From Sphagnum magellanicum (taxonomy: Eukaryota > Streptophyta > Sphagnopsida > Sphagnales > Sphagnaceae), in NCBI GenBank assembly GCA_021904315.1, contig CM038917.1, positions 19,970,272 through 20,034,271 of the forward strand: 64,000 bases of DNA, written 5' to 3'. This document shows, in pieces, positions 1-64,000 of the stretch. The translations under genes were made by a program, and so were the position numbers. How positions within the stretch are numbered: the first letter of the stretch is position 1; every line of letters begins with the position of its first letter. The notes beneath the pieces were generated by a model. The model saw only the letters and a list, made by a program, of their open reading frames with translations. It was not told the origin of the DNA and did not search any database.

Positions 1-394
1 AGTTTTTGACCCCCTCTACTTTGAAGGCCATAACTTTTTCAATTATATTTCATTTGTGACGATTTTTAGTGCATTAGATGCACCAATAGGAAAGATTCAA
101 GTTTTATTCAAACACCAAAAACAATGGAACCTTCCCCTTAGATCTGGCATGCCTTGAGCACTTAAATGTTATAGTTGCAATTCAATTGCAACTAATGAAC
201 AATTAAAAGATTTAACACATATGTTTTGTCTTCGAATCCCATGTTACATATTATATAAAGAAGGTTTTTTCTTTTATGTTTTCACATTAAAATATATGTG
301 CCATTTTGGGATGAACTGAAAAAAATTTAACCCAAAAAAAAACATAAAATAAAAAATAAAATTTCATGGTTATTCTTTAATGCACTTAGTCTTG

Positions 395-535
395 TGCTTT
401 CTTACCTACTTACCTACCTAGGTAAATAAGTAGGTCCTATTTTTCTACCTACCTATGTACGTAGGTAGGTCCTAAATAAATATGTAAGTATGTAGGTCTT
501 AAGGCCTACCAACCTACCTACCTATGGTTATGTAT
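395..535. repeat. Palindromic CTAC/GTAGG-rich simple repeat
   Basis: The words CCTACCTA and TAGGTAGG alternate through about 140 bases, so several short inverted repeats form. One example is around 455-475, where CCTACCTA is followed after a short spacer by TAGGTAGG. It is probably a diverged tetranucleotide microsatellite with hairpin potential. No gene is associated with it. Confidence 0.6.
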
Positions 536-3500
536 GACCTACTTTGCTACTAAAATTTTTTTTTTATTTTTTATTTTTCCAAAATATAATTAATATGCCA
601 TGCGGCAATTTTTATTATGTCACATGTCACAATCTCGGACCACCATTAATAATCATAATGGACAATGAAGATCAATATTTCGAAAAAAAATTTATGTCCA
701 AAAATTCATAATGCCTCGTGTCAAATTTTAATAGATGGATGACAATTAATGATGTCAACATGAAATCATGGATGTAGTTATAATGGAGTTGAATAATAGT
801 TGAAAATGAGTTGTTTTGATTGAATTACAATGAGTTACATCATATATATGGTGTGTTGCAATTTTACAATTCATGCAACTTGTTTATTAACACTCATGGC
901 GTATAAATATAATGAGTTGCAAGTGTCTTCTACAACTCAAAAATTGAGTTGCAAGGCCAATTACAAAACACCCCTTTTTCTCATAGTGACCATCAGGTTT
1001 TTTCAATTTCCGATTTTTTAAAAACCTAGAACCAAAGGTTCTTACAAAAACTAAAGAACCACACAACACTAGAATCTACCAATGTTGTGTATGTAAATGG
1101 TTTGGGATTTACACCCCATGTAAGTTTAAATGTATAATTCATATTCATTTACATTTGTGTAAGTGTATACATCTATGTATGTATGTATATTTATATGATT
1201 TTACATGGCTATGTAAAAAATGTGATTTTCATTTGAGCAAGGGAAATTTCATAATGTTTTCAAAGATAAACCTGCTAAGTGGCCCATTCAAAACAAAAAA
1301 CCATCAAAATATACACCCACAACTAAATCATATGACTTTGCAAAAAGGTTTAATCATTAAAGATATATAATAAAATTTCTGTAAAATAAAGAAAACAACA
1401 CTAAAACCTTGAGTTTGATCATAATAAGGTGAGATTCAAAAAAATAAGAAAACATTAGCTTGAACCTTGTGCATTAAATGTTGATTTTCAACATTTCATT
1501 CCCATATTTAATAAAATTTCCTTATTTTATGGATAACCATAAAAGAAGGGTTTGGGGTGAAAAGAGGCCCAAAGACAAGGTGATTTTACAAATAATTTTA
1601 GTATTTACACTTACACAACCCAAAACATTTACATAGGGCTGTGTAAATGTATTTGACAAATATTTACACTGGCCTCATGTGTAAGTGTAAAAAATATATA
1701 TATCCACTGCAACAAGATAAATGTAATTGTAAAAATTTGGACATGTAAATGTAAATCATTTACACTTACACTAGATTTACACACCTTATATACGATTATT
1801 GACACTTCCATGCACAACATTGAAATCTACTTTTACTTGGTATTACCTTGATTTTTTACTTTGAAATTATGGAGGTAGTTGGTTTGGTGTGTATATGTTT
1901 GTCTTGCAAGGATAAGAAATAAGTAAATGAAGGAAAAACATCCAGCAAGGGAACAAGAAAATTTTTTAAAAAAATCAAAGTTCAAACAAAAGACCACACC
2001 CAAAAGTGCAAAATGCACAATGAAAGCCTTAAGAAGAGAAAACACAAAACCTAGGACCTAAATCCATCACCAATAGCATGAAGCAAGTCGTGCAAGGAGA
2101 TGGGCACTCAACTATGTGCACTCTACAATCTGATCTTCTTTTTCATGTGCATGCAAACCTTCACAATTATAGGCTCTCTCACACCAACAACCTCTTTACT
2201 CTACTTATTATCCTTTGAAATAAAGGGAAATTAGTTCAAGTTTTTCCTAATAATCTTAAAAAGGTTTCTTATGATTAAATAAGAACAACTTGACACTAAA
2301 GGCCTTGCAAGTGCATGATCTTTGTGTGCTAATATTATAGACAAATCTAAGCTTAGTTATGGGTGGGATAACTTTACATATTAATTAAAATTAATTTTTT
2401 CAATTTAAAAGAATCCAAGATACTGAAAGTTTTGTGACCTTTACTTGCTCCAAATTCATCATCTTCTTCTAGATTGGAGGATTTTGGATTTTTCAAAATT
2501 GTTGTATTTGGTTGTAAATGGAGTATTACTACAAATGACGGCCATAACAACATTTTCTAAAAGATGTTTTGTACTTCATTTCTAGCAAGGGCAAGGAAAG
2601 AAGCAGCTAGGATTTTTACTTTTTGAAAGGACCATTGATCGAGCAATCATTGGTACTTAATCTTCATACACAACAAGATGAGCATCTTCATGCTCTTACA
2701 TTTGTGAATTATAGCCTGCTTTAAGATGTTTATTTGGAAAGTTGAAAACACTTCTAGACTTAGATGGCCAAAAATAAATTAGCTATATATCTAAGATATA
2801 TTATATGTAAACATGGGCTCAATCTCATACTGCCTAACCAAAAAATTTCAGTTATTCTTGCTCAATTTCATTCTATCAAGGTTAAAACTTATGACTGGGA
2901 GCCAAAGGGATTACTTTGGAAAAGCACTACAAGTTTTTTTTCCCAAAAAACACTTTTACATGGAAATGAATTATTGAATGAAATTTTTTGTAACTTGTTG
3001 TAAAAAATATTTACATGTTCTTCAATGCATCACATTTTTTTTAGTCATTATTGAATAAATATGAATTTTTAAAAGTGTGCAAATTCTTTACATATTCAAT
3101 GTTTCATCTTGAAAAATGATCAAAATTGTAAATCATCACCAAAAAATTAAAATTTCACATTCTTTAGTTTTATTATACTCTAAGCTATAACTTTTCTTCA
3201 TACATCATGTACATTATAACCCATTTATATGTGGTAAAGGACTTTTGAAGCAATTTTGAAACACTAATTGAACTTTTAAAGTTTTAAAATTCCACATTTT
3301 TAAAAGTCTGAGTGTTTTTGAATGTGGTTAATATGTTCTTATCATTTATGTTTTTTTGAATGAATTTATTATTATTATATGAGTCTTTTTTACAATCCTT
3401 TGCAAAATTGATTCCATTTGATGCAATAGGTGTACATTTCAAATGTTTTAAATTAAAACCAAAACTAAAAATTAGATCAAATGAATTTTTACTTTAAGTT

Positions 3501-3539
3501 CCTTGACATTCATATGAGGGAAAAAGGACTAACTTGCCA

Positions 3540-4980
3540 TGATTAATGTGGTTTTAAATGTTAATAAAAAAATAAATTTATCGGTCAAGTAAATGTCATT
3601 GGTAATTAATAACTATAAATACCATAATATGCTAAACATATATTAATATTTTTTAATTAATGTAATATTACTATAAAAATATTTATCATAGATAAGTAAT
3701 TACATAATTTTTTTATTCAAAAAATACTGTATAATAATTCCTGCAATTATAATCAATACAATAATTATTTTGACTACACTATAAATTTTCCAACATTTGA
3801 ATTCAGATTTAAAGTTTTAAATTATAGATATTCAATTAGAAAATAATTATAAAATTAATATAATTAATTCTTATATAAAATAATTACAATGATTTTCAAA
3901 ATAATGTAACATTAATTACAGTAATTGATTTATTTTACTGTAATAATATAAAAACTTATGTTGTAACAATAATTATTTAGTGTTACTTGTAATTAATAAA
4001 TATAATTATTTATAAATTTGATATATTATGAACAAGTAGTTACAAGAAATAAATATTTTAATTAAATTATGATTATTCTAGAAACTTAAATAAGAATTAA
4101 ATTTGTAAATTATAAATTATAGATTATAATAATAAAGTTTAATTATTCCAGTATTGTAATTCTAACTTAACAAATAAATTAAGTAATTACAATGATTTTA
4201 TGTCACTATAGAATAATAATTATTAATTTTATGTTTTTATATTAAAAATTTATTGTAAATAAGTAAATAATGAGTAATACATAAAATTATTTTGTGTATC
4301 TTTATTTTTAAATACAGTAATTACAACGACTTTGCTCATTGTTTTAAGATTATTATAAAATTTTGAAATAAAAATCTTAACTATAGGACATAACTTCTCA
4401 ATTAGGATATGAAATATTACATTAAAAAATAATAATAATAAGTAAAATAATTTATTATAACTATTTTAAATATGTAGTAGAATTAGTTAAAATTTTTATG
4501 ACATGGTAAGAATTATATATTGTAAATACATAATTAAATATTCTAGTGTACTCAAATGTAATTCTTACAATCATAAAAATTAAATTAATTCATTCATTTG
4601 ATTATAGTGGCAATATTTTAATTTTTTAAAATATTAAAAAAATTTATGAATAGTTAAACTAAATTATAAATTATGTGTCTATTCTAATTAATTTATAAGT
4701 AAATTAATTATTATGATTTTATACTAATTATATATTAATTACAGTAATTTTATAGTTATTAAAATATAAAAATATTGAGTATAATAGGCTATGTTGGAAT
4801 ATATTTAATTTATTTGAAACTATAAGTAATTTAAAGTAATGAAATTAGTATAATTATAATAATCATATCAAAGACTTTAATTACAATAAAATTACTATGA
4901 ATATTAAATTTAATCATAAATCAAATTATTATTATAATTGATGTATATAGACATATGTTGATTGTAATTAAAACCATTTT
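3540..4980. other. Extreme AT-rich island
   Basis: About 1.4 kb consists almost only of A and T, with ATTA/TAAT/AATAATTA words and very few G or C. Stop codons fill all frames. It is distinctly more AT-rich than the flanking DNA, which itself is AT-rich. It could be an old transposon interior or a matrix-attachment-like region; nothing in the sequence decides this. Confidence 0.55.
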
Positions 4981-5674
4981 GCTTGCGATTAATGGGACTT
5001 TAAATGGTTATTTTTGGATGATAAATCCAACCCATATATAGATGTAAACCAATTTAATCATAAGCTAGTCTTAGGTGACTCGGTTGATGCTAACACGATG
5101 TCACATTAGTCACAAAGGGCAAAAAATTAGTTGCAAAAACCAAATAGTCACAAATAGTTGTAAATGTGTTGGTCACATATTGACCCTTTTTTTTTCTAAT
5201 GACATGATTTTCTTGTGTTATTCCAAGGGTGTTTTGGAGTGCACTTTTGACATTTTCATAAATTTTTCACATGTCATTGCTACCTAATTTTATGTAAGTC
5301 GAAGATTTACCATGTTTTTAATTCATTGTATGTTGATTATCACAATTTGAATGTAAGGTGCATAAAAACTAATATCTTTTACAATGGTTTTTGTAGGCAT
5401 GGGGGGGAAGTTGCCCTTGTATGAACATGGCCATCAAATTGAACTACAAGCATTAAAAAATGTAGTTCAAACACCACCAGATGGGCCTTTTGATCACCAA
5501 GATTTGTTGTGGGAAATCATCATTCGACACACTGGGATGCAACAAAACCCTTGCCTTGTTAAGGTTGCATTAATCCCCACAATTCGAATGCTTGATTTCA
5601 TAGCTAGTGAAGAAGGTAAAAATGGTGGACGATGTCACTTTCTTTGCAAAAACACATCATCTACCTTGACAATG

Positions 5675-5742
5675 ATTTACAACAACCGTGAATAGATAGT
5701 GTTCCCGAATTTACAACAACCGTGAATAGATAGTGTTCCCGA
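5675..5742. repeat. Perfect 34-bp tandem duplication (2 copies)
   Basis: The 34-base unit beginning ATTTACAACAACCGTG occurs twice head to tail, at 5675-5708 and 5709-5742. It spans the first stop codon after the N-terminal transposase block, so it arose inside the dead element. The perfect match implies a recent slippage event. Confidence 0.9.
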
Positions 5743-6349
5743 ATTTTCAAGGTTCAAATTTTAACCTCTATTACATTTATGTACCAAGATTTGCATATAT
5801 ATTATACATGTTTAGATGTGATGTTCACCATCTGATGAATTAATTTTACTATTTTGTAAACGTGAAATATATGACTAATTGTTTATTTTGTAATGCAATG
5901 TATGTTCATAAGTAGCACAAAATTGATTGGTTGGTTGTTTGTAGGTACCAATGTCAATATGGTCCTAATGATTTCAAAAATGTTGTGAAAGATATTACAC
6001 AAAACCACAATGTAGTTCCAAAAAAATTGGACATCAATGGAAAAATAATCCCATTAGGAACAGGCCACAAGGGTACATGAGATTCCAAGGTTAAATGGGG
6101 TGGTTTTATAAAAAGACGATGTAGAGCTAAATTCACCATTAAGATATTGTATTTGTTCAAACATGTATCAAAGTTATGTTCCATTCAACGAAATCATGTT
6201 AATCAAGATGGTCTACATGTCCATGGGGATTTAAAGATGGGTGATAGATCTACATTTGTTACGCATTTATCAAAACAGATCAAGGATTTTGTGATGGAAC
6301 AACTAAAGCTTGCACTCACAATGTTTCAAATTATGGCAAAACATAGGTA

Positions 6350-6399
6350 GCACATGAAGAACATCATGTTAAGAGCACATGAAGAACATCATGTTAAGG
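6350..6399. repeat. 25-bp tandem duplication (2 copies)
   Basis: The unit GCACATGAAGAACATCATGT plus five bases is repeated at 6350 and 6375 with a single end mismatch. It lies inside the decayed MULE transposase and contributes to its loss of frame. Confidence 0.85.
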
Positions 6400-8359
6400 A
6401 CATGTGAGTTAAATAGAGACATGTTCTTCATTGAGCAAGATATTAAGGTGTTGTTTGGGAATTGGTTCAAGAAGCATACCAACTACATAAAAATGATGCA
6501 AAAAGTGTGAATATGTGGGTTCAACAAAACACCAATTTAGTGTTTTATTATCAAGGAACTAGGGTAGAGGTGGATGGTGGTCTCACTAGGCAAAACATGC
6601 CTTTCACTCTAGGTACCCAAACACCATTGCAAAAGGAGATGATGATTAAACATGGGCACCAAAGAGGTGTTGTAGTTGATGCAACCTTTGTGACAAATGA
6701 AAAAAAAGTGATACATTATGTTTGATGCATAATACATGCACATGTGATCTAATACATTAATATATATGTAGTCTAATGTCATTGAAAAAATCATACGACA
6801 AATCAACAAACATTAAAAAAATACATATAGAAATGTTTGAAATTGTTAATAGATCATTCATTACATCTCTTGTCAATGTTTAACTAACATATCTCTATTG
6901 TGAATTCTAGCAATTCCCCCTTTATACATGATGGTGTTTGACCAATGGCACAATGGCATTCATGTAGCATATTGCATCACATCATGATGTTGACAAGAGG
7001 ATTTGATATCATGGATGCACGGTTTGAATGAAAGCATTCACAATATTCACCCATCATGGCATCCCAATGTTTTCATTGTTGATTATGCCCAAGGGAAATC
7101 AACTATATCAAGTAAATCCTTATCCCTTGCCCCTTTCTATCCAACAAATTGCCAACTATATATTATACATGTCACTTGCCCCAATGGATGTAACATGCAT
7201 CAACATTGATTGTATTTAAATCCATCAAGTTTCATATATAATTCATTTTTTTTCTTGTAGGACTATATGGCCAGACACTACCATTTTCTTATGTTTGTGG
7301 CATGTGACAAGAGCATGGCAAAAACAAGCATGTATAAAAATAAAAGACCCAACATTACATAGTAATGTATTACAAGAACTAGGGAAGATCATATATGACA
7401 AGGATGGTCCATTTAGAACAAGTGTTGAAATGTGGGCAATGAATAGGCTATAATATATCATTAGCAAGTACCTTGCATCTAATGTCTTTTGGAAATACAT
7501 GGAGGAAAACTGGTTACATAAAACTCACATGTGGGTGGTTGGATTTCAAAATCTACCATATATTGGGCAAGACACCAATGCTACAATTGAAAGTTACCAT
7601 GGGACATTGAAGGCCCAATTGAAATCAAGGAAAAGTAGATTGGTTGGTTACATGTGGATTGGTGCATCCATGAGTTAATCGGAAATGTCCTCACTCAATA
7701 CTAGTATCAAAGTCTATGCAAGAACTTTGGGTTTGTGAACAACAAATGCCAACAATTGTTTGTGGTTGGGGCCTTGTTGGGGGCACAATTGATTCTTGAC
7801 ACAAATGTGACATTGTTTTCCTATGATGGTGATCCAACACATATCATGTCATCAAAAAAAGCCCATCTACGATACACCATCCACAACCCAACGTTAGAAT
7901 GGACATGTTGTAACTATGTCAATGCACAACATGGAAACATTCGCAAGCATCAACTCAAGGTTTTAATGCTTCTTCATCCCAACCTTGCAAGGGACACAAT
8001 CGTTTGGTTTTGTGGATCATTAAAAGGGACTTCTCGAGGCGGGTTGAAAAACCTACTTAGTCCATAAGTGGGTACACCCCCCCGCATAATGACAACTCCA
8101 CCTACATCAATTCATAAGTTTACCACCCCAATACAAATCAATTTAGAAGAACAACTTCGAAGCATGGCACTGGATATGGTGGATGCAACCAATGGGAATC
8201 AAGTTCTCCTTGAGCATTTGATGGCAAATTTTCATCATGCACAAGGCAATCAAACAAAGGTTGTGGTAGAGTTACACAATGGGTTACATAACCCCATAGG
8301 CCCAAACCATGCGCTTCTACCAATTGAAGATCGACAAAGGTTTAGCCTCAAATAACACT

Positions 8360-9880
8360 TGGACTTTTTGGCTTGTGGGCATAAGCCAATTGCAAAAAAA
8401 CGACTATCATTAGCACCACCTCAATAGGCAAAACATTAAAACATTGGTACATTAATACACTAATTTTCAATGACATAGCATGGACTAATGCTTCAACTAT
8501 GTAGTTCAATAGTATTAAAGCAATGTGTAGCTAATACTTCAATTTTAGCCTCCCTAATTTTACAATGTCTAACACTAATCATATTTATCAATTTTCATGA
8601 CCTTATCACAAGTTTTGTTTAGATGAATTTTATTCCAAGGGTGATGGACTTGGATATTATCACACAAATTCAAGCTAACAATATTTTTTAAAAGCTTGAA
8701 TCTTTTTGAGAATATTGTTTGCATCCAACAAAGTTTAAAATGTTGAATCATTTAGAAGGAATTAATTCACTAATACATTAGAGTAAAAAATAAAATACAT
8801 TATTACAATGATACATTCACACACTAGATGATTAACACATTAATACATAAACACATTACATTGACACACTAATACATATACAATCATGCATCCATATAAT
8901 AATAGAGTCATAGACAAACACACCTCCATCTCCACTAACACACTAAGATAATGACACACTAGTACAATTATACATTACAATAATAATACTTTCATATATT
9001 AACTTAGTGACACATTATTACAATGATACATTACTACATTCATATGTTAACATGGACAAATACATTGACACACACACATTAACATAATGATAAACAAACA
9101 CCCTATTACATTGACAAACTAATTTAGTTACACATTAGTACAACAATACATTAATACATTCATATGTAAACTTGGACTAATACATTGACAAATTGATTCA
9201 TGACTACAAATTTTGATTAAAGTGAAACATCATACTTCATAATGTTACAATAGAATGGACTAATAATTCACAAAAATCATATATACATGCACATTACCAC
9301 CCAACCATGAGCACCAAAATGGGGTCTAATAAAAGTCTTTAGTTCATAAAAACTCCAAAAAGTTGTCTAATCTATCCTATATCCCCAATTGGGCTCCCCA
9401 TGCACACAAAAGGCAACCTCCCTACTACTTACTTATGATACACCCAATCCTCTTACCATTTGAAAGCCGCTTCACTTACATTATGAGGGCCTTGTGAATT
9501 TTGCACACCTACAATCACATCCAACAAAGTACAATCATTATTGGGGCTTGTATGTGTGACAACCAATGGTCTATATGGTGGCAAATAGCCACAACTTGTG
9601 TCCTTAATTTCAAGCTCTCCACAAGCTTTATGATGGTGCTTTTGATACTCCGAAAGATTAATTGGTGCACTCCAAGATTCGCTCAAGGTCTGCACCAACA
9701 CATAAGGTGATAAATTACACATCCAATGGTACATGTGAAAAGGAAGTTCATGTCAAATTTGATATGAAAAAGCTTGAACAATGTGACCCCAAACCCTAAT
9801 TTACAAAATAATCCTCATTGGAAGTTCAACATATATTTATAATAGATTAACAAATGCAAATATCAACTATTTAAAGTCGA
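8360..9880. repeat. Intergenic DNA with degenerate ACATTAATAC simple repeats
   Basis: Downstream of the transposase remnant, words such as ACATTAATAC, TTGACACA and CACATTA recur irregularly from about 8770 to 9200, forming a long degenerate simple repeat. A 93-codon minus-strand open frame at 9453-9734 is not recognisable as a known protein and may belong to the same dead element. No gene is supported. Confidence 0.5.
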
Positions 9881-9884
9881 AAAA

Positions 9885-11700
9885 TGGCGAGAAATGTGTA
9901 ACATGTGTCAGTTTTTCCCATATGCAAAGATTTTTTTCTCAAGTGTCAAATAGTAATACATTCAATGTATTACTCACACCACATGTTAATAACATAGTGG
10001 TGCATTTCGGTTTAATTAATTATTTTTTTACTTTACCCATACACTTTGAAACGTGGCAACCTCTTGTCTAGTTATTTTGAAAAATTTCCTACTCTTTTTA
10101 TGTTTAGATAAGCTATAAAAAATTTAGTGTATCAATAGATCATTAATGTATCAACAAATTTTTAGTGTATTAATAACACATCGTTAATAATAATTAGTTA
10201 TAATATAAACACTAATGGTAAATGTATACTAGGTGTCAAATTCTCATATCTAAAGTTTATTTCTCCAATGTGAAAATACGTTCATAATAGATTTAATGTA
10301 TTGCTCACACCACGTTTTACTAAATAACAGCATAATGGTGCATTTTGATTAAATTAATTATTTTTGACTTTACCCATACATTTTGAAATGTGGCAACCTC
10401 TTGCCCATTATTTTGAAAAAATTCTTGCTTGTTCTATGTTTAGACACGTTGAAAAATCTTTAGGGTATCAATAGATCATTAATGACATATGGTTAATAAT
10501 AATTAATTATAATCGAAAATTTATTGTAAATGTATTCTAAGTGTGAAATTTCCATATGTAAGGTTTATTTTTTAGGTGTGAAAATATGTTTATGATATAG
10601 TCAATGTATTGCTCACATAACATTTTGATAGTAGATTAATGGTTTTTAACGAAATTAATAGTTGTTTTGCCTTATTTATAAACTTAGAAATGTGGCAACC
10701 TTTTGTCCATTTATTTTTAAAAATTCTCACTTTTTTATGTTTAGAAGGGTTGAAAAAAGTCTTAATGTATCAATAAAGTTTTAGTGTATTAGTGACATAT
10801 GGTTAATAATTATTATTTATCATTGAAAAATGAATAAATGCATTCTAAATGTCAAATTTTCATATGTAAGGTTTATTCCTCAAGTGTGAAAATATGTTTA
10901 CAATACATTCAATGTATTGCTCACATCACATCTTGATAATAGAATAATGGCTTTAAACAAAATTAACAATTGTTTTACCTTACTTATAAACTTGGAAATG
11001 TGACAACCTTTTATCCATCTATTTTGAAAAGTTCTCTCTCTTTTTATGTTTAGAGGGGTTGAAAAAACCTTAATGTATCTAAAGATCATTACTGTATCAA
11101 CACATCATTAATGTATCAATAAAGTTTTAGTGTATCAGTGACATATGGTTAATAATAATTAGTTATAATCAAAAAATTAATAAATGTAGACTAAGCGTCA
11201 AATTTTCATATGTAAGGTTTATTTTTCAAATGTGAAAATATGTTTATGATACACTCAATGTATTGCTCACATCATATCTTAATAGTAGATTATGGGTTTT
11301 TTATTAAATTAACAGTTGTTTTACCTTACCTATGAACTTGGAAATGTGGTCACCTCTTATCCATCTATTTTGAAAAGTTTCCTACTCTTTCCATGTTTAG
11401 ATGGGCTGAAAAATCCTTAATGTATAATCCTTGGTGTATAAAAAAAAATGGTAAATCATAATTAGTTATGATAAAAAAGTGGTGTTTAATGTATGCTAAG
11501 TGTCAAGTTTTCATATGTAACCATTTATTTCTCAAGTGTGAAATATTAGTAATACATTCAATGTATTGTTCACACCATGTGTCAAGAATAAATTGGTGGT
11601 TTGGTACTGAATTAACAATTACTTTACCTTACCCATAAACTTGGAAACATGATAATATTTTATCCATGTATTTTCAAAATTTAATGTACTGATATTTTTT
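9885..11700. repeat. Tandem array of a ~300-345 bp unit, six diverged copies
   Basis: An ordered set of landmarks recurs six times. These are a TGTCAAAT...CATATGTAAGGTTTATT block, an AATGTATTGCTCACA block, a TTTACC...AAACTTGGAAATGTGGCAACC block, TTTATGTTTAGA, and a CATATGGTTAATAATAATTA block. The 'tgtggcaacc' landmark starts near 10051, 10388, 10690, 10998, 11344 and 11647, giving periods of about 337, 302, 308, 346 and 303. The copies have diverged by many substitutions, so the array is old. No coding potential is seen. It may be an old satellite or the internal subrepeats of a transposon. Confidence 0.85.
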
Positions 11701-12294
11701 GATACATTAACAATTATAGTATAGTAAACAAACATATAGATGTTCATCTATAATTTTTTTATGCATGTAGTCGTTTTGAAAAATTTCCCACCATTTTTTA
11801 CACAATTCATATGTATAATAGGATTTATGTTGATGATATAACATGATGCATGATGACATAATGCATGATGGAATATGATGCATTGATACATTGCCATTTC
11901 AGTACACAATAAAGTAAAAAACAATTATCGGTACTCCCTAGAATATTTACTGATAGGTAAAAAATGATTTTACTAACAATTACCCTGTTTTCACTCACAT
12001 GCACACATTTTCACTCTTGGGCAGGATGCCCCTGACTTCAAAAAGGTACTAATGTAAGCATCTGGTAGGCACCTGCCATCAAAACCTGGCGATCATGTCA
12101 TGCTGGGGGTTTTGGAGGGGATTTAGGACCAGTGCAAGCGGATTGAAGACGTTCAATCTGGAATTTTCCCACCAAGAAATGCGCAGGTGGCGTTGGTGGG
12201 AGAGAGATTGCACTTAGGTCGGACGCTCGAGAGGGGACTGTATTTGGCTCTACTTGTGAGGAGCGAGAGAGAAATTGCCAACGGTTTTCGCGCA

Positions 12295-15061
12295 ATGTCT
12301 TCTTCATCCTCACTGCAGCAATTCCAATCGCTATGTGCAAGATCTAGGCCTTTTCTAGATCACAAAGGCAGCATCAGCTCCACCAGCACATGGAGAAGAG
12401 GGAGCTCGACCAGGAGGAGCTTGCTGCTACGTGTCTGTGTGCACCTGCAATTCCACTGTACCCATCAACAACTTTTGCAGCATGCTGCACTTCTTCCCAG
12501 AGCCCACCGGATACAAACAGAGACGGCATTCAGAGATCACGGCAAATGTAAGCTTTCTTGTCTTGTTCCTCTCTGTCCACTGCCTTCCTCTCACAGTGTG
12601 TGTGTTTTGTTTCCCAAAAAATCTTCAACTTGATTATAGTCATATTTCCCCAGTCAAATCAAAAGATTGGACACAATCTATGCAAGATGCAATACCTCAT
12701 TGTTGCTTCTATGTGATCAAAGTACATGATTTGAAAGCAAGTTTTCCTGCAGTCCCTGGAGGTCAGAAAGAGAAATTGTGGCGGGAGTTCTTCATGGACC
12801 CTTCACAATGGTGGGATCACAGATCAGAGAAGGTACCTGAACATCAATCCTCTCAGAGTTCAGATGTCAATGGAACTATAGCTCTTGTTGGTGTGAATCT
12901 TGTTCCTCTCTCTTGGTTGCTATTTTCCACTGGTCTAAACTTGACAGAAATTCTTTCTGTTCCTTTACACTGGTGGGATAATAGTAGTAGTCTGGAGTAG
13001 GTAAGTACAATATGCTGATAGAGAAGGTCAGTGTGGCTCTCTGTCCTGGGATATGGAGAATACTTGGCTGATCATCTTGATATGGATTTCTGGTTGTCTA
13101 GGCAAATGAAAGGTATCCAGATTTCAAACACAAGAAGACAGGGGAAGCACTATGGCTTGAGGACAGACAAAACCTGCCATGGGTTGCAGCAGAGATAGCT
13201 GCAATGGCACCAGACACAGTGCAATTGAACATTTTTGCATGGAACCAGAAGTTTTCAAAATATGTGAAGGATGGGAAACCAGAGAAGGTGATTCAGTTTT
13301 TCTGACAAATGCAACTAGAAGGAATAGGTCCTGACAAATTCACTTTTGTTCCAGTGATTAAGGCATGTACTGGTTTAGGAGTGCTTGAAGATGGCAGGCT
13401 TGTTCATAAGCAGCTCATTCAAAGTGGTTTTGAGTCTGATGTCTTTGTTGGGAGTAGCTTGGTTGACATGTATGCAAAATGTGGGAGCATTAAGGATGCT
13501 TGGAGAGTGTTCAACAAGATGTCATCTTGAAATGTGGTCACTTGGACCACCATGATGTTGGGTCATGTAAAATGTGGCCAAGGGCAGAAGGCACTAGAAC
13601 TATATCAACAAATGCAGCAGGAGGGTGTGCAACCAGACTCTGCTACTTTTGTGGCAGCGCTGAATGCGTGTGCCAGTGTGGCTGCGCTCGAAGAGGGCAG
13701 GTGTGTTCATCACCAGATCATTCAAAGTTGTTTGGAGTTGGATGTCTTTGTGGGTAGTAGCTTGGTTGACATGTATGCAAAGTGTGGGAACATTGAGGAT
13801 GCTTGGAGAGTGTTCAACAAGATGCCATCACGAAATGTGGTCACTTGGAACGCCATGGTATTGGGACATGTGAAATGTGGCCAAGGGCAGAAGGCACTGG
13901 AACTATTTCAACAAATGCAACAGGAGGGTGTGCAACCAAACTCTGTTACGTTTGTGGGGGTACTGAATGCATGTGCCAGCATGATTGCCCGTGAAGAGGG
14001 CAGGTGTGTTCATCAACACATCATTCAATGTGGATGGGATTCAGATGTGTATGTGGGGAGTAGCTTGGTGGACATGTATGCTAAGTGTGGGAGCATGGAG
14101 GATGCTTGGAGTGTGTTCAACAAGATGCCATCTTGAGATGTGGTAACTTGGACCACCATACTTGGAGGATGTGCGATGCATGGGCATGGTAATGAAGCTC
14201 TTAAACATTTTGAATGGATGTGTGAAGAAGATGTACAGCCAGATGATGTAACTTTTATTTGTCTTCTGTCAGCTTGTAGCCATGCAGGTTTGGTGGGTGA
14301 AGGTATGCACTGTTATGCTTCAATGGTGAAAGACTATATGATTTCTGCAAAATTGGAACATTACACCTGCATGGTTGACCTTCTTGGCCGTGCTGGCCAT
14401 CTACAGGAGGCAGAGAATATGGTAATGGCAATGCCCTGTAAACCACATGTGGCTGTATGGATGGCTTTACTCAGTGCTTGCAGAATTCATGGTCATGTGG
14501 AGATGGCAGAACGCATTGCCAAACGAATTCTTGAAATGGAGCCTGATAATACTGCTGTTTATGTGCTGCTGTCAGACATCTATGCTCCTGGTGGCAACAA
14601 GCATCTCTGTCAGACTATTGAACAGCAGAGAAAGGAAAAAGGTGTAAACAAACAGCCAGGTCATACCTGGATTGAAGTTAATAATGAGGTGCATACATTT
14701 GTAGTAGATGATCTAGACCACCCCCAGATGCCTGAAATTCATGCAGAACTGCAGAGATTGTCAGGGCATATGCATGATGCAGGGTACAGGCCTTGTAAGA
14801 AATTGATTATGCATGATGTGGATGAAGAAGAAAAGGTGTTTCATTTGTCACCATAGCAAGAAACTGGCTATTGCATTCAGGCTCATCAACTCAGCTCCAG
14901 GTACTCCTCTCCGGATAAGAAAAAATCTGCAGGTTTGTGAAGATTGTCACACTTCCACAAAGTTCATCTCAAAAATAGCTGGGAGAACAATCATGGTGAG
15001 GGACGCCAATCGCTTTCATCACTTTGAAGATGGTGTGTGTTCTTGCAGGGACTACTGGTGA
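12295..15061 (+). pseudogene. PPR-E-DYW pseudogene with OSB-type PDF motif at its N-terminus
   Basis: The start is taken as the ATG at 12295, opening a Ser-rich, Arg-rich leader like an organelle transit peptide. An exon at about 12654-12832 carries FYVIKVHDLK and LWREFFMDPSQWWDHRSEK. It joins in phase to an exon starting at 13102 with YPDFKHKKTGEALWL and PWV. That layout matches the PDF motif of plant OSB organellar single-stranded DNA-binding proteins. PPR repeats follow (WNAMVLGHVKCGQGQKAL, SSLVDMYAKCGS), then E/E+ repeats and a DYW domain ending CSCRDYW. Intact relatives edit C to U in organelle RNA. This copy is dead: in-frame TGA stops occur at 13303, 13528 and 14134, each where relatives or its own sister repeats have CGA. 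A frameshift lies near 14845. The DYW catalytic HSE motif reads HSK. The first exon junction (near 12546) could not be fixed. Confidence 0.9.
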
Positions 15062-15689
15062 CGCCAGTAATCCGTCTTGTCAATCACTATACCAAGTTCA
15101 TTTTGTTTACAGTAGCAAGTCTAGCAGTATTGTAACACAGTCGAAGTCCAACAGCACCTGTTGCTAGAGCTCAGGTAGCCTTTTCCTGCACAAGTCTCTT
15201 GAAGGTGGAAGAGATAAAACTTGCGCTTTCGTCCCATAATAACTTTCTCTGACTCATCGTAAGGAGTCAGTGGTTGCATGATTCTGACACCTGCATGATT
15301 GACACTGCAAGTACAAGGAGTAATATGTACTTCTCCATATCATTCAGTGACATTAAGGGTATCTTCATTGTCAGATTCATGTGTCAATGGTCAGTATTCT
15401 GCTTTTGGAATGTAGTAAGTTATGACATAGATTCAGTGTCATGCATCAACTATGTCTAATTTCTACTTTGTGCTTCTATTTGGCATCACTGATAATTTTG
15501 CAATGTTAACCCCAGACCGATGTTCATGTGATTGATAACTTTGAAAGCACCTTATCTTCATCCATTTTCTGATGGATGGCATGTTTTCAAGCATACCATC
15601 AATATCTTTTGATGTGTGCATGCTGTTTGGCAACAGTGAGGTCTTATTGGTGTTTATGTTTGGTGATAGATGAAAGTTTCCTTCACAAA

Positions 15690-16205
15690 TGAGGGAGATT
15701 GACCAGGAGGAGCTTGCTGCCAAGAGTGTATGTGAACCTGCAATTGCATTATGTACATCAATGACTTCTGCAGTACACTGAATTTATTCCCATTGCACTG
15801 GATATAAACATAGGTGGCAGTCAGAGATGAATGCAATTGTAAGCATTCTTGAGTACTTCCTCTCTCTAACTTTGTCTCACCCTAGGTGTGTTTTTTTGTT
15901 GAATGACTATGATGATATCTTTTAAAGCAACATAAAAGATTGGATGGAATCTATGCATGATGCAATACCTCATTGCAGCTTTATGTAATCAAAGAAAGAA
16001 GCTGTGATGGGAGTTCCTTGTGGATTCTTTGCAATGGTGGGATCATAGATCAGAAAATGTAACTGAACATCAATCCTTTTAGAGCTTGTGTCAATGGAGT
16101 CATATGAGCTCTTGCTTGTCTCTATCTTGTTGTTCTTTCATCATTGTTATCCTGTCATGGTCTAAACTGTGGCAGAAGTCTTTTGCATTTGTGGGATAGT
16201 AGTAT
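15690..16205 (+). pseudogene. Partial duplicate of the PPR gene's 5' (OSB-like) region
   Basis: This stretch is a diverged copy of about 12395-12985. Both contain a DQEELAA-coding start, an exon ending just before a GTAAGC donor, the KDW...MQDAIPH-like segment (here at about 15930-15980), and the WWDHRSE segment (about 16030-16055). The intron sequences match too, for example CTGAACATCAATCC just after the exon and TGGTCTAAACT further in. Because introns are shared, it arose by DNA duplication and not by reverse transcription. A TGA interrupts the first block, and the LWREFF part is deleted or scrambled. The PPR repeats are absent. It lies about 630 bases past the end of the parent pseudogene. 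Confidence 0.8.
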
Positions 16206-16746
16206 GCAACAAACCAAGCTTTGTGACAACTCTGAAGGCCAGTGCCATGAAAATTCTTCTGTCCAAGTTTTTGCATGCTTACCAAGGTTATCTGAACTTG
16301 TGCTATTATACTTTTCTTGCATTTTAGAAGTCTGAAAAACCAAAGAGGTGCTTCAAGTTGTGCAAATTTAAACTGCTGCTGTTCTTGAAGGGGATTGAGC
16401 AGGCTGGCCGCATTCTAACTTCCTATGTTTTCGGTTGCTTACTTGAATTGCATTTACAATTTAGCTGACGATGCTTGATTTCTGTATAATTTTCCTGTAG
16501 GGTTGTGCTTACATTGCTTAGGCTCCCTTCCTTCCTTGAACATGACAGCATGGAACAGACAGTTTGGCAACTATGGTAGCTTCCAACATTTTAGACAAAA
16601 ACCAAAAATTGGAGTCCCATGGTTTCTTTGTGGGTTTTGAGGTTTTTTTGTGGGGTGTGTTTTCTTGAGGCTGAAACTAACAGCAGCAAAGGGTGAGGAG
16701 AGAACAGAGGCAAATTCTGGATATGTGATGAAAAGACCAAGCTTGG

Positions 16747-17225
16747 ATGCAAGATGGCAACTTGGATAAGGCAGTCTGGGGTGCAATACCAGAGGAGCTT
16801 CTTGAGCATAATCTGGATTACTTACCCTCTCATGACCTCACTCTTGCCACCGTGTGCAAGCACTGGCAATCACTTAATCATTGCCCACTGTTCCTGTAAA
16901 CCCATTCAGAGAATACCTCATCTTGACCCAAATTGCTACAATATTAACATGTCAGAGAATGGGAGTTTCACTGGTCAGGTTACTGCAACGCCACAAATGA
17001 ATGGCAGAAATTTGTCACTTCTTTCTCTTCCTTGTCTAGCATGGAAGAAAGTGTGATCAGAAGCAGGATGACATCATTTGTGTTTCTAGAACTGTGACAA
17101 CATGGGGACCCTCACTGTATGCAACCCTGGGATGGATACATGGAGGGAACATCCTCCCATGAACCAAAACTGGCAGTCGCCTTGTGTAACGCATGATTAT
17201 GGTTGTATCTACAAAATCCTATGAG
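16747..17225 (+). pseudogene. F-box/kelch-type protein remnant
   Basis: An ATG at 16747 opens a frame with an F-box: AIPEELLEHNLDYLPSHDL, then TLATVCKHWQSL, stopping at the TAA at 16897. F-box proteins link substrates to SCF ubiquitin ligases. After shifts of frame, pieces like those of plant F-box/kelch proteins follow. These are CNATNEWQKFVTSF at about 16980-17030 and VCNPGMDTWREHPPMNQNW at about 17117-17173. The early stop and frame changes indicate a pseudogene unless unseen introns restore the frame. Which F-box subfamily it belongs to cannot be told. Confidence 0.6.
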
Positions 17226-20200
17226 ATCATAGTTGCAAGAAATGAAGCTCATATATAGATGGATGGTATGAAGAACATCTCCATCAGACATCAACATGGC
17301 AAGGGTTTTAGAACTCATGGTTGGCAATAGAGTTAGCATTGTGTTCTTTGTCAGTTTGCAGACCAGTTTTGGTGATCACACAAGGGCTGCATCCTTCAGA
17401 AGTTTTTTTATCGTTTGCCCTGGTTTACCTTTACAAGCAGTACCAAGTGTGATCAGGCTGCTCTTTGCTATAATCATAAAGCACTGAGTATGTAATTTGT
17501 TCTATTTACTTTTCCTGATTGTTGCAAGCCATCAGTTTTGTCAAGACAGTAAAAGATTTGATAGTCTAGCTATTAATGTTCTGCAACAAGGCATGCATAA
17601 GAGAAAAACGAAAACAAAATTCGCGTAGTCATTGACAACCATTAATATGTAAGTTTGATGGTCCTGCTGTACACATGAACTGGTGACTCCCAGTATTATG
17701 ATGCTTGAGTAGGACGAACCAGTTGTGTTCAGCCAAGTTGTCGGCTAAGAGCAAATAGACAATTCCCTGCATTACGGTTTTGATTGCCGCAAATGTGGTG
17801 CTCAGGAGCGAAATAAGCCACGGTGAGAACGAGACCCTCGTAGAAAACGCTGCCGGAATGTTCTGTCAATTCTCGCTCCACTATAAAGGCCACTTATGTT
17901 TGATGCCTCTTTTCCTCTTCTCTACAAAGTTATTTTGAAAATTGACTAGAATTTCAAACCTTAATTTGTAGCCATTTAAAATTATTCCATGCCTTGATGC
18001 AAAAAATTATGAATGCAAAATTGCTAATTTGCTGTTACACTTGACTTTGTCAAGTAACCATTTCAAAAAATCTCCTGTTGATTCACAAATTATTTTTGTA
18101 AAATTTTCATTTATTGTTCTCCCATTGCTAAGTAGTGTGAATGTTGTTGTAAGGAATCCAAACTATACATATTATTCTCGAGGGTCCATGAACTTGCAGA
18201 TGAGAGGAGCCATTAGTTCCTAATGCATTGGCTGGAGCAAATGCATGATAAAGTATCATAAGAAGGTTGGGGATGGAGATGAAAGTTTATTTGTTTGAAG
18301 AGGTGCCAAGATGACAACCTTTGTGGCTTTCTTTGAACTTGCCTTTAGGGCTGATTCACCATTAGCTTGTGAAAAGACATCAACAATAGGATCAATTGCA
18401 TTGCCAAGTCATCACCCAAGCTCATGTGCTCAAATCCTAGCTATTGTCTAAAGTTCAAGCCCAAGCCCAATTGTCCATGTTCTTGCTCACATGTAACAAC
18501 ACTAACTACTTCTCAACATCCTTTTCTTGCAACCACATGGAGTTGGTAAGTTCAAATTATTACATGGCATTGCTAATTAACCTCCGACTTAAGCAAAGAT
18601 TTCTTTGCAATAGCAAGGAATTTCACATCACCAACATGACCAACAACATGGGCAACCACTAGCATAGCTGAAAGGATTCATTCAAGTTGTAATTTTGAAG
18701 AGTGAGATGGAAGTCAGCAACCATCAATTGGAATGGTAGAGATGAAGTAACTAACGGAAGCCAAATTTTGGCACCTTTGTCGTGAGGATTTAAACAAGCC
18801 TTGTGTAATTGTGCAATTGAATTTATCAAAATAGTAACAAGAAGTGCAAAATGTATGGACTATCACCATTATCATTTGCAAATGCTTAACAACAAATCCA
18901 ATTTAATGATATGGAGCTCTTTGATTAATCTATTTTGTCTTAACCGTGAATAAATGTGCTCCACAATAAGTGGTGTTAGTGATTGGTTCATGTTGTAATA
19001 ACTTATATATATGTTTTGATCCACTTCTTCTAAGAGAATTAATCAAAGCATAAGGGAAGAATCAATTTTGCATTTGGAAGACTCAAAGTTTTTTACATGT
19101 TGCTCGAGAGCTTGCAAGTGTTTGTTTACCTTTGAGGATTGTCCCTCTGTCCACAATCACCACTACTTGCTAATGTAATCATCATTAGCAATCACTAGAA
19201 AGAAAATTTTCTTTTTGCATAAGTTGATTTCCATACAACCTATAATTTAACATTCATATATTAAAATAAATAAGGATTTATTAACTTGGTATGTGTACAT
19301 CTTTATTGGCACTAATGTCCTTCAACTCACAAGGTCGAATCAATTAGTGTAGGTCCTTGGGATGTATGGAACAAATGACATCACCTTTTCCATGGGCATT
19401 GTAGGAAAATCTACATCATTTAGATTCATGACTTTCACGAAAACATAAAAGTTCCAATGCACTAGGTGCATCCAAATCTATATCAAATTTAACTTTAATA
19501 CACTACCATTGTTGGCTTTTGGACAAGGACAACACAAAAAAAACATTCAATTGGATGGATTGCCTTTCTATCCAGTGCAATGGGAATCTACATTGTTTTT
19601 ATCTCAATAAGCATCATTAGCTTCTAGGGTTAGTGACCAATAATCACTAGAGAAAAATCTACATTTGGCAATTGGTATTTTCCATTGTTATTTATACTTC
19701 AATATATAACTACTACAATGCATATATAAGGATTTATGTATTAGTTTTTGTATTTTACAACAAATGATATGCCAAGACCTAATAAATTGAATTGGCACAA
19801 TTGTCATGAAATATCATATTGTACACCACTAACATTCCTGCTACTCCCAAATACTTGCTATTGTCTCTGATGGAGCATACCTAACTACACATTCATTCCT
19901 TGCTCAAAACCCATATTTAAGGGAACCGGTACCCAAACACAACCATGGACACCACTACCCTTTGACCCTTGATACAAAGTTAACTCTTGGATTGCAATTC
20001 CATGAACATCTAAAATGAATCACCTGAGTAAGTTTCAGACATGCATATAAAAACCTAGCAAATATAAGTTTTGGGAGTGTTTTTTTTCGAGAATATAATG
20101 GAGACTGGATTCCAAGGTACAACTACAATGTTATTCATTTGATACAACTTTATCCAGGGTGTGCAAATAATTTGATCAAATTCAAAATTACACAAAGGAT

Positions 20201-20441
20201 TTGTCAACATGTGTTTGGCAACATTTCAACACAAATCTGGCAAGCACATAGTGCAAATTGATTCACAAGGTTAGTATAGGGAATATTTCCTCTACCCTTA
20301 CTATGAATAACCTATTTGTCTTTCAATTATTAGCTCACCATCATTATCTTCACATGAATTATTTGCATAGTTTTGAAGCTTTTTATTTATCAAATTTCCT
20401 CCATCAATGGCTTGGCTTTCCTTTTATCAGTATGAAACTTA
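17226..20441. other. Intergenic DNA, nothing recognised
   Basis: No frame here resembles a known protein and no clear repeat structure was seen. Composition shifts from moderately mixed (to about 18.3 kb) to AT-rich. Confidence 0.5.
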
Positions 20442-21347
20442 AGCCCATTTTAGACAAGGGTCCAATTAGCAGCGTCCAATGAAATCAAGCATTCCTATTG
20501 GTCCCGAGGCCTTTAGACAAGGGTCTAGGACTAAGACAAACCAAATTTTAATTTGACCTACATGGCATCATTTTGGAGGGAAAAAAAATTGGTCCGGACC
20601 CAAAAAAAAGAGCTTAAAGGAGAGCTCATGGTTGGGAGAACCAAAGTGTAAACTAGGGTCCAAAGTTATTCATTTTTTTGTTTTTTGTTTTTATTTTCAT
20701 GTTTTCTTTTACCTTTGTTGTTTGAATTTTGTGATAGTGGAAAACATGCTATGGATTGAGGACATTGTTGCGAGCACATCAGCTCCCTCATTTTCAATCA
20801 ATTCTAGAATTGACATTGCTAGTTTTGTGCATCCTCACAAGGTGGTTGTTAGGAGTATATTTTGAACTTTTTCAAATGCACAAAATGAAGGTGAATTGGA
20901 AGGTGGGGCATGAAGTGGAAGATTGAAACATCAATTTTCACAAATGGAAAGGGATATGAATTTACAAGAGAACCCCGCTAAACTGGTTCTCATTTCAAAG
21001 AAGAAAGCACGAAGGAAAATATGATTGTGATGAAAGACAAAGATGAAAAAGTTGAAAAAAATAAGGTGGACGGTGAAGTTTACACCTCATTGCTCTAAAA
21101 AGAGAAATGGAGCTTGAATTTACCAAAAATGCGAAAAAACAAGGAAAAAAAAAATAAATCCAAAGTTGACCTAATTCTCTCATATAATCAATCACACATT
21201 TTTATATTGGACCCCAAGCCTTTGGACACACTCATTATACCTTAGGAAAAAGTGTTTTTTTTAATATGAAGGGTCCAACTCAAGGTTCAATTTGCTTCAA
21301 ATCGGTCCCAGGGCTTTTGATCCCTGGACCCTTGTCTAAAGTGGCCC
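20442..21347. mobile_element. Non-autonomous PIF/Harbinger-like element (906 bp)
   Basis: A 22-base imperfect terminal inverted repeat is present. The left end reads AGCCCATTTTAGACAAGG plus GTCC, and the right end read on the minus strand is GGGCCACTTTAGACAAGG plus GTCC. Both ends are flanked by TTA (20439-20441 and 21348-21350). A 3-bp TTA target duplication and GGGCC-type termini are the established signature of PIF/Harbinger and Tourist-like elements. A second copy of TTTAGACAAGGGTC lies about 65 bases inside the left end. No transposase is recognisable inside, so it would need a helper. Confidence 0.75.
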
Positions 21348-21739
21348 TTATCAATTGTGTTTTCCATGTTTCCCATGCTGATTCATGTCAGTGGACCTGA
21401 TCATGCTCGTAGGAGTCCAAATACTGTTCTGGTTTCCCATGAATCATGGATATTCTGGGAACACAGTGACATAGGGAGCAGCTCAAGAAGGATGTTCAGA
21501 AGGGAGCCAATTTGATCAAGCTTGCAGAGCATGAACCCTTGAGGAGGGATGTTCGGGGTGATATTTCCATGTTTGTTTGCTAGGGGTGTTTATTGCACTG
21601 CAGATTTTTGGTCCCAGAAGTAGGATAAATTTGGTAATCACAGGAAGGGTGACGTGAGGATGTAAACCTCTTACAGCAAGGGCTTTATTTCTACCAACTG
21701 ATGGTGGTGTGGTTGGCAGGCTTGGTTGCCAGATTTTGC

Positions 21740-24700
21740 TTGCCTCTTCCTTCCATATGCCCAATGGAGTTTGCTTCCATGCCTGAACATTTTGTTGAGG
21801 ACCCTATGGAGCTATTGCTGTTTGCTTCCCACATTCCAAAGGGGTTTGACAGTGTCAACTTGTTGATTTTCCAAACTTATGGAGCTTATGTCTGCCAGAG
21901 CTTATGTGTAACTCTTGATGCTTGCCATGGTACATCAGTGTTGAACATAGTTGCATAGTAATAGACTGTATTCAGGTTCATGTGTACTGATGTGGATATC
22001 TTTGGAGGATGAATTCATGAGCTTTATAGTGATGTTTATGGATCGTGCACTTCATGTGAAGAATCCATACTTGAGGGCAAAAATGGTGGAAGTTCTGAAT
22101 GCATGGATGCCCTCTAAAAGGTGGTATTCTGATCCATCTTTCTGGGCAGTTCTCTTGGGTGTCCAGTGTGATTAGATACAAGTTGCCCGGTCAGTGGGAT
22201 GTGATGAATAACTATGTTTCCTGGTTACAGCTGACATGGTTAATTTTCTTCTCCTATTTGATGTTCAATGTTTTGTGCAGCCCTTCACCGGTAATGGCAA
22301 GCAACATGGCATCGCTGTTTGAGGAGCATCACTTAGCTTTGCAGTATTTGGTGCCAAATCTTCTCAAGCTTTATGTGGACATTGAATTCACAGGCTCTCA
22401 TACTCAGGTTTTTCTTTTCTACTTATGTGATCCATTGTCTGTTCAAGGTTACACAGGCTGAAGACTAAAGCTGCTGCATGTGAACTTAAATTGTGCTTAC
22501 AAGCTTCACTATGCCCCAGTGCAAGAATTCTGTTTTGTGTCTGCAATTTTACTTTGTTCATTTGTGGTGATCAATGGAATTAGACTTACCACTGGGGGTA
22601 CAAGAACATTTCTAGATCTCCTTCTTCAGCGAGGTCATTGATCAGACCTGGGATAACTAGATGTAGGGGTAGTAAGTCAGGTTCATGTCCCAAAAAGATG
22701 TAGGGTTGCTACTGAGAATGTCAAGGTGGGATCCAATGGAGAAGTAGTAAACAAATTTGTGCTTCTCTTTCTTTTTATGTTGCATGAAGACCCACAGGTG
22801 AGGAAGGGTTCAAGGACAAATAAATTCTTTTCTTTTCCTGTCTTGTTTGCCCATATGTCATCCATTACATGACCATCAGGTTGACTCACAATTCTTTCAA
22901 GGTTGACTCAGATTGTCAGTGTGGATAAGTTCCCAGTACTTACATAGATGTACATTTGTGTGTGTGGAGAACACCTTGTCTCTTGCAGCACCCTCCACAG
23001 TATGTTGAATGAGTATATATGATGGAGTAAGAACCTTTGTTCATTACTGCTTTGTCTTAACATGTTCAGATTCATGGTGGTCTAGTCTATAGTACCAGAA
23101 TATAACCCCTCTACATCCAACAGGGAAAGTGAAGAGATCTCTTCAGAGTTGATGGTGTTTTCTATGATGGATGATAGATTGTGATAATGGAGGAGAAGGG
23201 CTCTTACTTGAAGTTCCTCAATTTACTCATCAATAACAGCATCTTTTTGCTTGACAAAATCTTAAAAAAGATTCCAGAACTTAAGGCAATGGAAGCAGAA
23301 ATTGAAAATTCAGTTGAAGGGAACCAAAGGCCACCTCAGGAGAGGCAGGAGTGACTGCATCATTTTCATTAGCAAGAATATGTGTGTCAGTTGAACATGG
23401 GTTGATGTTTCAGATTGAGCTGTTGGTTTTTGAGCTGTTTACTGTAGCTATTGTTGATCTCAGCTTCTCCTTCAATTTTCAGTGTTGTCCACTCGTATGT
23501 TTTGTTGTATTCCTGTACCTGCTGTGTAATGGGAAGACAGATTGAAGAGGGGGCGTATGAAAAGGGTGTGCACATCAATATGACATTGGCAAATGAGGAT
23601 GTAAAAATGCTGCACTACTCATCTGCAGAGATAACTGCACCTTTCTTACTTCCTGAAATGGTTTGCCCTATCTTCATCTTATTTGTAGGGAATAAGTTAA
23701 GTTGGAATCAAGTGGGGCTCTGCTCTAACATGGCTGAAGAAATGGCCTTATAGAGTGATAGAATAAGCTGCCATCAGTTTATGTTGTACTGATATGTCTA
23801 CTTGAAACTCTGCTGAGCTGACAAGACACTTTTGTCACAGTCTGTGTAGTGACATACTCTTAAATGTAGCTTCTGTTCAAGTTTTGGAAATTCACTTGTT
23901 CATTGGCAATAGCCTCCTGCTAGTGCCACGTTGAAAATTCACATTCACTCCTACTCTTTGCAAGGTGTCTGTGAAGCCACTGTTCTTGGAGAAAATCAGA
24001 CATCATGTTAAAGAAATGTGCCAGGTTTATATTGCATTTGTGAAAGCCATGATCCTTTTAATTGAATTGGGCACAGGCCTAACAGAAACATGTAGGTTGC
24101 CAGTCATGAGAATTATTTGGTACAGGGTTGAGACTTGAGACTTGGTATTGATGCTAGGCAGGTGGAGGGAATTGCGTCAATGCTGAATTACTTCCTCTTC
24201 TAGTTAGTTGGACCTCCACATAAGACCCTCAGGGTCAAATACCACAGAAATATGAATCCAGGCCCAAGGAACTCCTATCCGTCAAAGAAGATCTCTGTTC
24301 TTCTCTGTTTTTGTGGCCCCAGTTTCTTGACAGGAGTGCTTGAAGGAGGACTAGGTGTAGGGTATCTTGGAATCTTGGAAACAAATCATATTTCTGTGGT
24401 ACATAAAGTTCATGAACTTTTCAATCCTGAGAGTTTAAAGAAGAGATAAGCAGGTACCTTGCAGTGCATTCTGTGGGTAGAATGAGTGGCTTATGCAGTT
24501 AATGCTAGTCATTTTCCCCTAACAGGTGTTCTCTGTGTGTGTGGGCTGCTGCATGCAAGATATTCTGTGAGTGTACTGTTGTAAACTGTGAAGCTATATA
24601 CTCTATGAAATGCTTTTTGGTAACAAGAGGCTTTTTAGGCTCTTCTTTGGTTGTATATGTGCGGATGGGGTGCAAGGTCCACAACCTACAGGAGGGAAAG

Positions 24701-25625
24701 TATTGTATCTGAGTGTTGTTTCTCTAGCAGGTTCTAATAGCACATCTATGTCTCAAATGTGCCTCTTTGCAATGGTGAAATCTCTTCAAGATAGGATGGA
24801 ATGTCATAGAATTGTTTGTTGAACAAATTCATCCCAGTGCAATTAGATTTAGCTAGCCAACCCTTTTGCACACTAGTTGTGGAAACACTGTACATTCCAC
24901 AGTATCATGTCTCTGCAGTGTTTTTTAGGGCAGAGCATGTTCTCTTGGAACACTGGCACTCCAGAGTTTGACTCCTTTCACTCTCCCATTGCAGCTAGTT
25001 GCTGAGGCAGCTGGAGTACTGTGCCAAATAGGCAGACTCCCAGAGCAAACTGTTCAAGAATTCAAACTGCTCAGTGTTAAAACAAAAGCAGCAGCTACAG
25101 AAGCTAGGGATAAAGAGGCTTTGCTTGGTGAAATTCCAGAGTTCCTTGATCCAATTCAGGTTCATCCAAATATCTTCTGAGTGTACATTTTGGATTTTGA
25201 GAACTAGATCTAGGGTGGGTGACATGTGTCTATATGCATGTTATCTCAAGGTATGCTTGTGTGGTATTAACTATCAATGGATGACTCAAGGAGAAACTAT
25301 GCTGGGCATTTTCTAGCTGCAGTACACACTTGTGAAAGATCCTGTAGTTTTGCCATCCTTGTAGACCAGCATTGATTGCTCCACTGTTCAAAGGAAGGCA
25401 TCTGCTAAGTGACCAAGTATGACTGGACAAAGTAAAGAATCCTCTGAATCATTTTAATGTATTGAGGACTTACATTAAATAGGAGTTATCTTACAGGTGT
25501 GATCATTCTTGTTTGGAACATGTATGCAGACAGACCCATTCAAACAGTCACTTCTTACATCTGATATGCTTTTCCCAGATGTTGAGTTGAAGGCCAGAAT
25601 TGATGAATATCTATCATCTCTACAA
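21740..25625 (+). pseudogene. C-terminal half of ubiquitin conjugation factor E4 (UFD2 type, U-box), broken
   Basis: Blocks in family order lie on the plus strand, separated by introns. They are MPEHFVEDPMELLLFASHIP (21783-21842), FMSFIVMFM...HVKNPYLRAKMVEVLNAWMP (2201x-2212x), LFEEHHLALQYLVPNLLKLYV and DIEFTGSHTQ (22312-22410), LKFLNLLINNSIFLLDKILK...RPPQERQE (2319x-2335x), MTLANEDVKMLHYSS and EITAPFLLPEMV (23580-23663), KYESRPKELL near 24250, and VQEFKLLSVKTKAAATEARDK with EFLDPIQ (2505x-2516x). The U-box is split: YTLVKDPVVLPS at about 25322, then TDPFKQSLLTSDML and DVELKARIDEYL up to 25615. E4 enzymes extend ubiquitin chains and the U-box binds the E2. A TAG stop inside the U-box (about 25362), a small insertion near 25397 and apparently missing exons show that it is dead. 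The N-terminal half is inverted downstream. Confidence 0.85.
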
Positions 25626-26409
25626 TGAAAAGGCTACTAAATTTGGCACCTGAAATCAAGATGTCCCTTTTGTAGCACATAGCTGGCTTCAATTTTGCCC
25701 TTCTTAGACAGAGAGGCATCTAGAAATGGGTCACAAAGCTTCAACATGACTGCACTCAGACTCACAAACATCCCATTGCTGGCAATAGTGAAGGGGTTTG
25801 CCTGCATCACCCACCAGACTTGACCATGTTAGCAGTTTCCTCTTTCATCCAAGAAAGGAAAACAAAGGAGTTCACACCTGACAGAAGTCAGAATAAGGGA
25901 AGACCTGTATCTGCACCTGATTGGCATTCTTTTGGATCACATCTGCTAAGCACTGTAGAACTTGTTCTCAAGCCTCAGCCATCTTCAACAGCTCCAGAAT
26001 GACATCATGTAAACCATCATATAACTGGTGCATTACTGTCCTTATTAGGGCATAAGATGATGTCAGGTCTGATGGTCGGCATTGAGGCTTCTGAAATACA
26101 CTGTTGTTGGATTGACCCAAGATACAACGGAATTAGGATCACAACCACGTTTATACATCAAACATGAATCAAAACCTCAAAATCTCTATAGCTTTCTCAT
26201 ACTAACAATAAAATGTACACAAAAATGTGCTCTCTGAAAAAATTCAAGGGCAACTTAATGATTATAATGTGCGAAATGTGGATACACATACCCTTACAAA
26301 CACAACATGCAACCAGTACAAAGGCAAGAACACTCATAATCCTCGACCACAAAGGAAGATGGTGCATCCTGTACCATGACAACTACAACAGGCAAAGTTC
26401 CTGCCAGGT
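25626..26409. other. DNA between the two halves of the broken E4 gene
   Basis: No recognisable coding sequence lies between the U-box remnant on the plus strand and the inverted E4 N-terminal piece. An inversion breakpoint must lie here or within the neighbouring introns. No repeat that would explain the inversion was identified. Confidence 0.45.
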
Positions 26410-27140
26410 TTAGGGCATCACCCCACCTTGGGTTCTCCGTTGCCAACAACAGAATGATCAGGAATAATGCTGATGTGGAAAAGCGAGCCAAAGATACTGC
26501 TCACTTCCAGAACTCGCCCATTTACGTGATTTCCCCTGGAATTCCATTGGGTGAAGGACAAGTACTAGGGCCAAGCTAGAGTGGGATACCAGCATCCCTA
26601 GAGCCCTCAAGTATCCCTAGAATGGTCCTAATGGAGAAATCTTCATCACACTTCCCTGCAGATCTTTGAATAGCTGCTCAAACAAGTCCTTCAATCCTTC
26701 CGGTTCATTCTCAAATCGGTTGATGAGATTACCGAGGAAACCAGATGGCAATGTAGAGCCACTTGAAGCGATGGTGTCGTATCCCATGTTAGGAGACAGG
26801 TCGCCCAAAATTAGGGTTAGAAATTGCATGTTAGGGGCTAGCGATGGCTCAGGTGGTTGTGGAAAAATTATGTCATTGGCATGCGCAAGCATAAGTACAG
26901 CAAAGGAAACAGCTAACTCCTTCACCTGCTGCAAAGCATCCAGAATTTCTGCCAAAATGATTATATCTTTCATAATCTGCGCTTTCCGAACCTCCTCGAG
27001 TGCTCGTCGATAGCAACCTACAAGATAAGAGAACCTACGGTTATAACCGGCATAAAATGTGCTTAGTCTTTCCATGAATACTCTATCACACGTCGCAGTA
27101 CCTTATCTTCTATATCAACCTTGCTTCTAGTTGCCTTAAA
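26410..27140 (-). pseudogene. N-terminal/core portion of the same E4 ubiquitin ligase, inverted
   Basis: Read leftwards, this piece gives DKVLRRVI near 27105, then from the ATG at 27075 MERLS, YLVGCYRRALEEVRKAQ, QVKELAVSFAVLMLA, SGFLGNLINRFENEPEGL, LFEQLFKDLQGSVMKISPLG. After shifts it continues with GRVLEVSSIFGSLFHIS and IPDHSVVGN at about 26430-26490. This is the order in UFD2-type E4 proteins (YL..CYRRA block, EL.G.V.K.S.LG block, GR.iE..S..GpfFh.S block). All of these normally precede the blocks found at 21.7-25.6 kb. The piece is therefore the missing upstream part, placed downstream in opposite orientation. Frameshifts after the SPLGPF stretch show that it is not functional. Confidence 0.8.
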
Positions 27141-27244
27141 TTGAGGCATAACTCAAGCAGAATCCACCTGGTGTTCCATAACCTAAACTCCCGTCAGATT
27201 TTTCCCTGTGAATAGTTTCGGTCCCCTTACCCAGCAGAACTTCC

Positions 27245-27352
27245 TGCTTCTAAAGTTACTGGAACCTTACATTTTTTACTGGCACCTTACGCCATTTACT
27301 GGTACCTCAAGCCCTTTTACTGGCACCTTACGCCCTTTTACTGGCATTTTAC
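27245..27352. repeat. Short tandem repeat, ~20-27 bp unit, about five copies
   Basis: The phrase TTTTACTGGCACCTTACGCC and variants (ACTGGAACCTTACATT, ACTGGTACCTCAAGCC) recur about five times head to tail, with spacing of roughly 20-27 bases. It lies between the E4 fragment and the promoter side of the MetE-like gene. Confidence 0.8.
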
Positions 27353-27689
27353 CAAAAAGCTAAAAGAAATGAGTGTAAAAATCTGATGTGACTTTACGTT
27401 GGGGAAGGTCTTGTCCGGAATTTGGGACCTAAAATCCGAAAGGTCCTCATTACAGGACCTTCCCCTGTACCTAATGAATAGGTCCTCAAGCAACCACAAA
27501 CCCTTTCTTTGCACCAAGAATTTGTGTAATCTCCGGAATACAAATATTGTGAGGCTTGGAGAGGGAGAAGGTCGGCAGTTCGCAACGCTGTAAGCAAAAG
27601 TTGTCAAGGGAAGGGAAGCTGCCGAGGTTTAAGTCAGCGGCCCGAAACTCGTTTCCCGTCGACAACAAATTTTTTTATTGTCGGGCAGT

Positions 27690-28380
27690 AAAAGAACCTT
27701 TCAAACAGTGAAATTCAACCCGTACGTACGGAAGAAACCTTTCCTCTCTTCTGCGCTGGCCTGGGTGTTTTTGGTATACCGATATATGTCAGCATATATA
27801 TCGATATGCGCGTGCTGACGTCCAGGCAAACACAGCAACACGCCTGCACGCTCCTTCACTTATCTTCTTTCCGCTTACGTTCTTCTCGCTTTCATATGTG
27901 ATCTGCGATTTGTAAGTGATTCGCCCTTCTTATTTTGGGCGTTGTTTTCGGGGTTCGTGCTTGGTTATGGGCCTTGCTGTCTAGAATTACTGGGAAGTGG
28001 GAATGGTATTGATAGGCTTGTGAACTGGAAAGCGAAGAAGAGGGATTATCACACAGTGCTCAAAAGGATTTTCGGTTGAAGGTATGGGCTGTTAGTATTT
28101 TCTTTTTCTGCTTCTGTTGCTTATTCTCGGTCCTGCATTCCACTTCCTAGGCCTATTTTCTTGTGTGTGATGTTTTTGTTTCCAAGTTTTGAACCTTTGA
28201 CCCTAAATCGCTTGCTGCAGAAATGATTTAGTCGCCTTAGGCCTAGGAAGTCCACACTGGGTGTACAAACTTGCTTGTCATTTTCTTCAGATGAATCTTT
28301 TTTCTTGTGTCAACTGCTGCTCCGAGCAAAATTTACATTCCAAGAACTCATCAAAGCGTATTCTTCGTTTTCCCACAAAA
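27690..28380 (+). promoter_or_regulatory. Probable promoter and 5' UTR (with intron) of the MetE-like gene
   Basis: The stretch upstream of the MetE-like coding region is GC-richer than the surroundings and holds TATA-like words (GATATATGTCAGCATATATA at about 27780). A plausible 5' UTR intron runs from a GTAAGT donor at 27912 to a TTGCTGCAG acceptor ending at 28220. An alternative acceptor, TTCTTCAG, ends at 28290 immediately before an in-frame ATG. Promoter elements are inferred from position only. Confidence 0.4.
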
Positions 28381-31300
28381 ATGCCGATCCCAACAGAGCT
28401 TGTTGGGTCTCTTCCGAGGCCGATGAAGTTGCAAAAGGCATACGAAGAGTACGACAAGGGCAAGATCAACTGGGAAGACCTCGAAGCGGCGCAGAACGAA
28501 GCAGCACTGGACTCCATCAAGCGGTTGGAGGCAACTGGAGAGGCGATTGTGACGGACGGGGAACAACGGAAGTCGAGCTTCGCTACATACCCGATCACGG
28601 ACACACTTGCCGGAACTGGATTGGCCGACAAACTGGCTGGCGATGGACAATTCTTCGCCATCTTCGACGACGGCCACCATCGTCAACTGCCGCGACTCAT
28701 CGGGGGTCCGTTCAGGTACTCGGGGACACTCTTAAAAAACTAAAGAAATACGTGAATAAAAATATGGGATGCCATATTAGTTGATGAGTTGAAAGTATAA
28801 TTTAATCATTTCTAAAATATGGTGTTTTTTATTCAAAAACATAGTTTATCAATTATATAGGATATATATTAATCTCAGTTAATTAATTTATTAATGATAA
28901 AAATTTATAATAGGGTGATTTATTTATTTTTATTAAGAAATTAGATAATAACAGGCTGAGAAAAATAGATTGGACAATAACCTCGCCAAAAAAAAAACCT
29001 TGTTTGAAGCTCATAGTTTAAAATTCCAACATTTAGTGTCCCCTGAGTTCAGGTACAAAAGGTATGCATCGGAGTTTGTGGAAACGAACAAAAGGATTGC
29101 TGTCAAGCCCATCAAGCAAGCTGTCATCTCACCATCCATGATGATGTTGCTATACCCCTTGGAGGGTGAGATCCCGGACTACCCGCGAAACCAATTTCTG
29201 GATGACGTTTGCGACGAGGTGGAGAAAGACATCCGCAACTGCTTTGCTGCTCGTGCCATCCGCGTCTCAATTGACTTCACCGAGGGTCGTCTTGCCAACA
29301 AGAATGACGCTCGTAACCCCTGGACCGGCAAGAACATGCTCCAGGAGTTCATTGACCTCAACAACCGAGTCCTTGACAGATTCTCTGCTAATGAACGACG
29401 GAATGTAAGAACTCTTCACACCTAATTTACATAGCAACCTTCCCTCCTCCTCTTGTTCTTCTTTTTTAGTATTTATAAAAAAAAATCACACTTACCTGAC
29501 CTGAATAGGATTTTCGTTTTTGGTGACAGAAAAAAGTTTGAAAAATATGGAGGTTTCTTTTCATAGTGTAAATTCGAACAAATTTGCCAAAAATTTGGAA
29601 AACCTCGCCAAAGGTCAAATCCACCAATTTGGAAATAAAAACCCTGGACTCAACAAGCCCCTGCACCCCCAAGTCAAGTTCAATGTTAGATGGCCGGCAG
29701 GGCTTTCACCTGGGCACTAGTGGGTTTGAACCCAAATCAACTCTTTTGAGGTCCCAGGGTCCCAACCATCACCAGGGGTTTTTTTCTTTCAAATTTGGAA
29801 AGTTGGGTGGGTTGGCAATCTTACAAAAGTGGACTTAGCCACTTTTGTAAGATTTGGCAAGAAGTACAAGAATGAAGATTTTTATTTTATTTTTTAATTT
29901 CCCTTATAAAGTGACAACTTGTTAGAACCTACTATCTAAATATGGTGACTTGAAAAAAAATTCACCTCAATGTGGCCACTTGGGCCCATTTTTTTCAGAA
30001 AAAACCCTTTTGTGCCTTTAGCTCAGCCCCCACCCCCTCCCACTTTTTTTTTTGTTGTCATGGTGCAAAAATTTGCCGAAAAAACAAACACTGAGCATCA
30101 CCCCTAGGACAAGGGTTTTTTTTTTCAATTTTGTGAAGTAGGTGGACTGGTGATCATCCAGAAGAGGACTTCTAGAGGTCAGAAAGGCAAGTAGAAAATA
30201 TATCATGAATCCTATTAACGTTTGGGGCACAAGATAGGACCCTTTGTCTAAAACTAGCAACTGCCAAAAAAAATTCCTTGAAATTTAGCGAATTTTGTGG
30301 ACTTCTTACCAAAAAATCCTTTAGGGCCTACCAAGGCCCTTTTTTATCTTTGCTAAGTGGCAAAATTTCACCACAAAAAAATCATCTTCCATAACAACCA
30401 AGGTTTTTTTGTTTTTTTTCAAATTTTTGAAGTAGGTGGGTTGGCAATCTTCCACAAGAGGATTTAGCTAGATTTGGTGAGAGGTAGAAGAGGAAGGTAG
30501 AAATAATTTGGAATTCCCCTTATAAAGTGGCAACTTGTTGAAACCTATTGGCTGAGAGTTGCAAAGAAAAAACTGGTGGTTAAGGCACAAGGATGTGGGC
30601 ATAACTAGAATAAAGCTATTACCCAAGGTGAAAGCTAAGGGCGATTCCCAAATTATGGCTACACCCACATCTGAGGGCCTTAACAAACATAAAGCACTGT
30701 GGAGGAACCTTAGGTTGTTGTTCGGACGAAACATTTCAAACCACAAGGTTCCTGCTTCAGAATGGAGTGAATCTTACCTTTGTAAAGTAGGTTCCAAAGA
30801 CACTAACAAAGTGTTAGCAATGTTTTACAAAGAAATTGTAAGAGACTGCCCATAAACATAAAGGACTTCCAGGGCAGATCTGCACAGTTTTTAGACATCT
30901 TAGATTGCATAAGAAAGGCCTAAGGGAAAAAAAAATGTGGATTTTGAAAGAAATGTTGTCCAAAAAACTTTTTCATAGCAAAATTTGTCACATTATGTTT
31001 TCCAAGATTTTCCTGATTATTTTTTCCACTAAATACTCTAATTAATTTTATTAATTTTCTAATTGGGACCAGATTAGTATGTTTAATTTGTTCATATTTT
31101 AAAATATGTTTTTCGAGATTCTCTTGATTATTGTTTTCCACTAGACTTTACTCTAATCAATTTTTTTGTATTTTCTAATTGGGTCTAGATTGGAATACAC
31201 ACATGCCCTGGAGGTGATTGCGACTCTGTGCATAGCAAAGAAGTACCTTATGCGTTGCTCTTGGAGCGCATGTTCTTGATTAATGCTGGCTACTTCTTGA

Positions 31301-31647
31301 TCCAGTGCGCTAGTGAAGATGACAAAGAGGCAGTCTACAAGCTCTGTGGCCAACATCGTCGCGAGGATGCCAACGGTGTCCCCCAAGTCTGTTTCATCGG
31401 CGTCATCAACCCACTCAACCCCACAGTGGAGACGCCAGAACAAGTTCGCGATGCGCTCCTTGCAGCTGCCAAACACATCCCACCCAATCGCCTGGGCGCC
31501 ACCGACGACTGTGGCTTTTCGCCTTTCAGCCGCGACCTCAAGCCAGAACATGGTGGCTCGCCAGACTTTGCCCGTGACATTGCCATGCGCAAAATCGTGG
31601 CACGAATTGAAGGTGCCAAGCTTGCCTCACTAGAGCTTCGAATCTAA
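28381..31647 (+). CDS. MetE/UROD-like (cobalamin-independent methionine synthase C-terminal family) protein, 3 exons
   Basis: Exons 28381-28715, 29053-29404 and 31189-31647 join at GT-AG introns in matching phase and give 381 residues ending at TAA. The start is the ATG giving MPIPTELVGSLPRP, the usual beginning of this family; an in-frame ATG at 28291 would add 30 residues (411 in all) that could be a leader. Motifs seen are GSLPRP, VTDGEQ, GPFRYKRYASEF, QAVISPS, H233-T-C235 and C337 in DDCGFSPF. H233, C235 and C337 match the zinc ligands that bind thiol substrates in MetE. Family members are far shorter than true MetE (about 750 residues) and lack its N-terminal half. The substrate is unknown, so methionine synthesis should not be assumed. 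Third codon positions are much more GC-rich than the surrounding DNA. The second intron, about 1.8 kb, carries repeats. Confidence 0.88.
29745..30565. repeat. Three diverged repeats within the second intron of the MetE-like gene
   Basis: A unit with the landmarks GGGTTTTTTT, CAAATTTG.GAAGT, GGTGGGTTGGCAATCTT, ..AAGAGGACTTAGC, GATTTGG..AGA.GTA..AG and CCCTTATAAAGTG.CAACTTGTT occurs at about 29770-29930 and 30400-30545. A shorter version lies at about 30105-30185. The copies differ at many sites. They account for much of the large intron and are probably old transposon-derived duplications. Confidence 0.7.
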
Positions 31648-31727
31648 TCTAAGTTCTCTAACAATGAAATTTCTCATATACACATATATTTAAACATGAT
31701 ATACTTCTTTTTTTAACATTTTCTAAA

Positions 31728-31892
31728 GTTTCCATGAACACTTTCTTCAAGTTTTGGATTTAATCTCACTCTAAAGCTTGCATTAAATAGATTTAAACAT
31801 ATATTTTTATTTAAGTATAAACATAAAATTTTAAGGTTTTCATGAACATTTTCCTCGCTTAATATCACTCTAAAGCTTCCATTATATATGTA
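31728..31892. repeat. Direct duplication, ~110-bp spacing, 3' of the MetE-like gene
   Basis: The pattern GTTTCCATGAACA.TTTC ... AATCTCACTCTAAAGCTT.CATTA appears at about 31729-31785 and again at about 31837-31885 with substitutions. It lies within 250 bases of the MetE-like stop codon, so it may fall in the 3' UTR. Confidence 0.6.
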
Positions 31893-32089
31893 TATAATTA
31901 TAGGGTTTCCTCTCATGGATTAGATCCACAAAGAATTTCCAAGGGAGATTCTATACATTTTTCAAGCAGCTAACTAAAGGTAGGGAGTCTATTATTAAGT
32001 CCCCTAATACCAAGCTAGTTGTTTCTTACCTAAATCTAGTTTGATTATTACTCTTGTTGTCTTGATTTAAGTTTTTAATTTTAAAATAA

Positions 32090-32925
32090 TTACAAGCTTA
32101 TTACAATGTTCCAATGTTCAACATAATAAGAAAAAAAATTCAAGCACTCTAGGTGTTGGGTTCTTACTTTTGTTTTATCAAATGAATTTTTTAAGTTTTA
32201 TTACAATATATATGTATATATGCACAATTTTAACAAGGATAAAATTTAAAAAACATAAGGTGTTTGATCATTATTATTGTTGTATAAAATATAAAACTAC
32301 CTTCAGCTTGTTACAAAATATGTGCACAATTTTTTTTAAAGAATAAAATTTCAAGCATTTTAGGTGTTCGATTCTTATTTTTGTTGTATTGATTAATAAA
32401 CTTGAACCCCACATTGTTGTGCACTACTGATGATGATCAACTTTTTTTTTTTTCCTTATGTTTTGATATGATTCTCAATAATTCATTATTATTTATGTCA
32501 ATGTCAAATTTAATTTAAATTAATATACATTTCATGGACATGAAAAGACATTTGTTAATTTGTTTTTTCATATCCATGTTGGTGGATAGGAAATATAAGT
32601 GAGATAGTTATAAAATGGAAGCAGTTATTAAGAAAGGTGCAAGATAGTTATTAAAAATATTAATAGGAAAAGAAAATAGATATTAAGAAAGAAATGAAGT
32701 AACTAGGCTTGAAAATGAAATAATTATTTTTAAAATTGTCTTTGGAATGGTCCATGGACAATTATACAAAGGATTCCAAAAATCCCCCATATACCACTTC
32801 CATCACTAGAATAATCATGAGCTTATTACAATATATGTGCAAAATTTGAAAAGGAATAAAAGTTCAAGCACTTAAGGTGTTTGGTTTTTATTCATCTTGT
32901 ATTAATTATAAAATAAATATAAATT
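32090..32925. repeat. Four copies of a ~105-bp AT-rich repeat
   Basis: The landmarks GCTTATTACAATATATGTGC, AAGGAATAAAATTTCAAGCA, (T)TAGGTGTTTGATTCTTATT and TTGTTGTATTAATTA recur in order at about 32092, 32195, 32305 and 32818. The first three are close to tandem; the fourth is detached by about 400 bases. There is no coding potential. Confidence 0.7.
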
Positions 32926-35689
32926 GAATTATGGTTAAGTATTAACGATGTGTTTGCATTGCTTATTTCAATTGAGTTGGTGGTTTTTCACATTCCTTAT
33001 CTTAACATGTTTTTTCATTGTTCACTTATGTTATCTCCTAATTTATTGCATTTACAATATTTATGTGTGGATTTGTTCCCCTAATAATTTTTTATTACAA
33101 AAAAACTTCAACATGAACGTTCAAAATATAATGACTTTATTTTAAGTGTTCATTTGTATAAATCCCATTGAAAAAAGGTTATCAAAACATCCATTCATTC
33201 TTGCAATATTCCAAAAGTACACCATAGAAGGGTTCATAAAATTCATGATTGACCACAATTGGAAGTTGAAGGCGCATTGGTGTTGGGTTTGAAGGCTATC
33301 AATTTAGAATTAATTGTTGGTTTTTCATTAGCAAACTAATACATAAGTTTTGGTATTAGTTTCTAGTTGACAAAGTTAGCAAATGTGTATTTCTGGAGAC
33401 TTTTATAGCACAAGGGGTATTGTAGTAGCGATTTACTTTCCAACATTCCTCGCGGTTTTGAAACACGCCCACACCAATGCCTATGCCTTGGCTTTCATGT
33501 CCCTAGATGGTTCAAAGAATTACATTGTTTTTGTCATGGATGGAGATTCAAGGTGTTAAATTGACAAAAAAAGTAAAGTTATCCATAAAGTCATCCCCTA
33601 TCGGCATGCATTTCATCCTCTAACCTCACAATCTTGCCCCTTAACTCCCCAATCTTGCCCCTAACTTTAGGGCTTTATGAAAATTCCAATATATTTTTAG
33701 GTTGCTTTACCAAGACCTTAGGTGCATTGGGCAAACCACTTTAGGTTTTTCCTTGTGTTTTAGATTCCACACTAGAATCAAATATTTTTATATTCGTAGG
33801 ATCCAAGTTTGTATTTGTTTACTTGATCAACCTTGGATGCAAATTGGAAATGTTGTGTAAAATGCCAACAACAATTATTTCATGGTGTTGTGTGATTGGA
33901 AATGATTTAGTGATGTTTAATTCGAAGCTTGAGAGTAGAATAAAAGCCCTGGTGGTTTGTGTTAGTCGCACCATGGGTATAATCTGGGGTAACTCTATAG
34001 CTATCATCCACTCACTGAATAGCCATTTATTATAGTTAATTCCTAGAATGTACTCTAGAATTCTGATACTTTTTTATAAAAATCCTTGGATGATGTCAAT
34101 GGACCCTCTTTTTTCTTTCAAATTTGTGAAAATTTGCCAAGAAAGAAAGGAGAAAAAAATGAACAACCCACTAAGGGCCAGAGGGCCCCATTGTTTGGGG
34201 GAGGAGCCTTTCTTTGCAATAGGCCAATCAAAGAGGCATGTGTTATATAAAAATAAATATTGAACTCAATATGAACCATATATATCCTTTCTGAAGAGGT
34301 TTTAATTCAATAACAAATTCTTCAGCCAATCAAAAGATTCAACATGGTCCCACTTCCACCATGAATGGTGGGGTTAAAAAAATGTTTTCCAAAAATTTGT
34401 TGTTTTCATTGTGTTCCTATAAATTTTTTATTGAGTTCCTAATGCGATCCTCATGTGTTTAGAACATGATATCAACAAATTCCCCAAGCTATTCCAAACA
34501 ACACCAATTTTTTGTTGTCATAGCTTATTTTGTCTGTTTTGGTTCAAATTTGCAAAAGGTGCTCACAGATAATCTTTTTATCTTCATAAAATTTTAATTT
34601 AATATTTTAGTGGGTGCATAATCAAGAGGCTCATTAAAAAATTATTAGTGCCCCATCTGAAATTCCTCCCCCCCTCTTTCCCCATCCCTCCACTAAACAA
34701 AAAGAAACAGATTAATATGAATGGCAACAAATACCCATGATTTGGTTTTGGCTTTCTCTCATTTTCTACCCTTTGGGCAATGGGTTCTCCTTTCCATTGT
34801 GCCCACCAAGAGGAAAACAACCTCATGCCTGTGTTCAAAGTAGTTGTTCAGTGCCCATGCTAAAAGTACCTACCTCATCACATGGTCCCCCACTTCTATA
34901 ATTAATGGCAATCAACAAATCCTATTTAGTTGAGTGTAGATAATAGAGTGCATAGAGGTCAAAAATCTAATGGAGAGGCATGGAGTAACTATAAGAGTGG
35001 AGGCGTGTCCAGGAGTGAAGCTTTGAAGACCAAAACTTAACACTTGAAATAAAGTTTCAAGGCTTGGTTTGGGGTTTCATATGCAAACAAGCGACTTGGA
35101 CACACCAGAAAAACATTATTTCTTGCAAATGCCATGAGCCTGCTATATATTGATGCAAGACTAGTATCATCATTTGTGAGAAAATTTGTTTAATTTGGAT
35201 ATGAAACATAACAAGGGGTGTGTCACACTGTGGCCTTGCCATTTACATTGAAAAGTATCTTCAGGCAAAAGAAGAATTATGGAAACTCAAATATTTCACC
35301 ATGCAAAAATATAATCTTCAAAAAATCCTCTAAAAGAAACCAAAATCCTTGAAGATATCATAAATCTATAACTAATTTCAAGTTTCAACACAAGCCAAAA
35401 TATCATCTTTCAAAAATCCTCATATAAATATAGAGTTGTTACCTAGGGCCAAAAGCCTTTAAGCTATTATACTTTATAATGAATCTAAACACAATATCCT
35501 TGTCCTGGTAGGCAAGGCCAACAAATAAGGAAACAGAAATAATTAAATTTCATTTTTATTTTGATTATTTTTTAAAACCCATAGTCAGATTCTTGGGGGT
35601 CACTTATGAAGTATTGCTTTAGGAAAGGACAGATGCTGATGAAATATCATCATATGTTGTGGCATTTCACCAATATTGTATAAAAGATC

Positions 35690-36625
35690 ACTTGATTGTG
35701 TAAGTTGGACTTACAATGATAATAATTCAGAATTAAAAGACTAATTTGAATTATTGAAATATCCTTTAAAATTATGAGGAGAAAAAATGAGCAGAACTTA
35801 TTACAAATGGGAAGTGTTGAGGACTGAGGAAGTCAGCCTGGGAGGACCATAGAAAGGAAAGACCTGATGGGGTACAGGAAATTGAGGCTTACACCCGGAT
35901 TTAAGTTGTGAGGAAATGGCCAATGAGGTAGGAGATTCAAATTTAACACATAATGTGGCAACCATCATATTATCCACATAATCAAAATTAATATTTTACT
36001 TATTGTAATATGCAAGATTATTGTTCTCAAACTACTGAAGTAGGTCCATTGACGAGGATTGCCAGCCTTAATCAACATTAAATGGCGACTGCACCCACCT
36101 GTGTTGTAGCATTTTTAAAAAAAAACATTTCTTTGTGTGGCGAGCTTGGAAGCGCAGGGGTCTAGAGGAGGCTAGAACTGGCGGGAAAAACACCAAAATA
36201 TATCAAACTCTAATTTTCGCCCTACAAATTTGCAACAAAATAACACATTGGTACTAATATCTTAAAATCTATAATTCAGCAATCCCTACTTACAATAACA
36301 ATAACTCGGAATGAAAAAAATAATTTTAATTATTGTAATAAGCTATAGCAATGTGACATGAAAAAACTAGAAGAACTAGTTACAAACATCAAAAGAGGTG
36401 AGAACCATGCAAGGGATCTTCAGTAATTGAACTGAGCACCCCATATTTAATTTGCAAGGAGATAGCCAGTGAGGTAGGGATCCAATACACATTCAGCACA
36501 ATTGTTGGCAGTTTTTGTATTGTTCATAGATTAAAAAATTGTAGTTTAATTATTGTGACATCCAAGCTTTTTGTTTCAGAAACTACTCAAGTTGTTCCAC
36601 CCGTGAGGATCTGAGCCTAAACATT
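35690..36625. repeat. Diverged direct duplication of ~350 bp (two copies)
   Basis: The block at about 35705-36065 and the block at about 36285-36615 share ordered landmarks. These are ACTTACAATGATAATAATTC, AGAACT.GTTACAAA, a G-rich segment with TGAGG, GAAATGGCCAATGAGGTAGG versus GAGATAGCCAGTGAGGTAGG, GTGGCA, and CAAACTACTGAAGTAGGTCC versus GAAACTACTCAAGTTGTTCC followed by GAGGAT. This indicates a tandem duplication, or two copies of a short dispersed element. Confidence 0.65.
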
Positions 36626-38839
36626 TGATCCACTAAGCTCGCAGTGGCATCCGACCCACCTTAAATAGAGGTGGTAGTGGCACGATGGGCTCTGTCCGGC
36701 GCTTGTTTTTCTTGTCTTCTTGCACATGTTTTTTTGGCCCTGCATAAAAACCAGGCAGCATGGTTCAACATGTTTTTTTTCTTCAGTACCTTTTACTTTA
36801 GGTACAATTTTATGTTTAAAGCAGGCAGCTCAGCGGGTTCGAATACATAGGATCTGCCTGGCAGGAGGTAAGTTGATTAAGAAAAAAGCCCGGCAGTGGC
36901 AGGCATGTGAGGACATTAACTTCGCAAATTTGGTTGACTTTTGTTTTTATTTGAGCAAGTAGCATGCCTACTATAGTCAACAAATTTCCCAAATCAAAGG
37001 GTTTTTATGTAGCATGTGCTATTGGTTAGGTACCCTTTTTTTTTCTCTTTTGTTTGGTCTCGTCCTCCCCTCATGTATAACAAGTCCACTGCCTTTTGGG
37101 GTGGTGGTGCCCAAGCATAAAATGATCGCCAGCTTTTGATTGCAGGTGCTTGCTAGAACAGGCGCCTACCCTACACAAATTTCCTGAAAAATGTTGGGAA
37201 GGGGTGACTATGTTTCTTACTTTCAGGGTTCATGGGGTAATTATATTGCATTGAGGTTGAATCATGAATTATATTGATACATGGTGGCATGACATGGCAT
37301 AGGTGTTTATGTGGCCATATCATGCAATGATTTTTTTTGGAGGTCAAATTTGTGTTGTAGCTAAATTGATACATAGTGATACATTAGCCAGATTTGGCTA
37401 CAAGCTAAATATGAAAGTAATTCAATAATGAATTATGGCTATCCAAGTTAATCTGAATTATGGTCATTGAAAATCTCAGAAAACATATTAATTTATTGCT
37501 ATTGATTTTAACATGTTTTTTTGGTTATATGTAAACCAACAAAAAAAAGGTTAAAACATTAATGTTCTTTATTTTTGGCAAAAATTCATCATTTATTGAC
37601 AAAGAAAAAGGGTTTGAACCATGGAATTTTTATTTTTCAAATGTAAATGCAACTATTCTTTTATTAATTTTATAAAAAAAAAGAGGTTGGCATGATCCCA
37701 GTTAGGGTTTAGGGTGGCAGGAGCATCTCTGCACTTCAACGTTTTTTCTTTTGTTTTGGTTGAATGCACAAAGGAGGCTTGCTCTACAACACAGCCACCC
37801 TACTCATTTTTTTTTCCTTCACAATGTCGAAGAGGTGCGTTAAAATGCCACCCGCTCTGGTTCTCCCTTTTCTCATGGCTTTGTCTGTGTGTAACGTTGT
37901 GTGTGCAGTGTGTAGGACCAAGGTCCTGTCCCTATGGTTAGTCGGTGGGTGGTGTTGTTGGCTAAGGACGTTACGCCAGCACAAGTCTGGGCATCCGACT
38001 TAGGTCGTCTCCATGGTCAATCGCTGAAATGAGGTGCATGGCATTACATGTTTCGGAGGATGAAATAGTTAGTGGGTATAAATAGAGCTGGTCTGTCACC
38101 ATATTTTGACAAAAGACAAATTCGTTACATCCTCTTTGAGCTACCTTGTGCAACAAACAACACTTCGTCAAACTGACTAATGTTTTAGATGACAAGGTGA
38201 CAAAAGCACAAGGAGGGGGCCAGTCTGTCATTAGGAGGGGCCAACTACAAGCTCAGGAGGTTGTCAGCAAGATCAAATGGGGGGTTGTTAGGAACTTCGA
38301 AGGGGTTGTTGATAAGCTCAAGGGCCATGAGCAGTGGTTTTTTTAATGAATATCGTCAAATTTCTACTTGGAATTGTTGGGTTCTAACTCCAATGTCGTT
38401 GTTGCTTGGCACTTCGTTCTATCATGGTATTGTTGCTTCTTCCCACTTCTTACAATGGGGTATCATCACCTCTTCTCACTTCTTGCAATAGGGTATCATC
38501 AATATGCACATTTTCCTTCCAAGAAAATGGTGAGTAATAAAGCTACCAAGACGAAAGTTTAAAATGTTTCTTGTAGGTAGACGTATTGAATTAAAATAAT
38601 CTATAAAATTTACATTTTGATACAATAATTTTCCATAATAATAATTGTTATACCAACTTGAAGTGTGCACATTGCAAGCATCAAGTGGGCTACAGTAGCA
38701 ATAGGCATTGAGTGTCGGGTGCCAAGTAGTAGATTCAAAGTTTTTTGGCGAATGTTCAATGTTCATTGTTGAGTTGGAAAATCGTTGTGGAATTCGAATT
38801 CTAGATCAATTGAGTCATTACTTTGTGTTCAATGTGATG

Positions 38840-38871
38840 CCCCCCCCCCCCCCCCCCCCGCCCCACCCCCT
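38840..38871. repeat. Poly-C tract
   Basis: Twenty consecutive C (38840-38859) are followed by GCCCCACCCCC. The exact length is likely to vary between individuals and to be error-prone in sequencing. Confidence 0.95.
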
Positions 38872-39551
38872 TGCAAAAATCTAAACATGATTTTCTAACC
38901 TAATCCGACTTGCAAGGTGAAGGCCGAATTTACATTTTTTGTGTCCAACAACTTGATTTTATCGTAAATTGGATTGTTTAAGCAATGCACTCATGATGCA
39001 CGATTTGGATATTAAGGTTGATCGCGGAAGCAAGTCGAGATTCGAGAGTTGGTAGTTGAGACAAAGTCTTGATTTCAAAGTTCCAACTTCCGATTCACTT
39101 TGAACAACAAACGTTGGCAACTCAACCCTCTACGAATCATATGAGGTATTGAAATTTCATTTCCTAACTTTTTGCATTTTTTTATGAGCTTTCAAAGGTT
39201 GAATCTCGAGCAAGGTTTATGGTTTAAAGTTTGTTGTAGCTAGTTGTTACACTATTGCAACCTATGTGTGTTGCTCTTGCACCCTTGTCTATATGCCTTC
39301 CCAATGTTTAAAGTTTCTATTTTCAGAATAAGGGGAGAAGATTAAGGTTTAATCTTCGTTCTAGGTTTTATTTTCTTTCTTCTTTCATTAGAGCATGGTG
39401 CCTTTAAAACCTTCGCAAAACTTTAAGTTTTGTCAATTTTTTTTACAAGATGAGTCTATTGGTACAATTGTAGGATCTAGCAACCAAACCCCATACATTG
39501 ACCTAATTTCTTTTAAGCCTCCTTCTAAACTAGATATTTGGATTTTTGTTG

Positions 39552-39555
<4 letters not shown>

Positions 39556-39595
<40 letters not shown>
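39556..39595. repeat. (TA)n microsatellite, 20 units
   Basis: An uninterrupted alternating AT run of 40 bases. The open frames it generates on the plus strand (IYIYIY) are artefacts. Confidence 0.95.
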
Positions 39596-39597
<2 letters not shown>

Positions 39598-39849
39598 CAG
39601 AAACAAAGTGTTTTAGGATATTTAGACTGCAAAACTCCCCTAGGCTAAGTATTTGGTGGATGTTGATGGGAAAGTGCATCAAGTCAAATCTTAAGTTTGC
39701 AATAAAATTGAGGAGAAAGACAAATTACTGGCCCTTAAATTAGATAGTCTTTGGAAACATGGTAGTAGGAGGAAAGCCCTAATTGATATTCAAAGGGTCT
39801 ATAAAACTGGTGAGTACTACATGAACAAATATTTGGTTCATATTAAGAA

Positions 39850-41270
39850 TAAACAATTGCATCCAAGTTGATCACATTTGGAGTTAATGGAATGAGTGTC
39901 CTTCAGGGTGTTAGAATAAATGTGACAATCCAATGTCAGGACTAAATGGCACCGTTCATGATTAATATGCATTGCATAGTCATTACACAAATTTGGTTGT
40001 GCAAACACATTTTAAGATGGGCATTATGCGGAAAATTGAAAATGTTCTATAGGGCTTGTATTCTTATTTTTTTCATAGTCCAAAGAGGACTCAAAAGTTC
40101 ATTGAACTAGTTGACATCATGGAAACAAGGGGGTGATAGATTCTCAAAAACATTAAAACACATTGGATTTCAATGTTGTTTCTAGCCAAGAGGGTTTTGT
40201 CAAAATATTGTGCCTTGGTCTTGAAGATGCATAAGGATGCCAACATTATCATGTAGGCTACCCATAATTTGGAACTTCTTTGCGACTTGGAAGTAATGTT
40301 GGGCTTTTCTTGCATCATGCCCATGTTTGAAGGGTTGAATGAATTAATCAAATTCTCCCAATCTCAAAAGTGTTTTGTATGTGACTTTGTTGCTGCCGTG
40401 AAAATATGCCAAACATTGTGTATTGCTGGTCCAATGACCCCCAAAATGCCTACCTAAGTATGTGTTCCATGATTATCAAAATTTGTTCAATGAGACTTTT
40501 AATGTGGTGGTGCATGAATGGGCATTTGACCTAAATATGAAATTGGAAAATCTTAATTTTTGGATTACTGGTAAATTTTTTGTCATGATGCATTTTCATT
40601 GCCCTAAAACAACATTATTTGTGCCTATGATTCATGCTCTCTTCCAATATACCATGAACAATGTGCAAATGTAATGTTCCCAAGCTACAACAAAAGTTAG
40701 TGATGAGCTTGAGAAACAATTTCTTGCATAGGATGTGATGGATGCTTTAGGTGTGGTTTATTCGTAGTATTGGCCCAAAAGCACATGCAAATCTAGCTTC
40801 CCTATTCACATGGATGTTTTGAAAAAAATTTACTGTTAGCCTAAAAAACTTGGATCCTCCCATACATGGACTCTAGTAGTTCTTGATGCAAATATTCTGG
40901 ACTTGCAAGCCTCCTTCAAAATCACCTTGATGTTAAACGCTCAATTTGGACCAGCCCATGGATTTTAATCCAATTTCTAGATTATGGAAAAAATTTACCT
41001 CCAATGCACTATTATGTGCATGCCTCTTTTAGTTCATTAAGGTGGTAGAATTAATTGTGGTCCAAATCATGGGGTTTGTTGAGGATGAAAGAACTTTTTT
41101 GACCTTGATTTTCACGAAAACAAGATTGTGGAACAAACTTTGTGAGCATCTGGATCTAGTGGTTTGTATGTTTGTACAACCCTTCTACACTATTGATTCC
41201 TATCCTTACTATGATGCCATCACAACTTGGACCAATGAGAAAGCCATGAGGGGTCTTCTAGCTTGAATTG
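39850..41270 (+). pseudogene. Decayed hAT-like transposase
   Basis: Plus-strand fragments follow the layout of hAT-type transposases of the zinc-finger/DUF4371 kind. At 39893-39960 is SVLQGVRINVTIQCQD followed by APFMINMHC. Around 40070-40130 come FFHSPKRTQKFIELVDIMET and then KTHWISML. At 40190-40440 follow ALVLKMHKDAN, LELLCDLEVMLGFSCIMPMF, NELIKFSQSQKCFVCDFVAA and VKICQT. A further block, at 40500-40680, begins VVHEWAFDLN. Stops (TAA, TAG, TGA) interrupt these blocks, several at positions where CAA, CAG, CGA or TGG would restore the frame. No terminal repeats were identified. The family call rests on remembered domain order and is moderately secure. Confidence 0.6.
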
Positions 41271-42264
41271 TGGATAGCATAGTGGCATCTTCCATTCTAG
41301 GTTCTAACTACAATAGTTCATTTAGCATGTTGTATTACTTAATGCCATGCATCAAACTAGGACTTCTAGGTTTTTGAAATAGATGATTGCTTTACATTCA
41401 TGATTGCAGTCCATGAGAAATTCTAGAATCCATGCCCGTATGAAGTCATAGACCTTGGTGATGCACATTGTAGATGTTGGATGCTAATATGCCATTGGTT
41501 GGCTCATTTTCTAGCATGTTTTGCTACTACAACAAGGATTTTACTATTAAATTTTATCTTTTCTTTAAAGCCCTTGCATGTTGCATTCTTACTTGTATGG
41601 AGTTTAGATTGTTAGATTTTGGATCATGGATTTTTTTTGTTTAGGATTAACTTCTTATGAATCATGGACCATGTGTGTAGAACTTATGTGGTTGGATAGT
41701 GGAGAAATCAAGTTGAGGTTGAATCTTGCAACAAATAACCCCTTGTTTCCATGATGCTGACTAGCTTGGCCTCATGGTAACTTTCTCCCCTCCCATTTGA
41801 AGTTTTTCTTTAAGCATTGGAGTTTGCGACTAGGTGCAGTGTCCTTTGTGACAAGGGTTTGACTCCCTCACATGAACATTGAGGGCTCTATTAGTTGGAA
41901 GCTAATCACCAAATTTTGATAGTCCAATTTCATCACAATCACCAAAAGGCTTCTTAAATATTTCTACCGACGCCTAAATGCAGACTTTATTAAAATTGCA
42001 TTCGCCAATATTACCCCACACTAAAAACCTTGTTGTAGCAAAAGTGGCGACCCCAATATAAGGAGAAAATCGCCACCTTGCTATTTCTTTTTTCTCTGTG
42101 TAACCAATTTTAAGATAACTAAGCATGTGCTTGTAGCCACTTAGGCTACTAGCTCAAGGACAGAATAGCCACATATGCTTCTTGTAGGAATCCTTAAAAA
42201 ATACACTGGCTAAGAGAGAACTTAATATACATGCAAGTAAGAGAATTTATATCATTCAGCATTT

Positions 42265-42920
42265 TCTGACAATATGTACTGTGGATCTGCATAGGAAGTT
42301 GGGCTTCCAAGCTAAATAGCTGCTTTTAGAGTAATGAATCCACCTTCTAATATTGTCAGATGCACTTCCCTTCATTGACCCAAGTTTGCAATCTTTTTGA
42401 ATGCAAGGCCTCCCACTAATATGGGATGTACTATTCTAGGTCAGGGACAAGACCATAATCCATAGAATAAACATAGAAAAGGAGCCTGTTATGAAGTTTG
42501 AAATATACATCTCAAGAGGACTTACTTCTGTTTTTGTAAGGTTTCAATTTAGATATTGACGGAGTGGTTCCAATAATAGGAACAAGATATTGGTTCAAAG
42601 AACTTCACCTTTGTATAGAAGTTTTGTGGCACCCATGGAATCATTCCACTGAAGTATAGTGTTGAACTAAAATCAAAGAAACAATGTTGACTTAAATTTT
42701 ATTAAGACTTCCTTTTCCTGATGATGTGAGTTTCAACTTTCATTTTATTTGGACACGCTATTGAAGAAGGTGATTTGTTGAAAATGCAAAATATAAAAGA
42801 ATTTATGTCACATAACAAAATGGTGTGTACTATGGGTTTGCAGAGGAAGTTGGACTTCCAAGTTGAATAATCGATTTCAAACTAATGAATCCACTTTCTA
42901 ATACATATATGATAATTGTA
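42265..42920. repeat. Direct repeat of ~95 bp, two copies ~550 bp apart
   Basis: The segment with TGTACTGTGGATCTGCATAG, GAAGTTGGGCTTCCAAG and AATGAATCCACCTTCTAAT at about 42272-42352 recurs at about 42823-42905 with roughly one change in eight. Both copies lie in otherwise unrecognised AT-rich DNA. Confidence 0.7.
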
Positions 42921-45127
42921 ACAAGATATCAAGGCATAAAGTAAAAAAAAATTCTTGAGTTTGTTGAATTACAGTTAGGAGTTAAAATAAGACTACAATC
43001 AACATGGTAGTTTGTTCAAGGAGATCAAGGGGTTCAATCAATGAACTCTGTGGTGAATAGTCCCATGTGTGAGTTCACATTTGATCCATTTTTTTATCTA
43101 AATATTTTCAAAGATTTCTTGTTACATTGATTTTGTTGGTAACTAATATTGGAATTTTTTCTTTTTTCATTTGTATTCTGAGCTCCAAATCTTTCATGGA
43201 AGGTGGATACTTTTATGAGCTATTTAAACAAAGGTTGTGTTGTTAGTGCAGCAAGCTCACATAGATGAAAAGAAGAAAAGGTGACCATGGTGGAAAAATT
43301 GCACCCAAAGAGACTCAAAAAATGAAGCATCATAACCACTACATAGTTGTTTGCTGGTTTTTTTATGAAAATTGCCAATTCTTTGGGGCTTTTTGATGAG
43401 GTCAGTTAAAATTTGTTGATGTAACATTAGGGCATCTAGGGGAATTGATGAGGAATATATGGAATGCATGGTCCTTTTAGTTACTTTTGACCCTCCCACC
43501 TGCCCCCCCTTGGCTTCAAACCTTATTAATGAATAAACCATATACTCCCCACATGTGATGTTTGTGCAAGGTTGTCACCCATCACATGTAGGTGTTATAC
43601 ATAATTTAATAGTTCTTTGTGTTGTGCATTTTTTTAAGATCTAATGGTTTTCATTTAGTTTTTTAATTTTTTGCCTTGGGGAGGAAACTAGAATGTGAAT
43701 GCCATCCAGAAGAAGACAACATGAACTATCACATGTGTAGCCCCGCATGTTGGAGAACAATTTCACAAAAGGTATGTGGTTTACTACTGATAGAATATCC
43801 TGCTATGCTTGTAGGTCTTTTGGAAGTAATATTTGAGTAGGTAGTGTTTGTTGAAAAACTATGTGTGCTTGTCTTTCTTCCAATTTATGTGCTCTTTAAA
43901 AAGGGATACAATTAAACACGATTCTAAAGTCAATATGCGCCTGCACTGAAATTTTTTTATACCTTTGCAAGGTTTTAGGCACCAACGAAGGTCAAAGCAA
44001 CTACCATATAGGCTTGCTTATTAAATGGAAAGTTTAGCATGTAGTCTTTGGAATAATTCCAACAATTTGGAAGGATAACTCATGCTTTTCATTTTGTTGG
44101 ATGAATGAAGCATTTTTTGAAGGCTAAGGTATTAGCTAAACCTGGGTTAAACCCTAAACCCATCCAAAGGAGTTAATCATTTCAATTAGATTATATCAAC
44201 CATAAGTTGTGTTTATTTTTTGATGTTTTAATTGTGTTTGCTATTCTTATTCTTTGGAAAATTGCACATGGTGATCATGTGCACACATACTTATGCCTCA
44301 TGTCATGAAATTATAAACTTGCCCATTCTTTTACATAATGCAAATGGAAACAATTGATTATAGGCAAATTATTGTTGCATCAATTGAGAGTGATGTACAT
44401 TTTGCCCCCTTATGTTTTCAGCTATGTTGCAAATTTGCATGTATGTTGACAACAATCCATGTTCTTTTTGGGCTTTTTGACCTCCAATCATGTCATAGCT
44501 TAGCAGTGTTTCTTGAATGTTAACCAACGTCCTGATAGAATCTTCTTGTCGATTTTGGTAATGTGACAAAATTTCAAGATCTCTTTTTTGTACAATGGTT
44601 TGCCCATATCTTAGGCTAATTGTCATATATTTCTAAATGTACTCTATAAAATCTAATAATTCTCACAACCCAATTACCTACAAGGATTTTACATAGATCA
44701 AATTTGGCACTCATGAAATTTTTTTTACTAATCTTTATGTTGTTGGGTTACTTATGGATTATAAAATGTTCCATTTCAATATCCATACTTCAAGTTCCTT
44801 CTTCCAACTTGTACCATTCCCAACTTCTTGATTCTCAGACCTTTTCTTCATGTAGGTCATTGAATTTGTTTGTGAATTGCTTCAAAATCATTGAATTAGT
44901 TTTGTCATGTTGTACTTTAGATTCAAATTTTAGCTTGTATAAATTGATCATTTCAACTAACAAATTAATTTTTTTTATAAAGTTCCATTTTTTATAACAA
45001 TGACTTTATTTCCATGGATTTGTTATCAAATTTATGTGTTTCAATGTATCACTTTAATGTTTAAATGTATAATAATTGGTTTGGTTACATAGTGTATCAC
45101 AATTGCACAATGTAATCACATTGCAAT
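42921..45127. other. Intergenic DNA, nothing recognised
   Basis: Only short open frames are present, such as 44704-44997 (97 codons, hydrophobic N-terminus). None resembles a known protein and neighbouring sequence gives no sign of expression. Confidence 0.5.
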
Positions 45128-45600
45128 AGACAAGCCTTTTTTCCCGACTCCATTGGTGGGAAAAAACACTTAGTGACTACTAGGATTTTTTCTTCGAATC
45201 CACTGTTGGTTTCAAAAACCTAGTGACCACTAGGTGTTTCTCTCTGAATCCATTGGCAAGAAAAAATACTTGGAGGCCACTAGGAATTGCTCTTCAAGTC
45301 CACTAGCAACAAAAAATGTTTGGTGACTACCAAACATTTTTTGCTAACTTCATTAGGGCGAAAAAACATTTGGTAACCACAAGAGTTTTTTTTCAATACA
45401 ATGGAAAAGGAAACATTCATGTTGGCCACTAGGCATTCTTCACCCAATTCAATTTTGAATTAAAAAATTGGTGGAAACTAGCAGAATTCCACCCAATCCC
45501 TTGGTGGAAAAAAATAGCTTGGTGGCCACCAAGATGTTTTTACCCAAACAATTCTAGAAAAAAATCTCCTTCATGTGTTTTCACAAATTCCATTATTTGA
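45128..45600. repeat. Degenerate ~50-60 bp tandem repeat, about seven copies
   Basis: The theme 'AATCCATTGGTGGGAAAAAA ACTTGGTGACCACTAGG TTTTT' recurs from about 45140 to 45560, with units of 50-65 bases and strong divergence. Each unit contains a short complementary pair (GGTGACCACTAGG-type and AACATTT/AAATGTT), so transcripts could form small hairpins. Confidence 0.75.
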
Positions 45601-45799
45601 AAGATAACGAATGGTGGTTGCTAAGCATTTTTAATGAAATGTATTGCTAGAATTAAAAATCTAGTCATGAAGCTCAATTAAAGCTTGTGTTTGCTTAATT
45701 TCTTGTAGGATATGGCTAGTGGATTCAAGGTGACAATGTTGGAATCTAGGATTCGCACAAAGATGAAAAGGTCAAGATTGGAATTAGAATGTGCAAAAA

Positions 45800-48700
45800 G
45801 TGTTGGGCAAATATCATCTTTTTGTTGTATTTGTTGGATAAGGATATTTAGCCTTTTTAAAAAAATTCAAAATAAATATCAAAAATAAAATAAAATTCCA
45901 ATTCAAATATTTAGGTTAGATGTCATATTTTTAGGTTTTTTTATTTGACCAAGATATCAATCTATTGGACATTTGTTATATTTATCATTTGAATATTGGT
46001 TCTTGATATCAACAACTTAGATTTCACATTTTTTTAAAGAAAAATACCAATAAGACTAAAATGAAAAGAAAGTAAATATCAAATTGAAAAATATCAAAAA
46101 TGAACAATAAGATATTAAAAAATTGTTTACATGTCCACAATTTCATCTCTATCAAAAGACCCTTCAAATTCTTCCAATACTTCTTCTAACTTTACATCAA
46201 CCTCCATAAGTTTGACCAAATTGGTGGGAAAAGAACTTACACCAAGGTTGTTTGACCAATTTTTGCTCACAAAGATGAATGTTTCTAAGTTATCTATTTG
46301 CAAATGACACCTCTAAAAGTTTGTAATGATTCCAACCAAAGAAAAGATCCTTTATATTTGAGATCTAACTATGCCTCAGATTTTTTTTTCATTAAGTTTG
46401 TTTCAATTTACACTTCATTTATGAATACTTCACATGGAACATTTTCCATTCCACTTTTTTTTTGGGCAAAAGTAATACAAAAGGTTTGAAAAAAAATCTT
46501 AAAGTCTAAAGTGTGCACGAAAACATTTACAGACCTTTTAAAAATCTTAGTAAAAAAATTTTAAAAATTAAAATTTCAACTTCATTATGTCAAAGAACTA
46601 TCTTTACCTTTGTCTCACCAACATAATTGTGTGCATATAACTTGAGTCCATATGTTTTTAAATTTATCAATATTTGAAATTTAACTTAGGGTTGTCATAT
46701 GCCATTGGCAATATGTCCACAACTAAATTGATTTTTCTCCAATGCACAAACAACCATCCTACCTTAGGAAATGTCTAGCTCCTATGTTATGTTAGACTAC
46801 AAATTGTGTTTAAAGTTATGATTTTGCATATGTTTTTTTTTGTAAAAAGTAATGAGTTGTGTAAGGTAATGCCATGGCATTCGGGCATTACACTTTGTGA
46901 ACTAAAGGTAGAGCATTGAACTTGAGGTCCAAGGTGTAATTCCCTACTACCATGGCATTACTGGGCATAATCATTAAGGTAGGTCATTACCAAAATGTAA
47001 TTTTCCACCATATTGATAGGAGAACCACCATACTAGCCTACCCAACTTAAGGGAGGCTCACAAAATATAATCCCCACCAACAAGGTCATTAATCATTATG
47101 TTTGTTCTCATGGATTTATCTTGCAAGTCCCAATGTCTTCTTTGAATAGGGGTGATGCAAGGATCAATAAAATTGGCAATGAAGTTGGCCTATAAGAAGA
47201 CATACATGTAATTCAAGTGCTTAAAAAGTCCTTAAAACATCTCCAACATAATGCTTTATATTAGGCCCTATAGCCTCAAATTGCAAACCTAGATGTCAAC
47301 CCTTGTTAGGCATTTTGTGATGGATGGGTTTATAGCATTTTGACCTAAAAAGAAAAGAACATAAAATTATATATGATGTGTAAATTACAAGGATATTTAT
47401 ATATGAAGAAGAGGTACCTTAAAAGGTATGCATGTATCTTAATAGTTATGATTTTTTGCTAATGAACGAACATGTTTCCATAGATTGTGTGATGTTAATT
47501 GACTAAGATATGTCATTACCCCCTTTAACTTCATAATTTAAAATTGTTTCAATGATTTGATGATACTAGCAAAATATGCCCTTGTCAACAAGTCATTGAA
47601 ACTTGTGAGTCCATGAGCAACAACATATGTTTGATGTTTGGGCTTGGACATGAGTTTGATTAAAATATTAGCCTCAATGTGAATAGTAAGTGTAAATTCA
47701 AATTGAAAATTTTTACCATCAATTTTCCCATGAATGAAATGATATTTAATATCAATGTGTTTAAAATGGTCATAGAATCAAATGGTGTTTAGTTAACTTA
47801 GGCAATGCATGATTGATTCTCACAATAAAAAATGTTAGTCAATTGAATTAAATATGCAAAATGTGAAGGGTGAAAAACTCAGCAAGTTCACGTAATTTTA
47901 CATTCTACAAAAAATAAAATAAAAATTAATTTTAATAAAATAGTTGTAAAAATAGCTTGAGAAACAACAGGAAAACAAAAGAAACCACACAAGAAATTTC
48001 AAATTTAAAAACAATTTTTTTTTATAGAAACAAAAAAAAAGAAGCTGAAATTAAAACAGAAAAAAACCAAAAAAAGAAAAACTAGGGAAAAAACCAGAAC
48101 AAAACTAGTAGAGGCAAATTCTATCTATAATTGCTCTTTGCCTACTTGAAAACAATACAACTTATGCTTTCAATAGTATTTTTAGCACAAATAATTTATT
48201 GTTTCAACTCATTCAAATATATTTATAGGCTGTATTCACATAATTTTCATATTATAGTCATTGTTCCTTTATTTCCCAGATTTTGAATTATCTTAAATAA
48301 ACAAAATATGTGATCAAAGTTCCATGATTCTTTTAGAAAACATAACAATTTAAAAATATGATCTCTATTTTCTCATCAATATTCTATTATCCTCTTTATT
48401 TGAAATTGAACATATCAAACATTTGTGGTGTAAAGTGTAAAAATTAGAAATGAAAAACATGGAAAAATTATGGTTCATAGTCCAACAAAACTCTAAACTT
48501 CATATTGTGTGTCTATTCTATTTCCAACAACTCTTTAAGTTTATTTCTATGTTCAAAAAAATAATCTCCCAACCTTCATCAAATTCTAAAATTACATCCT
48601 AAGTTCTTTCCTTCCAAAAGTAATTTGAAAATCAAACTAATCACATGCCTTAATCATAACCAACTAATCAAATGCCTCAATCTTGCTTTGTTGAATCTTT

Positions 48701-49530
48701 GCCATTCACCTAGTAATAGAAACAAAATAAAATCATATAAAAAAATTTTAAAAATGAAAAGGAAAAATAAACTAAAAAATGAAACAAACATAAACCAAAA
48801 AAAGTAAAAGTTGTAAGAAAAGAATGAAAACAAATGAAACAAACAAAGGGAAATACACCAAAAACACAATTAAAAAAAACACAATATAAAAAAAAGAAAC
48901 AAAATAGGAAGCAAACAAAAAAAAAAAAAAAAAAACTTACAATAATGAAAAAAAACATACCTAAAGAAAAATCTGGGTTGTCTTCTTTCTTCAAACTTTA
49001 AACCCACATCCAAACAAACAAAAATACAAAAATAAATAAAGAGACACTTTACTTCAAAAAAATAGGAAAAAAAAATGACTTACTTCAAATGCTATAACAA
49101 CTTGCAAGAGGGCAAAGAAAGGGTGAGTACAGTATGAGAGTAGAGCAAGGAAAAGGGATAGAAAGAAGAAGGAAGGAAAAAAAAAAAGAGAAAGACAAAA
49201 AAATAAAAATTAGAGTGAAAGAGGATTAAAAAGGCCAATTGTGGCCTTTTTATCCTCTCCCAACAAAGGTGTTAGGTTGTGGCAGCCACAATTTGCAACT
49301 TTTCCTCACCTAATCACTTACTAACGTAACAACCTAACTTAATTGTTAACCTAATTTAGTTACTAACTTGATATCCTAATCCAGGGTTAGAACTTAATAT
49401 TCAGCCTAGATATCAACCTAAATATCAAGATCCTTATATTTAGCATAGTCCTCAGATATATAAAAGTAGGCTATCACATAAGTGATATCTAGGGCAGATA
49501 TCCGAATATTCCAGATATCCGCCCAACACT
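45800..49530. mobile_element. Possible 3.7-kb inverted-repeat-bounded element
   Basis: GTGTTGGGCAAATATC begins at 45800, and its inverted relative GATATCCGCCCAACAC ends at 49529 (14 of 16 positions pair). Inside each end lie further related words on opposite strands (GATATTTAG, TTTAGGTT-GAT). Termini resembling CAGTGTTGGGC are known in hAT elements. No target-site duplication is visible and no transposase is recognisable inside, so this is a hypothesis. Confidence 0.35.
47890..49230. other. A-rich low-complexity region
   Basis: The plus strand is dominated by A-runs (AAAAATAAAATAAA, a 20-A run near 48918, AAAGAAAC words), mainly at 47900-48080 and 48700-49210. Lys/Asn-rich and Phe-rich open frames here are compositional artefacts. 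Confidence 0.7.
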
Positions 49531-51038
49531 GGTCTACAGTCTACCACTACATGCCTACACATATGAATTCCTTTTCCCCATTGTTAGGCAGCTGAAGGCT
49601 TACCTGGGTTTTTTTTTAAAAATTCGTCATATGCATTATGTGAAGGCTTACAATTTACACCCTAATGATAGTATTATAACCTACAATGTAACATGGTGGA
49701 GTGGTGTTGTGTGAAGTTGGGGATTTGGTTTTTGAAGTGTATGGTACAAGCATCTAGGTTGGAATACGAACGTAAATTTTTGCTTCTAGATTAATACACC
49801 TTCATTTCCTACAACACAATTGTGCTATTGTGCCTTCTACTTAGATTGATATGGCATTTGTGATTCATTGAGGATCCTATTGTCTTTAGAATATTATGGG
49901 GTAGATGCACTCTTTAATGGCTCATTATGTGACAAATAAAAACATCACCCAAAGTCCATTTCATTTGTATTTTTTTTGAGCTTTGAAATGACCAAATAGT
50001 TAAACAACATTAATCCATTTGATACAAATAATTATTTTGTTTATTTCTTGGGCCGAAGTAGAGAAACTTGTTTTATACATGTATGAAAAAACACCCAACA
50101 TTAAATGAATGATTTTTATAGTGATATGAACTTATGCACTAACAAATTTTTTTAACACTGATAAAAAATAAATAAAATCCATTAAGAATAACCTTCAACT
50201 GAGATGTTAGAAATTCCTTAAAACTTAATTTTATTGATATATTTGCCATTTAAATTGGGGTCTCTAACAATCGTAATATCAATTTGTTGGATCATTTTGA
50301 AGTTCATAGAAAAAACCTATTGTTAAGGGGCACAATCTATTCAATTCACTTTATAAATTCATAGATCTCTTAATTTTACAAGTAGTGGATAATAAATACA
50401 TACATCATTATGCACATTCAAGTTAGTAATCTCAAAATAAGTCTATTGAAATTTCTTAGAATTTGAAATACAAATCGACCCTTGAATTCACACTTATATC
50501 ACAGAAATTGATACTTTGGTTCAAAAAGTGAATCACTATATCTTGCATTGAACCTATGACATAACCTACTCTATGACATGAAAAAAAACATGGCATGCAG
50601 GGGGCATAACTTTATCCAAATATTTGGACAACATTGATTTTTCAAGCAAGTATCTTGCATATGTTATAAAGTCCTTCATCTTTAAGCAATAGTGTGTGCA
50701 AATCATTCATTCTAATATAATTAATTAATAGCTGGTGCTTGATATTGAATTAATGGGAAGTATTTGGGAATTATTTTTATCCATGAACACATATGGTTAT
50801 CCATTGCTAACATATGTTCATTCCAAAATGAATATATTCATCCACAGCAACTAATGAATTTCATCTACTCATTGCTCATCGAAAAGAGCTTTTTCATGAG
50901 TGCCAAGGGCCCATGGCTCAAGGGTCACAGCTCATGTAATAGACTTTCCCCACAAAATGTCCATTATGACCGAATTTTTTCCATTCTCACTAGTCACAAA
51001 AGACCGTATTTTTAGTAGTGAATGTTGCTTCAGTGCTC
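49531..51038. other. Intergenic DNA 3' of the TPR-CHAT gene
   Basis: AT-rich DNA without a recognised gene. Its right end would hold the 3' UTR and polyadenylation site of the minus-strand TPR-CHAT gene, but no unambiguous signal was picked out. Confidence 0.5.
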
Positions 51039-53529
51039 TCAATCATCAACATTCAAAATCCACTCGTGGTGTTCATCAGGGTATTTAAAGCCCAAACAGA
51101 AAGGACGATGGCTAGGGCTGTGCAACTGCTCCTCACCCTGAAGTACTTTCCGGGCACGGCGAGCATAATCCAATGCTCCACTTTCATCCTGCATCAGACG
51201 CTTGAGATAACTGACTTGGATCAGACAGTCGTAATCCTCTTGAACATCCAATAAGCGTCCAAATTCTTCCAAAGCTTCTTTCCACTTGCCCATGAGTCTG
51301 AAAATCACCGCTTTCTCTTGCCTAAGGTAAAGGTCAATCAATTCCCTGGAAGCTTGCATGAGTGGTTTGAATGCATTTTGATTGACTTCAATCATTTTGT
51401 TAGCATAGTCCAAAGCAACTGGATGACAACCTTCCATTGCTTGTGTGTACATAACATGCCTCCTTCAAACAAACAACCACCAACCAACTAAATTAATAGA
51501 CTCATTCATTGTATGGCATACAAAACATGTAATAGCACTGTGATATTGTTGTGTGCACAAAATATATTTATGCCACTTTCAACTTTAATGTGACTAGTTA
51601 GAAAGGAACATGAATAAAGAAGAGGGGAAGTCATTAGTTTCATACCGGAATTCAAACATGAAATTTTCGAAATCAACAACCCCCCTGTGAATAAAGTCTG
51701 TGTCCTGGCGCTTCTCCAACTCAAGCTCAACCATGTTTAATTGCTCAATGGACAATACTTTGTAAAACTCTTCAATCAATGCAGTGACCTCCTTGGAGAC
51801 AAGAGGATGATTAGTGAGTGTGGGCAATTCTTCAATAGCGAAGATGGCCTTAATAACAACTTCCTCTTCAACCGCAAATGCATTGCAAAATGCTAATTCT
51901 AAAAAAGTGTTGATGGACTTGAACAAAAGATCTACTGTCATGTTTTTCCCTGCCATACGATTGAATATCCTCTTCAATGACTCAGATTGCTGTTTTGCAT
52001 CAAGAGACTTTCTCGCATTCTCTGTCCAAAGCTCTCTGTGTGGCCCCCAATCAAAGGATGATAGTTCTGGCCACGCACTCTCATCAACAATCAAAAGCCT
52101 CTGACGGAACTCATCAGGCAATGCTTGGATGCCCAAACAAAATGCCCCATAGCCAGGCTTATCTAACTCACCCTCAAGCCTTTTGGCTCGTAGAGCGTAT
52201 TGAAATGCTCCCCTTTTATCATTCATTAAATACTTGAGATAACAAACCTGGATCAAATCCCCATATCTAGGCTTGAACATTTCCAAGTAACCATCAAATT
52301 CCTGCAAAGCTTCTTCATACTTGCCCATAAGTCTCAAAATTATCGCTATCTCTGCTGAGCATGAAGACATATATTCACTATTTGCAGACATGGCTTTCAG
52401 TATCTTATTGGCATAGTCCAAAGCCATTTGATGATTGCCCTTCATGGCTTGCATGTGCATTATATGTCTCCTTCATCCAAGAACCACCAAACAAAATATT
52501 AGACTAGAGAATTATCATTAAAGTACAATAACTTTCAATGATTAAATTCTACATAACTTCCTACAAATTAGCCCTTTTAGCTTTGTTAAATATTCTTACA
52601 CTAAAGTACTTCATAACCTTAAACCAACATCACTTAGGAAAGCTTCCACTTTCAGGACCTTTGTTAAACTTACTTTTACACCAAAGTACTCATAATCCTA
52701 AATCAATCTTAAATCTCAAATATTCATTTCAAGTATGTCAAGGTGTGTATATATCTGCACATAATGACTCCCACATTTATCTATTAGTTTGAATGCAAGT
52801 ACCTTCCTTGCTTTCAACTAACAAGTAACTAGGGATTGAGAAAAAGATAAAGAAATAAGACAATAGGAAGATGTTACACTCATACCAGATTAAAATTTTC
52901 CTGGAGGATGATCCACAACCACTGTAACGATTCTCTAATGCAACTTCAATCCTTCTGAATTGTTCAAAGGGCAATAACACATAAAACTCTTCAGCTAAAG
53001 CAATGATATCTTTCGATACTTGAAGACGACATGCAGTTTCAAGCAGATTTTCTGTGGCGACAATGGCGTCGATGATAACATTGTCATCCAGCATACATGA
53101 TGCCTTCGACACTGCTCCCAAGAAAGTGTTCACTGCCTTCAACTCCTTTAAGAGCCAAATCCTCATATCGTTGGATATAATATACTTGAATGCACCTCTC
53201 AATGATTCAACTCGTTGTTTACAAGGAAGGGCCCTTCTTGCCATCTCTGTCAAGAGCTCTGTGCGCAGCTGAATTGTGGGCAAGCCCCACACTAGAAATG
53301 GACCCCATTCAAAAATGTTATTTGCATTCTCACATTTGGGATCAGAGAGATGTACCATTGCGGATTGAAGGGCCGTAGCCACATCCTCCCCATGTTGCAG
53401 ATTCTCATAGAATGCCTTCATCAATTTTGGAGATGCACTGTCTTTAACTTTCCATTGTGACACTACTGAGACTGGAACCCCTGCTATCATCAACGCACGG
53501 GGCAGGTTGACCTCACCATCATTATACCC
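51039..53529 (-). repeat. Duplicated C-terminal modules of the TPR-CHAT gene (exons 10-12)
   Basis: Exons 11 and 12 begin alike (RHIMHMQAMKGNHQMALDYA versus RHVMYTQAMEGCHPVALDYA) and continue alike (LRLMGKYEEALQEF versus FRLMGKWKEALEEF; LIQVCYLKYLMNDKRGAFQYA versus the exon-12 LIQVSYLKRLMQDESGALDYA). The second half of exon 11 repeats the second half of exon 10 (FKSINTFLELAF, VIKAIFAIEELP, VSKEVTALIEEFYKVL versus LKAVNTFLGAVS, IIDAIVATENLL, VSKDIIALAEEFYVLL). Exon 11 has introns in phase 2 at both ends, so it can be duplicated or skipped without breaking the frame. Confidence 0.85.
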
Positions 53530-56500
53530 CTACAAAAAAATGCAATGCTAATAGTTGTGAGATCATGGTAAAGCTTTCATCATCATGAATTATCAGTACT
53601 TTTTTTTTCAAAAAACACATATTATCATGGCTGGCTTCCCCCTACAGTTTGAAGGAGGTAGGTTGGCTACTAGACACCAACTAAATGTAGCTCAGAGCAT
53701 CAGATATCTGGAGATACCCTGTGATCAACCCTTGGGATACCACTGTGATACCTTGTATTACCATTGTGATACCTACATGGTATCTGCAGCCCTCACCATT
53801 CAATTGGTGGTGACATACTCCCAACATAAGAATTGATTTTCAGGCTTATGATATCAAATGAAAGTTTCTCCATTGATTTCCCTTTGTATGTGTAGCAGCC
53901 TCAATTTTTTTGGTAGAAATATTGTGAAATCATTAGCCAGAAATAAAATCACTGTGCATAATACTACAATATATTTGTACAACACCGCAAGCTACTCTAG
54001 ATCCAAATTCATTGGCACCACATGTTGTATCAAAATCAGGACTTTTCTAACAGCTGACAGAATTCACCTGGCCTCTTGATGTATTGCACGCACTGAGAAC
54101 CACAAGGGGTGTCCGCCATTGGAAGCCACCACTAACGATATCCTCTGAGGGAAGCATGTCATCCGCAGCACAGGAAATGTAATCCTTCGCCCTTGTAACG
54201 GCACCCACTTCACCAAACACACTAGTTCCATGTCCTGAACCTTTGCTAGAAGATTCTGCTTCAAAATTGAGTGCCTTCTCCGGCACTGAAATAGAAGATT
54301 GAACAGTTTCCGTCAGCTTGGTACTGCTGCTGATATCTGTAAACAAAAGAAGACTTGAAATAAACTCATATGCCAAAAACAATATTGCATAATTTGGCTA
54401 TGTATTTGAAGATGCAGGCCATGGAAGTCTACTCAAACCTCACCAGTGTTGGACCCATGCTGCTGAGGCTTGGCAAATTGCAGGGAGCCAGTCTTATATT
54501 GACTTTCAATTTCTTCATCACCATAAACGACCACTCCAGCTTTTTTTTCCCTCCAGTGACCATGCACTCCTAGATGTATGAATGCAAAGGTGTGGCACTC
54601 CTTAGACTGACAAGGCTCTTTCACCAGCTCCAAAAACTTGGCACGTGTGGCCTCATTTTGCTCCAGTGTCTTTACTCTGCCTAGGAAACACGACTGCAGA
54701 TGCTTCACTTCTTCCCCTGTCCCAGGAAGAGGATCCTCCTCGTAGGCAGGGTTACCCACTGCCAAGATGCACCCTTCTGGTTTCAATGGGCAATTCTCAA
54801 GGTCACTTAGCCGCTGTTTACAGTGTTGCAGAACTCGCAGTGAGGGAGCAACTGTGGTTGGATGCAGTTGGAATAGATATTTCTGAGTCTCTTTATCTCG
54901 GAGTAGAGAAAATGGCACCCTGTATAGCATCTGCAAGCATATCATAACCAGTATTTAGTGCAGCCTCCCCTTGCAATGCATCATTTTGACTTGATTCAAA
55001 CATTTTGAGGTTTGGTCGCACTGATATAAGGAGGAACCAGAACGGAGCCAGTTCCAAAGCAATGGCACCAACCTCAAGACAATATAGTTTTGGAAACATT
55101 ACAAATCCAAGTGGTATTCCAACTACAATCAGTCTCAGGAGCAAGCCCAAAATCTGCATGACAGACAGGGATGCACAAGATAGTGGTGCAAGTGAAGAGG
55201 GTTTCATTGCCAAAGAGGATGAATAATGGCTTTTTTATTTATGAAATTCTCTTGCATGGATGAAATTGTGACACTTAAGGGTGACACAGATGAATTCATG
55301 ACAACATTCAATTGATGGAATAGATGTGAAAACTACTAACATGATGAGTATTCATTGCCTTATTGAAGTAAGATGAAAGGAACATTACTATTACCAACCT
55401 TGTCAGGTACAAAGACGATGGTGGCTTTGGGGTTGAGATGCTTGTCCCAGAAGGGTTTGATGAGTAAGTCATACAACCTCTCAAGAATACTATGCAGCTT
55501 CAACACAACACCTGTAACATCATTGCATTGCAGAGGAACTGTAGTGTAAAAGTCATCCACCAGCTTCTCCACTTCATCAGGATTGCAATTAAAAAAACAA
55601 CTCCGAACATCATGTGTCCCGTTTGCTGATTCCTAACAAACCCAACCAATTCCCCTTAAGTTCAATCCAATTAGCATGTGAAATCTGTCCTGAGCCAATA
55701 CATTAGTTTCAAAAAATGTTGCTAACCTCTACATGAGGGATAGTGTCTTACATGTAACACAAACACCATTCCATTGAGGTCATGAACAAGCTCTGGTTTA
55801 GTATGGATCACGTATTCAACTAAGATGTGGTCCCCTTTGCAAGCATTTCGGCTTGATGTGATAGAGTTCCACGCTATCTTGTACATGAAGAAAAAAAAGT
55901 AGACACATCGATATATATGTCATAGTATTAGATTACACACAAAGTTGCAGATCCACAAGATTAAAATGCTGCGACTGCTTAGTTTGCCTTGTAGGCCATG
56001 AATAAATATCCTAAGCTGCAATAGATATTACAAAAATATATAAAACATACTATTAGAAAATCAACAACCAATGCAGATGTTCCAATTCATTGTCTTCTTC
56101 TAAATCCATGTATGGTGCATGGCTATATATTATAACAAGAGTGATATACATACCTGCTGATTGTTGTTGAATTCTAGTAGCTCCTTTTTCAAGGAAACTG
56201 GATTCAAACCATCCTCCTGTTGCATGTTATACCAAGGTCCAAGTTGGCTCATAAGCGTTTGTGCACGGCCTCTTTCTGCCCACACTAGCGCACTCTCAAA
56301 GAGGTCATGAAAGGCATGCTCAAGAACAAGAATTGAGTACTTGCTACTTTGTGTGTGGATGAGATCCTTCCAATCAAGATCCTTTGGATGCACTGGTAGA
56401 TCTTGTGGATGAATCTTTGACATCACAGATGGATCATCGCTTTCCCGTATTCTTTTCTGCCATAAAATTAAAAGCCTTTGATGGACAGTCAACATCAACT

Positions 56501-59500
56501 CATGAACACCCTTATGCGTCTCCAAGAGCTTCAGCCATCCATCCTCATTTGAAGTCCAGTTATGAAACAAGTCGGAGTAGATATCGATGGAATGCTTAAT
56601 GAGGCGAAATGCCTTTAATGTGTCCGGGAGGTCATCACGTCTGTGTTCACCTGATGTGCAAGGATTGCTGAGACATGCAACCAAACAATTTGTCTCGGGC
56701 GGACGTATGTGTACGATAGTACATTCTCCAGGGCTATGCACACACTCTGGCACCGACAAGGCACATTGCAGGTTGAATTCTGGATGTTACATACATCAAA
56801 TCCATTCAAAATTAGACAAGGACCACACACAAATAACCCTAAACACTAAATTCTAAATCCTAAACCCAAACCCTAAACTATGAACCCTAAACCAAAAATT
56901 CTAATTCTGTAGATGCTATTAATTAAATCAATTTGGGGTTCGATGGCAAGCATGTAAGAAATTTAGAGCTCTTTGGTTTTCTAATCTTCATATAATGCAT
57001 GTGAGGTACGATGATCAGCTCTTGTGTGACAAGTGAGCATCTCTTGACCTTTTTCAAGCTGGATTTTCAATGTAGGAGCATCTGGACTGTTTGCCAACAT
57101 GTTGTAAGAATGGTCAGCCATCATCGATCCACAAAGCTGCAAAACTTTGGCAGTTACTCGACGATCACCCAAGGCTTCACAGAGGTCAAGGAAAAAGTTC
57201 TGCTTCTCACGAATAGACTCCCATGGTAAGAGCGAGTGGTGACAGGAACGAGATATGATATCCCACCCAGAGCAGGAATAACATATGTCTGGTGCATTCA
57301 GACCATGGGTGAGGAAAAAGCGTAAGTGCCAATTTAACACCTCTTCTTTCAAATCAAGCTGTTCAAACATCTCTTTAGTTTCACTCAACCTGCACAATAA
57401 TCATGACTTGAGTTAAATTACAATGAAACTTTGTCTAATACCCAAACATTGAACAATTTGTCCTAAATGCAAAAGAAAAGTTGCCATTAGGGTAGGGGAA
57501 AATTACCGCTCAATGTGCTCTAATTTAGTTATGATGGAGGATACACAAACAGTGTCAGAAGGGTCTAAGTTTCCTGGCATAGAACCCTGTCCCCATGGAA
57601 AATCCAGAGTGAATTCGTCTCGTAATTGTTGCAGACTGATGTACATGTACTTGTCAGCATTGATTAAAAGCTTCTGCACCTCTTTCTTCATTTGAAATAA
57701 CTTGTGACCATCTACTTCATGGTATTCAATATGTTTGCCGGATATGTCTGCAACCATTAAGTCGTCTGGAATTTCATCAAGCATCTTATCCATCTTCTGA
57801 AGCAACTGTGTGGTTCGCTTCTCATGTCCCAATCGACGGTGGAGAAGTGCTGTCCTGCGATACACCATATAAAATGAAACATCGAACAGAAACTCAGTAT
57901 CACCAGAAGCATTGAACAACGTCCTGTACTCTTCAAGGAAATCACAGAGCTCGTCACCCCACTTGCTCAGACGAGTATCCTCTGCATGCTCATCATTTGC
58001 ACCAAGCATCTCAGCTCTGACCCTGGCAAGAACCTGTATTACAGGTACCAAAGTCCATTGAAACATCAATTTCATCGCCTTGTCCTTCTCTGAATCCGCA
58101 TTACCAATATATTCAATCCACTGGTTAAACATTGCACGACAATAATCTCCACCACACTTCCACTTGTCAGATAATCTAGAGACCTCATCTTTGAGGTCGG
58201 AGCATGTAGAGATGACTGACTTCGGGTCCTTGTTCTGTAAGTCAATGCTCAGCCACAGAAGTAAACTATTGAGGCAAATAATGCAGGCAATGTGAGCACA
58301 ATGGACTAGTGTTTCAGAGCTTAAGTCGCAGAATGATCCATCCTTGTGTGTACACGTTAGGCTTTCCAAGGGTATAACAAAGTGCCCATGTGTTTTAGGC
58401 TTTGTGTCCTCACATGTCTGATCAAGTGCCTTCAACTTTGCACTCCACCACTTCACCCAATCTTCACACTCTAGGTGACACTTCTCATCTAGAGAGGTGA
58501 AGATAGTCCCCCATAAAAATGGCCCTCGAACCAACTGCCGTACATTCATAGTGTTTGGAACCAACTGCCCTGCATTCACAGCGTTTGGCAAATTGCAAGC
58601 CTCAAGTACTGCAGTCACAGTCCTGCGGAGACCTTCTGGCCAATAGTGGGGCTCCAGTGGTGGCATGCCATCAAACTCAAGATCTTCTGGAGGCAACATC
58701 AGATTGAAAGCCTGTGTACATAACATCCACAATACATACATTTTTTAAAAACAACTAGTCACTAGTTGGTGGGAGGAGGCAGCTTCTCAGGATTTGACAT
58801 AGTTACATGACAACAAAATAGTTAGACCTCAACAAAAGGTTTACTTTTAGGACAACTAAATTCTTTAACTTAGTTCTAGCTCAAAGTTCTTTTCTATAAA
58901 ACAAAGCAAAAAAGAATGGGTGGGGAATGATGTAAGGAATGGGTTGGGAATGGGTGATGTGGCAGCCTCACAGGGATGGAAATAGGATTTCAAAGGCAAA
59001 AGTACCATAATCAAAATGACTTATCAAAGGAATAAAATAGATGAAGTAAACCACAAAGGACATGAAATTAAAAGGAAAGAACTAACCTTGCTAGTGGGGT
59101 CAAACATATTCTTGGGCAGTAAATCTTCACTTGTATCAACTGAAGGAGCTTTATGGGGAACCATGAAGGCAGGAACTTCCAATTTAGAACTGGTTGCAGT
59201 TTCTCCAACCAGTAGAAACTTGGGCATAAACAAAGGCACCTTCACTAAAGGAGTAACAGCAGGCTCAAGGACAGCTGGTGATGTAGGTGTTGGTGCTGGG
59301 GCTGCAAGTGAAGGATCAACAGCGGCATTGCTGACGTGCACAAAAAGTCCACATTCATGTGTATGAATTTCAATAAGAGTACCAAAAACCAGCAACTATT
59401 TCAAGAAAGAACTATATTGATTAGAAGGGCAATTGATATCATGTTTTTTATAAGGGAGTGCCATGTGCATATATGCTCTCTGTAGTGAATGTAAGCTTTT

Positions 59501-59662
59501 TAAATACTTTCCTTTTCAATTGTCAAAAAGGATGAGCTCTCACAAGTACTGCTATAGAATGTTACATGAATGGATGCATAAGAATATATACCTTGTTCTT
59601 CTGTCATCATCAAGCTCCCCAGGATGCAAGCCCATGTCTTCCATGCCAATTTGGTCAGACAT
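51039..59662 (-). CDS. Large TPR-rich protein with CHAT (caspase-like) protease domain, 12 exons
   Basis: Twelve exons join at GT-AG introns with matching phases: 59662-59592, 59330-59087, 58711-57507, 57389-57010, 56779-56154, 55877-55752, 55632-55399, 54930-54444, 54336-54068, 53529-52886, 52470-51646 and 51462-51039. They total 5,535 bases, or 1,844 residues plus TGA. After a Pro/Ala-rich leader (about residues 25-105), residues 106-880 are mostly helical and TPR-like (ALVWAERGRAQTLMSQLG near the end). The CHAT domain runs from about 880 to 1290: VFVPDK-MLYRVPFSLLRD, LAVGNPAY, LPGTGEEVKHL, IHLGVHGHW with catalytic His about 1085, VVLSACNTSRGQ with Cys about 1208, then GEVNLPRALMIAGVPVSVVS and FLVWGLP. 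CHAT proteases are Cys-His peptidases related to caspases and separase; the partner and substrate here are unknown. The C-terminus carries repeated TPR-like modules (ALDYANK). Exon 2's acceptor and exon 4's donor are the least certain. I see no inactivating change before the last exon. Confidence 0.85.
56836..56905. repeat. Degenerate interstitial telomere-type repeat in an intron
   Basis: CCCTAAA-like units (AACCCTAAACAC, TCCTAAACCCAAACCCTAAAC, GAACCCTAAACC) lie in the intron between exons 4 and 5 of the TPR-CHAT gene. On the plus strand they are in CCCTAAA orientation, opposite to the terminal array. Confidence 0.85.
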
Positions 59663-60705
59663 TGCAAGACAAGTACCTGGAAGGGGAAGAACAAAAAAAT
59701 AAAATAAAAATTAGCAACTTGAGCAACATGGTAATTGAACATCAGGCAACAATGTCTCCTGACCTGTCTATTTGTGAAACACAAAGAAAATAATATCAAA
59801 GTCAAAGAGTTGAATCCAGTAAGTAGATCAAACCTTAATTGGACTTCCTGCAATCTCTATCCCATGTAGAGTACTCTATTGCAATGCACAAGCTTCTTCC
59901 AGTCCATCATGGTGCAATAAGTCCCAAGAAGTGTATACTTAGTGGTATGAATTATTTAACTGCAAGTTGATAACCTACACCAAAAAGAGTGTTTGTTCTC
60001 AATATCCACTCAAAATGAAAAGCTCATGTGGGTCAACTTATGACGTTGCACAAAAACAATCACCAAATCCTGCAAACACATGAGCTCTGAAATACAAGAG
60101 AGCGGCCTCCAAGATAACTCACATACAAGTCTTGACAAAGAATTAATGCACGGATAAGAGCAGCCACTAAAACTTAGTACTTCCGCATTGACATTGTGTC
60201 CTCGTGACGGTTGTGGAGGCACCACTGCCGTCGGTCTTCGACTTCGCTGTTGGATGGCGAGGTGTGAGGTTCAGGGTGAGGACGGGGTAGGACTTCAGTG
60301 TGACAGTGGAGAAGCATGCTTTGCACCAAATGAAAGTGCACGAAAATCAAATCTCCCTCTCCAAGCATAACATGTCTTTGGAATGTGAAAGAAAATCCGA
60401 CTTGAACCTCACCTGACCTTCAGATGATACGCCCTCTTAAAATCCGCAGCCGTAGCATCTGGCCGCACCTCATAACACTCCGTATCCTTCACCATCTTCA
60501 CCGAACCAATCCGCTCCCACCCTCAACCATCTCGCCCCTCCACAACTCACCTCCCAAACCCCCACCTCCAAAAGCACTGAACGAAACCACAATTGTTCTG
60601 GCAACAAAAATGATATAAAAATAAAATAAAATTAGTAAAATATAAAGAAATAAGAAATGTAAAACTAGGAAATATAATAAAGAATAAAATAAAAAACATT
60701 GAGTA
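59663..60705 (-). promoter_or_regulatory. Upstream region of the TPR-CHAT gene
   Basis: This is the only DNA between the predicted start codon and the subtelomeric repeats, so promoter and 5' UTR must lie here if the gene is expressed. A patch at about 60180-60560 is clearly GC-richer, with CpG-containing words, and then gives way to AT-rich DNA and repeats. No individual promoter element could be assigned with confidence. Confidence 0.35.
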
Positions 60706-60714
60706 AGAAGAAGA

Positions 60715-61600
60715 GGGTTTAGGGTTTAGGGTTACATGGGTGTTCCCACCAAAATTGGGTTTTTTTTTTGGGGTTTTGAAGTGACCTACCCCCCCATTTT
60801 CAAGGGTTGTGAATCCAATGGTGTAAAAATCCCACCATAACTGTTCACCATTTGGTTAAACCCTAAACCCAAAACCCTAAACCCACCAAATGGTGAACAA
60901 TAATGGTGGGATTTTTAGGGTTTAGGGTTTAGGGTTTAGGGTTAGGGTTTAGGGTTACATGGGTGTTCCCACCAAAATTGGGTTTTTTTTAGGGTTTAGG
61001 GTTTAGGGGTTTAGGGTTTAGGGTTACATGGGTGTTCCCACCAAAATTGGGTTTTTTTTTTTTGAGTTTTGAGGTGACCTACCCCCCCATTTTCAAGGGT
61101 TCTGAAGCCAATGGTGCAATAAAATTCGCTTAATCTATCACCATTTGGAAGATATGGGGGGTGTGAAATTTCAGGGGGGCCGGATAGATGAGGGCATAAA
61201 GAGTTAATTATGATACATGTTGAAAGTTTTGAAATGACCTACCCCCCCATTTTCAAGTGTTTTAAAGCTAGTGGTGGAGTTATTTTTGCTTAAAAGTGTC
61301 AAGTTTGCAAGATATAGGAGATTTGATGTTTTTGTGTTTGATGGGCATTTTGACCTAATTGCGGTTATTTTTTAGATATGTGGAGATGACCTACCCCCCC
61401 ATTTTCAAATGTTCTGAATCCAATGATGTAAAAAAATTTGCTTACACTATCACCATTTGGAAGATATGGGGGGGTTTGACTTTTTAGATTCTGGTTGACT
61501 TTCCCTGTGTTTCACAAAATTTGAAAGTTTGGATAATGCAATTCATTAAGTGCGTGGGGATACAAAAAACCCAAGAATATGTAGTTGGATCTAGTTTTGC
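60715..61600. repeat. Subtelomeric repeat: diverged copies of a TTTAGGG-linked unit
   Basis: Short TTTAGGG runs are each followed by ACATGGGTGTTCCCACC (starts at 60734, 60957 and 61026), a T-run, and GTGACCTACCCCCCCATTTT with a downstream segment containing CCAATGGTG and CACCATTTGGAAGATATGGG. The GACCTACCCCCCCATTTT word recurs alone near 61230 and 61390, so the unit itself is built of shorter ~150-bp subrepeats. Younger copies lie at 62081 and 62886. Confidence 0.85.
60825..60916. repeat. Perfectable 31-bp inverted repeat around inverted telomere units
   Basis: Positions 60825-60855 and 60886-60916 are inverted copies matching at about 29 of 31 bases (arm starts AAAAATCCCACCAT, ends CACCATTTGG). 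The 30-base centre is CCCTAAA-orientation telomere sequence, opposite to the flanking TTTAGGG. This looks like a local fold-back event. Confidence 0.85.
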
Positions 61601-62049
61601 CAAATTTATGTAAGTATGTGAAGTTTTGCCAAAAATATGGAATTATGTGAAGTTTTGCCGAAAATATGGAATTATGTGAAGTTTTGTCGAAAATATAGAA
61701 TTATATGAAGTTTTGCCAAAAATATGGAATTATATGAAGTTTTGCCAAAAATATAAAGTTCTGTGTTAGTTTTGCCAAAAATATGGAAATATGTGAAGTT
61801 TTGCCAAAAATATGGAATTATATGAGGTTTTGCCAAAAATATAAAGTTATGTGTTAGTTTTGCCAAATTTATGGAGTGTGCCAAGTTTTGCCATAAAAAT
61901 AAAGTTATGTGTTAGTTTTGCCAAATTTATGGAGTTACGCCAAGTTTTGCCAAAAATATGGAAATATGTGAGGTTTTGCCAAAAATATGAAATTATATGA
62001 AGTTTTGCCAAAAATATAAAGTTATGTGTTAGTTTTGCCAAAAATATGG
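61592..62049. repeat. Minisatellite, ~29-33 bp unit, about 14 copies
   Basis: The unit GTTTTGCCAAAAATATGGAA followed by TTATGTGAA recurs from about 61592 to 62049, with variants (CCAAATTTATGGAGT, AAAATATAAAGTTATGTGTTA). Single GTTTTGCCAAATTTATG units also occur near 62654 and 63460. The open minus-strand frames it produces are repeat artefacts. Confidence 0.9.
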
Positions 62050-62080
62050 GTTTAGGGTTTAGGGTTTAGGGTTTAGGGTT

Positions 62081-62699
62081 ACATGGGTGTTCCCACCAAA
62101 ATTGGGTTTTTTTTTTGAGGTTTTGAAGTGACCTACCCCCCCATTTTCAAGGGTTCTGAAGCCAATGGTGCAATAAAATTCTTCTAGAGCATCACCATTT
62201 GAAAGATATGGGGGGTGTGAAATTTCAGGGGGGCCGGATAGATGAGGGCATAAAGGGTTAATTATGATACATGTTGAAAGTTTTGAGGTGACCTACCCCC
62301 CCATTTTCTAGTGTTTTAAAGCTAGTGGTGGAGTTATTTTTGGTTAAAAGTGTCAGGTTTGCAAGATATAGGGGATTTGGGGTTTTTGTGTTTCATGGGC
62401 ATTTTGACCTGATTGCGATTTTTTTAATATATTTGGAGGTGACCTACCCCCCCCATTTTAAGTGTTCTAAATCCAATGATGTAAAAAAATTCCTCTACAC
62501 TATCACCATTTGGAAGATATGGGGGGGTTTGACTTTCCCAGTCCTTGGTTGACTTTTCTTGTCTGTCACAACATTTAAGGGTTTGGACAATGCAGTTTAT
62601 GTTGTTGCTTAAGGATTTCAAAACCTAAGAAAGTGCATAAGTAATTTTATCAAGGTTTTGCCAAATTTATGTAGTTATGTGAAGTTTTAAGGTTTAGGG
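62081..62699 (+). repeat. Subtelomeric unit, copy A of a recent 805-bp duplication
   Basis: This copy runs from ACATGGGTGTTCCC to GTGAAGTTTTAAGGTTT and matches 62886-63504 base for base apart from about one difference (ATTTTAT versus ATGTTAT near 62646/63451). A 75-codon open frame inside both copies has no known homologue to my eye and is probably not a gene. Confidence 0.92.
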
Positions 62700-62885
62700 T
62701 TTAGGGTTTAGGGTTTAGGGTTTAGGGTTTTAGGGTTTAGGGTTTAGGGTTTAGGGTTTAGGGTTTAGGGTTTAGGGTTTTAGGGTTTAGGGTTTAGGGT
62801 TTAGGGTTTAGGGTTAGGGTTTAGGGTTTAGGGTTTAGGGTTTAGGGTTTAGGGTTTTAGGGTTTAGGGTTTAGGGTTTAGGGTT
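62691..62885 (+). repeat. Interstitial telomere array (TTTAGGG)n
   Basis: About 195 bases of TTTAGGG in tandem, with occasional extra T (TTTTAGGG) or one-base-short units. It separates the two recent copies of the subtelomeric unit. The G-rich strand is the plus strand. Confidence 0.95.
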
Positions 62886-63504
62886 ACATGGGTGTTCCCA
62901 CCAAAATTGGGTTTTTTTTTTGAGGTTTTGAAGTGACCTACCCCCCCATTTTCAAGGGTTCTGAAGCCAATGGTGCAATAAAATTCTTCTAGAGCATCAC
63001 CATTTGAAAGATATGGGGGGTGTGAAATTTCAGGGGGGCCGGATAGATGAGGGCATAAAGGGTTAATTATGATACATGTTGAAAGTTTTGAGGTGACCTA
63101 CCCCCCCATTTTCTAGTGTTTTAAAGCTAGTGGTGGAGTTATTTTTGGTTAAAAGTGTCAGGTTTGCAAGATATAGGGGATTTGGGGTTTTTGTGTTTCA
63201 TGGGCATTTTGACCTGATTGCGATTTTTTTAATATATTTGGAGGTGACCTACCCCCCCCATTTTAAGTGTTCTAAATCCAATGATGTAAAAAAATTCCTC
63301 TACACTATCACCATTTGGAAGATATGGGGGGGTTTGACTTTCCCAGTCCTTGGTTGACTTTTCTTGTCTGTCACAACATTTAAGGGTTTGGACAATGCAG
63401 TTTATGTTGTTGCTTAAGGATTTCAAAACCTAAGAAAGTGCATAAGTAATGTTATCAAGGTTTTGCCAAATTTATGTAGTTATGTGAAGTTTTAAGGTTT
63501 AAGG
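62886..63504 (+). repeat. Subtelomeric unit, copy B of a recent 805-bp duplication
   Basis: Second copy of the unit at 62081-62699, displaced by exactly 805 bases and nearly identical. The near identity shows recent unequal exchange, replication slippage or gene conversion at the chromosome end. Assembly duplication is also possible. Confidence 0.92.
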
Positions 63505-63720
63505 TTGGGTTTATGGGTTTAGGGGTAGGGTTTCGGGTTAGGTTAGGGTTAAGGGTTATGGGTTCCGGGTTTAGGGTTTAGGGTTTAGGGTTAGGGTTTA
63601 GGGCTTTATGGTTAGGGTTAGGGTTAGGGTTTATGGTTTAGGGTTTAGGGTTTAGGGATTTGGGTTTAGGGTTTAGGGTTTAGGTTTAGGGTTAGGGTTT
63701 AGGGTTAGGGGTTCGGTTCG
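63490..63720 (+). repeat. Irregular telomere-type repeats
   Basis: Mixed TTTAGGG, TTAGGG, TTTATGG and AGGGGTAGGG units with many indels. Orientation is the same as the inner array, consistent with the start of the telomere. Confidence 0.85.
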
Positions 63721-64000
63721 GGGGTCGGTTAGGTTTCGGGTGTTCGGGTTCCGGGTTTCGGGTTAGGGTTTCGGGTTTCGGGTTTCGGTCGGGTTCGGGC
63801 TTCGGGTTGGTGTTTCGGTTTCGGGTTTCGGGTTTCGGTTTCGGGTTTCGGGTTTCGGGTTTCGGGTTTCCGGGGTTCGGGTTTCGGGTTTCGGGTTTCG
63901 GGTTCGGGTTTCGGGTTTCGGGTTCGGGTTTCTGGTTACGGGTTTCGGGTTTCGGTTTCGGTTTCGGGTTTGGTTTCGGTTAGGGTTTCGTTTCGGGTTT
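63700..64000 (+). repeat. Terminal TTTCGGG-variant telomere tract
   Basis: From about 63715 to the end of the window the unit becomes mainly TTTCGGG, with TTCGGG and occasional TTAGGG or TTACGGG. Orientation matches the telomere. It is either a real variant-repeat tract or a sequencing base-call artefact of the TTTAGGG array. Confidence 0.85.

Follow-up and report, generated by a model that had tools for sequence, protein, structure and literature searches.

The window, meaning the whole stretch of 64,000 bases that was analysed, forms the end of contig C11, whose last base is 20,034,271, and carries a minus-strand gene running from 59662 to 51039. Independent rebuilding of this gene from the sequence gave 12 exons with compatible phases, separated by introns that are all GT-AG. 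The sequence-only reading had proposed a 12-exon GT-AG model of 5,535 bases encoding 1,844 residues, and this was reproduced exactly (stop codon included; His at 1085, Cys at 1208) when the exon-4 donor at 57009 was used. An alternative, in-phase donor at 57048 yields 5,496 bases, 1,831 amino acids, His1072, and Cys1195. The latter donor (AAAAAG followed by gtcaag) is, in our unscored judgement, nearer to the usual donor consensus than that at 57009 (CATC followed by gtacct), and residue numbers below refer to the 1,831-residue version unless stated otherwise.

Exon 1 (59592..59662; residues 1-24) holds the start codon (59662-59660), and the N-terminus appears to be the least certain part of the model, its ATG being without homologue support. 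Exon 2 (59087..59330; residues 24-105) is rich in Pro and Ala and has no Pfam domain match, while exon 3 (57507..58711; residues 106-507) is a single 401-codon open stretch with no Pfam match above cut-off. Exon 4 (57049..57389; residues 507-621), which ends at 57010 in the longer version, is followed by exon 5 (56154..56779; residues 621-829), exon 6 (55752..55877; residues 830-871), and exon 7 (55399..55632; residues 872-949), in which the CHAT domain begins. Exon 8 (54444..54930; residues 950-1112) carries the catalytic-type His1072 and exon 9 (54068..54336; residues 1112-1201) the nucleophile-type Cys1195. The end of CHAT and a helical block (H1) share exon 10 (52886..53529; residues 1202-1416), a TPR-like block (T1) and a second helical block (H2) share exon 11 (51646..52470; residues 1416-1691), and exon 12 (51039..51462; residues 1691-1831) ends with a second TPR-like block (T2) and the stop codon at 51041-51039. 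The longest open frames of the coding strand (413, 292, 250, 218, and 173 codons) exceed the maximum of 158 seen in 200 mononucleotide shuffles, and the gene model lies beyond chance because of these frame sizes together with the Pfam CHAT score, the excess of pS over pN, and an intron common to paralogues. GC contents at codon positions 1, 2, and 3 are 0.526, 0.359, and 0.447, and that of the introns is 0.346.

The CHAT domain spans residues 920-1283 (53284..55488, introns included), and PF12770 matches the spliced protein with 150.1 bits (curated cut-off 24; E 1.2e-43). From the exon table, the codon of His1072 lies at 54562..54564 and that of Cys1195 at 54086..54088. In an alignment with 59 bacterial relatives, the column of His1072 holds His in all 59 and that of Cys1195 holds Cys in 58, and the two residues align with the catalytic H585 and C627 of the Craspase TPR-CHAT protein. 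The earlier claim of a CHAT domain with a kept His and Cys is thus borne out by the Pfam score and both alignments. Judging from these homologues, the two residues would be adjacent in the spliced protein. The likeness to type III-E TPR-CHAT proteins and to separase, also claimed from the sequence, was upheld, with a caspase-like fold seen in the predicted model of a cyanobacterial relative, not in the spliced protein itself. Single-sequence phmmer searches with the CHAT region or the whole protein found no CHAT chains in the PDB; a four-sequence profile of CHAT domains from the same genome reached them with an E of 0.12 only, and a bacterial CHAT profile with 4e-8. No Pfam match to NB-ARC or NACHT was found in the protein at E values up to 1.

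His1072 and Cys1195 are separated by 123 residues, and spacings of 97, 105, and 119 occur among three paralogues (the set measured being L038, L039, and L040), values that depend on hand-made exon joints. A long His-Cys insertion is common to these four genes, and by eye is seen in L002 and L005 too, whereas it is not universal in the genome because L037 and L006 look short. Among the 59 bacterial CHAT regions the spacing ranges from 41 to 85, with 32 at 45-47. The long spacing could alter the active site.

The assembly searched (438,994,042 bases, 31 contigs) contains 21 CHAT segments above the Pfam cut-off, which resolve into 16 loci. Nine of these allow both active-site positions to be read, some of the others being incomplete; His and Cys are kept in the window gene, L039, L038, L040, L005, L006, and L037, and the Cys position is replaced in the remaining two (Tyr in L002; Ser in L041, the latter read by eye). 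CHAT-region identity to the window gene is 38% for L039 (contig C1), 37% for L038 (C7), and 29% for L040 (C16). The intron before exon 8 is conserved in position, phase included, in all five loci examined for it (the window gene, L038, L039, L040, and L041, the last on C17), while L002 has no intron at this place and reads through. L041 (C17:19,799,000-19,808,500) is a broken CHAT gene, its CHAT pieces lying ~2.6 kb apart with other long open frames between them, and a run of NB-ARC matches (C17:19.45-19.71 Mb) lies ~100 kb from it (C17:19.803 Mb), by the contig end. L006 (C19:30,762) is a very divergent CHAT locus that also shows a weak Peptidase_C50 match (9.5e-4).

In a tree of ten CHAT rows from this genome and 59 bacterial rows (the short L031 and L032 were dropped, and L036 was omitted as a repeat of L002), the window CHAT pairs with a C5 locus, L022 (support 97), within a group of five loci of the same genome (split support 100). 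Nine of the ten plant rows are split from the bacterial rows with support 91, the tenth, L006, falling on a very long branch among the bacteria. The best prokaryotic relatives, as identified by a single scan, are cyanobacterial TPR-CHAT proteins (Microcoleus, Oscillatoriaceae, Leptolyngbya, and Calothrix). By eye, the Microcoleus protein (L045) consists of a long repeat array followed by a C-terminal CHAT domain, and the His-Cys spacing in the eleven cyanobacterial rows that head the list of relatives is 45-52, in contrast to 123 in the window gene. The CHAT genes of this genome may have a cyanobacterial origin, through gene transfer or the plastid ancestor.

Comparison of the window gene with L039 and L038, performed on two CHAT halves, gave pS values of 0.71-0.81 and pN values of 0.32-0.41, such that silent change exceeds amino-acid change in CHAT. 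A further comparison is offered by a decayed partial copy (L042; C11:19,868,000-19,875,000, at 19.872 Mb), ~150 kb inward. It is a patchwork in which a copy of window 26347-27672 (95.6%) is joined to pieces of 49101-53202 (91-95%), the latter part being inverted, with an internal deletion and a short duplication. Although numbers are small throughout, exon 12 differs from this copy at 4/141, 6/139, and 7/142 sites for codon positions 1, 2, and 3 (pooled, 10/280 at positions 1 and 2 vs 7/142 at position 3), compared with 9/170 in intron 11 and 153/1,933 in the 3' flank. The corresponding counts for the exon-10 piece are 2/40, 0/40, and 4/39; for a 114-base piece of exon 11 they are 0/38, 4/38, and 2/38, position 2 exceeding position 3, and the pattern is absent.

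The sequence-only reading had placed TPR-like regions on both sides of CHAT and had suggested HMM searches for both domain types. While CHAT was recovered as described above, Pfam found no TPR N-terminal to it, and on the C-terminal side a TPR-like unit stands weakly, its TPR_12 match (3.9e-6, 27.4 bits) falling under the curated cut-off of 30.1. On the N-terminal side, residues 682-857 (from exon 5 on) are homologous to the pre-CHAT region of L038, L039, and L041, with 53.4 bits against a three-paralogue profile (best of 200 shuffles 2.0), and residues 1-680 had no match beyond their own locus in either the genome search or the paralogue-profile search. Pfam finds TPR above cut-off in the pre-CHAT region of L040 and none above cut-off in those of L038 and L039.

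The ~550 residues C-terminal to CHAT (51042..53283) are two copies of one helix-plus-TPR-like unit, arranged H1-T1-H2-T2. Self-comparison revealed 40% identity between H1 and H2 (E 1.6e-19) and 46% between T1 and T2 (E 3.6e-31), exons 11 and 12 begin at corresponding positions of the unit in equal phase, and T1 is the carrier of the weak TPR signals. The predicted model of exon 11 is all helical with a low pLDDT of 60, and its best Foldseek matches are TPR proteins with E values of 3e-3 or worse; a claim of TPR by fold was dropped, the model being too poor. Among the 26 of 34 candidates that were scored, the H-T-H-T arm was found elsewhere in the genome only in the decayed copy, and paralogues L038-L041, while sharing an intron with the window gene, have no match to it. 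The dS between the arm copies is ~1.0-1.1, whereas between the window and paralogue CHAT domains three comparisons are saturated and one gives 2.3; the arm duplication therefore probably postdates the split from the paralogues. On sequence comparison, the protein is better described as carrying, after CHAT, a duplicated arm of TPR-like character and, before CHAT, a region whose end is common to paralogues.

Beyond the gene start, open frames up to 63000 are each at most 118 amino acids long. At 62686..64000, running to the contig end, a TTTAGGG array is followed by a repeat block and then by a degenerate array of TTTAGGG and TTTCGGG units. The CHAT gene appears to be the last gene of the chromosome arm. 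Between 60700 and 63500, the window also contains a 29-base tandem array (61593-62049) and a longer block that recurs among TTTAGGG tracts. Six of the 16 CHAT loci (5/15 without the window locus) are no more than 150 kb away from a contig end, compared with 4/61 for P450 and 2/57 for NB-ARC controls on ten contigs (pooled, 6/118; Fisher p 0.0007, rising to 0.003 when the window locus is left out), although the 150 kb cut-off was picked post hoc (50, 100, and 300 kb give 3, 5, and 6 of 16), and the test involves few loci and ten contigs, with two C19 loci just 50 kb apart. For the P450 control, 61 of 92 places were counted (117 were listed, of which 25 were N-terminal segments of genes already represented and were removed), and 92 of 733 candidates were scored; for the NB-ARC control, 57 of 125 places were counted and 125 of 380 candidates scored. 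Two P450 genes by a contig end (C19:17,348,716-17,376,047) have equal scores and opposite orientation, and perhaps represent a recent inverted duplication.

Taken as a whole, these data suggest, with a probability of roughly 55%, a real nuclear plant gene for a large CHAT-family cysteine protease that is inactive until triggered; its catalysis, autoinhibition, triggering, and substrate are what we infer. The His-Cys dyad of the CHAT core would cut a protein substrate, and the core would be kept inactive between the long N-terminal region and the C-terminal arm of two duplicated units, until an arm bound a ligand or partner, which would rearrange the active site and free the protease to cut. 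Such a held-off, arm-triggered protease is proposed by analogy with non-self RNA binding in the Craspase TPR-CHAT protein, where target binding shifts His and Cys from ~7 to ~3 angstrom and turns the protease on (PMC9729208). That protein (Csx29 of type III-E CRISPR) is bacterial, belongs to a CRISPR complex, and has a His-Cys spacing of 42, whereas the window gene has no CRISPR partner here, a spacing of 123, and ~550 extra residues past CHAT. CHAT proteases with repeats also occur in eukaryotes, a fungal TPR-bearing one activating a gasdermin (PMC12881547); these fungal proteins were compared by description only.

As to the biological setting, the likeliest is that a foreign or stress signal is recognised and that regulated cell death or defence follows, though we put its odds well short of even; an immune or cell-death role is a guess, and the sequence-only reading had rightly marked it as no more than that. 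More doubtful still is a broader reading, according to which the gene would belong to a plant-lineage birth-and-death family of triggered CHAT proteases, located partly at chromosome ends, that act as stand-alone sensor-executioners without an NLR scaffold and correspond to the CHAT cell-death proteases of bacteria and fungi, the trigger being here a lineage-specific His-Cys insertion together with the duplicated C-terminal TPR-like arm.

Part of the model may be wrong at one end, with the first exon, the second, or the N-terminal third coming from another transcript, or with the other exon-4 donor in use. This possibility, to which we give odds well short of even and which is compatible with the preferred explanation, draws on the lack of detectable homologues of residues 1-680 beyond their own locus and on the two in-phase donors of exon 4; nevertheless, every junction closes in a single frame, exon 3 by itself is a 401-codon open stretch, and exon 10 holds both the CHAT end and the first C-terminal block, which ties the beginning of the C-terminal arm securely to CHAT. 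Separase (Peptidase_C50) and the CHAT family have a caspase-like fold in common. A housekeeping or developmental separase-type protease with a single endogenous substrate and no recognition role was also weighed, and is unlikely. The genome has a distinct Peptidase_C50 gene (C11:18,600,847-18,602,406; 7.1e-69 and 1.6e-18, both in one open frame of 2,530 codons), and none of the four Peptidase_C50 matches of the own-genome search is the window gene. Unlike a housekeeping gene, the CHAT family exists in multiple copies, part of them decayed, and its loci often lie by contig ends. Separase orthology of the window gene is rejected, because this separate match, at 18.60 Mb, exists.

A decaying or non-catalytic member by the chromosome end, in which the frame survives and function is lost or purely scaffolding, would fit the decayed partial copy 150 kb off, the loss of Cys in two paralogues, the position near the contig end, and the long His-Cys insertion. 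The absence of stops and frameshifts from all 12 exons and the pN well under pS in CHAT argue against it, as do the differences of exon 12 from the decayed copy relative to the 3' flank, small though these numbers are and with the exon-11 piece pointing the opposite way, and we rate it slightly below the separase-type alternative. A structural role in the sperm flagellum is very improbable, even though some central-apparatus proteins have CHAT-like folds and moss sperm swim.

Plants are usually described as lacking caspases and as using metacaspases and other proteases. An intact, multicopy plant CHAT family with a mark of selection in CHAT would make a caspase-type switch in plant immunity or cell death directly testable. 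Some bacterial and fungal CHAT proteases carry out triggered defence or cell death, as described in PMC9729208 and PMC12881547. Among the matches listed from the open-licence PMC literature, no paper was titled on a plant CHAT protease.

Many fungal CHAT proteases are described as lying near gasdermin genes, and a search of the genome with the gasdermin model PF04598 gave no match, its controls being silent as well. Seven open frames flanking the gene were compared with Pfam in search of a partner gene; none was recognised as a partner or as a defence-related feature, five of the frames being without a match at 0.01 and two belonging to a PPR protein. This PPR-repeat protein lies at window 13531-14856 and carries an E motif together with a weak E+ motif.
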